DNA of 64,000 nucleotides from Bacteroidota bacterium (GTDB taxonomy: Bacteria > Bacteroidota > Bacteroidia > Bacteroidales > JAAUTT01), in contig JAUZOO010000007.1 of assembly GCA_030706405.1 (NCBI GenBank), positions 62,001 to 126,000 on the forward strand, written 5' to 3'. The notes below the pieces were generated by a model. That model worked only from the letters and a program-made list of their open reading frames with translations, searched no databases and was not told the DNA's origin. Below are positions 1 through 64,000 of the stretch, in pieces (position 1 is the first letter of the stretch; each line of letters opens with the position of its first letter). The position numbers and the translations under genes are program-made.

Positions 1-245
1 TTCATGAGTACACCGCTTTTCGAAAGAAGAGTGCGGGTAGTATCAGTAGGTTGAGCGCCTTTCTGTAGCCAATCCAAAGCCTTGTCGAAATCGAATTCAA
101 CGGTGGCAGGATTTGTGTTTGGGTTGTAAACGCCCAAACGTTCAATGTATCGGCCATCACGTGGCGCCCGGCTATCAGCTACTACAATGTGATAAAAAGG
201 ATAACCTTTTTTTCCATGACGTGTTAATCTGATTTTTACGGACAT
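1..245 (-). CDS. rpsP: 30S ribosomal protein S16, 3' end cut by window
   Basis: The first 81 codons are visible and the C-terminus lies beyond base 1. The protein opens [19 protein letters not shown] and continues with [14 protein letters not shown], the classic S16 N-terminus. S16 is a primary-binding protein of the small ribosomal subunit. The start is the ATG at 243-245. A clean -7 element TATCTTTGC lies 47 bp upstream, and no other gene lies between it and the start, so this is probably the first gene of its transcript. The identification is secure from the conserved N-terminal block. Confidence 0.96.
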
Positions 246-291
246 ACGTTACGTTTTAATGATTAAATTATTATTTTTTAAAATTGTGGCT

Positions 292-300
292 GCAAAGATA
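292..300 (-). promoter_or_regulatory. Bacteroidota -7 promoter element for rpsP
   Basis: The minus strand reads TATCTTTGC, an exact match to the TAnnTTTGC -7 consensus used by the Bacteroidota primary sigma factor. It sits 47 bp before the rpsP ATG. The -33 region (around 320-330) is T-rich but not a clear TTTG match. Confidence 0.55.
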
Positions 301-457
301 TGGATTTATTCATGGATAGAAAGAAAAATGCCGGATTTTTTAAAATGCCGGATTCGTTATTTCTCCTTAACTTGCATTGATATGACTATTGGACCTCAGA
401 AAATCGTTTAAAGTACTAATAAGCCTTTCGAAGTTTTAACCCTTAACGTTTTTAATT

Positions 458-838
458 ATGGAACAGATATCGAATGTAGTAAACTGGTTTGAGATACCAG
501 TAACCGATTTCGAACGTGCCCGTAAATTTTACGCAGCCATCTACGAAAAGGAACTGCAAGAAATGGAGATGGGCCCTTTACGTATGGGCTTTTTGCCTAT
601 GGATACCCGCACAGGCATTGGTGGAGCAATTTGTCGTGGTGAGGGGTATGTACCTTCGCAAAATGGAACGTTAGTATACCTTAATGCCGGTACCGACCTT
701 ACCAATATGCTAAATCGTATTGAACCTGCCGGAGGACTGGTTGTCCTTCCCAAAACATTGATTACCGAAGAGATTGGCTATTATGCAATTTTTGTCGATT
801 CGGAAGGGAATAAAGTGGCATTGCACTCGCCAAAGTAA
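458..838 (+). CDS. VOC (glyoxalase-like) family protein
   Basis: This 126-residue protein is one vicinal-oxygen-chelate domain. It begins with the usual beta-strand and helix (NWFEIPVTDFERARKFY) and ends with GYYAIFVDSEGNKVALHSP, where VOC proteins place their last metal-site acidic residue. Members act as metal-dependent lyases, dioxygenases or antibiotic-binding proteins, and the substrate cannot be read from the sequence. It resembles the small predicted lactoylglutathione-lyase-like enzymes common in Bacteroidota. The gene stands alone, with rpsP divergent on the left and its own terminator on the right. Confidence 0.85.
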   Translation: MEQISNVVNWFEIPVTDFERARKFYAAIYEKELQEMEMGPLRMGFLPMDTRTGIGGAICRGEGYVPSQNGTLVYLNAGTDLTNMLNRIEPAGGLVVLPKTLITEEIGYYAIFVDSEGNKVALHSPK

Positions 839-862
839 AGTGTTTGTTGTAATTGTAACGAA

Positions 863-898
863 GGCTCACAGATGGACTAATTCTCTGTGAGCTTTTTT
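863..898 (+). terminator. Rho-independent terminator after VOC gene
   Basis: The 8-bp stem GCTCACAG/CTGTGAGC (864-871 with 885-892) is followed by six T residues. It lies 25 bp after the VOC stop codon. Confidence 0.85.
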
Positions 899-995
899 AT
901 TGTTAGGATAACCCGGATTAGTGTGCTATTCTTTATTTTGAGAAATACCCTTTTTTGTTGGTGTTATCTTGCTAGAGAATATTTATGTTTGTGAC

Positions 996-3900
996 ATGAG
1001 ACTATATACTATTGCTTTACTACTGTTACTATCTGTTACTTCTGTATTTACGCAACCTTTGTGCGAAATTAATCAGTATTCGTTGGATGAAGGATTCCTT
1101 CAAAGCGAGGTGACTGATATTCTTCAAGATAAGAAGGGCCTGATTTGGATTAGTACACGAAACGGCTTGTCTCAGTTTGATGGTTATACATTCCGGAATT
1201 ATAAGTCTTTTCCGGGGGATGGGAGTCCTGTGTTAGACAATCGAATAAATGCGATTGTTGAAAATGCAGAGGGTGATATATGGTGTAGGAGCCAGAGTCG
1301 CAGGGCATATTTATTTGACGTTAGGACAAAAATATTTATTGATGTTTTAAATCCAATAGAGCAGAAAACAAAGCAGGTTCATAGTGTGGAACGGGTATAT
1401 TCACTAAAAAAGGGAGTTGCCTGGATCTGCTGTCACGATGCTTGTTGTTTCAGAGTGGAAGATGCTTTATGTAAAACGGGCAGGGGTATAACTACTAATG
1501 GGGCTAGTGTCAATAAGATAAAGGGAAAAGCTATTTACGATGTAAATCAGGATGAGGAAGGAGATGAATGGGTGTTGACCGATAACGGTGTTTCTATTAT
1601 AGGTCGAAAGCATTTCAAAAATAATACCCCATTTTCTTATTTTACTGAGACGAGAAAATATATATGGCTGGCCAGTAAAGGTGGTTCTTTGGTAAAATAC
1701 AATCCTAAGACAGAAAAAATCGATTTCATACCGCTGCCTTCTGATGTGCGAACGATATATATGTTGGATACATTGAATAACGAAACATTAGCTGTCGGAA
1801 CTGATGCCGGTTTAATCCTGATTAATACAGGAACACTCAAGTTTAGTCAGATTAATGTGAAAACATCTCCTTCTTCTTTAAACGAAGTGTTTTCGGTTTT
1901 TGAGGATCATATTGGGGATTTGTGGATGTCTAACCGACAAGCAGGGATTTTGCATTATCGGAAAAGTGATGGGAAAGTTTTGTTTCTACAGTCTCCAGAA
2001 AATATTCAATTTAAACATCCAAAGCCTAATAAGTTTTTGGTATTCGAAGATAAGTATGGGTATGTGTGGGCTGTTCCCCGGGATGGGAATCTTTGCTTTT
2101 TTGACAGAGAGGAACAGAAACTAAAATATTACTATGCAAATCCGGCAGATGCAAATTCAATAATCTCCCCTTCAATACGACAAAATCTTTTTGATAAACA
2201 AGGGAATCTGTGGATGGGAAATAGTCGATCATTTGAAAAGCTTTCATTTTTTGATAGAAACTACAGAATAATTCCCAAAGAGCACGATGAACTGGAGGTT
2301 CGTGGTTTTTTATTGGATCGGTATAGAAATCTTTGGGTTGCCTGCAAAGATGATAAACTAAAAATTTTGGATGCGCATAATCAATGTCTTGGATATGTTT
2401 CAGAAAGTGGTGCTATTTCTTCCAAACCGTGTTCGTTTAAGGGTAATGTTTATTGTTTATTGGAAGATAATCAGAGTAATATATGGATAGGAACAAGATC
2501 GAATGGTTTGTATTTGTTGCAAAGAAAAAGTCCGGGGAAGTATTCGTTCGGGGTCCGGCATTTTACGAATGATCCTGTCGATAACTTCAGCTTAAGTAAT
2601 AATGCGGTATATTCTTTATTTCAGGATAGTAAACGGCGTATATGGGTAGGAACCTATGGGGGAGGCGTTAATTTGATTGAGCAAAAGAGTGATGGCTCTA
2701 TTCGGTTTATTAATAACCGTAATCGATTAAAAAAATATCCCATCGGGTATGCCGAAAGTGTGCGATGTGTTGCAGAACGGGATACAAAGGTAATGCTCTT
2801 AGGGACAAATGGAGGTTTGGTTAGTTTTAGTTCTTCTTTTGAAAAGCCCGAAGAAATTAAATTTTTTAGGAACTCGCGAAATCCTGATTTAGTTACTTCG
2901 TTAAGTAATAATGATGTAATGTATGTGTTTACAGATAGCCAGTGTCATACGTATGTTTTGACCGAAAATGGAGGTGTAAATGAAATTGTTTCCGGTAACC
3001 TGTTGTCGGAAAATATTACGTTTAAAAATTTTGTTGGGCGAGAAGGTGCGTTTACCGATTTGATGCTTTCGATGATCGAAGATAAAGCAGGTGTTTTGTG
3101 GGTAGTATCAAAGCAAGGACTCTCAAAATTTAATCCTTTAGCAACTGAAATGGCCCATTTCCATAGTTTTACATTTCGACAGGATGTCATATTCTCGGAA
3201 GCTGCAATTGCACTAAATGCGTTAGGTAATATTGTAGTAGGCACAGATAAAGGTATCTTGGAGTTTAATCCCTTTCAAATAAAGGAATATAAGTATGTGC
3301 CCCCGATTGTCTTTACCGGTTTGAGAATACAGGGGGCGCCTTTTCAGGAATCGATTGAAAATGTTAAAACATTGATTATAAAACCAGATCAAAGGGATAT
3401 ATCCATCGAATTTGCTGCTTTGGATTACCGGGATTCAAAAAGGATTCAATATGCCTATATGATGGAAGGGCTTGATAAAGATTGGCATTATGTAAATCAG
3501 GATCGTTCTGCAACGTATATTAATCTTCCTCATGGCGAATATCGTTTTATTGTCAAGTCGACTAACAGCGATGGCGTTTGGGTTAATAATGTCCGGAGCC
3601 TTGCGGTTACGGTTAAACCTATGTTTTTAGAAACCGGTTGGGCTTGGTTGCTTTTTATTTTCTTGATTGTGCTGTTCGTGCTGATTGTGGTATATGTGCT
3701 TTTTGCCATTTACCGGTTGCGCCATGAGGTTGACATGGAACATCAGCTATCTAATATTAAACTGAATTTTTTTACTGATGTTTCTCATGAATTAAGAACC
3801 CCTCTTACGTTAATATCCAGCCCTGTGACGGAGATTCTTGAAAACGAACCATTGTCTGATACGGCTAAAGATCATTTGACGATTGTAAAGAAAAATGCCG

Positions 3901-5336
3901 ATCGGATGCTTCGTATGGTTAATCAGATTCTGGACTTCCGCAAAATTCAGTACAAAAAGATGGAGCTTCTTCTTGAAAATACTGAAGTGGTATCATTTGT
4001 GTCCAGAATTATGGAAAATTTCCAGTTGATTGCGAAGGAGAAAAATATAACCTTCCAGCTGGACAGCGACCGAGAAGTTTCATATTTATGGATTGATAAA
4101 GACAAAGTAGAGAAAATTATTTTCAACCTTCTGTCCAATGCATTTAAATATACCCCAGCCAATAAATCGGTAACTGTACGTATTCAGACAGAAGGGGAGA
4201 AGGTTTACATGTCCGTAGTTGATGAAGGAATTGGAATTATCGCGCAAAAAATAGATTCATTGTTTCAGCGGTTTGAGACATTAGTCAATCAGGATATGTT
4301 ACATGTTTCGTCGGGCATAGGACTATCTCTGGTTAAAGAGTTTGCGGAGTTACATCATGGTTTTGTCAAGGTACATAGTCAACCCGGGATGGGAAGCGAG
4401 TTTAAAGTTTCGTTCCTGACAGGAAAAGATCATTTTAAAAAGGATGAACATGTCGACTTTATTCTTTCGGATGAGGATGCTGCCAAAGGCGAACAATCGC
4501 ATGTTTATTCAAAAGAGATTATGGATGAAAAGGGATTGTCGGAAAATGAGAAATGGACCATTCTTATCGTTGAGGATAATCCCGAGCTGCTCCGGTTTCT
4601 AAAAAATATTTTATCGCATGATTATAGCGTTGTTGAAGCTGTTAACGGGCAGGATGGTCTTGAGAAAGCCTTGAGCACGATGCCCGATATGATTGTGAGT
4701 GATGTGATGATGCCGGTTATGGATGGGCTCGATATGGTTGAACGCATTAAGGAGAATAAGGATCTTTGCCATATTCCGGTTATTTTGCTTTCTGCAAAGT
4801 CGTCGTTGGGCGATCGTATTGGTGGCTTGGAAAAAGGTATTGACGATTATATTACCAAACCGTTTAGCGCAACGTACCTGAAAACCCGGATTCGCACCCT
4901 TATTGGGCAAAGGCGTGCATTGCAGGAGTTGTATTTATCCTTATTGTCTGTCGGAGGAAAACAGTCTCTTCAGGAACAACTGACCCCGTTACATCCCCAG
5001 ATCTCGTCGTATGATGAGCAGTTTATCCAGCGGTTGATGGATTTTATGGAAAAAAATATGGACAACACTTCCTTAGCTGTTGAGGAATTTGCCAGCGCAT
5101 TCTCAATGAGTCGAGCAGTGTTCTTTAAGAAGATAAAAACATTGCTTGGTATATCGCCAGGCGATTTCATTAGGGATATTCGAGTAAAAAGAGCTGTTCA
5201 GTTAATTGAGTCCGGAGCTGTTTCCTTAACGGAAGTAGCTTATAAATGTGGTTTTAGCGATCCAAATTATTTTGGAAAGTGTTTTAAAAAACAAGTTGGT
5301 GTATCTCCTTCCGAATACAAGAAAAAAGTGCAATAA
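996..5336 (+). CDS. Hybrid two-component system sensor/AraC regulator (HTCS)
   Basis: This 1446-residue protein joins a whole phosphorelay in one chain. In order it has a signal peptide (1-20), a periplasmic sensor made of two-component-regulator propeller repeats (about 30-770, with repeated LWxGT and WIGTRSNGL-type motifs), a Y_Y_Y domain (about 800-868), one membrane helix (about 882-906), a HisKA domain with SHELRTP (phospho-His 931), an HATPase, a receiver (about 1188-1305, DVMMP with phospho-Asp 1236) and an AraC HTH (about 1345-1446). HTCS proteins bind glycan fragments in the periplasm and switch on the adjacent Sus genes. I chose the ATG at 996 because it starts directly at the signal peptide; a TTG at 969 would add nine residues before it. 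Confidence 0.95.
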   Translation: MRLYTIALLLLLSVTSVFTQPLCEINQYSLDEGFLQSEVTDILQDKKGLIWISTRNGLSQFDGYTFRNYKSFPGDGSPVLDNRINAIVENAEGDIWCRSQSRRAYLFDVRTKIFIDVLNPIEQKTKQVHSVERVYSLKKGVAWICCHDACCFRVEDALCKTGRGITTNGASVNKIKGKAIYDVNQDEEGDEWVLTDNGVSIIGRKHFKNNTPFSYFTETRKYIWLASKGGSLVKYNPKTEKIDFIPLPSDVRTIYMLDTLNNETLAVGTDAGLILINTGTLKFSQINVKTSPSSLNEVFSVFEDHIGDLWMSNRQAGILHYRKSDGKVLFLQSPENIQFKHPKPNKFLVFEDKYGYVWAVPRDGNLCFFDREEQKLKYYYANPADANSIISPSIRQNLFDKQGNLWMGNSRSFEKLSFFDRNYRIIPKEHDELEVRGFLLDRYRNLWVACKDDKLKILDAHNQCLGYVSESGAISSKPCSFKGNVYCLLEDNQSNIWIGTRSNGLYLLQRKSPGKYSFGVRHFTNDPVDNFSLSNNAVYSLFQDSKRRIWVGTYGGGVNLIEQKSDGSIRFINNRNRLKKYPIGYAESVRCVAERDTKVMLLGTNGGLVSFSSSFEKPEEIKFFRNSRNPDLVTSLSNNDVMYVFTDSQCHTYVLTENGGVNEIVSGNLLSENITFKNFVGREGAFTDLMLSMIEDKAGVLWVVSKQGLSKFNPLATEMAHFHSFTFRQDVIFSEAAIALNALGNIVVGTDKGILEFNPFQIKEYKYVPPIVFTGLRIQGAPFQESIENVKTLIIKPDQRDISIEFAALDYRDSKRIQYAYMMEGLDKDWHYVNQDRSATYINLPHGEYRFIVKSTNSDGVWVNNVRSLAVTVKPMFLETGWAWLLFIFLIVLFVLIVVYVLFAIYRLRHEVDMEHQLSNIKLNFFTDVSHELRTPLTLISSPVTEILENEPLSDTAKDHLTIVKKNADRMLRMVNQILDFRKIQYKKMELLLENTEVVSFVSRIMENFQLIAKEKNITFQLDSDREVSYLWIDKDKVEKIIFNLLSNAFKYTPANKSVTVRIQTEGEKVYMSVVDEGIGIIAQKIDSLFQRFETLVNQDMLHVSSGIGLSLVKEFAELHHGFVKVHSQPGMGSEFKVSFLTGKDHFKKDEHVDFILSDEDAAKGEQSHVYSKEIMDEKGLSENEKWTILIVEDNPELLRFLKNILSHDYSVVEAVNGQDGLEKALSTMPDMIVSDVMMPVMDGLDMVERIKENKDLCHIPVILLSAKSSLGDRIGGLEKGIDDYITKPFSATYLKTRIRTLIGQRRALQELYLSLLSVGGKQSLQEQLTPLHPQISSYDEQFIQRLMDFMEKNMDNTSLAVEEFASAFSMSRAVFFKKIKTLLGISPGDFIRDIRVKRAVQLIESGAVSLTEVAYKCGFSDPNYFGKCFKKQVGVSPSEYKKKVQ

Positions 5337-5382
5337 AGACAATCGTCTTGGTTTTTGAGCAAATTTTACCCGTCGTTCCAGA

Positions 5383-5413
5383 GCATTGCAGTTAACATTG
5401 CAATGCTTTTTTT
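5383..5413 (+). terminator. Rho-independent terminator after HTCS
   Basis: The 8-bp perfect stem GCATTGCA/TGCAATGC (5383-5390 with 5399-5406) is followed by seven T residues. It separates the sensor gene from the Sus operon. Confidence 0.85.
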
Positions 5414-5595
5414 ATGTCTTTTAATTCTTTCGAATTGCAAGAATAATGGGCGTTTACGAGCCTGTTTGTGCTTTTGGGCAAGGTTAAAGGGCGGAGGAAG
5501 CTAATAGGATACATTACAAATTAAATCTACTATCTACTATGAAAAAAATTAACTCTTCTCCCTAAACAGGGACCCTCTAATCATTGGAAATTTTT

Positions 5596-5647
5596 AATGA
5601 ACCAACCTGTTGCTGCTGCCTGATAGGGCAGCTAAGACCCGTTCATT
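5596..5647 (+). promoter_or_regulatory. Nested stem-loop in the susC1 leader
   Basis: An outer stem AATGAAC/GTTCATT (5596-5602 with 5641-5647) encloses a GC-rich inner hairpin GCTGCC-TGATAG-GGCAGC (5615-5632). It ends 29 bases before the SusC1 ATG and has no T tract, so it looks like a structured RNA leader and not a terminator. Its function is unknown. Confidence 0.5.
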
Positions 5648-5676
5648 GTTACTTAACTAACTTAATCTAATTTTTT

Positions 5677-8600
5677 ATGAATAAACGATTATTAATCCTA
5701 TCTGTTATCGTTTTTCTAACCGGACAGCTGTTTGCTCAAACAGTGGTGAAAGGTGTGGTAAAAAGCGAATCCGGCGAATCCATTCCCGGAGTTACTGTCA
5801 TGGTTAAAGGTTCCAAAAATGGAACTGTTTCTGATGTTAATGGTAAATATTCTATTACAGCATCCGATAAAGATATTCTTGTTATTACAGCTGTAGGCAT
5901 GAAAAAACAAGAGATTACAGTGGGGGCTAAATCCCAGATTGATATAAATATGGAAGAAGACGCCCATACGCTAGATGAAGCTGTAGTTGTGGGGTACGGA
6001 ACTGTTAAAAAGGCTCACCTTACCGGGGCCGTTTCAAGTGTGTCGGCAAAAGAAATTGAAGATATCCCGGCCGGTAACCTTGCAGCTGCCATTGCAAACA
6101 AAATGTCGGGGGTTAATGTCTCCGGAGGTATTGCACGCCCGGGAATCGCGGCTACCATAACCATACGAAACCCTGTATCGTGGGCAAAAGACCCATCCCA
6201 GGGAACAGACCCGTTATATGTTATTGACGATATTATTTCTTCGGCTGGTGCATTTAACTCACTTGACCCTACTCAAATAGAAAGTATCTCGGCGCTAAAA
6301 GATGCTTCGGCCTCTATTTATGGAGCCCGAGCATCGAATGGAGTAATATTGGTTACAACAAAAAGAGGTAAATCTGGTAAACCAAGAATTACCTATAGCG
6401 GATCGTATGGCTTAGAAACAGCTGAGCTTCCTAAAATGATGAATGCTTATGAATATGCGACTTACATGAATGATTACAATTATTTGGGTAATGTTGATAA
6501 ATCTAATTCTGCTATTTATTCCAACGATGAACTCGATTATTTTAAAACACATAGCTGGAATTGGCTTGACCAGGCATGGAAAAACAGTGCTGTTCAGCGG
6601 CATGCCGTAAATGTAAGTGGAGGTTCAGACAATGCCACTTATTTTGTTGGGGCCACTTATTTTACCCAGGATGGAAATTTTAAAGGTATTAATTATGATA
6701 GATGGTCATTAAGGGCTAGCGCCGATATTAATTTAGCTGCCGGGTTTAAAATTGGGTTGACGGTTTCGGGTAACTTTAACAAGAATCATAAATTTTATGC
6801 CAAATTAGGAGGAAGTAGTGATGAACGGGATTATCAGATGCTACTTGACACGCCTCCGGATACTCCTCCTTACGTTGACGGATGGCCGGTCGCTAATAAC
6901 ACTTCCTCAGCGAGTAGCTATGAGAACTTTCACTTTTTTGAAGTGCTAAACTCAGGTTCTTATTCTGAAAGTAAAGGTACCGGACTACAGTTTAATTTTA
7001 ATGCGTCATATGAAGTTCCGTTTATCAAAGGGTTAAAATTCAACGGGCAGTATTCTCAAAGTCGCTCAAATGGATGGAATGAACAGTATGGGAATAGTTT
7101 TACGTTATGGAAATTTAATATGTTGGGTAACCATGGGCATATTTTTGGTACCCCTTCTGCTCCTATGACTATTGTAAATGGGGATAATTTAACGTATAGT
7201 CCATCATTTTCAACTAGCTATCAGTTAAACGGAGGACTGTCGTACGGGCGTAAAATCGGATTACACGAGTTTAGCATCATGTCAACCATTGAACAATCCG
7301 AGAGTTCTTCCAAGGGCTTATCCGCAGCCAAAAATAATATTTTACCCGGAGCAAGTGCCGAATATGGGTTTTATGCTGCTTCTGGTGCACTGGAGTCGAG
7401 TACGAGCTTTTCAGAATCAGGCTCTCTTTCTGTTGCAGGTAGGGCCAACTATAATTATGCTGGTAAATATTTGGCTGAATTTGATTATCGTTTTGACTCG
7501 TCTACGAAATTCGCATCTTCTAAGCGATGGGCGTTTTTTCCTTCAATTTCAGCTGGGTGGGTTATTTCAGAAGAAGATTTCTTAAAAGACTCCAGAGCTA
7601 TTAATTACCTTAAGATACGAGGTTCAGTGGGTTTGCTTGGTAATGATAATGCAAAACCATGGCTTTACCAACAACGTTATTCAATTTCAACAAGTGGGTC
7701 GAGCTTCGGAACCAATAATGAAACCCGTAATGTAGGGTTAAATATGGCCGCACAACCTAATCCGGATGTTACCTGGGATAATAGCGATAAATTCAATATT
7801 GGATTTGATACCCGATTTCTAGATAGCCGCTTGTCTTCAACTATTGAAGGTTTTTTTAATCACGGATATGATATTCTTACGTCCCGGACATCCTCAACCT
7901 CGTTAACTGTTGGAGGTACTATGCCTGATGAAAATTATGGTGTGAGGAATGACTGGGGTATGGAATTCCAAGTAGGATGGGAGGATAAAATCGGTAATGT
8001 AAACTATAATATTTCAACCAATTTTGGATGGAGTAATGATATTGTTATAGTTAAAGATCAGGCTCTTGCAGTTGTAGGGACATGGAAGGACTTAAGAGGT
8101 CGGCCTTCTGACTATGGAGTGTCGGGTTATTACTGTACGGGAATGCTGCGCACGCAAGCCGATGTAGATAAACTTTTGGCTCAAAACCCTAATTATACCA
8201 TTTTTGGAGCTGTGCCGGCTCCTGGGATGCTTAATTATCGGGATATTCGCGGGCCTGTTGACGTTGATGGAAAATATACCGGTCCCGATGGGAAAATTGA
8301 TGGTAATGACGAAGATTATATTGCTAAGACACCTCGTGGAATTCAAGGCTGTAATTTTAATTTGGGAGCATCCTGGAAAGGTTTGAGATTTTCAGCTTCC
8401 ATTAATTGTGCCTGGGGGGGTATGACTCAGTTGGAGAGTCAGGCTTATAAAACTGCAGCAACAACAACATTTAACCTTCCTCAAATTTGGGCAGATCACT
8501 GGACACCAACCAATACAAATGCGAAATATCCCGCTCCATATTATAACAGTTCCTATAAAGTTGCATCAGACTTTTGGACCGTTAAATCATTTTCTTTAAA

Positions 8601-8802
8601 TGTCAGGTCGTTTGATATTTCATACACGATACCCAAAACGATAACCAATCGTTTAAAAATGGATAATTTCAGAATTTATCTTTCGGCACTGAATCCTTTT
8701 GCCTTGTATAATCCATACAGCTTCAGGAGTGCCATATCAGGTAATTTTCATAACTATCCCAACCTCAGTACCTATACTTTGGGCGTAAACATTTCAATGT
8801 AA
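5677..8802 (+). CDS. SusC-type TonB-dependent outer-membrane transporter
   Basis: This 1041-residue protein has a signal peptide (1-20), a CarboxypepD_reg-like beta-sandwich (about 22-95), the SusC hallmark LDEAVVVGYGTVKK, a plug domain (about 118-230 with the YGARASNGVILVTTKRGK block) and a 22-strand barrel to the C-terminus. SusC proteins import oligosaccharides or peptides across the outer membrane in a complex with a SusD lid. SusD1 follows 24 bp later in the same direction, and the upstream HTCS is the likely activator. The substrate cannot be inferred. It differs clearly in sequence from the second SusC at 11990, so the pair is not a recent duplication. Confidence 0.95.
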   Translation: MNKRLLILSVIVFLTGQLFAQTVVKGVVKSESGESIPGVTVMVKGSKNGTVSDVNGKYSITASDKDILVITAVGMKKQEITVGAKSQIDINMEEDAHTLDEAVVVGYGTVKKAHLTGAVSSVSAKEIEDIPAGNLAAAIANKMSGVNVSGGIARPGIAATITIRNPVSWAKDPSQGTDPLYVIDDIISSAGAFNSLDPTQIESISALKDASASIYGARASNGVILVTTKRGKSGKPRITYSGSYGLETAELPKMMNAYEYATYMNDYNYLGNVDKSNSAIYSNDELDYFKTHSWNWLDQAWKNSAVQRHAVNVSGGSDNATYFVGATYFTQDGNFKGINYDRWSLRASADINLAAGFKIGLTVSGNFNKNHKFYAKLGGSSDERDYQMLLDTPPDTPPYVDGWPVANNTSSASSYENFHFFEVLNSGSYSESKGTGLQFNFNASYEVPFIKGLKFNGQYSQSRSNGWNEQYGNSFTLWKFNMLGNHGHIFGTPSAPMTIVNGDNLTYSPSFSTSYQLNGGLSYGRKIGLHEFSIMSTIEQSESSSKGLSAAKNNILPGASAEYGFYAASGALESSTSFSESGSLSVAGRANYNYAGKYLAEFDYRFDSSTKFASSKRWAFFPSISAGWVISEEDFLKDSRAINYLKIRGSVGLLGNDNAKPWLYQQRYSISTSGSSFGTNNETRNVGLNMAAQPNPDVTWDNSDKFNIGFDTRFLDSRLSSTIEGFFNHGYDILTSRTSSTSLTVGGTMPDENYGVRNDWGMEFQVGWEDKIGNVNYNISTNFGWSNDIVIVKDQALAVVGTWKDLRGRPSDYGVSGYYCTGMLRTQADVDKLLAQNPNYTIFGAVPAPGMLNYRDIRGPVDVDGKYTGPDGKIDGNDEDYIAKTPRGIQGCNFNLGASWKGLRFSASINCAWGGMTQLESQAYKTAATTTFNLPQIWADHWTPTNTNAKYPAPYYNSSYKVASDFWTVKSFSLNVRSFDISYTIPKTITNRLKMDNFRIYLSALNPFALYNPYSFRSAISGNFHNYPNLSTYTLGVNISM

Positions 8803-8826
8803 AGAATTAAATCTAAAACAAACAAT

Positions 8827-10674
8827 ATGAAAAAAATTATATATCTGTTTGCAATTATATTTCTAATAGGAAGCGTCGGCTGCGAAAGTGCGCTGGATAA
8901 AAAAGACCTTTCCAGTTATATAGACACTAAGGTGTGGAGCGATTCCTGCCTTGCCCAGCAATTTGTCGATTATATCTATGATCAGAATCAGCCGGGATTT
9001 CCAGACTATTCAACGTCAACTCTTAATGGGTTACTAACGTGCAGCGAAGAACGGACGGTTACTTCCGCTTACTTTGCCGGAACAGCGTCAACTGCCGATG
9101 CTACTGTTTTTGGAACCTCATTGAGTACCACAAATGTATGGACCAGAATTCGCCAGATTAATATGCTTTTTGATCAGATTGATAAAGGAACAATAAGTCG
9201 CAGTTGGAGAAACCGGTTGAAAGGACAAGCTTATTTTTTTCGAGCCTGGAGATATTGGGAAATGGTTAACCTTTATGGTGGGGTTCCTCTTATACTGACC
9301 GCTCAGAATGCTGTAGGCGGGGCTCCGGTCACAAATACTGACTTATATCCCAAAAGAAATTCGACATCGGAGTGTATAACCCAAATACTTGCCGATTTAG
9401 ATTCTGCAGCCAAAATGCTTCCTGGTAAATGGGCCAATTACAAGGATTACGGACGTATTACCAAAGGTGCCGTACTGGCCTTTAAAGGAAGGATATTACT
9501 AACATATGCCAGCCCTTTATTTAATCCTAGCGATTTGAGTTCCAGGTGGAAAATGGCTTATGAAGCCAATAAGGCTGCCAAAGACACGCTGGATAAATAT
9601 GGATACGGATTATTTCCCAAGTATGCAAGTATGTTCCTTCAGGAAGTTACCAGTGCTAATGCCATTCCGAGTGAAGCTGTTTTTGTAACATGTTATAATA
9701 CAAGTTATTCAGATAATATTAGTAAGAATAACTCATGGACTAAAGGCTGTATTCCAGGAGATTATGGAGGAAGTGGAAATACCAATGCTCCAACATGGGA
9801 CCTTGTAAAGGCTTATCCCATGGTTGACGGGAAAGCTCCGGGAGCTTCCAGTACCTATACTTATTCACCCAATACCTATTTTAAAAATCGAGACCCTCGT
9901 TTTTATGCTTCAATAGGATATAACGGATGTTGGTGGACCATAGGCGGGGCTACTCAAAGAATTTGGACGTACTACAACGGAACAAAATCAATTGAATCAT
10001 CTGCTACCGGTACAGGCTTTTATTGTAAAAAAATGGCCGATACAGTAACTGTTGCTGCTAATTTAAGTTATGTAGGTACTAACTGGATGGAGATCAGGTA
10101 TGCTGAAGTGTTGCTTAACCTGGCAGAAAGTGCCTGTGGATACCTTGGTCCCCAAGCTGCTGAGGCTACTAAAGGTTTATTAGATGTAAGAGCCCGTGCT
10201 GGAATTCAAAAGGGAGATGGCTATTATGGATTTAACTCGGCATACATTACAACTAACAGGGATTCCCTATTTAAAGCTATCCTTTGGGAACGCCAGATAG
10301 AGTTTGCATTGGAAGGTAAAAGATGGCAGGACTTACGCAGATGGAAATTATTCGATAATGTTGCCGGCAGGTTTGGCGGTTTTAGGTTAAATGGCACAAC
10401 CCGTCTCACAATTAAAGAAACTTTTAACCCATCTAATTCATTTGGTATTACCGCAACCAACTTTAAAGCTAATGTCAATGCGGAGCAAAGTAAGCTTGAT
10501 ATGAATTCAAATTATACCAATTTTTTTAATGTTTTAACATATTATACTTCTGGAAGTCCTATTGCTTGGTTGTCAACGTATTATTTTCTGCCAATTCCAT
10601 CCAAGGCAATTGAAAACGATCCTAATTTGGAACAGAATATAGATTGGGGCGGAACTTTTGATCCCTTGAATTAA
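8827..10674 (+). CDS. SusD/RagB-type surface lipoprotein
   Basis: This 615-residue protein has a lipoprotein signal peptide with the acylation Cys at residue 19 (IGSVGC). It shows the alpha-helical TPR-like SusD core, including the AYFFRAWRYWEMVNLYGGVPL block, the EVLLNLAESAC helix and the late WERQIEFALEGKRWQDLRRW motif that marks RagB/SusD. It caps the SusC1 barrel and hands over ligand. It lies 24 bp after SusC1 and 25 bp before a third lipoprotein, so the three are surely co-transcribed. Confidence 0.95.
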   Translation: MKKIIYLFAIIFLIGSVGCESALDKKDLSSYIDTKVWSDSCLAQQFVDYIYDQNQPGFPDYSTSTLNGLLTCSEERTVTSAYFAGTASTADATVFGTSLSTTNVWTRIRQINMLFDQIDKGTISRSWRNRLKGQAYFFRAWRYWEMVNLYGGVPLILTAQNAVGGAPVTNTDLYPKRNSTSECITQILADLDSAAKMLPGKWANYKDYGRITKGAVLAFKGRILLTYASPLFNPSDLSSRWKMAYEANKAAKDTLDKYGYGLFPKYASMFLQEVTSANAIPSEAVFVTCYNTSYSDNISKNNSWTKGCIPGDYGGSGNTNAPTWDLVKAYPMVDGKAPGASSTYTYSPNTYFKNRDPRFYASIGYNGCWWTIGGATQRIWTYYNGTKSIESSATGTGFYCKKMADTVTVAANLSYVGTNWMEIRYAEVLLNLAESACGYLGPQAAEATKGLLDVRARAGIQKGDGYYGFNSAYITTNRDSLFKAILWERQIEFALEGKRWQDLRRWKLFDNVAGRFGGFRLNGTTRLTIKETFNPSNSFGITATNFKANVNAEQSKLDMNSNYTNFFNVLTYYTSGSPIAWLSTYYFLPIPSKAIENDPNLEQNIDWGGTFDPLN

Positions 10675-10699
10675 AATTTTATACAAAAACATTGAACTC

Positions 10700-11677
10700 A
10701 TGAAACAGTTTTTTTATATAACCAGTTTGGCTGCATTTCTTGTAACGATGCTGTTTACGCAGTGCTCGAGTGAAGGAGATAATCTTCCTTCCTATCCTAC
10801 ACTTCAATTTGTTTCGGGCGGGAAATATTATACTTCTCCGGCAGATTCGGTGGATGTTGGCGATACGGTTATTCTAAAATGGAATTTTGCCTCAACTTCT
10901 AATATGAAATATCTGGTTGTCGAAGATAAGGGAGCTACCAGTACTTCTTTATACTATTTTAAAACGATGTCTAGTGCTGTAGTTACAAAAACAACAATAA
11001 CCATACCTACAGCAAAGCGGAATTTGTATTCGGACACTTTTGCTATTAAGGTAATCAGCCCTGGAACGGCTACACTTCGTTTTACAATAACCGACTCCCT
11101 TGGCGAAGTTATTTCCAGAACAGATGTGCCGATCAATATGAAGTCAGATTTTACTTATTGGACAAGACGGATTTTGTATGCGCCTGATTCGGTTGAGGCT
11201 CATGGAGGTGCCAGAGCTGATGCTAAAAGTTATTTAGCTGCTGCTACGGGGGCTATCTTTAGCTATAATACGATCAAGGCAAACCCGAACTTGTTAAAAT
11301 TGGTTGATGTGGGTTTTAATAGTTACTGGATAACAAGAACTACGGGGTCAACAACTACATCGACGCGATACCTTGCTTTTTATTCGCTCACTAACAATAT
11401 GTATCCGAAAAACGATCTAACGGTTTCCGGCCTGGGGGTCGCTCCTTCCAGAATTACATATGTCAAAAGGCTGATATCAACAACTCAGGCTAATGTTAGA
11501 AATGCCTTGGATATAAAAACAGCCGTTGGTTCTACGTTAACTTCTACAAAAGATTCAACCTCAAATGGTACAACTTATCCGATAGGGTTTAAAACTGCCG
11601 AAGGGAAATACGGAATAATCTGGATTACGTATGTTTCAAATGACTCTATCCGAATTGACATGAAGGTTCAAAAATAA
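10700..11677 (+). CDS. Putative surface lipoprotein of the Sus operon
   Basis: This 325-residue protein has a hydrophobic signal and a likely lipid-anchored Cys at residue 22; the preceding Gln is unusual for a lipobox, though Bacteroidota are tolerant. About 35-150 looks like an Ig-like beta-sandwich (alternating hydrophobic strands, a GDTVILKWNF segment). The remainder, rich in Ser and Thr, I do not recognise. Third genes of this kind after SusC/SusD are often surface glycan-binding proteins (SusE/F position), which is the best guess here from context only. It ends the first Sus transcript or is read through into SusC2. Confidence 0.7.
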   Translation: MKQFFYITSLAAFLVTMLFTQCSSEGDNLPSYPTLQFVSGGKYYTSPADSVDVGDTVILKWNFASTSNMKYLVVEDKGATSTSLYYFKTMSSAVVTKTTITIPTAKRNLYSDTFAIKVISPGTATLRFTITDSLGEVISRTDVPINMKSDFTYWTRRILYAPDSVEAHGGARADAKSYLAAATGAIFSYNTIKANPNLLKLVDVGFNSYWITRTTGSTTTSTRYLAFYSLTNNMYPKNDLTVSGLGVAPSRITYVKRLISTTQANVRNALDIKTAVGSTLTSTKDSTSNGTTYPIGFKTAEGKYGIIWITYVSNDSIRIDMKVQK

Positions 11678-11989
11678 CAGGATTATTTACCCCAGCCAAT
11701 ATTCGGCAAAATGCCTTATAATAGTAATATTAGTTAAATTATAATGGATAGAATTAGAAATTGTTTCTAATTCAAGAGTAAGCGTACCTGCGACAGGCTC
11801 GCTTATTTTCTTTACAAAATGTACGCCGACATTGTACGGGCTATTGAACTATTGTTGCGTTGTTTATGAACTTCTTTTCATGTATTAAAATTTTCTAATC
11901 GTTAAACGCAGTTCCATTTTGCCTTGCTCTGCAATGCATTTATAAAAGTGCGCTAAAATTCTATTATAAATTTAAAAATCAAATTATTA
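11678..11989 (+). other. Intergenic region before the second SusC
   Basis: These 312 bases contain a bulged hairpin at 11779-11812 and otherwise AT-rich leader sequence. I see no convincing -7 promoter element and no small gene. The long leader mirrors the one before SusC1 but shares no obvious sequence with it. Confidence 0.6.
11779..11812 (+). terminator. Possible terminator/attenuator hairpin between Sus pairs
   Basis: The stem TAAGCG/CGCTTA (11779-11784 with 11800-11805) encloses a second stem CCTG/CAGG and is followed by a short T-rich tract interrupted by C. It could end the first operon or only weaken transcription into the second. Confidence 0.5.
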
Positions 11990-14900
11990 ATGAGAAAACT
12001 AAGCAAATTTGGTCATCTTTTGGTGGCCATAGGATTGGTAACATTAATGGAGTTTTTCTCTTGCCCCGTTTATGCGATAAATGGGAAAACTAAGATCGTT
12101 CAACAAGTTCAATCTGTTAAGGGTGTTGTTGTTGATGAAACCGACGTGCCCATGGTTGGGGTAACAGTAATGGTAAAAGGTACCACTATCGGAACCGTAA
12201 CCAATACATCTGGAGAGTTTTCGATCAAAGTTCCTTCAACTGGAGTTCTGGAGGTTTCATTTATCGGTTATAAAAAACAATCAGTGAATGTTGGCTCTAA
12301 ATCTGTTGTCAATTTTAAAATGGAACCCGATGCGAATGTCCTTGACGAGGTTGTAGCGATTGGTTATGGTAGCGTTAAAAAGCGAGACCTGACAGGCTCT
12401 GTTGAATCTTTTAAGGCCGCTGACATTAAGGCTAGTCCAACCACTAATGTTATGGAAGCATTGCAAGGTAAGATTTCCGGTATGGATATTTTGAAGCCTT
12501 CCGGTGCTGTGGGATCTAATGTAGACATCACCATGCGTGGTACCAGGTCGATTTATGGAGATAATTCGCCATTGTTTATTATTGATGGAATACCAGGTAG
12601 TTATAATCAGGTTAACCCTTCGGATATTGAGTCGGTTGACGTGTTAAAGGATGCATCAGCAACTGCAATTTATGGTTCTGCCGGATCTAACGGTGTAATT
12701 ATTATCACTACTAAAAAAGGAAAAGAAGGAGCTGTAACGGTTAATTTCGATGGTTATGTTGGAGCTGGCGGAGCCCCCAAATATAAACATGGCATGATTG
12801 GGGACGAATTTATGACCTACCAGAAAGAATATTACCGTACCAAAAATGGAATATATCCAGAAGATGAGACCAAGATATTGGGAACTAATGAGAATGTCCT
12901 TAAAGCTTACCATGATGCCAAATGGATTGACTGGGTAAAAGAAGCTATTAATGGACACGCCAGCCAGCAAAATTATAACCTGTCGATAAATGGGGGCTCT
13001 CAAAAAACCAAAGTATTCTCCTCTTTCAATGTCGACAGGCAGGATGGTATGCTCCTTAACGAAAATCAATCCAGGTACGGAATTCGGTTTAACGCCGACC
13101 ATGAGATTCGAAAATGGATAAAGATTGGTACTACCTCAAATATGACCTATACCATTAAAAATGCTCGGGGAACAAATGTGTTTACTAAATGTTTAACAGC
13201 ATTTCCTTTAGGCGATGTGTATGACCAGAACGGAAACCTGAATTCTACCTATATTGATGGTAATACCACCCCTATGGGTGATGAACTGCCCGGTCAGTAT
13301 AAGAATCAGACTCGTTCATCCTATATTAATTCAAATACATACATGGAAATAATGCCTCTTAAAGGCTTAACCTATCGGTCTATATTGGGGTTTACATTAA
13401 GCAACTCCCGCCAAGGTCAGTACATCGGAAGAGGGTCTATTCAAAGCCCAGAATCGCAATATTCAGCACCGTTTACTAAAATTGTTAATAGCTATGGGTA
13501 TGGCTATACGTTTGATAATATTCTGACTTATAATTTTAAGGTTGCCAATGATCATGATTTTACAGCCACAGCGATTAGTTCCTGGGGTGAATCTCAATCT
13601 GATGGTAACGATATGCGAGCTCAGGGACAAGGGCTTGATTCCTATGAGTTTTACAATATTCAATCAGCCGGAACTACTTTAGATGGAGTTAATTCAAGCT
13701 ATTCTCAAACTCAAAAACTTTCATTTGCAGGGCGGTTGGCTTACTCATATAAAGGGAAGTATCTGTTATCCTTTACCAATCGCTGGGATGGTGTTTCTTG
13801 GTTAGCCGAAGGACATAAATGGGCAAACTTCCCAGCAGGTGCCGTGGCATGGCGTATTTCGGACGAATCTTTCATGAACGAAACCAAGAATTGGTTAACT
13901 AATCTAAAGGCCCGGGTAAGTTATGGCGTAACCGGAAATTCTGGTGGTATGGGGGCATATTCTTCGCAAACAGGAGCCACTACATACTCTGCCGTGTCGG
14001 TAGATGGCACAATTAGCCAAAATACCCAGATGGTGTCTCCTTATGCAAACCCGAGTATTGGTTGGGAAAAATCGTATAATCTGAATCTTGGCTTGGATCT
14101 TGGCCTTTTCAATAATCGTATTGATTTCGTATTCGAATTGTATAAAACAGATACAAAGGATCTATTATTCCAACGTACAGTACCAATTACTTCTGCCATT
14201 ACTGCTTGGGGATCTCCAATTAATACTTGGCAGAACATAGGGGAAACAAGCAATAAAGGTGTTAACATAACGCTAAGAACCAGAAATATCCGTACCGGGG
14301 ATTTTGAATGGACAACAGCCTTTAATTTTACCCGTAATATAGAGAGAATTGTTGATTTACCTCTGGGGAATATTGTTGCTTCTAAATTGTTTGAAGGTCA
14401 TCCCGTTAAAACTCACTATGATTACAAATACAAAGGAATCTGGTCAACAGCCGATGCTACGGAAGCAACTCTCTATGGTTGCGCTCCTGGTTATGTAAAG
14501 GTCGCTACCAACGAAGTTTTTACTACTGATGCCACAACCGGACAACTAGTTGGTGATGGAGGTGTTCATAAATATACAACTAACGATAAGCAAATACTTG
14601 GATCCAATGTGCCTGATGGTATTATTGGCTTAACCAATACGTTTAACTGGAAAGGGCTTGACTTAAGCATTCATGCCATGGCGAGATACGGACAGGTTAT
14701 TTACAGTAACTTGCTTGGATATTATGATGCGGCTATTGATAATCAGCCTTCGGGTACAGATTACTGGTTGCCTGGAACCAATGAAGGTGCCTATTATCCC
14801 CGTCCGGGCATTGCCAGTACCGTTGGTATTGAATCGCTGAGGTATATTGATGGCTCATTCATTAAGATTAAAACCATTACGTTGGGTTACACTTTTCCGA

Positions 14901-15073
14901 AAAATTTCTTGAGGAAGATTGGAGTAGCTAATGCACGCGTCTATGCAACTGCATACAATCCGTTCATCTTTGTTTTTGATAATAAGTTGAAAGGCACAGA
15001 TCCTGAAAATAATGGTTCTGATTCTTTTCCATCGTACTCCAGTAGCGTTGTTGGTGTGAGTTTTACATTTTAA
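11990..15073 (+). CDS. SusC-type TonB-dependent outer-membrane transporter (second)
   Basis: This 1027-residue protein has an N-terminal signal (about 1-30, ending near CPVYA), a CarboxypepD_reg-like domain (about 40-118), the LDEVVAIGYGSVKKRDLTGSV hallmark region, a plug with the ATAIYGSAGSNGVIIITTKKGK block, and a barrel ending in an aromatic-rich strand (VVGVSFTF). It is a canonical SusC nutrient transporter paired with the SusD 18 bp downstream. Its low similarity to SusC1 suggests a different or modified ligand. No separate regulator precedes it, so the upstream HTCS probably controls both pairs. Confidence 0.95.
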   Translation: MRKLSKFGHLLVAIGLVTLMEFFSCPVYAINGKTKIVQQVQSVKGVVVDETDVPMVGVTVMVKGTTIGTVTNTSGEFSIKVPSTGVLEVSFIGYKKQSVNVGSKSVVNFKMEPDANVLDEVVAIGYGSVKKRDLTGSVESFKAADIKASPTTNVMEALQGKISGMDILKPSGAVGSNVDITMRGTRSIYGDNSPLFIIDGIPGSYNQVNPSDIESVDVLKDASATAIYGSAGSNGVIIITTKKGKEGAVTVNFDGYVGAGGAPKYKHGMIGDEFMTYQKEYYRTKNGIYPEDETKILGTNENVLKAYHDAKWIDWVKEAINGHASQQNYNLSINGGSQKTKVFSSFNVDRQDGMLLNENQSRYGIRFNADHEIRKWIKIGTTSNMTYTIKNARGTNVFTKCLTAFPLGDVYDQNGNLNSTYIDGNTTPMGDELPGQYKNQTRSSYINSNTYMEIMPLKGLTYRSILGFTLSNSRQGQYIGRGSIQSPESQYSAPFTKIVNSYGYGYTFDNILTYNFKVANDHDFTATAISSWGESQSDGNDMRAQGQGLDSYEFYNIQSAGTTLDGVNSSYSQTQKLSFAGRLAYSYKGKYLLSFTNRWDGVSWLAEGHKWANFPAGAVAWRISDESFMNETKNWLTNLKARVSYGVTGNSGGMGAYSSQTGATTYSAVSVDGTISQNTQMVSPYANPSIGWEKSYNLNLGLDLGLFNNRIDFVFELYKTDTKDLLFQRTVPITSAITAWGSPINTWQNIGETSNKGVNITLRTRNIRTGDFEWTTAFNFTRNIERIVDLPLGNIVASKLFEGHPVKTHYDYKYKGIWSTADATEATLYGCAPGYVKVATNEVFTTDATTGQLVGDGGVHKYTTNDKQILGSNVPDGIIGLTNTFNWKGLDLSIHAMARYGQVIYSNLLGYYDAAIDNQPSGTDYWLPGTNEGAYYPRPGIASTVGIESLRYIDGSFIKIKTITLGYTFPKNFLRKIGVANARVYATAYNPFIFVFDNKLKGTDPENNGSDSFPSYSSSVVGVSFTF

Positions 15074-15091
15074 TTAAAGATCATAAATGAT

Positions 15092-16939
15092 ATGAAAATG
15101 AATATATTTAAAAAACTATTGATTTCGGTTGCTGTGGTTGCGGGCGCAGGATTGTCGTCTTGTTCGTTGAACGAATACAACCCTTCGGGCTATACATTTG
15201 AAGCTTTGGCCTCTTCTTCGGTTGATGGTTATGGGTCAATTGTTAACAATATTTATTTTGGCATGGAGCGTTGCTTATATGGTGATATGACATGGATGGA
15301 GCTTACAGAGGCAGGTACGGATATATGGACTTCTTATCGAAATGCTACAGGTAGTAAATTCTTTCGATATTTCTCAGGGTATACAGTAAACCTAAATTAT
15401 GCGTCAACTTATCTGAATTGCTGCTACGATGGTATCGGGGGGTGTAATATGGCTATTAAAGTGGCCCCGCTTGCTCCTTTTACGACCGATTCTGCCAGAA
15501 ATGCAAAGGTTGCCGAAGCTTATTTTATGAGAGCTGTTTACTATTACCATTTGGTCGAACAGTTTGGAGGTGTAACGGTTTTAACAGAGCCGGCCCAGTC
15601 TTTGGAATTACATCCCGAAAAGACCGCACCTTTGGACGTTTATAAGCAAGTGATTATTCCTGATTTAGAGTTTGCTGCAAAATGGTTGCCAATTGGAAGC
15701 CCGGCAACAACAACTCGTCCAACGCGGAAGTCAGCGATGGGATTTCTAGCCCGCGCTTATCTTCAAACAGTAGAATATGACAATTCCAAAGCGTATGCAT
15801 CCAAGGCATTGGAGTTAGCTAAAACCATGATAGCTGACTGTGAAGCCGGAGGAACCACCTATGGTATAAGAATGTACAGCACTTTTGATGAAGTATTTCT
15901 GGAATCGAATAATTTTAATAATGCCGAAGCTCTTTGGAAACATCGTTTCGCGTATGGAGGAGGAAGTAATGCCGGCTATTATCTGAACCGAAATGACGAG
16001 GTTTTCTATTGTGATGCTAATGCATTTCCTGCCCGAAAGTTTGATTATACAATTAACGCGACAGGATTATACGACCGAAATACCTGGGGAGGCAGGGCAG
16101 ACGGTACTTTTATGCCCTCGCAGTATTTGCTGGATTTGTACGTTCAGTCCGACGGTACCCTTGACCCCCGATATCATAAATCTTTTCAAACAACGTGGTC
16201 GGTGAATAAGGCTTTTACATGGAATAAAAGTTACCTGAGCACTTGGGACAGGGATACAACTTCAGGAGTTGTTAAAACGAATACTAAACTGGTTATTGGA
16301 AATACTGCCGCTGAATTTATTATGCCTGGGGATGCGAATTATGCAAGTAAATCAGCCAGTCGATTTACCCAACCATATATTGTTGCCGATTATAAGGATG
16401 TCTATGCCAATGATACGGTAGTTATGTATTATAAGAATAGAAATATAAATGCAGCTACAGCCACGTTGGCTACAAATAATTTTAATAGTTACTATCCATC
16501 TCTAATCAAGCATAATAGTTCGAACTATGTTATTGTAGATGCAACTAAAGGCCGTTTTGCTAACCTGAGTGGAACTTTTATGATGCGTACCCCTGAAGTT
16601 TACCTGATTGCTGCTGAAGCAGATATTTATATAAACGGAGGAGCTAATGCGTTAGGATATCTCAATAAGGTACGCCAACGTGCAGGTGCAATTCCGCTAA
16701 CAGGTGTGGCTTCTATTCAAACAGTACTGGACGAACGAGGCCGGGAACTTTGTGGTGAGTATGTGCGCTTCTACGATCTTAAACGTACCGGTAAATTGAC
16801 AAGAGCTTATTTGAATTCCACAAACCCTGATGTGGGTAAATACTTTGACGATGCTAAATTTACCGTACGTCCGTTCCCATCTACATTCCTTGAACAGCTC
16901 CAAGGAGCTGGTACTTATTATCAGAATCCTAATTATTGA
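15092..16939 (+). CDS. SusD/RagB-type surface lipoprotein (second)
   Basis: This 615-residue protein has a lipoprotein signal (GLSSC, Cys 24) and SusD features: AYFMRAVYYYHLVEQFGGVTVL near residue 150, the YLIAAEADIYINGG helix, and the C-terminal DERGRELCGEYVRFYDLKRTGK motif. It forms the lid of SusC2. It starts 18 bp after SusC2 and is the last gene of the locus, closed by a strong bidirectional terminator. A downstream ATG two codons in (MNIFKK) could also be the start. Confidence 0.95.
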   Translation: MKMNIFKKLLISVAVVAGAGLSSCSLNEYNPSGYTFEALASSSVDGYGSIVNNIYFGMERCLYGDMTWMELTEAGTDIWTSYRNATGSKFFRYFSGYTVNLNYASTYLNCCYDGIGGCNMAIKVAPLAPFTTDSARNAKVAEAYFMRAVYYYHLVEQFGGVTVLTEPAQSLELHPEKTAPLDVYKQVIIPDLEFAAKWLPIGSPATTTRPTRKSAMGFLARAYLQTVEYDNSKAYASKALELAKTMIADCEAGGTTYGIRMYSTFDEVFLESNNFNNAEALWKHRFAYGGGSNAGYYLNRNDEVFYCDANAFPARKFDYTINATGLYDRNTWGGRADGTFMPSQYLLDLYVQSDGTLDPRYHKSFQTTWSVNKAFTWNKSYLSTWDRDTTSGVVKTNTKLVIGNTAAEFIMPGDANYASKSASRFTQPYIVADYKDVYANDTVVMYYKNRNINAATATLATNNFNSYYPSLIKHNSSNYVIVDATKGRFANLSGTFMMRTPEVYLIAAEADIYINGGANALGYLNKVRQRAGAIPLTGVASIQTVLDERGRELCGEYVRFYDLKRTGKLTRAYLNSTNPDVGKYFDDAKFTVRPFPSTFLEQLQGAGTYYQNPNY

Positions 16940-16956
16940 TTAGTTAATAATGATTG

Positions 16957-16994
16957 AAAAAAGGGTATTTCAGAAAACTGAAATACCCTTTTTT
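16957..16994. terminator. Bidirectional terminator between susD2 and nuoN
   Basis: A perfect 13-bp stem AAGGGTATTTCAG/CTGAAATACCCTT (16961-16973 with 16978-16990) has a four-A loop, with A residues on the left and T residues on the right. It serves the Sus operon from the left and the nuo operon from the right. Confidence 0.93.
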
Positions 16995-16998
16995 GTTC

Positions 16999-18372
16999 TT
17001 ATAAGTTTATTATCAGCCCCGGTATCAATCCTAAGATAACTGTCAGAATCGTCAGCATCACCAGTATGCCTATGGATAATTTTGAGGTTTTGAGTGTTTC
17101 GTAAGCCGCATCTTTCATGTACATATTGATGACAGGCCTGAAATAGTAGAAAATACTTACCGCCGAACCCACAATGGCAATCAGTACCAACCACAGGTAT
17201 CCCTGTTGAATGGCAGAACTGAATACAAAATATTTTCCCATAAATCCGGCCAAAGGCGGAATACCAGTAAGCGAAAGCATAGCAATGGCACCGCAAGCTG
17301 CAACAACCGGGTTAGTTTTGGCAATCCCGTTAAACGATTCAAAATCCGAACTTCCGGTAGTCTGTTTTACCATAATAATGACAATGAAAGCCGCCAAGTT
17401 GGCTGCTACATAGGCAGCCGAATAATAGGCAATTATTGTAGGAGTGATGGTTTGAATAGAAACCAGTGCGATAAGGATATATCCACTGTGCGCAACGCTC
17501 GAATAGGCCAGCATTCGTTTACTTTTGGACTGTGTGAGCGCCGAAAAGTTTCCGAGTACAATAGAGATTGCTGATATTGCCGCTACGGAGTTTACCCATA
17601 ATGATGTATCACTTCCGAAGCAAAGCATGGTAAGACGCAGAAACGCAGCAAATCCAGCCACTTTTATCACGGTAATCATGTAGGCGGTAATTAGGGTAGG
17701 GGAGCCGTGATAAACATCGGGAGCCCAGAAATGAAAAGGAGCTGCGGCAACTTTAAATGCCATGCCGATGGCTACCAGTAATATTCCAGCCTTTAATAGT
17801 GAAGGGACCTGACCATGGAATGCGGCTATTTTGCTCGAGATGTCGGTGAAATAAAGAGAACCGGTTGCCCCATACAACAGGGCGATTCCAAATAATAAAA
17901 AAGCCGAAGCAAACGCTCCCATCAAAAAATACTTCATGGCAGCTTCGTTCGATTCGTACGAGGTTTTATGACTTCCGGCAAGCAAATACAAGGAGATTGA
18001 CATTATCTCGAGTCCTGTAAAAAACATAATCATGTTCCCCGCTGAAACCATCATAATCCCGCCAAATAGCGAAAAGATGATAATGGAATAAATACCTTCG
18101 AGGCTTCGTTTTTCTCCTTTGTAATATTGTGCAGCCATCAGGAATACCACCAACGTGGAAACAACCATCAATGCCGAAAACAGTACAAAGAAATTGTCGA
18201 TGTAAAACATATCGAGAAACGTATTCCCGGGATTATTCCACGATGGTAAAATAACGGCGATGGTAACGGCCAATCCCGCTACAATGAACGGAAGAAGCCA
18301 TTTTTTCAGGTTCAGAACCCCGAGAAACATAGTAATTACCCCGAGAGATGCTAATGCAATAAAGGTATTCAT
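16999..18372 (-). CDS. nuoN: NADH-quinone oxidoreductase subunit N
   Basis: This 457-residue polytopic protein is one of the three antiporter-like subunits of respiratory complex I. The Proton_antipo_M core is plain (AAPFHFWAPDVYHGSPTL, KRMLAYSSVAHSGY), with the conserved lysines and the TM glutamate expected for ion translocation. Length is usual for the family. It is the last gene of the 14-gene operon, 64 bp after nuoM, and ends five bases before the shared terminator. Confidence 0.96.
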   Translation of the reverse strand: MNTFIALASLGVITMFLGVLNLKKWLLPFIVAGLAVTIAVILPSWNNPGNTFLDMFYIDNFFVLFSALMVVSTLVVFLMAAQYYKGEKRSLEGIYSIIIFSLFGGIMMVSAGNMIMFFTGLEIMSISLYLLAGSHKTSYESNEAAMKYFLMGAFASAFLLFGIALLYGATGSLYFTDISSKIAAFHGQVPSLLKAGILLVAIGMAFKVAAAPFHFWAPDVYHGSPTLITAYMITVIKVAGFAAFLRLTMLCFGSDTSLWVNSVAAISAISIVLGNFSALTQSKSKRMLAYSSVAHSGYILIALVSIQTITPTIIAYYSAAYVAANLAAFIVIIMVKQTTGSSDFESFNGIAKTNPVVAACGAIAMLSLTGIPPLAGFMGKYFVFSSAIQQGYLWLVLIAIVGSAVSIFYYFRPVINMYMKDAAYETLKTSKLSIGILVMLTILTVILGLIPGLIINL

Positions 18373-18436
18373 CGTTAACTATTTTGCTGATTAGGTTTGA
18401 GGCTTATTGCCCCAAACGTCAATGTCTAATTTAATA

Positions 18437-19891
18437 TCAATGGATATATTTGAGAATCTCCGTAATTGCCGGCTGTGCAATCTCAAGCAAAGGCTTGGGA
18501 TAAACGCCCATAACCACTATCAGGATGATTAGCGGAACGGCTACAAGCATCTCGGTTGAGGTAAGGTCGGTAAAAGATTCAGAGGCTGGTTTTGTTTCGC
18601 CATACATGGTGCGCTGATAAAGCCAGAACATATAAACGGCTCCAAGGATGATGCTGATTCCCGCCACAGCGGCAACTGCCATGCTGTATTGGGCTAACCC
18701 CACCAGCATCAGAAATTCGCCGATAAAACCGTTGGTAAGCGGTAAAGCTACGGAGCCCAGCATTGCAATCATGAAAAATACAGCAAATCGCGGAGCCTGT
18801 TTGGCAATGCCTCCGAGCTCACTGATTTGGGTTGTATTAGTACGTCTTTGAATGATGTCGGCCACGAAGAATAGGGCAACGATGTTAACCCCGTGCGAAA
18901 GCATCTGGAAAATCGTGCCTGCTAAGGCATCGCGGGTGAGGGCGAATGCCGCTGCTGCCATCAGCCCTACGTGCGCAAACGACGAGTAGGCAATAAGCCG
19001 TTTTATTTCTTGTTGTTTAATGGCGATAATAGATCCATAAATTAGGCCGATAAGCGCCAGTACAATGACTACCGGGCCGTATGTCGAAAGCGTATTTCCT
19101 CGAAATGGAAGTACAAACCGTAACAAACCGTAAATACCCATTTTTAGCATAATACCGGCAAGTAGCATGCTTCCTGCGGGCGGAGCCACGGTATAGGTGT
19201 CGGGCTGCCAGCTGTGAAACGGGAATAGCGGCATTTTAATAGCAAATGCCAAGACGAATGCGGCAAAAAGCCATGCCTGTTCAACGGGCGAAAGGGTTGG
19301 GATTACCAGAAGCAGGTTTTTGATGCCGAACTGGTGTGGAGCCGGAGTCTTGGTATATAGCCAGATGAGTGCTGCCAGCATAAACAAGCTTCCCACCATG
19401 GTATAGATGAAGAATTTGAGCGTTATCTGGACTTTGTTTTCTCCGCCCCACAAACCGCAGATAAAGTAAATGGGGATGAGTGCCAGTTCCCAGAAAACAT
19501 AAAACAGTAATCCGTCCTGACTGGTAAATACGCCGACAAGTGCGGCTTGCATCATCAGAACCAACGCATAAAACGACGCCGGCAGTTTGTTTTCCCTGTT
19601 AAATGTGGAAAGTATGATGAATGGCGTAAGTACTGCCGTAAGCATTACTAATAACAGGCTGATGCCGTCCATCCCCAAGCTGAAACTGAATCCCATCTTG
19701 GGTAGCCAGTCGATTAGTAATGGATAGTTGACAGCCAGAGATTTGTCGAATCCTGTAAAAGCGATTAAGGCAATTGCCAATTCGGCCAGTGTGGCCAGTA
19801 ATGCAATCTGTTGCGACGCCTTCTGCCCTTTCATAAAGAATAAAAGGACGGAAACTATAAGCGGAAGAAGAATCAGCGATATCGTTAACAT
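18437..19891 (-). CDS. nuoM: NADH-quinone oxidoreductase subunit M
   Basis: This 484-residue antiporter-like membrane subunit of complex I has the Proton_antipo_M signature (KMPLFPFHSWQPDTYTVAP and KRLIAYSSFAHVGLM) and about 14 membrane helices. It couples quinone reduction to ion pumping. The gene lies 10 bp after nuoL and 64 bp before nuoN. Confidence 0.96.
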   Translation of the reverse strand: MLTISLILLPLIVSVLLFFMKGQKASQQIALLATLAELAIALIAFTGFDKSLAVNYPLLIDWLPKMGFSFSLGMDGISLLLVMLTAVLTPFIILSTFNRENKLPASFYALVLMMQAALVGVFTSQDGLLFYVFWELALIPIYFICGLWGGENKVQITLKFFIYTMVGSLFMLAALIWLYTKTPAPHQFGIKNLLLVIPTLSPVEQAWLFAAFVLAFAIKMPLFPFHSWQPDTYTVAPPAGSMLLAGIMLKMGIYGLLRFVLPFRGNTLSTYGPVVIVLALIGLIYGSIIAIKQQEIKRLIAYSSFAHVGLMAAAAFALTRDALAGTIFQMLSHGVNIVALFFVADIIQRRTNTTQISELGGIAKQAPRFAVFFMIAMLGSVALPLTNGFIGEFLMLVGLAQYSMAVAAVAGISIILGAVYMFWLYQRTMYGETKPASESFTDLTSTEMLVAVPLIILIVVMGVYPKPLLEIAQPAITEILKYIH

Positions 19892-19901
19892 TTTATCGTG
19901 T

Positions 19902-21794
19902 TTAAATCATCAAACCAAAAACAAGAAAAGCAACTATACTTAAAACCATGGCAACCAGGTAAAATCCGATATTCCCTGTCTGCACCAGACGAGCCCTGGC
20001 TCCAAGCCAAACGGTAACCGAGCCGAATTCATTCACAATCCGGTCGATGACGAAAACGTCGATTTTGTGAAGGAGCGAGGAAAGAAATAATATCGGTTTC
20101 TCGATTAACAGATTGTAAATTTCATCGATATAATACTTGTGGTACAGAATGTTTTCGAGGCCGTAGCGTTGTGTTTCTTCTCCGGCAGGGATGCGGTTTG
20201 CTTTAACAAAACGGGCCCAGGCAAAAGCTATCAGTGCGAGAGCGCCAACTACGGCAATTGCCATAAGCCCCAGCTCGGTTCCGTGCGATACTTCTGGCGC
20301 TGATGTTTGAGTGGTACCAAACACCGGCGAAAGGAAATTATTTAACGAAGAAGCTCCGCCAAACACAGCAGGAATGTTGATGAATCCTCCGATAACCGAC
20401 AAGATCGCAAGGATAATGAGCGGAACGGTCATCACCGCAGGCGATTCGTGCAAATGGTGTTTTTGATCTTCGGTGCCGCGGAAGCTGCCAAAAAATGTGA
20501 GAAACAACAATCGGAACATATAGAAAGCCGTCATCATCGAGCCCAGAATACCTAATGCCCAAATGATTTTGTTTTGTACGTAAACGTGAAGCAATATTTC
20601 ATCTTTGGAGAAAAAACCCGAAAATGGAGGAATTCCGGAGATAGCAATCGTTCCCATTAAAAATACCAGCCAGGTAATCGGGATTTTTTTCTTTAAACCG
20701 CCCATCTTGCGTATGTCCTGTTCACCGCCCAACGCATGGATAACGCTTCCGGCAGCAAGGAATAGCAAAGCTTTAAAGAAAGCGTGTGTGGTAAGGTGGA
20801 ACATTGCCCCGGTAAAAGCTCCGGCGCCAAGTCCGATAAACATATATCCTAACTGGCTAACCGTTGAATAGGCCAGCACTTTTTTAATGTCGTTTTGATA
20901 GATGGCGATAGTGGCAGCCACTATCGCTGTTGCAATACCTATTAGACTGATGATTAAAAGTGTAGTAGGAGCGAGAATGTACAAAGCATGCGAACGGGCA
21001 ACCATGTAAATGCCGGCTGTAACCATGGTGGCGGCATGGATGAGTGCCGAAACTGGTGTGGGGCCAGCCATGGCATCAGGCAACCAGGTGAAGAGCGGAA
21101 TCTGAGCGCTTTTCCCGATGGCTCCTACAAAAAGCAATAGAGTTGCAATAGTGATGAACGTATCCCCAGTTTGAAACTGCCCGGTTTGGGAGAAGATGGT
21201 GTTAAAATCGAGCGATTTAAATTGAATGTATAACATGAACATCCCCAGCAGAAATCCGAGGTCGCCAATGCGGTTCATGATAAAGGCTTTCTTGGCTGCG
21301 TTGTTGTAATCCTGATTTTTAAACCAGAAACCGATAAGCAGGTATGAGCATAAACCTACTCCTTCCCAACCGATAAACATCATCAGGTAGTTGGAGCCCA
21401 TCACCAAAATAAGCATCGAAAAAACAAACAGGTTGAGATACGAGAAGAAGCGATTAAAGCCTTCGTCGTCGTGCATATATCCGATGGAGTAAACGTGGAT
21501 GAGAAAACCCACCCCGGTAACAACCAGTAACATTAGCGACGAAAGCTGGTCAACGACGAGCGAAAAGCCGATGTTAGCGTTGGCCGATGGTAACCAGTCG
21601 AACAGGGTTACATTGGTGGCCGTGCCTCCGTTTTTTAAATCGACAAACAGGATTATCGAGAATATGAATGATATGAGTACGGTCCCACAAGCCAGTACCG
21701 AGGTTAAAAGCTTGGGTATCCGTTTGAAAAATAGCCCGATTACCAAAAACGATATGAATGGTAAAAGAGGAACTAATGCAGTTAAAGTCTTCAT
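19902..21794 (-). CDS. nuoL: NADH-quinone oxidoreductase subunit L
   Basis: This 630-residue protein is the largest antiporter-like subunit. It has the N-terminal Proton_antipo_N block (VDQLSSLMLLVVTGVGFLIH), the core QIPLFTWLPDAMAGPTPVSA, and a C-terminal extension with an amphipathic stretch and final membrane helix, the lateral arm of complex I. Length is usual. It lies 52 bp after nuoK and 10 bp before nuoM. Confidence 0.97.
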   Translation of the reverse strand: MKTLTALVPLLPFISFLVIGLFFKRIPKLLTSVLACGTVLISFIFSIILFVDLKNGGTATNVTLFDWLPSANANIGFSLVVDQLSSLMLLVVTGVGFLIHVYSIGYMHDDEGFNRFFSYLNLFVFSMLILVMGSNYLMMFIGWEGVGLCSYLLIGFWFKNQDYNNAAKKAFIMNRIGDLGFLLGMFMLYIQFKSLDFNTIFSQTGQFQTGDTFITIATLLLFVGAIGKSAQIPLFTWLPDAMAGPTPVSALIHAATMVTAGIYMVARSHALYILAPTTLLIISLIGIATAIVAATIAIYQNDIKKVLAYSTVSQLGYMFIGLGAGAFTGAMFHLTTHAFFKALLFLAAGSVIHALGGEQDIRKMGGLKKKIPITWLVFLMGTIAISGIPPFSGFFSKDEILLHVYVQNKIIWALGILGSMMTAFYMFRLLFLTFFGSFRGTEDQKHHLHESPAVMTVPLIILAILSVIGGFINIPAVFGGASSLNNFLSPVFGTTQTSAPEVSHGTELGLMAIAVVGALALIAFAWARFVKANRIPAGEETQRYGLENILYHKYYIDEIYNLLIEKPILFLSSLLHKIDVFVIDRIVNEFGSVTVWLGARARLVQTGNIGFYLVAMVLSIVAFLVFGLMI

Positions 21795-21846
21795 GTTTGG
21801 TATAGTTATAATCTTTCGTATTTAGAAAGATTTAATAATTGTCAGG

Positions 21847-22176
21847 TTATTCTTTTAACCGTTTTAACAGGTTCATATCAATGGACTGTGTGTTCTGATA
21901 GGTCACCACCAGAATCGAGAGCCCAACGGCAACTTCGGCTGCGGCAACTACCATCACAAAAATGACCAGTATTTGTCCGGAAGCACTGTTCCAATAAACC
22001 GAGAAGGCTGCAATAAGCAAGTTTATGGAATTCAGCATCAATTCAACCGACATAAAAATGACCAGCGCATTGCGTTTAATCAGTACGCCGATAACGCCAA
22101 TCACAAAAAGTATCGAACAAAATGCGATATAATAGTCGATTGGCATCAGTTTTAAACCTTGTATAACTTCGTTCAT
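21847..22176 (-). CDS. nuoK: NADH-quinone oxidoreductase subunit K
   Basis: This 109-residue protein has three membrane helices and the conserved block VELMLNSINLLIAAFS with its membrane glutamate, plus VAAAEVAVGLSILV. It is the MnhC/NuoK-type subunit next to NuoJ in the membrane arm. It lies 48 bp after nuoJ. Confidence 0.96.
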   Translation of the reverse strand: MNEVIQGLKLMPIDYYIAFCSILFVIGVIGVLIKRNALVIFMSVELMLNSINLLIAAFSVYWNSASGQILVIFVMVVAAAEVAVGLSILVVTYQNTQSIDMNLLKRLKE

Positions 22177-22224
22177 AAGTCAGGTTTTGGGAATGAAGAA
22201 GCTAACATCTTCATCCTATATTTA

Positions 22225-22716
22225 TTATTTATTTTTATTCACCATCATTACAGCTCCAACCATTGCCGACAGGAAAAGTATCGATGCGGCTTCAAAAGGA
22301 ACCATGTATTCGCTGAAGAGAACCTGCCCCAGATCTCGGGTCATTCCTATCTGCGTGGTTGCCGTTTTCGGTGTCGGTATTACCAGCCCATTAAGGATTA
22401 TAACCAGCGTTACCAGCAATAATAAGCCGGAAACAAAGGCAACAATTCTGGCCATGAGCGATTTGTTTAGTTCGAGCTTTAGGTTCAGGTTGAGCATCAT
22501 CAGCGTAAACAGAAACAAAACCATGATGGCCCCGGCATAGACAATGATGTGGACGACGGCCAGAAATTGTGCATTAAGTAACAGGTAATGTCCGGCAATG
22601 GCCATAAAGCAAAGGATGAGGTAAAGCAGGTTATGGATTGGCTTATTGGAAACCAATACCATGATGGCCGAAAAAATAGCCAGTCCCGATAAACCAAAGA
22701 AAATGTATTTTTCCAT
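22225..22716 (-). CDS. nuoJ: NADH-quinone oxidoreductase subunit J
   Basis: This 163-residue protein has five membrane helices with the NuoJ signature FLAVVHIIVYAGAIMVLFLF, the helix that carries the pi-bulge, and ends AMVGAVMMVNK. It is part of the membrane arm between the quinone site and the pumps. It starts 2 bp after the nuoI stop, indicating translational coupling. Confidence 0.96.
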   Translation of the reverse strand: MEKYIFFGLSGLAIFSAIMVLVSNKPIHNLLYLILCFMAIAGHYLLLNAQFLAVVHIIVYAGAIMVLFLFTLMMLNLNLKLELNKSLMARIVAFVSGLLLLVTLVIILNGLVIPTPKTATTQIGMTRDLGQVLFSEYMVPFEAASILFLSAMVGAVMMVNKNK

Positions 22717-22718
22717 AA

Positions 22719-23291
22719 TCAGATGTTGTGTCGTTCGTTGGGTAATTTTTTGAATGCCAAGACTTCCGGAGTCTGGCGTTTCGATACGTCGATGCGTTTG
22801 TCTTTTTCAACCGGTTCAACCAGTTTGTCTTTTCCGTAGATGAACTGGGCGCGGCCATATTCAGAGTCCACAATGTTTTTGGTCAGGAAGATAGCTTCCT
22901 TGGGACAAGCGCTTTCGCACAGTCCGCAGTAAATGCACCTTAACATGTTTATCTCGTAAACCTTAGCGTATTTTTCTTCGCGGTAAAGATTTTCTTCTCC
23001 CGGCTGACGTTCGGCGGCAACCATCGTAATGGCTTCGGCTGGACAGGCCAACGCACATAACCCACAGGCGGTACAGCGTTCGCGGCCTTCATCGTCGCGT
23101 TTCAATACGTGGCGTCCACGATATATTTCTGAAAATTCGCGTGTCTTTTCGGGATATTTGATGGTGACTTTTTTCATAAACACGTGCTTCATGGTAATCA
23201 CCATACCTTTGAAAATAGCCGGAAGGTAGAGGCGTTCCAAGAAACTCATCCGTTTATTTGATACCACCTTGGTTCGGTTCGTAAGACTCAT
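22719..23291 (-). CDS. nuoI: NADH-quinone oxidoreductase subunit I (8Fe ferredoxin)
   Basis: This 190-residue protein has two ferredoxin motifs, CTACGLCALACPAEAI and CIYCGLCESACPKEAI, which bind clusters N6a and N6b and pass electrons toward NuoB. The N-terminal amphipathic helix (FLERLYLPAIFKGMVIT) sits on the membrane. I chose the ATG ending at 23291. A longer TTG-start frame (23318) overlaps nuoH by 8 bp, and the ATG at 23249 (MSFLERLY) is an equally plausible shorter start. Confidence 0.94.
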   Translation of the reverse strand: MSLTNRTKVVSNKRMSFLERLYLPAIFKGMVITMKHVFMKKVTIKYPEKTREFSEIYRGRHVLKRDDEGRERCTACGLCALACPAEAITMVAAERQPGEENLYREEKYAKVYEINMLRCIYCGLCESACPKEAIFLTKNIVDSEYGRAQFIYGKDKLVEPVEKDKRIDVSKRQTPEVLAFKKLPNERHNI

Positions 23292-23310
23292 TGGTGCAAA
23301 AGTTAATTTT

Positions 23311-24327
23311 TTAAACAAGCAGCATCACTATCCCGGTAATCACCAGGTTTAGCAATGCAAGCGGAAGAAGCATGGTCCATCCGAGTTTCATTAGCTGGTC
23401 GTAGCGGAATCGGGGCAATGTCCACCGAACCCACATAAACAGCAGGATAAAGAAGAATATTTTTACAAAGAGGAATGCGGTTCCAAGCAGTGTAACTACG
23501 TTTTGCGATAGACCCAGATCGTTGATGAATGGCATGTGGTAACCACCAAAGAATAAGGTCGATATAACTGCCGATGAAATAAACATATTGATGTATTCCG
23601 AAAACAGGTAAAAGCCTAGTTTCATGGAGCTGTATTCGGTGTGGTAGCCGCCTACTAGTTCACCTTCGCATTCGGGAAGGTCAAAGGGCGCGCGGTTTGT
23701 TTCGGCCAAAGCACATGTGAAGAAAATGATGAATGCCAATGGCTGGTAAGCGATATTCCACATCGATTCCTGCTGATGAACAATTTCGCTCAAACTAAGC
23801 GTTCCCGACATCATGATGACCGATGCAATGGAAAGGCCCATGGCGAGCTCATAGCTTATCATTTGCGACGAAGCTCTTACGGCTCCGAGCAGTGCAAACT
23901 TGTTGTTCGAAGCCCAACCACCGATCATAATGCCGTAAACACCCATCGATGTTATGGCAAAGATGTACAGAATGTCGATACTGCTGCTTGCCACCTGAAG
24001 GCTGAAATTGTTTCCGCCAATGGCAATGTTGCCTCCCCACGGAATGACTGCGCTTGTAAGCAGGGCAACCAGCATGGTGAGCGATGGACCAAGGATATAC
24101 AAGGCTTTGTCTGCCGTGTTTGGCATGTATTCTTCTTTGAAGAAGAGTTTAGCACCGTCGCATACAGGCTGTAAAATTCCCCATATTCCGGCACGGTCAG
24201 GTCCGTAACGATCCTGTATAAATCCGGCAAACTTGCGTTCTACCAACGTAGCGTACATGGCTATCAGCAGGCTAAGCCCAAGGATTATGGCTATTAGTAC
24301 GGTTTTAAATATCAGAAAGACAATCAT
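23311..24327 (-). CDS. nuoH: NADH-quinone oxidoreductase subunit H
   Basis: This 338-residue membrane protein forms most of the quinone chamber. It has ERKFAGFIQDRYGPDRAG near the N-terminus and the ETNRAPFDLPECEGELVGGYHTEYS region, the family's quinone-site loop. About eight helices; length is usual. It lies 50 bp after the nuoG-type gene. Confidence 0.97.
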   Translation of the reverse strand: MIVFLIFKTVLIAIILGLSLLIAMYATLVERKFAGFIQDRYGPDRAGIWGILQPVCDGAKLFFKEEYMPNTADKALYILGPSLTMLVALLTSAVIPWGGNIAIGGNNFSLQVASSSIDILYIFAITSMGVYGIMIGGWASNNKFALLGAVRASSQMISYELAMGLSIASVIMMSGTLSLSEIVHQQESMWNIAYQPLAFIIFFTCALAETNRAPFDLPECEGELVGGYHTEYSSMKLGFYLFSEYINMFISSAVISTLFFGGYHMPFINDLGLSQNVVTLLGTAFLFVKIFFFILLFMWVRWTLPRFRYDQLMKLGWTMLLPLALLNLVITGIVMLLV

Positions 24328-24377
24328 AGTTGTTATTTTAGAGTTTGAATACCTGTCAGAGATTTAAACTGTCAGGT

Positions 24378-25349
24378 TCATTCACTAGGCTTCTCAATTT
24401 TTTTTGCGACCGGATTAATTATCGATCCTTGTTTCAATTTTTGATAATGATTAACCGAGATGATGGAGGTCCGGGTAATTGTTCGGGGACCTTCAATGAT
24501 CCAGTCTTCGGCATTTTTCTTTTCGAAACGGCATTCGTTGCAGATGAACTCTTCGACTTCGTTAAATTCGTCTTTACGGGCGGTAACGCGATAAATGTCG
24601 TTAGCCGACATCCAAAGTGTAACTTTACCGCTGCACTTAGGGCAGTCGCGGTGGGCATCCATCGGGCGAGTAAACCAAACCCTGCTTTTGAAACGGAATG
24701 AGCGGTCGGTAAGTGCCCCAACGGGACAAACATCGATTACATTTCCGGAGAAATCGTTGGTGATAGCGTTTTGGATAAAGGTCGATATTTCCGAGGCATC
24801 GCCTCTATAAAGAACTCCGTGAATGCGTCCGTCGGTTATCTGGTTTACAGTATAAACACAACGATAACAGAGGATACAGCGGTTCATATGCAATTTGATA
24901 TTTTCGCCGATATCGATTTGGTCGAATTCTCGTTTTCCTTCTTCAAATCTTGATGTGTCCACGCCGTGCTCAAAGCTTAAATCCTGAAGGTCACATTCCC
25001 CGGCCTGGTCACAAACCGGACAGTCGAGCGGGTGATTGATGAGCAAAAATTCGACAATAGCTTTGCGGGTTTCGAGAACCTCGGGCGAAGTAATATTTTG
25101 TACTTCCATTCCATCTTGTACCGGCGTGCTACACGATGCAACCAGCTTAGGCATGGGCCGCGGATCTTTTTCCGAACCTTTGGAGACTTTCACAAGGCAT
25201 GTGCGGCATTTCCCTCCGGAGCCTTTCAGCTTCGAATAATAGCACATGGCTGGCGGAACAATCTCACCGCCTATTTTTCGGGCAGCCTGAAGAATGGTGG
25301 TTCCTTCTTCTACTTCAGTGGAATGGCCGTCAATGGTTATTTTTAACAT
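24378..25349 (-). CDS. nuoG: Short NuoG (2Fe-2S/4Fe-4S) subunit without molybdopterin domain
   Basis: This 323-residue protein is the N-terminal third of a usual NuoG (about 700-900 residues). It has a 2Fe-2S ferredoxin fold (Cys 36, 48, 51, 73), the His-Cys3 cluster site (H106, C110, C113, C119), a 4Fe-4S site (C158, C161, C164, C208) and a further Cys quartet (C236, C239, C270, C273). The large molybdopterin-oxidoreductase-like domain is absent. Short NuoG proteins of this kind are normal in Bacteroidota, and the frame and spacing are intact, so this is not a pseudogene. It carries electrons from NuoF to NuoI. Confidence 0.93.
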   Translation of the reverse strand: MLKITIDGHSTEVEEGTTILQAARKIGGEIVPPAMCYYSKLKGSGGKCRTCLVKVSKGSEKDPRPMPKLVASCSTPVQDGMEVQNITSPEVLETRKAIVEFLLINHPLDCPVCDQAGECDLQDLSFEHGVDTSRFEEGKREFDQIDIGENIKLHMNRCILCYRCVYTVNQITDGRIHGVLYRGDASEISTFIQNAITNDFSGNVIDVCPVGALTDRSFRFKSRVWFTRPMDAHRDCPKCSGKVTLWMSANDIYRVTARKDEFNEVEEFICNECRFEKKNAEDWIIEGPRTITRTSIISVNHYQKLKQGSIINPVAKKIEKPSE

Positions 25350-25378
25350 AGTTTTGGCAATTAGCTCTATGCCTTTGG

Positions 25379-26764
25379 TTATAGGCTTTCTGTAATTTCT
25401 GTATTCTTGGTTCTTGGCTTTGTATTCTTGGTTCTGTATTTCTCCAGCGAGCCATGCTTGATATTTTTTACGATATCAGGATGTTCAATGTGAAATTCGA
25501 ACTCGTGCCTGAAATGTCGGATGGCACTGTTTACCGGCCATGCGGCAGCATCTCCGAGTGGGCAAATGGTATTGCCTTCAATTTTTTTGGCTACGCTGTC
25601 GAGTAGGTCGATGTCTTTCATTCTGCCTTCGCCGTTTTCGATGCGATGAAGAACTTTTTCGAGCCAGCCGGTTCCTTCGCGGCAAGGCGAACATTGTCCA
25701 CATGATTCGTGATGGTAAAAACGGGAGAAATTCCAAGTGTTACGCACGATGCAGGCATCCTCATCAAATACAATAAAACCTCCGGAACCTAACATACTTC
25801 CGGATTGAAAACCTCCGTCGGAAAGCGATTCGTAACTGATTGATCGTGATGTGTTTTGTGCTGTCAGTGTTACTAAATGAGCTGGAAGAATGGGAACTGA
25901 TGAACCTCCGGGAATCACTGCTTTTAGCTTCTTGTCGTTAGCAATGCCCCCACAATATTCGTTGGAATAGAGAAATTCCTCCATCGAAAGCCCTAGTTCT
26001 ATCTCGTAAACGCCTGGATTTTTAATATGCCCGCAGGCCGACATCAGTTTAGTCCCAGTGCTGCGGCCAACGCCAATTTTGGCATATTCGTCGCCACCCA
26101 TGCTGATAATCGGAACTACGGTAGCAAGTGTTTCCACGTTGTTAACCACGGTGGGGCAGTCGTATAAACCTTTAACTGCGGGGAATGGCGGTTTTAGCCG
26201 GGGATTTCCGCGTTTGCCTTCGAGCGATTCGAGCAAGGCAGTTTCTTCACCGCATATGTACGCTCCAGCTCCGGATTGTACATAAATATCTAAAGAATAG
26301 GTTGTTCCAAGAATGTTTTTTCCGAGGAACCCATTTTCGTAAGCTTCACGTATCGCCCTGTTGAGTATTCCTATTTGGGGCTTAAATTCTCCCCGAACGT
26401 AAATAAATGTTGTGTTTGCACCAAGCGCAAAGCTCGAAATGATAAGCCCTTCGATAAGCAGGTGCGGAATATTGTCGATGAGGTAGCGGTCTTTAAATGT
26501 ACCGGGTTCGCTTTCGTCGGCGTTGCAAACAAGATAGCGAGGGTTGTTGGAGCGCGTGTCGAGAAACGACCATTTCATGCCTGTAGGAAATCCGGCACCA
26601 CCGCGCCCGCGAAGACCTGATTTCTTGACTTCTTCGGTAATTTCGGCCGGAAGCATGGTTTTTAAAGCTTTCTCGGCTGTTGTATAGCCTCCGTTGTCCC
26701 GATAAACCTTAAAGGTGCTGATGCCGGGAATATGGACTTTATCTAAAAGAATTTTTCTACCCAT
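25379..26764 (-). CDS. nuoF: NADH-quinone oxidoreductase subunit F (NADH/FMN-binding)
   Basis: This 461-residue protein has the NADH/FMN-binding GLRGRGGAGFPTGMKW motif, the GAGAYICGEETALLESLEG block, and the 4Fe-4S ligands SCGQCSPCREG and TICPLGD. It takes electrons from NADH. Its C-terminus runs past the family's usual end into a short tail made of a seven-residue repeat (RTKNTKP then RTKNTEI), encoded by a 21-bp tandem repeat. The start overlaps the end of nuoE by 22 bp. Confidence 0.96.
   Translation of the reverse strand: MGRKILLDKVHIPGISTFKVYRDNGGYTTAEKALKTMLPAEITEEVKKSGLRGRGGAGFPTGMKWSFLDTRSNNPRYLVCNADESEPGTFKDRYLIDNIPHLLIEGLIISSFALGANTTFIYVRGEFKPQIGILNRAIREAYENGFLGKNILGTTYSLDIYVQSGAGAYICGEETALLESLEGKRGNPRLKPPFPAVKGLYDCPTVVNNVETLATVVPIISMGGDEYAKIGVGRSTGTKLMSACGHIKNPGVYEIELGLSMEEFLYSNEYCGGIANDKKLKAVIPGGSSVPILPAHLVTLTAQNTSRSISYESLSDGGFQSGSMLGSGGFIVFDEDACIVRNTWNFSRFYHHESCGQCSPCREGTGWLEKVLHRIENGEGRMKDIDLLDSVAKKIEGNTICPLGDAAAWPVNSAIRHFRHEFEFHIEHPDIVKNIKHGSLEKYRTKNTKPRTKNTEITESL
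25400..25435 (-). repeat. 21-bp tandem repeat at the nuoF 3' end
   Basis: The 15-bp string TGTATTCTTGGTTCT occurs at 25400-25414 and again at 25421-25435, exactly 21 bp apart and in frame. It encodes the C-terminal RTKNT-type repeat of NuoF. Confidence 0.8.
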
Positions 26765-27327
26765 TTCGAATCCTTCGGTTTTTCTTCGTTTGCTCTGGCT
26801 CGTAAATTTTCAATCGTCTGGTCGATTTTTTCCTGAGTCAGAAATTCGTAAAATTCGGTGTTAATCTGCATTACCGGGGCATATCCACAAGCTCCGAGGC
26901 ATTCAACCCTGCGCAGGGTGAAAAGTCCATCGGCAGTGGTTTCGTCGGTTTTGATGTTGAGCTTGCGTTCGAGGTAATCGGCAATGTCTTCGCCTCCACA
27001 CATGGCACAAGGCCCGGTACGGCAAACCTCGATAACGTATTTGCCTGTTTTTTCGAGATAATATTGTGTGTAGAATGTGGCTACTTCATAAACTTCAATA
27101 GGTTGAATATTCAGCAACTGTGCCACATAATTCATAACATCGACACTTAGATGTCCTCCAAGTTCTTCCTGGGCGATGTGCAAAACCGGCAATAAAGCAG
27201 ATTTCTGTCTGCCTTCGGGATAGCGAGCGATGATTTTCTTCACCTTCTCCAGGACTTCGTCGGTAAAACGGACTTCTTTCCCTTCAGGTTGGTAAAGCTT
27301 GTGGTCTATATTATATCCTAATGCCAT
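26743..27327 (-). CDS. nuoE: NADH-quinone oxidoreductase subunit E (2Fe-2S thioredoxin-like)
   Basis: This 194-residue protein is a thioredoxin-like 2Fe-2S ferredoxin with the ligands C102, C107 (CRTGPC), C143 and C147 (CLGAC), holding cluster N1a. The N-terminal helical domain (RQKSALLPVLHIAQEELGG) is typical. It is slightly longer than most NuoE proteins because of a charged C-terminal tail. It partners NuoF in the NADH dehydrogenase module, and the two genes overlap. Confidence 0.96.
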   Translation of the reverse strand: MALGYNIDHKLYQPEGKEVRFTDEVLEKVKKIIARYPEGRQKSALLPVLHIAQEELGGHLSVDVMNYVAQLLNIQPIEVYEVATFYTQYYLEKTGKYVIEVCRTGPCAMCGGEDIADYLERKLNIKTDETTADGLFTLRRVECLGACGYAPVMQINTEFYEFLTQEKIDQTIENLRARANEEKPKDSKWVEKFF

Positions 27328-27378
27328 TTTCTTATTTATTTGTCTAAGTACTTAGTACTATTTACTCAATACTGTCTT

Positions 27379-28584
27379 TTACGCGTCTAACTCGCCGGCA
27401 ATGATGTTCATACTACTCATGGTGATGATGGCATCAGAAAGCATTCCTCCGCGAATCATCTCCGGATAGGCTTGGTAATAGATAAAACAAGGTCGGCGGA
27501 AATGCAACCGGTACGGAGTGCGGCCACCATCGCTCACGATGTAAAAGCCAAGTTCGCCATTGCCACCTTCTACGGCCGAATACACTTCGCCAACTGGCGT
27601 ATTTACTTCACCCATTACTACTTTGAAGTGCCAGATGAGCGGTTCCATTTTTGAATATACTTCTTCTTTTGGAGGAAGTACAATTTCTGGCACGTCTACA
27701 TAAGGTTTGCCTTCGGGCAGGTTGTCAACGGCTTGTTTGATGATTTTGAGCGATTCCCACATTTCGGCTTCGCGCACACAAAACCGATCATAAGTGTCGC
27801 CCTGTGTTCCTGTAGGTATGATAAAGTCGAAGTCGTTGTACGATGAATATGGTGTGGATACCCGTACATCGTAATCGACGCCGGCTGCTCGAAGATTGGG
27901 GCCAGAAAAACCGTAGGCCGTGGCCCTTTCGGCACTGATAGGACCTACTTTGATGGTTCGGTCCATGAAGATGCGATTACGCATCAAGAGCTTTTCGAAT
28001 TCGGCAAGAACCTTAGGGTAGCCTTTTATAAAGTCTTTGATTTTTTGGATTGTTTCCGGGGCAAAGTCGCGTTCGAAACCTCCCAGACGACCGATGTTAG
28101 TGGTAAGCCGCGCACCACAAATATCTTCGAATATGTCATAAATTTTTTCGCGTTCCTGCATCACATAGAGGAAACCCGTTAGGGCACCGGTGTCCACGCC
28201 GATTACGCTGTTGCAGATCAGATGGTCGGCGATACGCGCAAGCTCCATGATAATGACGCGCATGTAGTCGATGCGTTTGTTGGTCTCCACGCCAAAGAGT
28301 TTTTCGACAGCAAGTTGGTAACCGATATTGTTGATAGGAGACGAACAGTAGTTGAGCCGGTCGGTAAGCGTGGTAATCTGGTACCAGGTGCGGCGTTCAG
28401 CAATTTTTTCGAAGGCACGGTGTATATACCCTACGGTTTGCTCGGCGTCGACTACAATCTCACCGTCCATCGTAAGTATATTTTGGAAGATACCATGCGT
28501 TGCTGGGTGTGTTGGTCCCAGGTTCAGCGTAGTATAATTTTTTATAATTGCTTCCGTTTCGGCGCTATATTTATTAGGTTCCAT
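27379..28584 (-). CDS. nuoD: NADH-quinone oxidoreductase subunit D
   Basis: This 401-residue protein is the 49-kDa subunit that forms the quinone site with NuoB. It has the N-terminal [11 protein letters not shown] motif, the [11 protein letters not shown] segment, and ends [11 protein letters not shown]. NuoC and NuoD are separate genes here, unlike the NuoCD fusion of enterobacteria. It lies 29 bp after nuoC. Confidence 0.97.
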
Positions 28585-28613
28585 TGTCTGATTAAAAGAT
28601 TCAAAAGTTCATT

Positions 28614-29105
28614 TTATCGTCCAAAAAATTGGTCTTCTTTATCATGGCGCGTCGGGTCTTCGAGAGGGTATTCCTTTCGCATCGGGTAATAATCCATGTA
28701 TTCGACGTTCAGGATACGTTTCAGGTTTGGATGTCCTTCAAAGATAATTCCGTAGAAATCAAAAGTTTCGCGTTCCATCCAGTTTGCTGCCGGAAATAGA
28801 TCGGTAGCAGTGGCAATGGATGGGTTTTCGCCTGGAACAAATGCTTTTAAACGAACGCGTACATTCTCCTGAAAATTATGTAGATGGTAAATTACCCCTA
28901 ATGGCAATTCCTGATCAGGGTAATGGATGCCACATAAATCGGTAAGAAAGTTAAACCCAAGCTGCTCCCTGAGAAATTGGGTTACCGGAATAATGCTTTC
29001 ACTTGCAATTGTGAAGGTGGCAATGCCGTCAGGATCTTCCACAGCGAGGATGGCAGAGGCAAAGGTTTCTTTTAGCTTTGATATAATATCGTCTTTCTGT
29101 AGCAT
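28614..29105 (-). CDS. nuoC: NADH-quinone oxidoreductase subunit C
   Basis: This 163-residue protein is the 30-kDa subunit. It has the motif ATDLFPAANWMERETFDFYGIIFEGHPNLKRIL, followed by MRKEYPLEDPTR. It is a peripheral-arm structural subunit beside NuoD. A 60-bp gap to nuoB contains a small palindromic element. Confidence 0.96.
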   Translation of the reverse strand: MLQKDDIISKLKETFASAILAVEDPDGIATFTIASESIIPVTQFLREQLGFNFLTDLCGIHYPDQELPLGVIYHLHNFQENVRVRLKAFVPGENPSIATATDLFPAANWMERETFDFYGIIFEGHPNLKRILNVEYMDYYPMRKEYPLEDPTRHDKEDQFFGR

Positions 29106-29138
29106 CTGTGTCCGTTAGTTATTTGTTCGGTTTTTTAA

Positions 29139-29161
29139 GTCCCCTTTGGGGGATAGGGGAC
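29139..29161. repeat. Small C/G-rich palindromic element between nuoC and nuoB
   Basis: The sequence has GTCCCC (139-144 of the 29-kb block), then a GGGGG run, then GGGGAC (29156-29161). The first arm can pair with either G run. This resembles short dispersed palindromes seen in Bacteroidota intergenic DNA; within the window I see only this copy. Confidence 0.5.
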
Positions 29162-29165
29162 ATTT

Positions 29166-29732
29166 TTAATGTTGCCCAGCTGGTGTTATCGGTGTTATGC
29201 TAAATCGTTCAAGCATTTCGCGGTATTCAGGCGAGTAGCGTTTGCGCAAGCTCTCGTTTTTAACCAGCTCCTGCACTTTCATAAATCCGTCGAGGATTTG
29301 TTCGGGCCGTGGCGGACATCCCGGAACATAAACATCTACGGGAACGATGCGGTCGATGCCTTGAAGCACACTGTATGTGTCAAATATTCCGCCGCTCGAA
29401 GCACAGGCTCCAACAGCCATTACCCAGCGGGGTTCGGCCATTTGTTCGTAAACTTGTTGAACTACGGGGGCCATTTTTTTAGCGATGGTACCCATCACCA
29501 TAAGAAGATCGGCCTGACGGGGAGAGTAACTTAAACGTTCGGCGCCAAAACGGCCGAGGTCATAATGCGATGCTACGGTTGCCATGAATTCGATACCGCA
29601 GCAGGAGGTTGCAAAGGGCAGTGGCCAGATGGAATAGGAGCGGGCCAGCCCAAGTACTTTTTCAAATGAAGTAGCAAAAAGCCCCGGTGCCGAAAATCCT
29701 TCGGGAGGCGCTACTTTTGTATAGGTTGTCAT
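29166..29732 (-). CDS. nuoB: NADH-quinone oxidoreductase subunit B (cluster N2)
   Basis: This 188-residue protein holds the terminal 4Fe-4S cluster N2. The ligands are visible: adjacent C44 and C45 in [10 protein letters not shown]110 in VGACASSGG and C139 in VPGCPPRPE. It passes electrons to quinone together with NuoD. It lies 36 bp after nuoA. Confidence 0.97.
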
Positions 29733-29768
29733 AATCGTTGTTTTTTGGTTGTAATGAATGGCAAAAGC

Positions 29769-30176
29769 CTATTCGGCATCGTTGCCGTTTAAAGGTTTAC
29801 TCCAGTTGAGCGCACCTTTTTTAATGATGTAAATAAACCCTGCCATGAAAAATGCGATAAACAGCATCATCTCTGCGAAACCGTTCCACCCCAAGCCTTT
29901 AAAGTTGATAGCCCAGGGATAAAAGAAGATAACTTCTACATCGAATAATACAAACAGAATTGCTATCAGAAAGTATTTTACCGAGAATGGGAAGCGCGCA
30001 TTACCTTTAATTTCGATTCCGCATTCGAAGTTTTCTTCTTTACGGATGGTACGTATCCGGCGGCGTTTGCCCCCAATGATGTGCGTTACAATCATTACGG
30101 CTACTACAAAACCAAGTGCAACAATAAGTTGTAATGCAACGGGTAAAAAATCTTCCGGTAGAAATAGTTTGTTCAT
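29769..30176 (-). CDS. nuoA: NADH-quinone oxidoreductase subunit A
   Basis: This 135-residue membrane protein has three helices and the conserved blocks ENFECGIEI and FPFSVKYFLIAILFVLFDVEVIFFYPWA. It is the first gene of the operon and lies next to the quinone chamber. Its upstream region (30177-30466) holds the palindromes described separately, so the operon promoter must be there, though I find no exact -7 match. Confidence 0.97.
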   Translation of the reverse strand: MNKLFLPEDFLPVALQLIVALGFVVAVMIVTHIIGGKRRRIRTIRKEENFECGIEIKGNARFPFSVKYFLIAILFVLFDVEVIFFYPWAINFKGLGWNGFAEMMLFIAFFMAGFIYIIKKGALNWSKPLNGNDAE

Positions 30177-30217
30177 GATGCCCTTATATTATCCGACTAA
30201 TGTAGTTTTTTTTGTCC

Positions 30218-30237
30218 ATTGTTATTCAAAAAACAAT
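30218..30237. promoter_or_regulatory. Imperfect copy of the nuo-upstream palindrome
   Basis: ATTGTTATTCAAAAAACAAT is an imperfect palindrome that shares the ATTGTTATT...AACAAT arms of the perfect element centred 66 bp away. It lies 42 bp upstream of nuoA, where an operator or promoter would be expected. Confidence 0.45.
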
Positions 30238-30280
30238 AAGTTTTTTCCTGCTTTTTAGGCAGTTCCATGTAAATAGTTAG

Positions 30281-30306
30281 TTTATTGTTATTTAAATAAC
30301 AATAAA
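30281..30306. promoter_or_regulatory. Perfect 26-bp palindrome upstream of nuoA
   Basis: The half-site TTTATTGTTATTT is followed immediately by its exact reverse complement, giving 13+13 bp with no spacer. It lies between the divergent nuo operon and the PAS kinase gene. A dimeric or tetrameric repressor/activator site is the natural reading. It is AT-only apart from one G and one C per strand. Confidence 0.55.
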
Positions 30307-30334
30307 TAGGTAAAAATGTTTTGTTTTTTAGGGT

Positions 30335-30378
30335 TTTTCTATCAAAAGAATTTTTTCAAGAAATTTTTTGATAGAAAA
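30335..30378. repeat. 13-bp inverted repeat in the nuoA/PAS-kinase gap
   Basis: TTTTCTATCAAAA (30335-30347) is exactly matched by TTTTGATAGAAAA (30366-30378) with an 18-base loop. It lies 89 bp before the kinase ATG. It could be an operator or a leader hairpin of the kinase transcript; there is no gene that would need a terminator here. Confidence 0.5.
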
Positions 30379-30466
30379 GGCAAAAGTTCTTTACTCTTTT
30401 TTGTATTGTAATTCGAAGGTTTTTACTAATTTGAGAGACCTTTCTGAACTGCTTTAATTCGACAGT

Positions 30467-33301
30467 ATGAGTGAACATTTTCCTGTCTCCGAAGATGAAT
30501 ATGTAAGGCTAAAAGAAGAATTGAAACGTGTTGTTTTAGAACGCGATAATCTTCTTTTGGTAAATGACAGGTTAAAAGAAAGATTAGACTTGACTTCTTC
30601 TGTAATTTCAGGAACTGATGCTTATTTCCGGAAACTTTTCGAGATTTCTCCAAGCGGCATTGCTGTTATGGATCGAAACGGGAAAGTAATCAGCGTTTCT
30701 CCGAGAATGTATGAAATCTATGGCGTGCCACTCGATTTCCCCGCAGGAAATATTGCATATCTCGATTTTATCAGTCCGGAAAGCAGGGATGCTGCAATTC
30801 ATGATTTCCAGAAACTACTAAATGGGGAAGTCGATTATTTTCTCAAAGAGTATTTAATGACTAAATATTCCGGTGAACATTTTTATGGCGAGATAGCATC
30901 GTCAATTATAACCGGGGCAGACGGACAGGTCGAAGGCGTTATGACCCTGCATAGCGACATTTCCAAACGAAAAAGAACCGAAGAGCTTATGCGGTCTGGA
31001 GAGTGGCGTTTGGATGCTCTGCTCGAAAAATCAACAGAAGGGATACTCCTTGTCGATGCAAATTATATTATAATTAAAGCCAGTCATACGGCCGAAAAAA
31101 TTTTTAAGTATCCTGCCGATGGTCTTGTTGGACAAAGTATAGTTTTTCTTATTCACCCTGACGACCTTTCTGTTGTAAAACAAAACTTTGACGATGTTGT
31201 AAAAGGTGATGTGGAGAACAAATCGTCACGATGTCAGGTACGGTGTTTTGACGGCCGTTGGATTTGGGTTGAGGCTAATGGAAATAATTTTTTAGACGAC
31301 CCTGCTATCAGTGCTGTGGTTATTAATTTTAGAGACATAACTCATCAGAAAAAGGCCCTCGATGAATTACACGAGTCGGAGGAAATGTTTGCCAAATCAT
31401 TTATGGCTATTCCAGAGCCTGTTACTATTACCCGGATTAGCGATGGGGCGTATATTGATGTTAATAAAGCGTTTAGTTTGATTACAGGTTTCCGACGAGA
31501 TGAGGTTCTCGGACGGACTTCCATGGATTTGAATATCTGGGTAGAAGCGAGTGACCGTGAAGATTTGCTTCGCCATCTTTCCGAGAATGGCTCTTTGCGT
31601 AACTACACAACCCGCTATCGGATGAGAAACGGTGAAATTCGAGACTTTTTGGTTTCTTCTGAAATTTTAGAAATTAAGGGGGAACAATGTCTATTGCTAA
31701 TTAATCAGGATATTACCGAACAAAAAAGGGCGGAAGATCTTATTAATAAGTCGAATGCCCTGATTAAATCGGTGCTTGAGAGTTCTCCCGATATTGCCGT
31801 CTTTGCAATAGATACCAATTATCGTTATCTGGTTTTTAATAACCTTTGTAAAGAATTGGTAAAGAATGCTTATGGCGTTGATTTGGAATTAGGAATGTGT
31901 ATGTTGGAGATTGGAGACAATCGTTATGGAATCAACCAGATGAAAGATATTTTCGACAAAGTTTTAGGAGGAGAAAATATTGTATTTGTTGAAAAAAGAA
32001 GCGATGGTCAATCTTCAGGTGTTTATTGGCAAAATTATTGGTCGCCAATACGTTCTGAGAATGGAGACGTGATTGGAGCTACTTGTTTTATGCTAAATAT
32101 TACCCAACAAGTGCAGGGGAAAGACCTGCTTTTGGAACGAGAACAATTATTAGAACAACAAAACAGGGAATTGCTCGTAGCCAAAGAAAAAGCAGAAGAA
32201 GCCGACCGGCTCAAATCTGCGTTTCTGGCCAATATGAGTCACGAAATACGTACTCCTATGAATGGAATCATGGGCTATTCCCGCCTTCTCTATACCGAAA
32301 CTCTTTCTCGCGAGAAGGAACAGGAGTTTGCCGAGATAATCTATTTTTCGAGCGAACGGCTTTTGCGGATAATTAACGATATATTAGATATTTCTAAAAT
32401 TGAAGCCGGACAAATGAAGGTGATGCCCGAAGAAACAGACCTTCATATCTTGCTTGACCAACTGTACGTTTTCTTTGCCAATCGGATTGACGATCAGGTA
32501 TTACTGATTCTGAAAAAAGAATATGAAGGGAAAGAATTTAACGTAATTGCCGACCCGGTGAGGCTTGCGCAGGTATTATCAAATCTTTTGGATAACGCCA
32601 GCAAATTTACTAAAAACGGATCCATAGAATTTGGTTACCGGTTGTTAAACAATTATCTGGAGTTTTATGTAAAAGATACCGGTGTTGGTATTTCAGCCCA
32701 AGATAAACTATTGGTGTTTGACCGTTTCCGTCAGGTAGAGGATCATATTGCCAGAGTTAAGGGAGGAATTGGCCTTGGCCTTTCTATTTCTAAGGGTCTT
32801 GTAGAACTTATGGGAGGTCATATGTGGGTTGAATCGGTTGAACATGAAGGGAGTACTTTTGGTTTTTCTATTCCTTTTATAGCCGTAGATTTGAAACCAT
32901 ATCCTGATAAGTGCGAGGAAAACTGTTCTCATAATATTAAGGACCGTGTGGTATTGTTGGTTGAAGACGATATATATTCGGCCAACTACATCCGGGAAAT
33001 TTTGAAACCGTATTCTCTCGAATTAATTCAGGTATCCAACGGTCAGGAGGCAATCGATAAATGCATTGAGGATTTGCGCATAGATTTGGTATTGATTGAT
33101 ATTCGCTTACCCGATATTGATGGCCTTAAAGTTACCAATGAAATTAAGAAATTGCGTCCCGAACTCCCGGTTATCGCTCAAACCGCAAATGCCATGCTCG
33201 AAGACCGAAAAAAATGCCTCGATGCCGGTTGTAACGAATATTTGACAAAACCTGTCATTGCCTCCGAATTGTTGAATTTGGTGAGCTTATACCTGAAATA
33301 A
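30467..33301 (+). CDS. Multi-PAS hybrid histidine kinase
   Basis: This 944-residue protein has a short coiled N-terminus (about 10-45), four PAS domains with PAC-like ends (about 50-170, 180-300, 305-425, 430-560), a coiled linker, HisKA (SHEIRTP, phospho-His 592), HATPase (about 700-815) and a C-terminal receiver (LLVEDD, phospho-Asp 878 in LIDIRLPDIDG). There is no membrane segment or signal peptide, so it is a cytosolic sensor, perhaps of redox state or a small ligand. No DNA-binding partner lies nearby. It diverges from the nuo operon across a palindrome-rich gap. Confidence 0.93.
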   Translation: MSEHFPVSEDEYVRLKEELKRVVLERDNLLLVNDRLKERLDLTSSVISGTDAYFRKLFEISPSGIAVMDRNGKVISVSPRMYEIYGVPLDFPAGNIAYLDFISPESRDAAIHDFQKLLNGEVDYFLKEYLMTKYSGEHFYGEIASSIITGADGQVEGVMTLHSDISKRKRTEELMRSGEWRLDALLEKSTEGILLVDANYIIIKASHTAEKIFKYPADGLVGQSIVFLIHPDDLSVVKQNFDDVVKGDVENKSSRCQVRCFDGRWIWVEANGNNFLDDPAISAVVINFRDITHQKKALDELHESEEMFAKSFMAIPEPVTITRISDGAYIDVNKAFSLITGFRRDEVLGRTSMDLNIWVEASDREDLLRHLSENGSLRNYTTRYRMRNGEIRDFLVSSEILEIKGEQCLLLINQDITEQKRAEDLINKSNALIKSVLESSPDIAVFAIDTNYRYLVFNNLCKELVKNAYGVDLELGMCMLEIGDNRYGINQMKDIFDKVLGGENIVFVEKRSDGQSSGVYWQNYWSPIRSENGDVIGATCFMLNITQQVQGKDLLLEREQLLEQQNRELLVAKEKAEEADRLKSAFLANMSHEIRTPMNGIMGYSRLLYTETLSREKEQEFAEIIYFSSERLLRIINDILDISKIEAGQMKVMPEETDLHILLDQLYVFFANRIDDQVLLILKKEYEGKEFNVIADPVRLAQVLSNLLDNASKFTKNGSIEFGYRLLNNYLEFYVKDTGVGISAQDKLLVFDRFRQVEDHIARVKGGIGLGLSISKGLVELMGGHMWVESVEHEGSTFGFSIPFIAVDLKPYPDKCEENCSHNIKDRVVLLVEDDIYSANYIREILKPYSLELIQVSNGQEAIDKCIEDLRIDLVLIDIRLPDIDGLKVTNEIKKLRPELPVIAQTANAMLEDRKKCLDAGCNEYLTKPVIASELLNLVSLYLK

Positions 33302-33404
33302 GGTTATAGGAATATATACTTTTGTCATAATAGTGAGCTAAATTTATTGACGATTGTTTAAATGCTGTGTAGTTAGTTTAATAATTGTTGTTAACAGATA
33401 AAAT

Positions 33405-34424
33405 ATGAATATGTACGAAGTCCCTTATCATAAATCGGATTTAAAAAATTTTGGTTTTCTAGTGACCGGTGGAGCTGGTTTTATCGGGTCGAATATTGTG
33501 GAATACCTTATAAAGTACGGTGCAGGCAAAGTGCGGGTGCTAGATAACCTTGCAACTGGTTATTACGCGAATATTGAAAAATTTGAAGGGAATTCAGCCT
33601 TCGAATTTGTGAAAGGTGATATTCGGGACCTTGAGGCTTGTCAAAGAGCTGTTTCCGGCATCGATTACGTATTTCATCAGGCGGCATTGGGTTCTGTTCC
33701 CCGTTCCATCGCCGACCCTATTACGAGCAACGATGTTAACGTGTCGGGGTTTGTAAATATGTTGGTCGCTGTTCGCGATAGCGAAGTTAAGCGGATGGTG
33801 TATGCTGCTTCTTCTTCAACCTATGGGGATAGCACCGAACTTCCAAAAGTCGAAGAACGAATTGGTAAGCCTTTGTCTCCTTATGCCGTTACTAAATATG
33901 TTAACGAACTGTATGCCGATGTGTTCGCCCGCACCTATAATATGGAGCTTATTGGGCTGCGGTATTTTAATGTTTTTGGTCCCCGGCAAAGTCCTAACGG
34001 CGCTTATGCCGCGGTAATTCCAAAGTTCGCCCAACAATTTATTGAACATCAAAGCCCTCTAATTAATGGCGATGGCTTGTATTCGCGCGATTTTACTTTT
34101 GTTGATAATGTAGTGCAGGCAAACTTGCTGTCGGCTTTTGTGGATGCGCCTGAAGCGCTGAATACAGTTTATAACATTGCTTATGGCGACCGCTCAACCT
34201 TGAATGACCTTGTTCATTTCCTCAAACTTTATTTATCCGAATACGACCCGGCTATTAAATTCATTGATGCAATTCATGGACCAAACAGGATTGGCGACAT
34301 CCCACACTCTTTAGCTTCGGTTGAAAAGGCCAAGAAATTATTGGGATATCAACCTCGGTTTTCGTTTTCTGAAGGGTTGAAAATTGCTGCTGAGTGGTAT
34401 TTTAAAACCTTGATGAAGGATTGA
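33405..34424 (+). CDS. NAD-dependent nucleotide-sugar 4-epimerase (WbpP-like SDR)
   Basis: This 339-residue extended SDR has the NAD-binding TGGAGFIGSN motif (residues 21-30), AASSSTYGDS, and the catalytic YAVTK (Y160, K164). The FHQAALGSVPRSIADP and NVFGPRQ blocks match the UDP-N-acetylglucosamine/UDP-galacturonate 4-epimerases of the WbpP/TviC group more than GalE. It would supply a sugar for surface polysaccharide or lipopolysaccharide. No other glycan gene adjoins it. The gene is 103 bp after the PAS kinase. Confidence 0.88.
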   Translation: MNMYEVPYHKSDLKNFGFLVTGGAGFIGSNIVEYLIKYGAGKVRVLDNLATGYYANIEKFEGNSAFEFVKGDIRDLEACQRAVSGIDYVFHQAALGSVPRSIADPITSNDVNVSGFVNMLVAVRDSEVKRMVYAASSSTYGDSTELPKVEERIGKPLSPYAVTKYVNELYADVFARTYNMELIGLRYFNVFGPRQSPNGAYAAVIPKFAQQFIEHQSPLINGDGLYSRDFTFVDNVVQANLLSAFVDAPEALNTVYNIAYGDRSTLNDLVHFLKLYLSEYDPAIKFIDAIHGPNRIGDIPHSLASVEKAKKLLGYQPRFSFSEGLKIAAEWYFKTLMKD

Positions 34425-34461
34425 CAATCCTTCAATTTGCCGTTAATTAAATAGTTAACGG
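34414..34461 (+). terminator. Tandem hairpins after the epimerase gene
   Basis: TGAAGGATT-GAC-AATCCTTCA (34414-34434) overlaps the stop codon. A second stem CCGTTAA/TTAACGG (34440-34446 with 34455-34461) follows. Neither has a strong T tract, so termination is likely but not certain. Confidence 0.45.
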
Positions 34462-34470
34462 TGTAATTGT

Positions 34471-34500
34471 TTTGTTATATTGAAGGAATTAGTATATTTG
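34471..34500 (+). promoter_or_regulatory. Promoter of the lamin-tail gene
   Basis: TTTG at 34471-34474 and TATATTTG at 34493-34500 match the -33 and TAnnTTTG -7 elements with an 18-bp spacer. This leaves a leader of about 60 bases before the ATG at 34568. Confidence 0.6.
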
Positions 34501-34567
34501 AATTACACGAAGGGTTGACTCCAAAGGAGAATTCGCGGTTAATTTAATATGTAAATGTTCCTTCAAT

Positions 34568-37150
34568 ATGGCAAAACAATTTTTATTTATGCTTTGGGTG
34601 TTGCTTCCGTTGCCCACTCTTGCTCAATGGACCGACAGTTTTAGCGATGGTAATTTTACCAAAACTCCCCGATGGTCGGGCGATTCTGCAAAGTTTGTTG
34701 TAAACACGGCAAACCAGTTACAACTCAAAGCCCCGGCGCAAACCGGCTCGGCAAGTCTATATACAGCTTCAAATATTGCCATTAAGGCATCGTGGTCTTT
34801 CCTTGTGAAAATGGAATTTAATCCATCTTCGAGCAATTATGCAAAAATATTTTTGATGTCGACCCAAACGGATTTAAATGCTCCCCTGGATGGGTATTTC
34901 CTTCGTATTGGTGGGGCTAACGACGATTTGTGTCTGTTTCGGCAACAGGGCGATAATGAAACGCTTATCGCCGATGGTCGCGATAAAATGTTTAATACCT
35001 CTGCTGTAAATGCCCGCATCAAGGTTACCCGCGACGATAAAGGTAACTGGGCCTTGTTTTGCGATACAACCGGAGGCTTAAACTATAAACCTGTTGTTCA
35101 GTGCTTGGATTTTACCGTTAAAAACTCCTCCTTCTTTGGTATTCAATGCGTTTACAGCTCAACGCGTTCTACAAAGTTTTATTTTGACGATTTTGTGGTT
35201 TCCGGAGAATCATATACCGATGGTGTAAAGCCAAGCATTGAATCATTCAATATTTTGGATAATAAGCGTTTGGGTGTTGTTTTTTCTGAGCCGGTAAATA
35301 AGGCTTCTGCTTTAAATTTCTCTTTGGCAAACAATTCTATTTCAGAGATTACTTGTAACGAATCGGGTAAAGAGGCTGCGCTTACGTTTGTCAACAGTTT
35401 TTCGTGCGAACAGGATAATAAATTGAAAATAACTAATATTTCAGATTTGTCCGGGTTGAAGATGAATGATACCGTGTTGAATTTTAAATATTGTACGACG
35501 CAACTTTTCGATGTTGTTTTTAATGAAGTTATGGCCGACCCTTCGCCTTCTGCGGGTTTGCCCGAAGTGGAATATCTTGAACTTTATAATCGAAGCCATA
35601 AAACATTCAATCTGTCCGGTTGGGAGTTAACGGTCGGTTTGTCAAATTTTACGTTGCCATCCATTATGCTTTATCCGGATAGCTTTTTGATTGTCACCTC
35701 TAAAACTGATGCTCCAAGGTTTACGGCGTTTGGTAATACTGTCGGATTATTTACGTCTTCATCGGCATTGAATAATACCGGGCAATATCTCCGTCTTAAA
35801 AACCGGGAAGGGAATATTGTTGCTAATCTTAGTTATGATAGTTCGTGGTATGGCGATGATTTCAAGGCGCAAGGCGGTTGGGCGCTCGAACAAATCGATC
35901 CGTTTAACCCCTGCGGAGGAAAGGGTAACTGGAAAGCATCGCAAGCTAAAACCGGCGGAACTCCGGGCCGTAAGAATTCCGTGTTTATGTCAAATCCGGA
36001 CGTGACGCAACCGGAAATTTTTCGAATACATGTCCCGTCAGACAGTATTATTAATTTGTGGTTTACAGAGCCTGTCGATAGTGTTTTGGGCACAAGTGTT
36101 TTGTCGTATAATATAGCTCCAGCGGTAGGCTCTTCCCGCGAAGTCCGTGTGATGGATAATAGTTTTACTTCTGTGCAGTTGTTGCTATCCCAGAAGATAA
36201 AGCCCAATACGTCTTATTCCATAACGGTATCTGGCAATATAACAGATTGTGCAGGGAATAAATTGCCGGAAGAAGTAGCTATTCCTTTTCAATTGCCTTC
36301 GTATCCCGAAACGAACAGTATTGTCATCAACGAGGTGCTGTTTAATGCGCAATCGGGCGGAGCTGATTATATTGAACTTTACAATCGCTCCGGAAAAACG
36401 TTGGATGCCAGACGATTGTTGGTGGGAGTGGAAACAAATGGAAAGATGACTAGCCTTTGCCGTCTCTCGGAAAATGGTTTTCTTATTCAGCCGGCAGCTT
36501 ACCTCTTGTTAAGCAGCGATCCGGATAAGGTAAAGCCTTTTTATAAGGTTGTCAGCGATAAAAATTTTGTGGTTTTACCTTGCATGCCTTCGCTTGACGA
36601 TAAATCGTCCACCATTGTTTTACAGAATGATACTTTTGGGGAAATCGATAAATTTCAATATTCTGAAAAAATGCATTTGCCCACTCTGAAAAGTTTAGAA
36701 GGTATATCGCTCGAACGGGTTAATCCGGATAAACCGACGAATTTTCCTGGCAATTGGCATTCAGCAGCCGAAACTTCCGGTTATGGAACTCCGGGCTATA
36801 AAAATTCGCAATACCTTGCCGATTCTGTAAGTAAGGCATTAATTCAGCTAAAAACCGATATTTTTAGTCCTGATAATGACGGGAATGACGATATGCTTCA
36901 GGTTTCATACCAGTTCGATAAACCGGGTTTGCGGACGCAGGTTATTGTTTTCGATGCTTCCGGAAGAATAGTAAAACGATTGTTAAATAATGAATTGTTG
37001 GGAACTTCAGGCTCTTTTACCTGGGATGGGAGAAATGATGCCGGCAGGATTTCTCCTGTCGGCATGTATGTATTGTTCATCCGTGTCGTGTCCGACGACG
37101 GGGTGGTCAATGAATTTAAAAAACCTTGCGTGTTGGCTATAAAGCGATAA
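34568..37150 (+). CDS. Secreted lamin-tail-domain protein with FlgD/Ig-like C-terminus
   Basis: This 860-residue exported protein has a signal peptide (1-19, ending LPTLAQ). A lectin-like beta-sandwich (about 20-215) is followed by an Ig-like segment (SIESFNILDNKRLGVVFSEP) and the first lamin-tail domain (about 315-460, FNEVMADPSPSAGLPEVEYL). Another Ig-like segment (about 475-575) precedes a second lamin-tail domain (about 580-740, VINEVLFNAQSGGADYIELY). A FlgD-like Ig domain ends the chain (about 760-860, SPDNDGNDDMLQVSYQF and SFTWDGRNDAGRISPVGMY). Such proteins are surface or secreted and often of unknown role in Bacteroidota. Its last 14 bases overlap the convergent punA. Confidence 0.85.
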   Translation: MAKQFLFMLWVLLPLPTLAQWTDSFSDGNFTKTPRWSGDSAKFVVNTANQLQLKAPAQTGSASLYTASNIAIKASWSFLVKMEFNPSSSNYAKIFLMSTQTDLNAPLDGYFLRIGGANDDLCLFRQQGDNETLIADGRDKMFNTSAVNARIKVTRDDKGNWALFCDTTGGLNYKPVVQCLDFTVKNSSFFGIQCVYSSTRSTKFYFDDFVVSGESYTDGVKPSIESFNILDNKRLGVVFSEPVNKASALNFSLANNSISEITCNESGKEAALTFVNSFSCEQDNKLKITNISDLSGLKMNDTVLNFKYCTTQLFDVVFNEVMADPSPSAGLPEVEYLELYNRSHKTFNLSGWELTVGLSNFTLPSIMLYPDSFLIVTSKTDAPRFTAFGNTVGLFTSSSALNNTGQYLRLKNREGNIVANLSYDSSWYGDDFKAQGGWALEQIDPFNPCGGKGNWKASQAKTGGTPGRKNSVFMSNPDVTQPEIFRIHVPSDSIINLWFTEPVDSVLGTSVLSYNIAPAVGSSREVRVMDNSFTSVQLLLSQKIKPNTSYSITVSGNITDCAGNKLPEEVAIPFQLPSYPETNSIVINEVLFNAQSGGADYIELYNRSGKTLDARRLLVGVETNGKMTSLCRLSENGFLIQPAAYLLLSSDPDKVKPFYKVVSDKNFVVLPCMPSLDDKSSTIVLQNDTFGEIDKFQYSEKMHLPTLKSLEGISLERVNPDKPTNFPGNWHSAAETSGYGTPGYKNSQYLADSVSKALIQLKTDIFSPDNDGNDDMLQVSYQFDKPGLRTQVIVFDASGRIVKRLLNNELLGTSGSFTWDGRNDAGRISPVGMYVLFIRVVSDDGVVNEFKKPCVLAIKR

Positions 37151-37946
37151 TGAGCTCTTTCAGCAGTTGGGTCATTTGGGGTTCGGATTTTTCGGCAACG
37201 GCAAGAATTTCGTTGAGCGATACTTTCCTTATTTTCCCCGGCACACCCAAGTCGGTGATAATGGAAATGGCAAATACCGGCAAGTTGGCATGGCGCGCAA
37301 CAATTACCTCGGGAACTGTGGACATGCCAACGGCATCGGCTCCAATAGTCCGCAAAAAGCGATATTCGGCAGGCGTTTCGAGACTTGGCCCGGAAACTGC
37401 TACATAGGTTCCTTCCTGAATGCGGTATCCATGTTTTTGTCCGATACCTTTGGCCAGGTCGATCATTTTGCGGTCGTAAGGCTCGCTCATGTCAGGAAAT
37501 CTGTCTCCCAGGTTGTTGTGGTTTTTACCCACCAAGGGATTGGGGAGTAAATTGATATGATCGTTAAGTATCATCAGGTCTCCAATGTTGAAATCAGGGT
37601 TCAATCCTCCGCTGGCATTCGATACAAATAAAGCCCTGATGCCTAATTGTTTCATTACACGTACCGGAAAGGTGACCTCCTGCATGGAATAACCTTCGTA
37701 ATAATGAAAACGGCCTTGCATGGCCACCACCTTTTTGCCATCGAGGTGTCCAAAGATAAGTTTTCCCTGATGGCTTTCAACAGTTGAAACCGGGAAGTTG
37801 GGAATATCCTGATAGTCTAAAACAATTTCCGTTTGTATTTCGGAGACAAGCCCGCCGAGCCCGGTTCCAAGGATGATCCCAAAATCGGGAGTAAAGTTTG
37901 TTCTACTATTTATATAAGATACTGTTTCGGCTATTGTTTTTAACAT
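37137..37946 (-). CDS. punA: Purine-nucleoside phosphorylase
   Basis: This 269-residue trimeric-type PNP cleaves purine nucleosides with phosphate. It has GIILGTGLGGL, the phosphate-site segment QGRFHYYEG, SNASGGLN, and AVSGPSLETPAEYRFLRTIGADAVGMSTVPEV, with the purine-site Glu and the Asn near ITDLG. It overlaps lpxK by 41 bp upstream and the convergent lamin-tail gene by 14 bp downstream. Confidence 0.95.
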   Translation of the reverse strand: MLKTIAETVSYINSRTNFTPDFGIILGTGLGGLVSEIQTEIVLDYQDIPNFPVSTVESHQGKLIFGHLDGKKVVAMQGRFHYYEGYSMQEVTFPVRVMKQLGIRALFVSNASGGLNPDFNIGDLMILNDHINLLPNPLVGKNHNNLGDRFPDMSEPYDRKMIDLAKGIGQKHGYRIQEGTYVAVSGPSLETPAEYRFLRTIGADAVGMSTVPEVIVARHANLPVFAISIITDLGVPGKIRKVSLNEILAVAEKSEPQMTQLLKELIIAL

Positions 37947-38994
37947 AATGGATAATTTGACGATTGAAATTTTCCCCTTCGTTCCATAAAAATTCGGTTT
38001 CGATGGGAATATAGTACCAAGCCTCCGGAATATTGTCGTTATAATGTTGAGATAGTAACCTTACTGCATCTTTTTCGGTAGTAACGATGGCTTTGTTTTG
38101 TGACGGAAGTGCATTGTACTTTGCCATGATAGAAGCCATGTCCTGTTTGGTAAATACATGGTGGTCGGCGAAACGAGCGTGCACCACTTCTTTATAAGCT
38201 GCCGAAAGTTTTTCGAGCAACGGTGCCGGGTTTGCGATGCCGGTTACCAATAATATTGAGAGTTCTTTTTGTGAGAAATCAGGAATGCGGGCCATCGGGT
38301 GAAGCTCGTAAATAGGGGTTGGCGCTCCATACCTGATGGTAGTGAAATATACAGTCTGATACGGCCTGGCATTGAGGTTGTGCAGGAACAACCGCTTGTC
38401 CATAGCCGACAGGTTTCTGGGTACTTTTGTAATGATGATAACGTCGGCACGTTTTTTTTCAGATGCCGGTTCGCGCAACCGACCTAAGGGCAGAAGCGAA
38501 TCTCCTTTGATAGGCCGGGTATAATCGACCAGCAGGATGTTGATTCCAGGGGTTACCTGGCGGTGCTGATAAGCATCATCTAGTAATATAATGTCCAACT
38601 CCGGGTTACTTTCGGTGAGCCGTTCGATGCCGTTTACCCGTTTGCGGTCAACAGCTACGGTCAAATCCGGGAATTTTTGTTTTATCTGCAACGGTTCGTC
38701 GCCAATTTCTTCCAGCGTCGATTTCTCGGTGGAAAGCACAAAATCCCTCGTTTTTCGTTTGTACCCGCGGCTTAAAAAAGCTACTTTATAGTCCTCTTTA
38801 AGTAATCGTATCAGGTATTCGGTATGCGGGGTTTTTCCGGTGCCGCCTACGGTTATGTTTCCAACTGAAATCACAGGAAGATGAAACTCTTTTGATGAAA
38901 AGAAGTTGAAATCGTAAAACATATTCCTGAAAAACACAATAGTCCCGTAAATGGACGAAAATACGTAAAGAAACGGTTTAATAATCTTCCTCAT
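37906..38994 (-). CDS. lpxK: Tetraacyldisaccharide 4'-kinase (lipid A)
   Basis: This 362-residue inner-membrane kinase phosphorylates the lipid A precursor DS-1-P. The N-terminal membrane helix is followed by the Walker A motif VGGTGKTPH, then the DDAYQHR motif and the KRRADVIIITK region. I chose the ATG at 38994 (MRKIIKPFLY); an ATG 45 bp upstream would add an unlikely 15-residue extension. The 41-bp overlap with punA suggests coupled translation. Confidence 0.95.
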   Translation of the reverse strand: MRKIIKPFLYVFSSIYGTIVFFRNMFYDFNFFSSKEFHLPVISVGNITVGGTGKTPHTEYLIRLLKEDYKVAFLSRGYKRKTRDFVLSTEKSTLEEIGDEPLQIKQKFPDLTVAVDRKRVNGIERLTESNPELDIILLDDAYQHRQVTPGINILLVDYTRPIKGDSLLPLGRLREPASEKKRADVIIITKVPRNLSAMDKRLFLHNLNARPYQTVYFTTIRYGAPTPIYELHPMARIPDFSQKELSILLVTGIANPAPLLEKLSAAYKEVVHARFADHHVFTKQDMASIMAKYNALPSQNKAIVTTEKDAVRLLSQHYNDNIPEAWYYIPIETEFLWNEGENFNRQIIHYVKNNSRNSILYK

Positions 38995-39088
38995 ATATCC
39001 AACAGTTTTTGCAGTATTTTGACAAACAAGTAAATGCATTTCTAATGATTAGAAGCAACGATCTTTTACAGGCAGAATGCTCCTAAAC

Positions 39089-39097
39089 GCAAAGGTA
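39089..39097 (-). promoter_or_regulatory. -7 promoter element for lpxK-punA
   Basis: The minus strand reads TACCTTTGC, a perfect TAnnTTTGC match, 95 bp upstream of the chosen lpxK start. The upstream -33 area is T-rich but not an exact match. Confidence 0.6.
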
Positions 39098-39148
39098 ATC
39101 ACAACTATTTAAAACATCGTTTTTCTTTCTAACCAAAAAATCGATCAA

Positions 39149-40912
39149 TCAATAAAAATTAATATCGTACGGCATCCGTGTTAAAATTCCCTGACGGTTA
39201 AGTGTTTTCTTTATGTTTTGATATATATACTGTTCGTTACCAAGTTCAGTATTAACGATGTTGCTGCGAACTTTGGCTGAAAATTCGCTTATCAATGATG
39301 AAAAAGGATCTTCGAGTTTAGGAAGTTCTACAACCCGGTAATCTTTAAGTTTGGCTTTTTTAGCGGCAATTTCGATGGCTTTGTCCATGCCTCCGAGAAT
39401 ATCCACCAGCCCTATTCGTTTAGCATCAGTGGCACTCCATACGCGTCCTTGCCCGATCTCGTCAACAGCGGCTTTACTCATCTTTCGACCTGAGGAAACG
39501 CGGCTTAAAAATACGTCGTAGATGTTTTCTACTTCGGCTTGGATTACTTCTTTTTCTTCGGCAGAAAGTGGTCGGTAAATGGACCCTAAATCAGCATGTT
39601 TGTTGGTCTGTGCCACGTCTGTTGTAATTCCGAGTTTTTTGTTAAAAAAGTTTTTGGCATTGAGGAGGACTCCAAACACGCCTATTGAGCCTGTGATGGT
39701 GGTTGGCTCGGCCACGATAGTGTCAGCAGGGGCTGCGATGTAATAGCCTCCCGAAGCGGCTACAGTGCCCATCGACACAATGAGGGGCTTGGCTTTGACG
39801 GCAAGACTAAGCTCTCGCCAGATAATGTCTGAAGCCTGGGCACTACCTCCGGGAGAGTTAATACGTAAAACGATAGCTTTTATCGATGAGTCGCGGCGAG
39901 CCGTGCGGATGGTTGCAGAGAGGTTGTCCGAGCCAATATTGTCGTCTTCGCCTTTGCCCATCATAATGTCTCCACAGGCATAGATTACGGCTATTTTATT
40001 CTTCGGAAAATCTTTCCGCGATTTAGGAACTTTGTTGTATTGGGAAAGCCCAACAAACTCAGGATCTTTATCCGGTTTGCCCCCGGTTTGTTTGGATAAT
40101 CGGGCCAGGATTTCATCTTTATACCGTAGGCCGTCGATGAGTTTATGCTCCAATGCTGCATTGGCATTGCGGATGATCATTTCGTCGGCCAGTCGGTTAA
40201 GCTCTGTTTTGCTTATTTTTCGCTGCTTCGAAATTCCTTCAACCATGTGATTCCAGATCGATGATAGCAACGTGTTCATTTGCTCACGATTGGCATCGCT
40301 CATCTTTTCATTGATAAGCGGTTCCACAGCACTTTTAAATTTTCCGTGGCGGATTATTTGAGGTTCTATGTCTAATTTTTCGAGCGTTCCTTTAAAAAAT
40401 AGCTGTTCAGAGCGCAACCCCAGGAATGTCAATTCTCCCATGGGATTCAGAAAAATACTGTCGGATACCGACGCCAGATAATAAGTGCCGTGCGTGTAGA
40501 TATCGGCATAACTGATAATGAATTTTTTTGAAGTCTTGAAGTCAAGCAGCGCACTGCGAATTTCTTCAATTACTGCGGCTCCTGAAGGAATCGTGCTTAA
40601 TTCAAGATAAATACCCCGGATTTTAGGGTCGGTTTTGGCTGCTTTAATATTCTTTAGAATGTCCGTAAGCCCGATAGAAACTGAAGGTTTGAAATTTTTG
40701 AAGTCAAAATTTTCGAACGGATTGTCAGAGGAGCGTTCGGGAATTGGCTTGTTTAGCTCAATTTTTAGGATGGAATTGTCCTTAATGGCGACTTCTTTCT
40801 CGGTTGAGGATACGATAGCAGCGACAATGGCTATAACAATCAGAAAGATGATTAACGATGAAATCAGAACTCCGACAATCGAAGCAAGTGTGAATTTTAG
40901 GAAACTTTTCAT
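39149..40912 (-). CDS. sppA: Signal peptide peptidase SppA, 67-kDa type
   Basis: This 587-residue membrane-anchored serine protease has one N-terminal helix (about 8-30) and two tandem SppA/ClpP-like halves. The N-half has the general-base Lys region RHGKFKSAVEPL, and the C-half has the nucleophile Ser in GTVAASGGYYIA. It degrades leftover signal peptides in the membrane. The ATG at 40912 (MKSFLKF) is preferred over a TTG two codons upstream. Confidence 0.94.
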   Translation of the reverse strand: MKSFLKFTLASIVGVLISSLIIFLIVIAIVAAIVSSTEKEVAIKDNSILKIELNKPIPERSSDNPFENFDFKNFKPSVSIGLTDILKNIKAAKTDPKIRGIYLELSTIPSGAAVIEEIRSALLDFKTSKKFIISYADIYTHGTYYLASVSDSIFLNPMGELTFLGLRSEQLFFKGTLEKLDIEPQIIRHGKFKSAVEPLINEKMSDANREQMNTLLSSIWNHMVEGISKQRKISKTELNRLADEMIIRNANAALEHKLIDGLRYKDEILARLSKQTGGKPDKDPEFVGLSQYNKVPKSRKDFPKNKIAVIYACGDIMMGKGEDDNIGSDNLSATIRTARRDSSIKAIVLRINSPGGSAQASDIIWRELSLAVKAKPLIVSMGTVAASGGYYIAAPADTIVAEPTTITGSIGVFGVLLNAKNFFNKKLGITTDVAQTNKHADLGSIYRPLSAEEKEVIQAEVENIYDVFLSRVSSGRKMSKAAVDEIGQGRVWSATDAKRIGLVDILGGMDKAIEIAAKKAKLKDYRVVELPKLEDPFSSLISEFSAKVRSNIVNTELGNEQYIYQNIKKTLNRQGILTRMPYDINFY

Positions 40913-41112
40913 GAACAAAAAAATTATTTTTATTTAATAGGTTATAGGGTTTAACTGGTAATTATCTGTAAATGATTGCTGTCTTTTTATAAAATAGGTT
41001 TCTTACAGATAGTTTTATATTCGAGCTAAGGTAACCAAAATTTTCGCAGCTTCGTTTTTTTGTAACGTGGCTTTTTATTATTCAATTTGCAAAGATTTTT
41101 AAGGAAGGAGAA

Positions 41113-41598
41113 ATGTACACAACGATATTAATGCTTGGCTCTAACGTGGGCGACCGGTTGTATTGTTTGGATATAGCTATAGGTTTGATTAATAGTGAAA
41201 TTGGGGAGGTTGTCCGGCGGTCGTTGGTTTATGAAACCGAGCCATGGGGGTATTTTGATGAATTTCAATATTTAAATCAAGTTGTTGTGGTTGATACCTT
41301 ATTGGAACCAATTGAAATTCTTGACAAGATTAATACCATAGAGCAAGAACTGGGCCGTACCCGGAGTAAAGTGCGTTATGCTGCTCGTACTATCGATATT
41401 GATATTTTATTTTATGATGATTGTATAATGGCAACTCCTGAGCTGACTATTCCTCATGCCGAACTGGCGAATCGCCGGTTTGTGCTCGAACCATTGTCCG
41501 AAATAGCTCCGGAATTGAAGCATCCGGTGCTGGAAAAGACTGTAGGGGAATTATTAGAGGCTTGCCAAGACACCTGCAAGGTAAAACAGTTTTTTTAA
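41113..41598 (+). CDS. folK: 6-hydroxymethyl-dihydropterin pyrophosphokinase
   Basis: This 161-residue folate-pathway enzyme transfers pyrophosphate from ATP to hydroxymethyl-dihydropterin. It has LGSNVGDR at the N-terminus, the pterin-site ETEPWGYFDEFQYLNQV, and the signature RSKVRYAARTIDIDILFYDD. Length is typical. Its stop overlaps the stop of the convergent upp by 4 bp, leaving no room for a terminator. Confidence 0.95.
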   Translation: MYTTILMLGSNVGDRLYCLDIAIGLINSEIGEVVRRSLVYETEPWGYFDEFQYLNQVVVVDTLLEPIEILDKINTIEQELGRTRSKVRYAARTIDIDILFYDDCIMATPELTIPHAELANRRFVLEPLSEIAPELKHPVLEKTVGELLEACQDTCKVKQFF

Positions 41599-42251
41599 AA
41601 CGTTAGCTTTTCTCCGTAGGCTAGATCTCCGGCATCGCCGAGGCCGGGTACAATAAAGGACTTGACTGTGAGTTCATCGTCGAGTGCTCCTACCCAGATA
41701 CTTACTTTGAGCTCTGATAATTTTTTTCGGAGATATTCAACGCCTTCCCGGCTCGCAATCAATGCCACGATATGGGTGTGTTGTGGCGTACCTTTTTCAA
41801 GCAACCCGTGGTATGCCAATTCCATAGAAGAACCTGAGGCCAGCATGGCATCTGCAATTATCAGTACTTTTTTGTCAATTACGGGGCAGGAGATGTATTC
41901 GAGGCTTATCTGCAAGGTGCCGTCTTTTTCATAATTGCGAAAGGTGGTGATAAATCCGTTCGATGATTTGTCGAAAACCGACAGCATACCTTGATGTATA
42001 GGCAACCCGGCTCGCAGCATCGATGTGATAACGGGCATCTCTACGGGTGTATTTTCTTCGGCAACACCCAATGGCGTATTTATTTGTTTGGTTTGAAAGG
42101 TGAGTGTCTTACTGATTTCGTAGGCTATGATCTCGCCCATCCGTTCAAGGTTGCGACGGAACCGAAAGCTGTCCTGCTGCACCTGTTGGTCGCGGATTTC
42201 AGCAATGTACTGGTTGAAAATAGAGTTGGATTTGTTCAGGATTGTAATCAT
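41595..42251 (-). CDS. upp: Uracil phosphoribosyltransferase
   Basis: This 218-residue pyrimidine-salvage enzyme makes UMP from uracil and PRPP. It has the LRAGLP motif near residue 80, the PRPP-binding loop IADAMLASGSSM, and the uracil-site PGLGDAGD near the C-terminus. It overlaps the preceding acyltransferase-fold gene by 4 bp (ATGA type). Confidence 0.92.
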   Translation of the reverse strand: MITILNKSNSIFNQYIAEIRDQQVQQDSFRFRRNLERMGEIIAYEISKTLTFQTKQINTPLGVAEENTPVEMPVITSMLRAGLPIHQGMLSVFDKSSNGFITTFRNYEKDGTLQISLEYISCPVIDKKVLIIADAMLASGSSMELAYHGLLEKGTPQHTHIVALIASREGVEYLRKKLSELKVSIWVGALDDELTVKSFIVPGLGDAGDLAYGEKLTF

Positions 42252-43165
42252 AACTTCAGGAATTTAAGGTACCATGGTAAACGGTTCTGTTGAATGCTCA
42301 TAAACCGGTATCTTCGTCCGCCTATTCCGGCGTAAATGCCTGCATATTTTTTACGCGAGGCAAATTCAAAACGAAGCGTTAAATCCTGTTCGCAATGCAA
42401 TTTAATAAATTCGTCGATAATAGCCTCAAGAACATGGTTTTTTATTGCTTCTTTGTCTAATCCAAGAAATAATAAAGTTGCTCTTTTATGAACTGTTACA
42501 AAAAATGCAGCAGCGCACAGCCGGTTATTATTTTGGTATGCCCCGTAGATATGCCCAACTCTGAAACGAACCGCCGTAGATACCAATACTTTTAAGGTGG
42601 CAATCCGTTGCCGGAAGAATATATTCCAAAGGAAGCCTTTGTTTTTTTGATAAATATGAATCAAGTCGGCGGAGTTTAACCCTGAGATAATTGTAATGTT
42701 TTTATCCTCGGCCACTTTAATTGCATTGATGGCTTCTTTAGTGTACCTGGATCGGATTTTGTTGTAAGGTTCAATCAGGTCGAGTTCATAATGGATGTCT
42801 CCCGAAACCTTGATGTTGTCAACGGAGAGTTTGTTATATTTGTTAAGATTGATGCGTACATACCTGTACTCCTTAGGAATAGCAGCAATGAAGCTGTTAA
42901 CCTTTTCTCCGTCGAGTACCTGGCTCGAATAGACTCCGAGGTTAGTCGCCAGATGTGGTTGTATCAGCATTTTTATGCCCAGAATAGTGCGGTAGGTAAG
43001 AGGCATCACGTTTTCGTAATTCTCGTCGATGAGGGCATTCCATTCTTTGGAAACAGTGTTTAGGTACCACGAATAACCATAAATGGAGCCGTTAACCGCT
43101 TTTCTTATACATCGGTCCCATCGCTGAAAATCGATATCCTCATGCTTTACATATTGGATATTCAA
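42248..43165 (-). CDS. Acyltransferase-fold (GNAT/FemAB-like) protein, non-ATG start
   Basis: This roughly 305-residue protein resembles a Bacteroidota family with an N-acyltransferase-like fold. It has the N-terminal RWDRCIRKAVNGSIYGYSWYL block, VMPLTYRTILGIKMLIQPH, and a C-terminal half with GHIYGAYQNNNRLCAAAFFV, like the second GNAT-type domain of FemAB proteins. The function is unknown. No ATG occurs before residue 54, after the conserved block, so a TTG at 43163-43165 (giving MNIQYVKHED) is the likely start; another TTG at 43183 follows directly on the radC stop. Confidence 0.7.
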   Translation of the reverse strand: MNIQYVKHEDIDFQRWDRCIRKAVNGSIYGYSWYLNTVSKEWNALIDENYENVMPLTYRTILGIKMLIQPHLATNLGVYSSQVLDGEKVNSFIAAIPKEYRYVRINLNKYNKLSVDNIKVSGDIHYELDLIEPYNKIRSRYTKEAINAIKVAEDKNITIISGLNSADLIHIYQKNKGFLWNIFFRQRIATLKVLVSTAVRFRVGHIYGAYQNNNRLCAAAFFVTVHKRATLLFLGLDKEAIKNHVLEAIIDEFIKLHCEQDLTLRFEFASRKKYAGIYAGIGGRRYRFMSIQQNRLPWYLKFLKL

Positions 43166-43183
43166 AGTTGTAAGTATTAGCAA

Positions 43184-43879
43184 TTATAATAATCCGTTGT
43201 CAGCAAAACTGTAATAGCAGCCGTCGGTAATAATAATGTGGTCGAGCAGGGTAATGTCCATAATTGTTCCCGCTTCTTTTATTTTTTGAGTGATGGAGAT
43301 GTCAGCATCCGAAGGTTTGGTATTGCCGGAAGGATGGTTGTGGCAAAGAATGAGCGCTGAAGCCAGTTTCTCAAGGCCAGTCTTCATTATCAGACGAACA
43401 TCGGTGACTGTTCCGGAAATGCCACCCTGACTAACCCGTAGTTTCTCAATTATTTTGTTCGATCGGTTTAGTAAAATAATCCAGAATTCCTCGTGAGGCA
43501 GATCGGCCAGCAAAGGATGAAACACCTCAAATACTTCGCGGCTTGTTGTGATTTTTTGTTTATCAATAATCTCGGAATGTTTGCGGCGGCGTCCGAGTTC
43601 GAGGGCAGAAACGATGGAGATTGCTTTGGCTTCACCGATGCCTTTGTGCTTTTGCAGGTCGTCGATGGTTAGTTTGCCGAGTTCGTTGAGATTGTGGTTT
43701 ACCGACGATAATATTCGTTTTGAGAGGCCTACTGCACTCTCGTCCCGGTTACCCGAGCCAATGATAATTGCAATTAACTCTGCATCGCTTAGCGTGGCGA
43801 TACCTTTCTGGAGAAGTTTTTCGCGGGGCCGGTCTTCGAGCGACCAGTCTTTGATACTTAAATTTTTGTATTCGGCCAT
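43184..43879 (-). CDS. radC: RadC-family JAB-domain protein
   Basis: This 231-residue protein has an N-terminal helix-hairpin-helix (GIGEAKAISIVSALELGRR) and a JAB/MPN+ metalloprotease-like domain with the metal motif HNHPSGNTKPSDAD and an upstream Glu. The DNA-repair role in the name is historical; the function is unsettled. The ATG at 43879 (MAEYKNLSIKDW) matches the family start better than an upstream TTG. It is followed directly by the acyltransferase-fold gene. Confidence 0.93.
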   Translation of the reverse strand: MAEYKNLSIKDWSLEDRPREKLLQKGIATLSDAELIAIIIGSGNRDESAVGLSKRILSSVNHNLNELGKLTIDDLQKHKGIGEAKAISIVSALELGRRRKHSEIIDKQKITTSREVFEVFHPLLADLPHEEFWIILLNRSNKIIEKLRVSQGGISGTVTDVRLIMKTGLEKLASALILCHNHPSGNTKPSDADISITQKIKEAGTIMDITLLDHIIITDGCYYSFADNGLL

Positions 43880-43955
43880 GAGGGGAAAAGCGTTAAGGGA
43901 CAAATTTAAAATTAAGAAAATTTTTTAATTGTCCTCTTTCGCATAGGCAAATACC

Positions 43956-43983
43956 AAAAAAGCCTTCCCATATCAGGAAGGCT
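43956..43983 (-). terminator. Rho-independent terminator after rpsT
   Basis: On the minus strand the stem AGCCTTCC/GGAAGGCT (43961-43968 with 43976-43983) is followed by a run of six T residues. It closes the single-gene rpsT transcript 27 bp after the stop. Confidence 0.85.
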
Positions 43984-44009
43984 TTCTGTATATTATGTTT
44001 TAAGACAGA

Positions 44010-44264
44010 TTAGCTCAGGCTACTAACGTGTTTTGCAAGGCTCGATTTGAGATTTGCAGCTTTGTTTTTATGGATAACATTTTTCTTAGCCAGTTTGTCA
44101 AGCATTGAAGCAACTTCTGGAAATAATGTTGCAGCTTCTGCTTTTGCGGTAGTATGCCTTAATTTCTTGATTGCATTCCGGGTTGTCTTGGCGTAATATT
44201 TGTTTTCCAACCTGTTAGTTTCGCTCTGTCTGATTCTTTTTTCTGCAGATTGATGATTTGCCAT
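44010..44264 (-). CDS. rpsT: 30S ribosomal protein S20
   Basis: This 84-residue protein starts [17 protein letters not shown] and ends in the Lys-rich helix [14 protein letters not shown], the standard S20 pattern. It binds 16S rRNA early in assembly. I chose the ATG at 44264; a longer frame from 44321 would add 19 residues that are not part of the family. It has its own promoter and terminator. Confidence 0.96.
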
Positions 44265-44298
44265 TGTCTTATTCCTTAAAATAGTTTTTATTGAGGGT

Positions 44299-44330
44299 GC
44301 AAAAATAATTATCTTTTTCAATTCAAAAAA
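44299..44330 (-). promoter_or_regulatory. rpsT promoter
   Basis: On the minus strand TTTTTTG (44324-44330) and TATTTTTGC (44299-44307) match the -33 and -7 elements with a 16-bp spacer, slightly short. The start codon is 35 bp further on. Confidence 0.65.
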
Positions 44331-44433
44331 GGTTTTACCCTTTTTTTTGGTTTTTTATTCTGTCGATACCGTTTCTGCCGTTCGTTTTGGGCATTTGAGT
44401 ATAGTGATGTTGTATAACTGTCATACGGAAAGG

Positions 44434-45627
44434 TTAGTACAAAAAATTGTCGCCAGGGTATCGTTGGATATGGATTTTTTTTGCCTCTTCGTAAAGAAGG
44501 TTTCGTAACTCGTCGATGTTGGTTTTTTCTTTTGCCGAAATAAACAAGGTGATGTTTCCCGATTTTGCCATCCAGCTATTTTTGAGTTCTTCGAGTGAAA
44601 GGTTTTCCTTGGTTCGCGGGGTGAGGTCGTCATCGTCCTTGGGGATAAATGAATATGCATCAACCTTATTAAATAGCAGAATGATAGGTTTGTCGATGGC
44701 TTTTAATTCGGATAAGGTTTGATTTACTACGTTTATTTGTTCCTCGAATCCGGGGTGGGAGATGTCGGCTACGTGTACCAGGATGTCGGCCTCGCGAACT
44801 TCGTCGAGTGTCGATTTAAATGATTCCACCAAGTTGTGCGGCAGTTTACGGATAAATCCAACCGTGTCGGAGAGCAGAAATGCCAGATTTCCAATTACCA
44901 CCTTGCGAACGGTGGTGTCGAGCGTGGCAAAGAGTTTGTTTTCGGCAAATACCTCGGATTTGCTTAAAAGGTTCATCAGGGTGGATTTACCTACGTTGGT
45001 ATAGCCAACCAATGCTATGCGAACAATATTTCCGCGATTTTTGCGCTGGGTGGCCATTTGGCGGTCGATGCGTTTTAGGTCCTCTTTTAGCCCGGAAATT
45101 TTGTCGCGAATTATACGGCGGTCTGTTTCGAGTTCTGTTTCTCCCGGTCCACGCAATCCAATCCCCCCGCGTTGACGTTCGAGGTGGCTCCACATTCGGG
45201 TTAGCCGGGGCAGGAGGTATTGGTATTGAGCAAGCTCTACCTGGGCTTTTGCGTACGAGGTCTTGGCGCGTTTGGCAAATATGTCGAGGATGAGGTTGGT
45301 TCGGTCGAGAATTTTGCATTGCAATACCTTGTCGAGGTTACGCAGTTGTGTGGCCGAAAGCTCATCGTCGAAGATTACCATGTCGATTTCGTTTTCTTTC
45401 ACATAGGTGCACACTTCATCGAGTTTCCCGGCTCCGATAAATGTTCGTGGATTTGCGGAGTCGAGGCGTTGGACAAATGTTTTTACCGGTTCAGCACCTG
45501 CTGTGTCAGCCAGAAAAGCCAGTTCTTCGAGGTAGTCGCGTACGTCGCGTTCACTCTGGTATTGATTAATAATCCCAATAAGGACAGCTGTTTCCTTTAC
45601 CGGTTCGGTTGAAAATGGTATTGCCAT
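44434..45627 (-). CDS. hflX: Ribosome-associated GTPase HflX
   Basis: This 397-residue protein has the HflX N-terminal domain (NPRTFIGAGKLDEV and VIFDDELSATQLRNL), a coiled linker with RGGIGLRGPGETELETDRR, and a G domain with GYTNVGKSTLMN (G1), DTVGFIRKLP (G3) and NKVD (G4). HflX splits stalled or stressed ribosomes. The ATG at 45627 gives the usual length. It is monocistronic. Confidence 0.95.
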   Translation of the reverse strand: MAIPFSTEPVKETAVLIGIINQYQSERDVRDYLEELAFLADTAGAEPVKTFVQRLDSANPRTFIGAGKLDEVCTYVKENEIDMVIFDDELSATQLRNLDKVLQCKILDRTNLILDIFAKRAKTSYAKAQVELAQYQYLLPRLTRMWSHLERQRGGIGLRGPGETELETDRRIIRDKISGLKEDLKRIDRQMATQRKNRGNIVRIALVGYTNVGKSTLMNLLSKSEVFAENKLFATLDTTVRKVVIGNLAFLLSDTVGFIRKLPHNLVESFKSTLDEVREADILVHVADISHPGFEEQINVVNQTLSELKAIDKPIILLFNKVDAYSFIPKDDDDLTPRTKENLSLEELKNSWMAKSGNITLFISAKEKTNIDELRNLLYEEAKKIHIQRYPGDNFLY

Positions 45628-45646
45628 ACATAAATTATAAAGGGTT

Positions 45647-45654
45647 CAAAATTA
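45647..45654 (-). promoter_or_regulatory. -7 promoter element for hflX
   Basis: The minus strand reads TAATTTTG, a match to TAnnTTTG, 20 bp before the hflX ATG. No clear -33 element is visible. Confidence 0.45.
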
Positions 45655-45774
45655 ACAAAAGAATTGTTAATTGGCAGCAGACGAACGGGTTTTAACGCTG
45701 AGGTATTTGGTGCTTTTTCGCTTTTTTAGGGTTATTGAAGGTGGATATTTTTTTGATATTGTGAGAATTTTTTT

Positions 45775-45804
45775 TGGAGTTTTGATAAAAACGAATACTT
45801 TTGC
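45775..45804 (+). promoter_or_regulatory. tRNA-Ala promoter
   Basis: TTGGAG (45775) and the exact -7 element TACTTTTGC (45796-45804) precede the tRNA by 14 bp. The first transcribed base should fall close to 45811. Confidence 0.7.
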
Positions 45805-45818
45805 ATCACTTTTCCAAA

Positions 45819-45892
<74 letters not shown>

Positions 45893-45903
45893 CGAAAAAT
45901 TGA

Positions 45904-45930
45904 GGGCTTTCAGAAATGAAAGCCCTTTTT
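45904..45930 (+). terminator. Rho-independent terminator after tRNA-Ala
   Basis: The 9-bp perfect stem GGGCTTTCA/TGAAAGCCC (45904-45912 with 45917-45925), with a GAAA tetraloop, is followed by five T residues. Confidence 0.92.
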
Positions 45931-46220
45931 GTTTTATGTATCCTGACCTTTTTGAGTGAAAAGAAAAAGCCACCTCAGGTTTTAAAAACCTAGGAGTTTT
46001 CCTTTTAAGATGAACAGACTCCAAAGGAGTCAAATGATTTTCATTCCATCAATTTTCCTTTACGAAACGCCATCTCTCCAAAACTAATACCCTAAATCCC
46101 GTAGGTTATTCATACAACAAAGTTTCTGTTTGGCAAAATTCTATTGCTGGCGGGGGCTATTAAAATTCCATCCGAGGTATTTCCGATGCAGGATATAGGA
46201 AGAATATAAAATATTATCAT

Positions 46221-46488
46221 ATCCGATATTTGGGATATTAGATAAACCTAAATTTTTGGGTAGTCCGCCATTTGGGATATTGATTAATTTAAAAATTATC
46301 TATAATCCGCAGTTTGGGATTTAAGATAATTCAAGAAATAATTGAAATCCCAAAGTGCGGATTTAAGTTTATTCCAGAGTTAACTAATATCCCAATGTAC
46401 GAAATAGTGATAATTCTATGTTAAACCTATTTCCGAAAGTTGGGACTATTATTCAACAAAAGTTTATTCACGATTTGTTATTTGGGAT
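46221..46488 (+). repeat. Seven-site array, exact 42-bp period, before DUF6261 gene
   Basis: The 16-bp site ATCCGnnnTTTGGGAT starts at 46221, 46263, 46305, 46347 (inverted), 46389 (inverted), 46431 and 46473, always 42 bp apart. The third and fourth copies differ at one base only. The second is near-perfect; the fifth, sixth and seventh are weaker in the ATCCG half but keep TTGGGA. The site is roughly palindromic (ATCC...GGAT), so its centre is in register whichever way it points. Intervening 26-bp spacers are AT-rich and differ, apart from a loosely shared ATTAGATAA flank. The array ends 45 bp before the ATG. Confidence 0.85.
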
Positions 46489-46533
46489 AAAAGATTTATT
46501 TTTATTGAACTAACGTCCTACCTCTTAACTACC

Positions 46534-47292
46534 ATGGATAAAATTGAACCTGTCTATCTCCATAACATGCGAAACGGCGAACATCTTCAGTTTATGTCAT
46601 CCGCCGATAAGTTAATCGCAACTTATTTATCGGAGCTACCCGCGCTGGATGGTTTGTATCCTGCATTTAAATTGGCGCTCGATACCGAAAGCGCAACAAT
46701 CCAAACCATGCGCGGAAGCATCAAATCCGAAACCATTACCGGCCTAAACACGCTTCGGGTACAAACCTGGAGCGCCCTGATTGCCCGAATTAAGTCGGCA
46801 ATGCTTAGCCCACTGGCCGACGAAGCCGAAAGCGGATGGCAGCTAAAATGCACCATCGGTCAGCATAGCAATCTTCGTATCCACACCATCGATTCACGGA
46901 GCTCCATAATCAGTGGCTTTATCAGGGAGATGCAGAAGCCGGAACTTGCGCTTCATGCCCGAAAAATAAACATCACCACATTGGTTGAGGAACTAAAAAA
47001 TCAAAACGAGCAGTTTTTGGATTTAATGATGGAACGCACCAGCGAATTGGCCGACCGCAACAGTGGCGATGTGCGCGCCGTTCGCAGCCTCATCGACCCG
47101 GCTTATGTACAAATTGTTGGCCGGATAAACGCAGCCATCGTGCTCGGCTTAGCCCGGCCCGAAACTGAAGCGTTTGTGGCCAAGCTCAACGAACACATCC
47201 GCTATTACAAATTAGCCCTCGCCACCCGACGGGGCCGCAGCCGCAAACGAAGGGAAATGAAGGAGAGGGTGAGTGAAGAGGGAAAGGGGTAA
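46534..47292 (+). CDS. DUF6261-type protein of unknown function
   Basis: This 252-residue, mostly alpha-helical protein has no signal peptide or membrane segment. It resembles the DUF6261 proteins found in many Bacteroidota, often in several copies per genome; the assignment is from overall pattern and is not certain. The C-terminus is strongly basic (ATRRGRSRKRREMKER), which could bind nucleic acid. The coding strand is richer in C and G at third positions than the neighbours. It stands alone behind the seven-site array and ends in a terminator. Confidence 0.75.
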   Translation: MDKIEPVYLHNMRNGEHLQFMSSADKLIATYLSELPALDGLYPAFKLALDTESATIQTMRGSIKSETITGLNTLRVQTWSALIARIKSAMLSPLADEAESGWQLKCTIGQHSNLRIHTIDSRSSIISGFIREMQKPELALHARKINITTLVEELKNQNEQFLDLMMERTSELADRNSGDVRAVRSLIDPAYVQIVGRINAAIVLGLARPETEAFVAKLNEHIRYYKLALATRRGRSRKRREMKERVSEEGKG

Positions 47293-47304
47293 AATCGAGA
47301 CTTG

Positions 47305-47344
47305 ACACTTCCAGATCGACGATGCTGGAAGGTGTGGCTTTTTT
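47305..47344 (+). terminator. Rho-independent terminator after DUF6261 gene
   Basis: ACACTTCCAG (47305-47314) pairs with CTGGAAGGTGT (47325-47335) with one bulged G, and a run of six T residues follows shortly after. Confidence 0.75.
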
Positions 47345-47473
47345 ACATTTGACAGGAATTGAATATTGGATGCAGAAAATTATAGTACTGTAGCCGAACC
47401 CGGTCAAATTAGACACACATTACAAAGTCTCTCATCTGAGATAGCAGTAGTGCGCCAGCAAAAATTCATCATA

Positions 47474-48022
47474 TTATAAGATGTAATCTCCATTTTTATT
47501 TTTCCTTAAATTCTTGGGACTATAATTTGGGAACAATTTATTATCAAGGTAAAATGAAAGACCGCAAACCAATCCTGCAAAGAATACGTTTAACAATATA
47601 TCTACCCCTCCTTCTAATTTTCCAACCGTTTGCAAAAAACCTGCTATGGCCAAAATTCCACAAGCACGATAGATAGGAGCATTGTATCGTGCAATTTCAA
47701 ACATAAAATATCCTGAAAAAATTGGGACTAGAAAAACAAATAAGAGGGTCCAAAGTTCTCCAGTCTCAACTGTCAAGCTGAACACCATTAATATTTTGAG
47801 CAAAATAATAAGTCCTAAAACTCCAAGTAAAATATTATTATAAGATTTATACTTGGCTTTATCTTCTTTGGTGGCTGTTCCTGTAATGAGAAGTACAATA
47901 GATTTTTTATCGTAATATTGTTCAGTAAGTTCGTTGTAAATCTCTTGATCAGTTTTTCCACAATTTCTTCCTTCAAGAATAAATTGTTTTACAAATTTCT
48001 TTTCTAACGATTTTTTGTTCAT
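47474..48022 (-). CDS. Small four-helix membrane protein, unknown function
   Basis: This 182-residue protein has a charged N-terminal segment (about 1-60, with RNCGKTDQEIYNELTEQYYDKKSI) followed by about four hydrophobic helices (about 62-165) and a short basic tail. I recognise no family. The ATG at 48022 (MNKKSLEKKF) is preferred over one 33 bp upstream. It has no close neighbour on its strand, and its codon use is AT-rich compared with the DUF6261 gene beside it, so it could be a recent arrival. Confidence 0.7.
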   Translation of the reverse strand: MNKKSLEKKFVKQFILEGRNCGKTDQEIYNELTEQYYDKKSIVLLITGTATKEDKAKYKSYNNILLGVLGLIILLKILMVFSLTVETGELWTLLFVFLVPIFSGYFMFEIARYNAPIYRACGILAIAGFLQTVGKLEGGVDILLNVFFAGLVCGLSFYLDNKLFPNYSPKNLRKNKNGDYIL

Positions 48023-48167
48023 TGTCTTTCTTTTGTATTTACATATCAATTTCAATCAAACTTATTAACATTTAAAGGCGATCGTATACTAATTTAGCAA
48101 CACCTTGCATGATAAGCTGCCAATAGTAAATATAAAAAACCGATCGTTTAAGCCGATAAAATTAGAC

Positions 48168-48190
48168 GAGTTTGTTTAACAAACAAACTC
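48168..48190. repeat. Short perfect hairpin upstream of the membrane protein
   Basis: GAGTTTGTTT (48168-48177) and AAACAAACTC (48181-48190) pair perfectly across a three-base loop. It lies about 146 bp before the 47474-48022 gene in its 5' direction. There is no T tract on the minus strand. Confidence 0.5.
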
Positions 48191-48253
48191 AAAGGCAACC
48201 TTTTTTTAATTGAAATAATCCCTTACATGAGCCACAATAGCGCCTAGCATTTC

Positions 48254-48310
48254 TTATATACTTCCAAAGCCACAAAGGCAATAAACCCTTGTGGCTTTGG
48301 AAGTATATAA
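48254..48310. terminator. Perfect 22-bp inverted repeat after the SDR gene
   Basis: The arms 48254-48275 and 48289-48310 are exact reverse complements (core CTTCCAAAGCCACAA), with a 13-base loop. It lies 10 bp beyond the SDR stop, as a terminator should, but the stem is unusually long and the minus strand has no T run after it. It may act as an RNA-stabilising 3' hairpin. Confidence 0.6.
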
Positions 48311-48320
48311 AGGTAATTAA

Positions 48321-49136
48321 TTACACTCCGCTAAAAGCGCTAAAACCACCGTCGATAGGCAACACTACGCCCGTAATAAAACTGGCGGCTTCGGAACAAA
48401 GGAACTGAACAGCCCCGTTTAATTCGTTAATGTCGCCAAAGCGTTTCATGGGAGTTTTGGCAATTACTTTTACGCTGCGTTCGGTTAGTGAGCCATCGGG
48501 ATTGATGAGTACGGCGCGGTTCTGGTCGCCGATGAAAAAGCCCGGAGCAATGGCATTCACGCGGATGCCGTCGCCAAATTTGAGGGCCATTTCGGTAGCC
48601 AGCCACTGGGTAAAGTTGCTGATACCGGTTTTAGCCACGGAATATCCCGGTACACGGGTAATGGCCGAGTATGCCGCCATCGACGAGATATTGATGATGC
48701 TTCCTGTTTTTTGTTCGGCCATCACTTTCCCAAAAACCTGGCTCGGATAAACAGTGCCGTTAAGGTTAAGCTGGGTAACTTTTTCCCAATCTGAGATTTT
48801 CATGTCGAAAAATGTCTGTTCGGGGGTAAGGGTAGCTCCGGGCATATTTCCTCCGGCAATATTCAGGAGGATGTCGATACGACCCCATTTGGCAATAATT
48901 TGTTTGGACGCGTTTTCGAGGCTTTCGATGTCGAGCACGCTGCCCACGATACCGATAACATCGCCACCAAGGCCTTTAAGCTCTTCCACGCGGCTGTCGA
49001 GCTGATCCTGACGAATGTCGAGCGCAACTACTTTGGCGCCTGCCTTCACAAAACTTTTAGCTATACTGCCGCCCAAGACTCCACCAGCCCCGGTGATAAC
49101 AGCAACCTTACCTTCGATACTAAACATTTCGTTCAT
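48321..49136 (-). CDS. SDR oxidoreductase, probable D-mannonate oxidoreductase
   Basis: This 271-residue classical short-chain dehydrogenase has the NAD-binding TGAGGVLGGSIA motif near the N-terminus, NIAGGN, and a catalytic Ser-Tyr-Lys set (INISSMAAY and YSVAKTG). Together with the adjacent uxuA it most likely interconverts fructuronate and mannonate, a role that SDR enzymes fill in Bacteroidota in place of the classical UxuB. I chose the ATG at 49136; another lies three codons in (49127). Substrate is inferred from context. Confidence 0.85.
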   Translation of the reverse strand: MNEMFSIEGKVAVITGAGGVLGGSIAKSFVKAGAKVVALDIRQDQLDSRVEELKGLGGDVIGIVGSVLDIESLENASKQIIAKWGRIDILLNIAGGNMPGATLTPEQTFFDMKISDWEKVTQLNLNGTVYPSQVFGKVMAEQKTGSIINISSMAAYSAITRVPGYSVAKTGISNFTQWLATEMALKFGDGIRVNAIAPGFFIGDQNRAVLINPDGSLTERSVKVIAKTPMKRFGDINELNGAVQFLCSEAASFITGVVLPIDGGFSAFSGV

Positions 49137-49178
49137 GATTGTATTATTTAAATTAAGTGTAGTCGGTGTAAAGAATAT

Positions 49179-49247
49179 AAACGCAAAGGCGCAATGACGC
49201 CAAGTTTTTATCAATATTCTTTATTGCGTCTTCGCGCTTTTGCGTTT
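49179..49247. repeat. Imperfect 22-bp inverted repeat between uxuA and SDR genes
   Basis: The arms 49179-49200 (AAACGCAAAGGCGCAATGAC...) and 49226-49247 pair at 19 of 22 positions around a 25-base loop. CGCAAAG-type repeats of this kind are scattered in many Bacteroidota and related genomes. It lies in a short intercistronic gap and could form an mRNA hairpin. Confidence 0.65.
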
Positions 49248-49252
49248 AGTAT

Positions 49253-50434
49253 TTAAATCTGTCCTTTTTTGATTTCGTCCTGTACGGCAGCCATCATCCC
49301 GGAAACCTGGGCGAGAGCATACATACGGCCGAGGAACGAATAGCCGGGATTATAGTTTTTATCCACATCGTCGAGCATGAGTTTGCCGTGATCGACACGC
49401 ATGGGCAGTTCGGGATTTGCTTTTTCGAGCGTACGGATTACTTCGAGCAGGTTAGCGCGACCGTTAAGGTGCGACGATTCCATAAAGTTGCCATCGGGCG
49501 TGGCTTCGGTGCTGCGTAAGTGTACAAAATGAATGCGCGAAGCGAATTTCTTAGCCAAAGCGGGAACGTCGTTATGCAATCCGGCGCTCAGCGACCCGGC
49601 GCAAAAGGTCAATCCATTATGAACATTGTCCACAGCCTTCAGGAACCATTCAATGTCTTCATGACTGGTTACAATACGCGGTAGTCCCAGCACTGCAAAT
49701 GGAGGATCGTCGGGATGAACACACAGGTTAACGCCATACTCCTCTGCAACCGGAATAACCTTTTCGAGAAAGTATTTCATATTCTGGCGCAGCGCATTCT
49801 TATCGATACCATTGTAAAGTGCAAGCAGACGTTTAAAGATAGCCACAGGCTGCTGGTCGCCTTCCTTAATATTTCCGTTTACAAACCCCTGCGTTTTAAC
49901 GATAATAGTATTGATTAACTCTTCCTTTTCGGCCTGCGTAATGGTTTTATCGAGTTCTTTCACGGCATTCAGCACTTCGGCAGAATAATCGGCTTCGGCA
50001 CCTTCACGATTCAGGATTTTGCAATCGAAATAAGCGAATCGGATTTTATTAAAATACAAGGTCGAAGTGCCGTCGGGCAGCATGTGTTCAAGGTCGGTAC
50101 GAATCCAGTCGATTACCGGCATAAAGTTGTAGCAAACCGTTTTCACCCCTGCTTGTCCGAGGTTTTTAAGGCTTATCTTGTAATTCTCGATGAGTTGGTC
50201 GCGATCGGGTCCGGCGTATTTAATGCTTTCCGAAACCGGAAGGCTCTCTACCACCGACCAGCGCAAGCCGCCGTCTTCGATATATTGTTTTAAATCCATG
50301 ATAGCTTCGGACGTCCATACTTCCCCGTTGGGAACGTCGTGCAACGCTGTTACAATACCTTCAACTCCAATCTGTCTCAACATGGCAAGCGTAATCGGAT
50401 CTTTCTTGCCAAACCATCTCCACGTTTTCTCCAT
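49253..50434 (-). CDS. uxuA: Mannonate dehydratase
   Basis: This 393-residue TIM-barrel enzyme converts D-mannonate to 2-keto-3-deoxygluconate. It opens with WRWFGKKDPITLAMLRQIG and has the conserved CVHPDDPP metal-site motif, plus HLRSTEATPDGNFMESSHL and MRVDHGK near the end. Length is usual for the family. It is the first gene of the two-gene run with the SDR oxidoreductase and diverges from the AraC gene across 198 bp. Confidence 0.95.
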   Translation of the reverse strand: MEKTWRWFGKKDPITLAMLRQIGVEGIVTALHDVPNGEVWTSEAIMDLKQYIEDGGLRWSVVESLPVSESIKYAGPDRDQLIENYKISLKNLGQAGVKTVCYNFMPVIDWIRTDLEHMLPDGTSTLYFNKIRFAYFDCKILNREGAEADYSAEVLNAVKELDKTITQAEKEELINTIIVKTQGFVNGNIKEGDQQPVAIFKRLLALYNGIDKNALRQNMKYFLEKVIPVAEEYGVNLCVHPDDPPFAVLGLPRIVTSHEDIEWFLKAVDNVHNGLTFCAGSLSAGLHNDVPALAKKFASRIHFVHLRSTEATPDGNFMESSHLNGRANLLEVIRTLEKANPELPMRVDHGKLMLDDVDKNYNPGYSFLGRMYALAQVSGMMAAVQDEIKKGQI

Positions 50435-50560
50435 TATTTGTTTTTTTGATATTTGTATAGAATTTCGTTCCGGGGTTTACACATTATCCATTCTTGATGA
50501 ATAAACTAACCAGAAATTTATCGCTACAAATATGAGCCGAAATTATATCGAAAACAACCC

Positions 50561-50607
50561 TTGCAATAACACTCCATTTGCAATAAGTTATGGTATTTTT
50601 GCAAATA
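50561..50607 (+). promoter_or_regulatory. Three direct TTGCAAtA repeats with araC-type promoter
   Basis: TTGCAATAA occurs at 50561 and 50578, and a related TTGCAAATA at 50599. The last overlaps the exact -7 element TATTTTTGC (50594-50602), which lies 31 bp before the AraC gene's ATG. Direct repeats one to two helical turns apart are typical of AraC-family binding sites, so autoregulation is plausible. Confidence 0.5.
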
Positions 50608-50632
50608 TTTCATCAAAGACAACAAACAGGCC

Positions 50633-51505
50633 ATGTCCAAGATAATGCACGAACAGGTTGATCTTCCTGGCGGGAGTCCCGTTAAAATGAAATGGAACCG
50701 GTATCCGCATTTTATTTATCCCTGGCATTTTCATGGCGAGTACGAGATTGTTTACACCTTAAAAAGTTATGGAACAAGGTACGTGGGCGACAGTATTGAG
50801 ACGTTCGAAGCCGGCGACCTGGTATTTCTTGGCAGTAATCTGCCACATTCGTGGAAAAGCGACGAGGCTTTTCATCAGAATAATCCCGATTATACGGTTG
50901 AGGTTATTGTGATTCAGTTTTCGGAGAATTTTCTTTCGCAGGCCATTTCGGATTATCCGGAGATGGCGCACATCCGCGAACTTTTTAAACGTTCCGAAAG
51001 AGGTATAAAATTTCTGGAACCTGATAGTAATGCCATCGGAAAAAAGATTGTAAAACTTTGGAATGCCCCACCGTTTAAACGCCTCGTTGATTTTATGCTT
51101 GTGCTGGATGCCATGGCACAAAGCAGCCATTACCAACTGCTGGCTTCCGAAATATTCCGCAAAAACACTATTGAAACCGGCGACCGTTTAGAAAAGATAT
51201 TGCGTTACCTCAACTATTCCTATCAGCAAAAGCTGTCGCTAAAAGAACTGTCGGGAAAATTCAACATGAACCCGGCCGCTTTTTGCCGTTATTTTAAAGA
51301 AAAAACGAGCAAATCGTTAACGGAATACATCAACGACTTACGGATTGGTTATGCCTGCAAGCTGCTACAAGAGCGGAACATCCCAATATCGCAGGTCAGC
51401 CAGAAATGTGGGTTTAATAACTTGTCGCACTTTAACCGTGCATTTAAAAACAAAATCGGCTCAACCCCTTCGGCTTATCATAAAAATCTGCAAGCAAAAC
51501 GATAG
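50633..51505 (+). CDS. AraC-family transcriptional regulator
   Basis: This 290-residue protein has an N-terminal cupin sensing domain (FIYPWHFHGEYEIVYTL and LVFLGSNLPHSWKSD) and a C-terminal double HTH (about 185-290, with ISQVSQKCGFNNLSHFNRAFKNKIGSTPSAY). It likely binds a sugar or uronate. It diverges from uxuA and is probably its regulator. The start is the ATG at 50633. Confidence 0.93.
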   Translation: MSKIMHEQVDLPGGSPVKMKWNRYPHFIYPWHFHGEYEIVYTLKSYGTRYVGDSIETFEAGDLVFLGSNLPHSWKSDEAFHQNNPDYTVEVIVIQFSENFLSQAISDYPEMAHIRELFKRSERGIKFLEPDSNAIGKKIVKLWNAPPFKRLVDFMLVLDAMAQSSHYQLLASEIFRKNTIETGDRLEKILRYLNYSYQQKLSLKELSGKFNMNPAAFCRYFKEKTSKSLTEYINDLRIGYACKLLQERNIPISQVSQKCGFNNLSHFNRAFKNKIGSTPSAYHKNLQAKR

Positions 51506-51535
51506 CCAAAAGGGTTGAGCCGAAATATTATCAGT

Positions 51536-53149
51536 TTACTTTTTGGAAGGAGTTAGCTTTACCAGCACAACACCATGCGGCGCAACCGCAGCTTCAAACT
51601 TATTGGTAAAAATCCCTAAATCTTTCTGACGCCATAAGTCGCGGACAGTTTGTTTGCCAAAAATTTTAAGGTCGTCCCAAGTGGCCGTAATAACAGCTTT
51701 ATCGGTTCCCCGGTTAAATAAACCGAGAGCGATGGAGCCATCTTCGAGTTTCTTTGCATAAAGGTCGATATTCTCCCCTTTGCTGATGTGTGCAGCCTGA
51801 ATAGCCAGCGGGTCCTGATCCACTTCAAGAACTTCGTCGTTGGAAAGCAGACTGATGGTAAAGTCGTCTAATTTAGAAAGGTCGCAGCCAATTAAAAGAG
51901 GCGCTGACAGCAGACTCCACAGGCTTATGTGCGTATATTGTTCGTCGGCAGTAAGCTTGGTGTAATGCAGTTTTGGGCCCCATCCAACATAGCCAACTAC
52001 CAGCATATCGGGGTCGTTATAATGGCCAGGGCCGCAGAAAGGAGCCCATTTATCCTGACTAAACCCAATTCTCGACATACTATTCCAGTTATCCCGAATA
52101 TCGCCGGTGGTACGCCAGCTGGTAGCCATATTAGCCCAATCCTGTGCAAAGGCGAACGGAGCACTGTTGGAAAGGCTGTAAACAATATCCCGTTTTTGCC
52201 GGCGAAGTGCCGTTCTCATTTCATTTACATGGAAGGTATCGTTGGGGTTCCAATCGTATTTCAGATAATCAACACCCCAATCAGCCCACTGCTTAACGTC
52301 ATTATTCACAAAAGAGTAAAGCCCGTGTTTGAAAAGCACCGCCCTTCTCTTTTTCCAGATAGAATCGTGTGTGCCATACCGGTAAAACTCGTTGTGGTTA
52401 CCCGCTTTAATCCAGTCGTAGGTGCCATCGGGGTTATTACTGTAGGAACCTACATGCCCTTCATACGTACCAATCCATGGCCCTGAATAAATGCCAAATT
52501 TTAAACCCATGGCATGAATCTCATCCGCTAAGGCTTTCATGTCGGGGAACTTCGAATTAGGCTGAACACCGTTATACTTACCGCCTCTGATGCTTTGCCA
52601 ACCATCGTCGATGTTGATATATGTCCAGCCATGATTTCTCAGTCCTTTTTCAACAAGGGCTTTAGCCGAGCTAAGTACTTTTTCCTGACTTACAGCTCCT
52701 CCCCAACAATTCCAGCTATTCCAGCCCATTGGTGGAGTAAGGGCAATTCTTTCGCCCACTATAATCTTGAATTTACGTTGGGTTTTGCCCAGCGCATTTT
52801 GGGCGTGGAGCGTTACTTCATATTCTCCTTTTGCATCTATTTGTCCGGCAATATTTCCCGTTTTGCTGTCGAGTTGCAAGCCGGAGGGTAAATTATCAGC
52901 CGAAAACACTATCGGCCATTTCCCTGTTGCAGGAATTGCATACAAAAAAACCGAACCCGGTCGCACCCCAAATATTTTAGGCCCGTTAATCCGTGGAGTC
53001 TGCGAAGAGGGCGGGGTAAGAATAAACGTTTTAAGCGAATCCGACAAGCTATCGTGCGCCGGAACTTTGGCGTGTACCGATTGAAAACTAAAAAATAAGA
53101 CAGGAATGGCCAAAACAGCAATCTTCGGCCCGAAATTGTTTAAGATCAT
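51536..53149 (-). CDS. GH27 alpha-galactosidase with N-terminal Ig-like domain
   Basis: This 537-residue exported enzyme has a signal peptide (about 1-27) and a putative-Ig (He_PIG-type) domain (about 50-132). A GH27 TIM barrel follows (about 138-450), opening TPPMGWNSWNCWGG; its nucleophile Asp 299 is in YLKYDW and its acid/base Asp 350 in WRTTGD. A beta-sandwich closes the chain. It hydrolyses terminal alpha-galactosides, or possibly beta-L-arabinopyranosides, in the periplasm or at the surface. It diverges from the TIM-barrel gene at 53330 and is convergent with the AraC gene. Confidence 0.94.
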   Translation of the reverse strand: MILNNFGPKIAVLAIPVLFFSFQSVHAKVPAHDSLSDSLKTFILTPPSSQTPRINGPKIFGVRPGSVFLYAIPATGKWPIVFSADNLPSGLQLDSKTGNIAGQIDAKGEYEVTLHAQNALGKTQRKFKIIVGERIALTPPMGWNSWNCWGGAVSQEKVLSSAKALVEKGLRNHGWTYINIDDGWQSIRGGKYNGVQPNSKFPDMKALADEIHAMGLKFGIYSGPWIGTYEGHVGSYSNNPDGTYDWIKAGNHNEFYRYGTHDSIWKKRRAVLFKHGLYSFVNNDVKQWADWGVDYLKYDWNPNDTFHVNEMRTALRRQKRDIVYSLSNSAPFAFAQDWANMATSWRTTGDIRDNWNSMSRIGFSQDKWAPFCGPGHYNDPDMLVVGYVGWGPKLHYTKLTADEQYTHISLWSLLSAPLLIGCDLSKLDDFTISLLSNDEVLEVDQDPLAIQAAHISKGENIDLYAKKLEDGSIALGLFNRGTDKAVITATWDDLKIFGKQTVRDLWRQKDLGIFTNKFEAAVAPHGVVLVKLTPSKK

Positions 53150-53180
53150 AAAATTTCTGATTAGGTTAGTAAATAGATAT

Positions 53181-53199
53181 TAGTAACGTTTGATTACTA
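53181..53199. promoter_or_regulatory. Candidate operator of the GH27 gene
   Basis: TAGTAA and TTACTA (53181-53186 and 53194-53199) flank a 7-bp centre, forming a dyad. It sits just downstream of the GH27 promoter and 32 bp before its ATG, a suitable place for a repressor site. Confidence 0.4.
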
Positions 53200-53203
53200 T
53201 ATT

Positions 53204-53237
53204 CAAATGTAGGTTGCAGAGTTTTCAATATTCAAAA
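53204..53237 (-). promoter_or_regulatory. GH27 promoter
   Basis: On the minus strand TTTTG (53233-53237) and TACATTTG (53204-53211) match the -33 and -7 elements with a 21-bp spacer. Confidence 0.65.
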
Positions 53238-53329
53238 TTTGTACCAGTATTAAACAATTTATAATTACTTTTCGAAGCTTTTTTTAGCCCCCTAAACTTA
53301 GTTAACATTTTGAAAACAAACCATTATCC

Positions 53330-55513
53330 ATGATCAAAACCATTCTTCGCGGAACTTTATTTCTTCTTCTGATTCTTTTGCCGCTCCAAGCGTTCAGCTA
53401 TAAAAAGCGTTCGGCTAACGATTTTGCAGCCAATCTTAACCAGGTTATGAAGGTGCTGTACGTAGGGCCATCCGATCTAAAATCTTTATCGCGGGAAGAA
53501 CTGAACGACGTTAAATCGCTTAAAAACTCTCTTTTTATATCCGGGATACGTTTTAAGGAAACACAGGTGGATAAGTTAACCAAACTCAATCTCCGAACTT
53601 TTGATGTCATCATCATTCCTTATGTGTCGGGCGGTAAGCTTAACGATGCAGAAGCCTCCAAAGTGACAGAGGCTGTAAATCAGGGGACCAACCTTCTTTT
53701 TGCCGGGAATACGAAAATGAACAAGCTTCTTGGCGTTGAGCTCCGCAGCAAAAAGGTGGTAGTTTCACAAATTCGTGACCTTCAATTTCCCGACGATACA
53801 TTAAGCTGGACTAAGCCGGCCAAACTTCGACCAGTACTTCGACCTGCTGCCAAAGAAAACCTGTTATGTGTCGATCATCTTACCAACCAGCCGCTGGTAG
53901 TAAAAGGAAAATATGGCAAAGGCAATTTCATCTATTTCGCCACCATGTTCGACCCAGACACTAACAAAGGATATTCGCGTTATCCGTTCCTCATCGAAAC
54001 CCTCGACAATGTTTTCGGACTAAAATCGCTAGCCGAACGACAGGTCATGGAAGTGTATTTCGATCCCGGCATGCGCGATAGTTCTGTGGATCTCGACACG
54101 CTTGCTGCCTGGTGGCATAAAAATAAGATTAAACGTATCCATGCCGGAGGGTGGTATTACGATTATCCTGGCGTGGATTATGGAAAGCTGATTAAAGCTT
54201 GTCACGACAATGGAATCGTGGTTTACTGCTGGCTCGAAACACCCATGATTAGCAGTGGTTTTTGGGACAGACACCCCGAGTGGCGCGAGAAGACAGCTTT
54301 TTTAAAGGATGCCCTGATTGACTGGCGTTCGCTCATCAACCTTGCCGACCCCGACTGCCGCAAACAGGTGTTTGAAGAAATTGGTGAAATGCTCACGAAG
54401 TTCAACTGGGATGGTGTAAACCTCGCCGAACTTTATTTCGAGCCATCGCCGGTGGGGCCGCGGCTTGCCCAGAACTTTACACCGATGAACGATATTGTCC
54501 GTAATGAGTTTAAGGCTAAAGGCGGTTTCGACCCAGTACTCCTGTTCGACAAAAAAAGTCCGTATTACTGGGAAACTAACCATAAAGCATGGAAATCGTT
54601 TGCCGAATACCGCAAAGATTTATGTTTTAGGCTGAAAGATTCTTTCCTCGATTTTCTAAGTGGTGTAAAAAATCAAAAGAAGGATTTTGACCTGATGCTA
54701 ACGGTACTCGATGTAAGCCTTACGCCCGAACTCTCGGACAACATTGCCGAGAAAACCGAAAACACGCTTGCCCTTTACAAAAAATACAACTGCACCATGC
54801 AGATTGAAGACCCGTCGAACTGCTGGGGACTTACACCTGACAGGTACATCCGCATGGGAAAGTTTTATCGGAAATATATTAAACACGAAAGCCAGCTTTT
54901 GTTCGACTGCAATGTTGTAACCCGTTATGCTGACGAATTTGAAGGCTTTCCTTCTCTTAAACCCACAGGCGAGGAAGTGCGACAGGTGGCATATTACATG
55001 TCGCAGAGCCATTGCCGACCAACGTTTTATTCCGAAGATTGCATCAACGAGAACGATTTTCGGAATATAAGCTCAGTGCTGGCGCGTAAAGCAAAAGTAG
55101 AGCCTGAGACCGAAACACGCTGGAAAGTTTCTTCACCATTTACTATTACCGTCGATGCCGGAATTCAGGATGTTGTAACGAAACTCGACGGCAAGCCTTG
55201 GGTAACCGGAGAAAACGGCAAAGTGATTGTCCCCAAAGGAATTCATAAACTCGAATTCGAAGCAGGAAAGGCTTCGGCTGGCCAAATCCGGTTGATTAAT
55301 ATTTCTGGCGAACTGCTTCGTGCTGAATTTACCGATAATGGGTTGTCGTTTGCTTATTCCGAAGATGTCGTTTCGTGCTATGTCAGTGTAGATAAGCAAC
55401 CTTCTGCTATCCTGGTTGACGGAGTGAAAACCGATTGCCAAGTTTATAAAAAGAACAATGCCGAATTTGTGGTGAAATTGCCAAGTGGTAAGCATGAGGT
55501 GCGGATTCAGTAA
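53330..55513 (+). CDS. Putative TIM-barrel glycoside hydrolase-like protein
   Basis: This 727-residue exported protein has a signal peptide (1-22), an N-terminal alpha/beta domain like a glutamine-amidotransferase/ThuA fold (about 38-225), a TIM-barrel-like region (about 235-590, with NKIKRIHAGGWYYDYPGVDY, IVVYCWLETPM and FNWDGVNLAELYFEP), and a C-terminal beta-sandwich (about 600-727). The barrel resembles the GHL/GH10-like glycoside-hydrolase-like families; candidate acidic residues are the Glu in WLETPM and the Glu in LAELYFE. The exact family and substrate are not recognised. It diverges from the GH27 gene. Confidence 0.7.
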   Translation: MIKTILRGTLFLLLILLPLQAFSYKKRSANDFAANLNQVMKVLYVGPSDLKSLSREELNDVKSLKNSLFISGIRFKETQVDKLTKLNLRTFDVIIIPYVSGGKLNDAEASKVTEAVNQGTNLLFAGNTKMNKLLGVELRSKKVVVSQIRDLQFPDDTLSWTKPAKLRPVLRPAAKENLLCVDHLTNQPLVVKGKYGKGNFIYFATMFDPDTNKGYSRYPFLIETLDNVFGLKSLAERQVMEVYFDPGMRDSSVDLDTLAAWWHKNKIKRIHAGGWYYDYPGVDYGKLIKACHDNGIVVYCWLETPMISSGFWDRHPEWREKTAFLKDALIDWRSLINLADPDCRKQVFEEIGEMLTKFNWDGVNLAELYFEPSPVGPRLAQNFTPMNDIVRNEFKAKGGFDPVLLFDKKSPYYWETNHKAWKSFAEYRKDLCFRLKDSFLDFLSGVKNQKKDFDLMLTVLDVSLTPELSDNIAEKTENTLALYKKYNCTMQIEDPSNCWGLTPDRYIRMGKFYRKYIKHESQLLFDCNVVTRYADEFEGFPSLKPTGEEVRQVAYYMSQSHCRPTFYSEDCINENDFRNISSVLARKAKVEPETETRWKVSSPFTITVDAGIQDVVTKLDGKPWVTGENGKVIVPKGIHKLEFEAGKASAGQIRLINISGELLRAEFTDNGLSFAYSEDVVSCYVSVDKQPSAILVDGVKTDCQVYKKNNAEFVVKLPSGKHEVRIQ

Positions 55514-55545
55514 GAATTCGAATCCGTTATTTTAAAAGAAAGCAA

Positions 55546-56619
55546 TTGAAATTTTATACTTCAAACCGTTTATACCCAGGGAGCCGGAAGCGATTTTCTG
55601 GCTCCTTTTTGGCTTTTATTCTTGTAGCTGTGTTGTTTTCGAATTCTTGTGAGAAGCCTAAGACAATACCGTCCTTTTATTATTGGAAAACAACGTTTCA
55701 TTTGTCCCTGCTTGAGCGGGATTATTTAAAAAGATTAAATGTAAAGAAGTTGTATGTAAGGCTTTTTGATGTGACATGGGACAAAAGCCTTCAGTGTGCA
55801 GCACCGGTCGGTACAATTTCGTTCTGCGATTCCGTACCTTCAGCACTTGCGCCTGTGCCAGTAGTTTTTATAACCAACGAAACGTTTTTGAATTCTCCTC
55901 CGGAAACTATTCCAAGTCTGGCTAACCATGTTTTTGAAAAGATTTCCGGAATTTGTACCCAAAACCATCTTCAATATAAAGAGATACAGATTGATTGTGA
56001 TTGGAGCGATAAAACCCAGGCGCGGTATTTCGAGTTTCTCCGGCGGTTATCGTTACGGTTGTCTGCGGGTCAGTATTTATCGGCCACGATAAGGCTCCAT
56101 CAGGTAAAATACCGGCAAATAACCGGCGTTCCTCCTGTAAAGCGGGGCATGCTGATGTTTTATAATATGGGGAAAATATCGGCTAATAAGAAAAGTAACT
56201 CCATTTATAATGAACAGGATGCCGGTCGTTATACCCAGTGGATTAAGCATTATCCCTTGCCGCTCGACATGGCTTTGCCGGCTTTTTCGTGGGGAATCCA
56301 TGTGCGCGACGGTCGGGTTATGGAGTTGCTGAACAACCTTACATCCGAAGATTTTTTGAAGAATCCGTTGTTTGGGTCAACTGAGCCTGGGTATTTCAAG
56401 GCTAAGTCATCCTTCTTTTTTCGCGGTTTTTATTTCATGCAAGACGATTTGGTTAAGATTGAACAAACCAGTCCCCGATTAACACTGGCAGCCGCCCGAC
56501 AGTTGGAACGTTCGCTCAATAGAGCTGTGCGTTCAGTTAGTATTTATCATTGTGACTCATTAATTTTTACCCGATATGAAAAAAGCGATTTCTCTAAAGT
56601 TTTTCATTGTTTCCATTAG
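55546..56619 (+). CDS. Uncharacterised lipoprotein, TIM-barrel-like (DUF3142-like?)
   Basis: This 357-residue protein has a basic N-terminus, a hydrophobic segment and a lipobox-like FSNSC (Cys 35). The body starts FYYWKTTFHLSLLERDYL and has IQIDCDWSDKTQARYFEFL and FSWGIHVRDGRVMELL, a pattern reminiscent of DUF3142 barrel proteins, though I cannot confirm it. No ATG suits the start; the TTG at 55546 is the only upstream candidate that keeps the signal. It begins 32 bp after the previous gene and overlaps the next by 44 bp, indicating a joint function. Confidence 0.65.
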   Translation: MKFYTSNRLYPGSRKRFSGSFLAFILVAVLFSNSCEKPKTIPSFYYWKTTFHLSLLERDYLKRLNVKKLYVRLFDVTWDKSLQCAAPVGTISFCDSVPSALAPVPVVFITNETFLNSPPETIPSLANHVFEKISGICTQNHLQYKEIQIDCDWSDKTQARYFEFLRRLSLRLSAGQYLSATIRLHQVKYRQITGVPPVKRGMLMFYNMGKISANKKSNSIYNEQDAGRYTQWIKHYPLPLDMALPAFSWGIHVRDGRVMELLNNLTSEDFLKNPLFGSTEPGYFKAKSSFFFRGFYFMQDDLVKIEQTSPRLTLAAARQLERSLNRAVRSVSIYHCDSLIFTRYEKSDFSKVFHCFH

Positions 56620-58849
56620 CCTTTTGCTCGTTGTGGGCGGAATTGGATGGGCTTGTGCCGACCTTTTCGATGCGGATGAGGTCAATTATTCCCTGTTTTC
56701 GCCCGAAGTTATCCATAACAACGATTACCGGCCTTTCTTTCGGTCTTTTCACGCCCTTTATCAATATGACCACACCGGTGAATGTGGAGGCGATTTTACG
56801 CAGGTTAACCTAAAGGAATGGCAGGAATTCTTTAAAAATAAGGTTGATACTTCCGATTTGTCTTTTCTGGTTTACACGGCTAATCTCAAGACCCTCGACA
56901 CGCTTATCTTTTACTTTAAGAAACCGGGTTTCCCAATTAGTAAATCATTAAAGAATAATTCGTTGTTAACATATCCCGATAAGGCTGTTATAACGGAGTT
57001 TCTTTATTACCTGGGATTTGCTAAACGATGTGAACCGTATGCTACTTATGTAGATGATTTGTGGGGTCAGGGAGATAAAGTAAACCCGCGCTCGCAGACG
57101 ACAGATATTTCCAGGTTGTTGCAACGGGGCGAGAAGGCTTATTTTTCGGCAAAAAACGATTATATCTGGCAACGATATGTTTTTCAGCTTGTCCGTATGT
57201 ATTTCTACGGCGGAAATTTTGACGGCTGTATCGATTTTTATCATGCCCATAATAAAGAGCTTTTGCAGAATAATTCGATAAAATACCGCACCATGGGATA
57301 TGCTGCCGGGGCATTATTTCATACAAAACGTTATTCCGAAGCTAATTATCTTTATTCTCTGGTTTATGACAATTCCCCGCTTCTTAAGGTTTCGGCTTAT
57401 TTGAGTTTTCATCCGGTGGAAGAAGCGGATTGGCAGGAATCGTTAAAAATGGCGAGGTCGGTTCGCGAAAGGAATGTGCTTTGGCATTTACTGGGCATCT
57501 ATGCCGACCCGCTGCGTGCTATGCAGGAGATTTACAAAACCGAACCATCATCCGAGCTTCTTGACCTGTTGTTGGTACGTGCCGTTAATATTGAAGAAGA
57601 AAAATTTGTTGCACGACGTTATTTTGAAGGCGGCGCCACAAATGATAGTGCCGTAGGTTTTGATAAGAAAAATATCAACCCAAAGCTTTTTGAGTTTATC
57701 CGTAGCGTTGCCGATAAGGGTAATACCCATAAACCTTGCGTTTGGAACCTGGCTGCCGGATATTTTTACCTGGCTATGTCCGATTATAAGAAGACGGATA
57801 AATATCTGGATAAGGCTTTAACTTGTTCAAAAAATGACACTCTTGTTGCCAAACAGGCCAAATTATTGCAGGTTGCCTGTCATATCGAGCGTACCACTAA
57901 GCCCGATAGGAAATTCGAAGAAAAAATAGTTGCAGAATTAAACTGGCTTAAGGATGAAAAACAGCCCGACCTGAGGAATGGAAATGCTTATGAATGGGCG
58001 TTGAAACGACTGTCCGAAATTTATTTTCACAATAAAGAATATGTGAAATCGGAATGTCTCGATTATCTCCGCGATTTAACATTTTATACCGATAGTGTTA
58101 AAGCTTCCAAAATGATTGCTTTGATGGATAAGCCTAATAAAACGGAGTTCGAGAAATTTATCTTAACCTGTCATCCGTATAAAAGGAGTGATATTATTGA
58201 ATATCAGGCCGTGCAGTTGGTTTATAAAAATAAGCTGGAAGATGCGATTACACGGTTTAATACAAATCATGTAACTGGTCCGGCTGTTCCCGGCGATCCG
58301 TTTCTTATTCATATCAACGATTGTCATGATTGTGACCACGCCAATCCGCCGCAGCCTCAATATTCAAAAGTTGCTGTTCTTGAACGGATGGTTAGCTTAC
58401 GCCGCGAAGCTGAAGGTAATTCTAAAGTTGCAGCAATGTCGAGCTTTCTGTTGGCCAATGCCTATTATAACCTTACGTATTTCGGGAATACACGGGCAAT
58501 GTATGAGACGAGTATTATCGGCTTTTCGAGCGATTATCCGTATTTCGATATGTATGAATTTAGACCGGCGAAAGGATTGGGCGTCATTTTCGATTGCAGT
58601 CTGGCCGAAAAATACTATCGGCGTGCCATGGAATTGTCAAAAGACCAAGAATTTAAGGCTAAGTGCTGTTTTATGGCGGCCAAGTGCGAACAAAATAAAT
58701 TCTTTTTGAATAAACCTAAGGAGTTTAAGGACGATTTTCGTTCGGGTCAGTATTTCAATATGCTGAAAACTAATTATTCCAAAACCAGATATTATAAGGA
58801 GATTATCAGGGAGTGCGGATATTTCAGGACGTATTTGGGAATGCGTTAA
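56576..58849 (+). CDS. Large solenoid-like exported protein, unknown function
   Basis: This 757-residue protein has a membrane or signal segment (about 8-27) and a long alpha-helical body with TPR-like helix pairs (for example VWNLAAGYFYLAMSDYKKTDKYLDKAL and SFLLANAYYNLTYFGNTRAMY). A His/Cys-rich stretch HINDCHDCDH lies at residues 579-588 and could bind a metal. I recognise no named family. Start is the ATG at 56576, inside the end of the preceding lipoprotein gene (44-bp overlap), so the two are translationally coupled. A strong hairpin closes the transcript. Confidence 0.75.
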   Translation: MKKAISLKFFIVSISLLLVVGGIGWACADLFDADEVNYSLFSPEVIHNNDYRPFFRSFHALYQYDHTGECGGDFTQVNLKEWQEFFKNKVDTSDLSFLVYTANLKTLDTLIFYFKKPGFPISKSLKNNSLLTYPDKAVITEFLYYLGFAKRCEPYATYVDDLWGQGDKVNPRSQTTDISRLLQRGEKAYFSAKNDYIWQRYVFQLVRMYFYGGNFDGCIDFYHAHNKELLQNNSIKYRTMGYAAGALFHTKRYSEANYLYSLVYDNSPLLKVSAYLSFHPVEEADWQESLKMARSVRERNVLWHLLGIYADPLRAMQEIYKTEPSSELLDLLLVRAVNIEEEKFVARRYFEGGATNDSAVGFDKKNINPKLFEFIRSVADKGNTHKPCVWNLAAGYFYLAMSDYKKTDKYLDKALTCSKNDTLVAKQAKLLQVACHIERTTKPDRKFEEKIVAELNWLKDEKQPDLRNGNAYEWALKRLSEIYFHNKEYVKSECLDYLRDLTFYTDSVKASKMIALMDKPNKTEFEKFILTCHPYKRSDIIEYQAVQLVYKNKLEDAITRFNTNHVTGPAVPGDPFLIHINDCHDCDHANPPQPQYSKVAVLERMVSLRREAEGNSKVAAMSSFLLANAYYNLTYFGNTRAMYETSIIGFSSDYPYFDMYEFRPAKGLGVIFDCSLAEKYYRRAMELSKDQEFKAKCCFMAAKCEQNKFFLNKPKEFKDDFRSGQYFNMLKTNYSKTRYYKEIIRECGYFRTYLGMR

Positions 58850-58855
58850 AAGAAA

Positions 58856-58888
58856 AGCGGAATAACTTCAATGAGTTATTCCGCTTTC
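58856..58888 (+). terminator. Hairpin terminator after the 757-residue gene
   Basis: A perfect 12-bp stem AGCGGAATAACT/AGTTATTCCGCT (58856-58867 with 58874-58885) lies 7 bp after the stop. The T tract is short. Confidence 0.8.
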
Positions 58889-59000
58889 CATTTAAAAAGT
58901 GTCCAATACAATAAATTTTAAATTTGACGGTTATAAATAGCAAAACAAAATTTACTTCTTACCAATAATCTCCATCTGTTAATTAAAAAATTTTACTATC

Positions 59001-59546
59001 ATGAAATTTAGAACATTATTAGCGATCGGCATTTTTACGGCATTAATTAGTTGCCAGACAACCAAAAATAGCGAATTTTTATTTTTAAACGCCAAACAAC
59101 TAAATTCTTTAGGTATTGAGCTTAATGCGAACGGAGTATTTTACAAAAACTTCAATCCAAACTGGAAAGAAAGCCATGAGAAATACTCTTGTTTAGGCTT
59201 TTACAGCAGCAATAACGATTATCTAAAAACATTCCACTATGCCGAAACCGATACATTGAAACCTTCAAACGGAAACGACAGCTTGTTATTTCAGAAAGAA
59301 CTGAGTCACAACGATTTTTATCCTTTAATTATTGGGAACACTCAGGGACAGCAAAGTCTGGACAATAAAACATTACCATTGGACATGAAACTTCTGCCTG
59401 TGGCAATTTGCATGAGTGAAACAAAATTATCAAACAGAAATGACACACTCATAGTTTGGTTCAAGTCCACAGCTGCATTAAAAAAGGCTTTACCTAAGGA
59501 TATAAAAATGGAAGATTATCTTAAAACCAGGCCAGTGAAAAAATAA
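59001..59546 (+). CDS. Small lipoprotein, unknown function
   Basis: This 181-residue protein has a lipoprotein signal (ALISC, Cys 18). It is rich in Asn, Lys and Ser, with no domain that I recognise. A segment near residue 95 (HNDFYPLIIGNTQGQQSL) may be a loop. It is AT-rich compared with the genes on either side. It stands alone between two terminators. Confidence 0.75.
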   Translation: MKFRTLLAIGIFTALISCQTTKNSEFLFLNAKQLNSLGIELNANGVFYKNFNPNWKESHEKYSCLGFYSSNNDYLKTFHYAETDTLKPSNGNDSLLFQKELSHNDFYPLIIGNTQGQQSLDNKTLPLDMKLLPVAICMSETKLSNRNDTLIVWFKSTAALKKALPKDIKMEDYLKTRPVKK

Positions 59547-59597
59547 GAATAATAGGAATTCTTTTCTTGTTAAACGATCAGCAGGATTATAATATAA

Positions 59598-59637
59598 AAG
59601 CGGGATGGCTTATAATGAAGTCATCCCGCTTTTTTTA
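59598..59637. terminator. Terminator between the lipoprotein and MCP genes
   Basis: AGCGGGATG/CATCCCGCT (59599-59607 with 59622-59630) is flanked by A residues on the left and seven T residues on the right. It works for the rightward lipoprotein gene and could also serve the leftward MCP gene. Confidence 0.85.
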
Positions 59638-59661
59638 TTAAATAAATTTCGTTTTACGCTT

Positions 59662-60807
59662 TCAGGCCGAAATAGTAAGCTTTTCCAATTCGTTATACTG
59701 GAAAAAACCGATACTGTTCATTAATTTGGTAGACTGCTGGTTCATCCGTTGAGAAGTAATGACGAGATTCTCCGATGTAGAGGCATTTGCTTGTGTTTGT
59801 TCGTTAAGATTCTGGATGGCATGATTTATCTGGGCAGTACCGCTCTCCTGCTCAATACTGGCCGTAGTAATTTGTTGTACCAGTTTGGCAGTCTGGTCAA
59901 TTTTAGGAGTGACTTTACCGAGTTTTGCACCAGCTTGTTGAGATACATCCAAACCTTTATTCGACAAGGCTATAATAGCTTCGGAAGCAATTTTGCTATG
60001 CTCGGCAAGTTTCCTGACCTCCGACGCAACCACAGCAAAGCCTTTGCCCTGTTCTCCGGCGCGAGCCGCTTCAACCGCTGCGTTTAAGGCAAGAATATTG
60101 GTTTGAAATGCAATATCACCAACCACGTTTATCTTTTGCGAAATCTCCGAAATTACTTCCAAAGCGTGGTTCATCGAAGCCAGGCTTTCCTGAATATCCG
60201 ACGACGATTCAAGTGCTATACTTTCTGTTTCCCTGGCATGACTGGCGTTCTCGCTGGTATTAGCAGACATTTCTTCGATACTCGAAGATAGTTCTTCGAC
60301 TGAAGCCGCCTGACTACTTGCCCCATCGGAAAGATTAGTAGCAACGTCGTTTAGCTGTCCGCTCATTTGCGACACATCATTTGCACAGGAATGAATATCT
60401 TTCGAAACTTTCTGTAACTGGCTAATCAATTCATCAATTGATTTTGCGATTTCTCCAATTTCGTTATTAGCAGCTAGAGTCGAAGCATCGATTTTCAGGT
60501 TCAGGTTTCCTTTCGAGAGCTCATTGATTTTCAGGTTCAAATCCATTATTGGTCGGCGAATATACCGTTTCGCCACGCTATTAACACTAACCAGCCAAAC
60601 CAATCCGAGAGGAAGCCCCCAGGTTAGGTGAATTAGTCCCTGCTCGCCAATGTAGTACGAAATAGCACTTTGTCCCATGGCTGCAATAAATGTGGTGTAA
60701 GCTGTAATAAAAATGACGGATTTTCGGTAAAGAGTCCAAACAACCAAATAACCGAAGGGGATTAATCCAAAAATAATAATACAGATAATAAGTCCAAAAT
60801 GACTCAT
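59662..60807 (-). CDS. Methyl-accepting chemotaxis protein without periplasmic sensor
   Basis: This 381-residue protein has three membrane helices (about 5-26, 30-54, 58-80) with no large periplasmic domain, a HAMP-like segment (about 84-135) and an MCP signalling domain (about 140-370). The hairpin tip is conserved: [37 protein letters not shown]. It should signal to CheA through CheW, but no other chemotaxis gene is in the window. It may sense the membrane or energy state. Confidence 0.93.
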
Positions 60808-61016
60808 AAATTTAACGTTTTAGGGTTATTGTTTAATGTTGCAAAATACAAATTTTACACAAAACCTATCCTATACAATCCTAAATTAAAGAAAACTTAA
60901 CCCTATGAATAAAAATCCATTACCCATATCTCTTTTAACGAAAACCTGCATCGTTAAAGGTATTCGAAAACATCTACCATTAAAATTTTGCAACAATCCG
61001 GCAGACTTTTTCTTAC

Positions 61017-62000
61017 TTATTTCATTCTATCCCGAAAATACGCAATGAGATCGTCCATTTCAATCTGATATTGCTCTTCCAAAAACCGGGACCTGTCATA
61101 AAATTGCTTTGCAAATTTCCGGAACGCATCCGAATCGGGGTTGAACGGACGGTGTTGCGAGGCCTGAAGCACTTGCTCTACCTCACGCATCAAAACAATA
61201 ATTTTAGGCTTCATATAACACTCTTTAAACCGTTTCCAGATGTAATTTATGGCAGCCTTAGACGGATGCAGCATATCATCTTCATAAAAACGGTAATCAC
61301 GCAGTTCGTCCATCACAATTTCATACGAAGGGAAGTACGCGGCTTGCGGGTATTTTTGACAAATCTGGTCGATAGCCAGTAGCAACGCCGCCTTGCTGAG
61401 CTGGTTCTCATGTGCGCCATCCTTCCAATGCCGTATCGGGCTAACGGTAAACACCACAAAGAGATTAGGATTAACGCCCCAAAGCGCATCCAAAAGGACA
61501 GTATATCCATCCACGACCTCATTAACTGACAATCGTCGCCGTTCGAACTCCTGTGCAGGCACTTTATGACAATTGGCAACCACTTGTCCGGTTGATTTCA
61601 GATAATAGACAAATGAAGTTCCGAAAGTGATAAATAAAAAGTCGGCTTGTTTCAAAAAAACGGAAGATTCTCCTAGCCTTGCATTAATAGCGTCAAGACA
61701 AACGGCATTATCAACATCCGAAAAACGGCTGTGATGGTCAAAACTGTTCCAGACATCACCATTACGAAAAAGGTCGTCGGCAGTATATGGCTGCGGATTT
61801 AGCAATCGTTCTAATCCCCGTTTTACCGACAACGGGTTATACACTACGCCAAATGGATTATTATCGACCTTAAAACGGCAACCCGACAACTTATTGCCAA
61901 TATGCTCCGAAAAACAAGATCCCATCAGCATAAGCTTTGACCGATAATCAATCTTTTTACCCGAGGCCGAAACCGGTACCGTTGTCCTGAACAGTTCCAT
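61017..62000 (-). CDS. GSCFA-domain protein
   Basis: This 327-residue protein has the family-naming motif MLMGSCFSEHIGNKL followed by NNPFGVVYNPLSV, the FITFGTSFVYY segment, and HPSKAAINYIW near the C-terminus. The pattern is that of SGNH/GDSL-like hydrolases with Ser in GSCFS and the C-terminal His. The substrate is unknown. The ATG at 62000 is preferred to a TTG two codons upstream. Confidence 0.92.
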   Translation of the reverse strand: MELFRTTVPVSASGKKIDYRSKLMLMGSCFSEHIGNKLSGCRFKVDNNPFGVVYNPLSVKRGLERLLNPQPYTADDLFRNGDVWNSFDHHSRFSDVDNAVCLDAINARLGESSVFLKQADFLFITFGTSFVYYLKSTGQVVANCHKVPAQEFERRRLSVNEVVDGYTVLLDALWGVNPNLFVVFTVSPIRHWKDGAHENQLSKAALLLAIDQICQKYPQAAYFPSYEIVMDELRDYRFYEDDMLHPSKAAINYIWKRFKECYMKPKIIVLMREVEQVLQASQHRPFNPDSDAFRKFAKQFYDRSRFLEEQYQIEMDDLIAYFRDRMK

Positions 62001-62020
62001 AATCAAAATGTTAGTTTTAA

Positions 62021-62028
62021 CAAAAATA
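62021..62028 (-). promoter_or_regulatory. -7 promoter element for the GSCFA gene
   Basis: The minus strand reads TATTTTTG, a TAnnTTTG match, 20 bp before the ATG. No clear -33 element. Confidence 0.45.
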
Positions 62029-62177
62029 CGAGATTATTTGCTTTTAAGGTGTTAAATTCGATTCCCAACCTCATCACCAAGCATTCTACACCCTGTAAAT
62101 ACACACGTTACAACCTATTTATGAAATTTAACATGCTTTAACATTCGTTAACGGAAGTTTAAAGTATGTTTGTATCA

Positions 62178-62304
62178 TCAAAAGCAGAGATTAAGATTAG
62201 TTAAAATACAAGCATAGTTAGTAGTTTTAGTAGTGTAAAATTTTTTCATATTTAGGTTTGATTGGTTAGTAAAAAAGCGGGGCTGTCGTGATGACAGCCC
62301 CGCT
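62178..62304 (+). ncRNA. Candidate small RNA
   Basis: A rightward -7 element TATGTTTG (62165-62172) preceded by three phased TTAAC repeats would start transcription near 62178. The next 100 bp have no open frame, and transcription would run into a perfect 12-bp GC-rich hairpin (62276-62304). The T tract on this strand is weak (CTTTGCAT), and no family is recognised. Confidence 0.3.
62271..62304 (-). terminator. Terminator of the purD operon
   Basis: A 12-bp perfect stem AGCGGGGCTGTC/GACAGCCCCGCT (62276-62287 with 62293-62304) is followed on the minus strand by six T residues. It lies 30 bp after the membrane-protein stop. Confidence 0.9.
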
Positions 62305-62334
62305 TTGCATATATAAAGACATTGTTATTAGTTG

Positions 62335-63321
62335 TCAATAAAATATCTGAATCAAAACAATCAGCAATAGCATTACCGATATGAAAATATTTCCCCACAG
62401 TTCCGATTCCATAAAGACGAGATAATGAGCCAAAAGGAAAGAAGCCGGAATTGATGCCAGAATCAACAATTCGCCGGAAGCCTGCGGAACAGCTATATAC
62501 ACCGCTATAACATTAATAAACAGCCATAGCAAAACGGTAAACATTTTTCGCGGAAAAATCTTCTTTCCCTGCAATTCCTTCAGCATAAACTCGCTACCCA
62601 AAACCATCATCACAATTACAAAACCAATAAAGATGATAAACAACACGTGATAATCGGCAAACGAATATTTCGCCTCAAAAACAGCCTTAAAATCATAAAA
62701 TAGCCGAAGAGGCTCGCCTATGGTAAGATAATAATAGCTTCCCATAAAAAACATGGGTAAAGCCAAACCTAAAATAGAAAAGACCCATTCCCGCCAACGA
62801 AAAGGACGTAAAACCGTCAATCCTACCCATACAATAAATACAAAAAAGATAAGGAAGGGATAAAACAGCGACCCTGCGGATATATAAAAAGCAGCCTCGA
62901 AAATCTCATAGGCAATCCTGTCGCGATGATACGACTTAAATATCCTATTGAGCGCGAAAAGCAGAAAAAATGCAGCAAAGATTACCGGATTCAATCGTTG
63001 CAAACCGGGATACGATGCCGTTATCATTACAAACATGATAGCGGGCAGGTACGATCGGTTATTAAGTATCATAAACCTCGTATTAAGCCGCGACAGAACA
63101 AAACTCAGGATAATCACCAACAACAGGGTAAATCCGGAAGCGTGTATGGTGCCCGGAGGCAGCACACCAACAACAGCCTTATATAAAGGCATGGAAACCC
63201 TATCGAACAGAAACTGGCTGTGAGGAATATTCAACAACGAATGCACCCACAACAACACCCCCAAAAATGGAATGAATACAATTACCTGAGCTCCGGTTGA
63301 CCGGAATAAACGAAGAAACAT
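62335..63321 (-). CDS. Polytopic membrane protein, DUF6427-like
   Basis: This 328-residue protein has about 8-10 hydrophobic helices throughout, with LTVLRPFRWREWVFSILGLALP as its most distinctive loop. It resembles the DUF6427 family of Bacteroidota, usually found near purD or upp-type genes; the assignment is by pattern only. Function unknown. It starts 11 bp after purD and shares its operon and terminator. Confidence 0.7.
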   Translation of the reverse strand: MFLRLFRSTGAQVIVFIPFLGVLLWVHSLLNIPHSQFLFDRVSMPLYKAVVGVLPPGTIHASGFTLLLVIILSFVLSRLNTRFMILNNRSYLPAIMFVMITASYPGLQRLNPVIFAAFFLLFALNRIFKSYHRDRIAYEIFEAAFYISAGSLFYPFLIFFVFIVWVGLTVLRPFRWREWVFSILGLALPMFFMGSYYYLTIGEPLRLFYDFKAVFEAKYSFADYHVLFIIFIGFVIVMMVLGSEFMLKELQGKKIFPRKMFTVLLWLFINVIAVYIAVPQASGELLILASIPASFLLAHYLVFMESELWGNIFISVMLLLIVLIQIFY

Positions 63322-63332
63322 ACGGTATATTT

Positions 63333-64000
63333 TTACAAGTCGAAGCCGATATCTTTCCGGTAGTATTTACCTTCGAAATCGACAACCCCGGCATTTTTGT
63401 TCGACAACACCAAAGCATCTTTAATTGAATTACCATATGAGCTAACGGCTAAAACACGCCCGCCATTGGTAACAACTTTTCCATCATCAGCCTTAGTGCC
63501 GGCATGGAACAATATACTGTCAGAGACCTTATCGAGATTGAGCATTTCTTTACCATTCACATAATCGCCCGGATAGCCACCGGAAACCAGCATGACGGTA
63601 GTAACCGTTCGTGAATCGGTTTCGATTTTAACGTTGGCGAGCTCCCCTTTGGCTGCAGCTTCAAAAACCTCTACCAAATCGTTTTTAATACGAGGCATAA
63701 CCACCTCTGTTTCCGGGTCGCCCATGCGGACATTGTACTCAATAGTGAGGGGCTCTCCTTCAACATTGATAAGTCCCAGGAAGATAAACCCACGATAGAC
63801 GATATTGTCCTTACGAAGACCTTCCACGGTAGGTTTTATGATGCGGTCTTCCACCTTCTTCATAAACGTTTCGTCGGCAAACGGAACCGGAGAAACGGCG
63901 CCCATACCACCGGTATTGAGTCCGCTATCGCCTTCGCCAATGCGTTTATAATCTTTGGCTTCCGGAAGAATAACATAGGACTTCCCGTCGGTAAGCACAA
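63333..64000 (-). CDS. purD: Phosphoribosylamine-glycine ligase, C-terminal part
   Basis: 222 codons from the C-terminal half of GAR synthetase are visible; the N-terminus lies beyond the window edge. The ATP-grasp and C-domain motifs are clear: LPEAKDYKRIGEGDSG, NTGGMGAVSPVPF, EYNVRMGDPETEVVMPR, and the C-terminal VSGGYPGDY and GTKADDGKVVTNGGRVLAV. It catalyses the second step of purine synthesis. Confidence 0.96.
   Translation of the reverse strand, partial: VLTDGKSYVILPEAKDYKRIGEGDSGLNTGGMGAVSPVPFADETFMKKVEDRIIKPTVEGLRKDNIVYRGFIFLGLINVEGEPLTIEYNVRMGDPETEVVMPRIKNDLVEVFEAAAKGELANVKIETDSRTVTTVMLVSGGYPGDYVNGKEMLNLDKVSDSILFHAGTKADDGKVVTNGGRVLAVSSYGNSIKDALVLSNKNAGVVDFEGKYYRKDIGFDL

Follow-up and report, generated by a model that had tools for sequence, protein, structure and literature searches.

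What holds a row of near-palindromic DNA sites exactly 42 bp apart in front of a gene encoding a DUF6261 protein, and does the arrangement belong to one locus or to the gene family as a whole? The question is raised by the window, the whole 64-kb stretch of DNA analysed here, which comes from a Bacteroidota genome (G000). The initial annotation of the window placed seven site starts at uniform 42-bp steps ahead of a DUF6261-type gene; starts, steps, and gene assignment all proved correct, and the near-palindromic nature of the site was borne out. The features of the locus (L004) are as follows, the sites being read from the sequence and their mismatches to the motif ATCCGnnnTTTGGGAT counted by eye.

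46179 to 46194, plus strand: degenerate eighth copy, with only the right half (GGAT) in the 42-bp register
46221 to 46236, plus strand: dyad site 1, ATCCGATATTTGGGAT, exact (0 mismatches)
46263 to 46278, plus strand: dyad site 2, 1 mismatch
46305 to 46320, plus strand: dyad site 3, exact (0 mismatches)
46347 to 46362, minus strand: dyad site 4, turned in place, 0 mismatches when read on the opposite strand
46389 to 46404, minus strand: dyad site 5, inverted, 3 mismatches
46431 to 46446, plus strand: dyad site 6, 3 mismatches
46473 to 46488, plus strand: dyad site 7, 2 mismatches
46534 to 47292, plus strand: DUF6261 gene, 252 aa (Pfam PF19775, E 8.9e-26)

Three of the seven sites, one of them inverted, fit ATCCGnnnTTTGGGAT exactly, and the other four carry one to three mismatches. 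As sites 5-7 differ from the motif at 3, 3, and 2 positions, they appear partly decayed. The inversion of the fourth and fifth copies noted earlier was recovered, both sites being turned in place with the register kept. In the 600 bp upstream of the gene, autocorrelation at lag 42 rises to 0.68 (100-bp window), while the maximum across all lags 12-62 in 100 Markov shuffles was 0.53. Within the 64-kb window, the array is the sole place where autocorrelation reaches at least 0.55 (140-bp window, lags 12-129). Tandem Repeats Finder reports nothing; the array is therefore no plain tandem repeat, as had been argued from its differing spacers. Yet these spacers retain a weak similarity by eye, which makes an old tandem origin likely. 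The encoded protein departs from the family at five positions, with N72, V76, S112, R122, and S123 in place of D, D, G, E, and T, respectively, which occur in 63-85% of 121 aligned members. Because five common family residues are absent and the array is partly decayed, the window copy may be losing function.

Arrays of this kind precede DUF6261 genes in general. In the 600 bp upstream of 129 DUF6261 genes, drawn in three samples, the best period was 40-43 bp in 122 (31/33, 59/64, and 32/32), and the periodicity exceeded the gene's own shuffles in 116 (26/33, 58/64, and 32/32, with 100, 20, and 20 shuffles per gene, respectively). An array at 0.55 or above was found upstream of 114 of the 129 genes and downstream of four. 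The proposed association of array and gene family is thereby upheld, arrays being present before most other DUF6261 genes and their regularity not being reproduced by shuffled DNA. At 13 of the 129 genes, an array above control was absent. These counts exclude L060, which falls under the family cut-off, and retain L048, which has a run of N upstream and was scored as having no array. By eye, the DUF6261 gene of L054 (L085, G423:C12:320400-336400) lies between cas9-like and cas1-cas2-like genes and has no 42-bp array.

The repeated units differ from gene to gene. Each of the five DUF6261 genes of G000 has its own array with a distinct unit and, read by eye, unit sequences vary among paralogs, recent duplicates excepted, so the window motif is not universal. 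Of the expectation that the motif would accompany DUF6261 genes genome-wide, the part concerning 42-bp-type arrays stood; ATCCGnnnTTTGGGAT itself does not follow the family and forms arrays in G000 at the window and only one other place. The family is patchy, being found in 12 of 395 genomes at the phylum level (11 above the family cut-off), 7 of 395 at the class level, and 45 of 393 at the order level. Expansions reach 38 copies in G588, a 4.3-Mb single contig, and 33 in G672; the wide genome searches scored at most nine candidates per genome, so that copy numbers taken from them are lower bounds. Only two of the 38 genes lie between 1.6 and 2.69 Mb on the G588 chromosome; should the contig begin at the origin, this would amount to a depletion near the terminus.

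Across 82 arrays, the number of units is about six (5-95% range 3.9-8.9), and the median distance from array end to start codon is 116 bp. Among 708 intervals of up to 90 bp, 609 measure 41 or 42 bp and 59 measure 21 bp; these arrays were pre-selected for lags of 40-43 bp, and the figure describes exactness inside arrays and not the choice of lag, which is supported by the best upstream period of 40-43 bp in 122 of 129 genes. Spacings of 41 or 42 bp also account for 150 of the 166 intervals in 33 arrays whose spacers have diverged. Without selection, indels are expected at such spacer divergence. That the pitch stays exact although the spacers have diverged so far supports selection on array spacing, which agrees with the suggestion in the initial annotation that site position is under selection. 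For example, L141, L148, and L156 keep a palindrome of 16-20 bp at exact pitch between unrelated spacers, and the palindrome centre of L046 is flipped in place like window sites 4 and 5. Dyad statistics were computed on arrays at 0.55 or above only (82 of the first 97 genes). Here, 34 of the 82 arrays have a dyad above all 20 column-permuted controls, the other arrays having none above control, and in 27 of the 82 the second-best dyad falls at half the pitch, compared with 4.1 expected. These half-pitch arrays are two-fold symmetric as a whole, with dyads every two helical turns. A coding reading was also considered, as a step of 42 bp corresponds to 14 codons and one frame runs uninterrupted through many of the 42-bp arrays; the open frames were taken as incidental, 41-bp arrays being equally common. 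A search for a promoter between array and gene returned TAnnTTTG within 120 bp before the start codon in 8 of 82 genes, plus weak AT-rich k-mers.

The sites recur at a distance from the genes. Whole-genome censuses of five sites in three genomes, namely the window site (arrays on C19 and C2) and the sites of L136, L156, L049, and L005, gave two arrays in all five cases, one before a DUF6261 gene and one elsewhere, sharing site and pitch. Outside its two arrays, the window motif gave 43 hits, including one isolated exact match, against 19 for a control pattern, and the L005 site gave three isolated two-mismatch hits. The L136, L156, and L049 sites had no genome-wide hits with up to one mismatch outside their two arrays. 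When the cis array of a pair is compared with its trans array, identity amounts to 0.67-0.83 in the best 18-bp core and to 0.31-0.52 over the remainder. Because the cores are more alike than the rest, both arrays of a pair appear to be held to one specificity.

Further arrays were found in 20-kb stretches picked by hand, which do not form a random sample. In G588 and G000 these were scattered and for the most part distant from DUF6261 genes; elsewhere they came from the beginnings of contigs with low numbers. Twenty stretches of G588 contained 22 arrays at lags 41-42 and six at lags 20-22, and one of the 22 adjoins a DUF6261 gene. Of the 21 orphan arrays, nine scored above control in matching an array from this genus, two by a narrow margin; a tenth match (L212) was confirmed by exact census, and 11 have no DUF6261-array match. 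One trans array per gene would give about 3.5 in this sample for the 38 genes; as 10 matched, the rule of two arrays has exceptions unless some of the matches are spurious. At lags 40-43, the stretches of G033 and G741 contained two arrays and one array, respectively, and each of the three has a counterpart among the DUF6261 arrays of the genome it lies in; none was found for a 21-bp array in G741 (L254). Since 11 of the 21 G588 orphans and L254 are without a match, the arrays are not exclusively tied to DUF6261. G000 gave one 40-43-bp array in 400 kb, which has no match among the DUF6261 arrays compared and lies between convergent genes at a 42-bp pitch (L221:14142-14412, G000:C5). In G579, which has DUF6261 genes, no 40-43-bp array was found in the 123 kb sampled. 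The DUF6261-free genomes G003, G012, and G034 gave no array at lags 40-43 in 313.5 kb sampled, and two weak hits at lags 21-22, at 0.55.

For 21 orphan arrays with a mechanically called ORF on both sides, the gaps are convergent in nine cases, divergent in six, and tandem in six. As gaps of every orientation are occupied, the placement of orphan arrays does not look like promoter control. Two G588 orphans, L194:11830-12216 and L201:16407-16674, have a 21-bp sub-period, a common site family, and no match among the DUF6261 arrays compared, a hint that array pairs may also serve another family of genes. Elsewhere in G588 (L195:4183-5436), a gene for a 209-aa protein with no Pfam match resembles DUF6261 genes in being preceded by a 42-bp-pitch array.

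The DUF6261 protein itself offers few clues from homology. Pfam identified DUF6261 (PF19775) in 102 of 102 members, with otherwise weak, sporadic hits in one or two members each, and recognised no DNA-binding family, including HTH or RHH families, in these members. PADLOC, NCBIfam, and PHROGs gave nothing useful for DUF6261, a search for related loci found no relative of the window protein, and a literature search on DUF6261, PF19775, or such arrays found no description. Using AlphaFold2, the L001 paralog was confidently predicted to be all-helical (pLDDT 95.9, pTM 0.77; alignment of 102 of 108 non-redundant proteins), and the window protein was modelled from 13 sequences with pLDDT 89.0 and pTM 0.56. 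The similar solved structures listed are generic helical bundles with Z up to 10.4, below the value of about 13 that is the tool's level for helical bundles, and there was no DNA-binding match among those listed. PDB profile matches to four-helix bundles (cytochrome b562, Tet4 variant; E down to 4e-4) are weak and were taken as compositional.

Orthologs allow gene and array to be followed together. Comparison of the 38 genes of G588 with 30 of the 33 in G672 gave 26 reciprocal best pairs. Pitch is identical in 21 of these 26 pairs, and in 18 of the 23 where both arrays reach 0.55, and the palindromes often change symmetrically, as in L141/L180 and L142/L182. When the substitutions in 12 ortholog pairs whose sites changed were profiled against those in seven whose sites are conserved, no clear hot spot stood out that would mark a specificity-determining DUF6261 segment.

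Taken together, these observations point to an undescribed, address-like DNA-binding system with paired arrays. In the reading that we tentatively prefer, and which we hold to be a little short of an even chance, a private dyad, repeated at four-turn pitch on both a cis and a trans array, is recognised by DUF6261 or by a partner. The array would be a feature of double-stranded DNA with dyad protein sites every four helical turns, so that bound dimers would align on one face of the helix, and part of the arrays would add a second class of dyad at two turns. Each DUF6261 paralog would have its private dyad sequence, a cis array upstream of its gene, and, judging from the five counted cases, one trans array. 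DUF6261, or a partner given specificity by it, could then coat both arrays as an oligomer; at the cis array, this would control its own gene, and the oligomer might either bridge the cis and trans loci or control the trans locus. The sequences themselves establish the array and its pitch, dyads in many arrays, the link to DUF6261, units that vary among paralogs, and a site and pitch common to cis and trans arrays; a protein reader, its identity as DUF6261, oligomerisation, autoregulation, and bridging are inferred from them. The filament- or scaffold-forming DNA-binding protein envisaged in the initial annotation fits this geometry, while fold searches with the putative reader gave no DNA-binding match among those listed. 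Two points speak against the preferred reading: a DNA-binding fold could not be recognised in the protein, and roughly half of the orphan arrays sampled in G588 lack a matching DUF6261 array. Further observations weigh in the same direction: above-control arrays are missing at 13 of 129 genes, above-control dyads are limited to 34 of 82 arrays, orphan arrays occupy gaps of every orientation, 123 kb of G579 gave no 40-43-bp array despite its DUF6261 genes, the one array in 400 kb of G000 is unmatched, and no protein segment was seen to vary with the site. More specifically, it could be speculated that DUF6261 paralogs are sequence-addressed chromosome tethers, whose oligomers on private arrays would pair two loci, one next to the paralog's own gene and the other far away, and so provide dozens of independently addressed long-range contacts per genome, a proposal that we regard as doubtful.

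The same two counterpoints, the missing DNA-binding fold and the unmatched half of the G588 orphans, would be expected if a separate host DNA-binding protein read the arrays, with DUF6261 merely a regulated target or effector behind one of them. In L050 and L053, from two related genomes, the DUF6261 array directly follows the end of a gene that by eye looks like an XRE-type regulator and could encode such a reader; a remnant of the tail of an XRE-type-looking gene was also seen in L061 and L066. However, a single reader is hard to reconcile with paralogs of one and the same genome having different units, and the three sampled DUF6261-free genomes have no 40-43-bp arrays. Nor does a partner gene recur, as none was noticed by eye among translated ORFs nearest to 33 DUF6261 genes. 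A blastp comparison of array neighbours with the ORFs of 42 loci gave one homologous pair (33% identity, beside the L198 and L201 arrays), which looked like a common enzyme family, and Rfam on six loci returned tRNA only. On balance, a separate reader seems somewhat unlikely.

Another possibility is that DUF6261 drives its own family of palindromic repeats, the trans arrays being spread copies. This follows the logic of REPIN/RAYT (REP-associated tyrosine transposase) systems: each RAYT gene adjoins an extragenic palindrome cluster of its own, related palindromes occur at other places, and a genome can contain several independent gene-and-cluster pairs (PMC3116915). Like these, DUF6261 genes have their own palindromes adjacent (upstream arrays in 114/129, a dyad above control in 34/82), and the arrays are intergenic. 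Within one genome, L061 and L066 moreover display an array and most of its gene duplicated as a unit, with a 972-bp match at 81% and no match in the flanking sequence compared. In contrast to the RAYT system, DUF6261 is predicted to be all-helical, and the 21 Pfam families listed for the 102 members include no Y1/HUH transposase family, a weak TnpV hit in one member being the only transposase match. The DUF6261 arrays also keep a narrow 40-43-bp pitch and number two per site in the five cases, unlike the hundreds of dispersed doublets of REPINs. As spacers diverge while site and pitch stay, the pattern looks like constraint and not recent copying, and dispersal of this type is considered unlikely.

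Could the array instead be read as RNA? Type III toxin-antitoxin loci (ToxIN, CptIN, and TenpIN) have tandem repeats upstream of an endoribonuclease toxin gene with a Rho-independent terminator between them, and their repeat RNA forms a pseudoknot that inhibits the toxin (PMC5086642). DUF6261 loci resemble these in having a tandem array of ~40-nt repeats upstream of a single gene, with units that differ between paralogs, and in L050 and L051 the arrays reach 15-24 bp from the start codon. The evidence from folding falls on both sides, as both strands fold better than column-permuted controls but about equally so (z of -3.33 for sense and -3.13 for antisense; 60 of 105 arrays). A compensation test on 58 arrays was likewise ambiguous: compensated double changes inside arrays number 101 compared with 37.9 expected if the arms vary independently, yet they make up 101 of 258 double changes, near the one third expected for random pairs, and are outnumbered by 592 single uncompensated changes. 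Dyad mismatches on the sense strand comprise 189 G.T and 244 A.C in 82 arrays, and 141 G.T and 185 A.C in a second count of 58 arrays; there is thus no excess of G.U-type mismatches, and the small A.C excess runs opposite to the sense-RNA expectation. Mismatch type, strand folding, and the palindromes flipped in place (window sites 4-5 and L046) speak against an RNA reading. A simple scan for a stem plus T-run found terminators between array and gene in 33 of 105 loci, compared with 32.4 in shuffles, and fold searches for an endoribonuclease toxin fold gave only generic helical bundles among the matches listed. Without terminator enrichment or an RNA strand signature, and with trans arrays and dyad units, DUF6261 loci differ from type III systems, and a role as RNA is deemed quite improbable.

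Passive, functionless tandem repeats arising from slippage and quasi-palindrome correction would account for the near-identical tandem units of L098 and L152 but are very improbable as a general explanation, given the upstream bias (114/129 against 4/129 downstream), the narrow pitch range common to unrelated unit sequences, the 41-42-bp spacing of 150/166 intervals even in diverged arrays, the cores shared more than the rest by cis/trans pairs, and the absence of 40-43-bp arrays from the 313.5 kb sampled in DUF6261-free genomes.

Two other known systems may be compared with the preferred reading of a private dyad on paired arrays. Iteron/Rep systems and the ParR-parC and TubR-tubC centromeres have binding sites arrayed in phase ahead of the gene that encodes their binding protein. 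DUF6261 loci likewise have phased sites upstream of the gene for a presumed binding protein, and the comparison shows how a filament or pairing model could work. They differ in that no replication or NTPase gene was found by eye to recur near 33 DUF6261 genes, and in having 38 paralogs on one chromosome with no recognised HTH or RHH family. The short palindromic repeats and differing, constant-length spacers of several arrays (L141, L148, and L156) also recall CRISPRs. However, the repeats measure 16-20 bp, part of the arrays have a second dyad at half the pitch, and the neighbour lists, read by eye, contain no cas genes apart from the cas9/cas1/cas2-like ORFs beside the array-less L054.

If arrays and DUF6261 proteins form matched sets, each would reveal the target of the other, a single genome could offer as many as dozens of natural protein/site pairs whose sites are readable from the sequence, and PF19775 would gain its first functional handle. 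In our judgement, the evolution of protein-DNA specificity, helical phasing, and long-range chromosome contacts would then become directly testable in a bacterial group in which these subjects have received little study. The preferred reading, if true, would also explain a class of regular arrays that can be mistaken for CRISPRs. Finally, an arrangement around another type of gene was observed in L077:6200-7450 (G033:C9), where an IS200/IS605-type transposase gene (NCBIfam) has 43-bp-pitch arrays of CCCCAGCCTGAAGGCTGGGG on both sides and, together with these arrays, adjoins a DUF6261 gene that has its own array.
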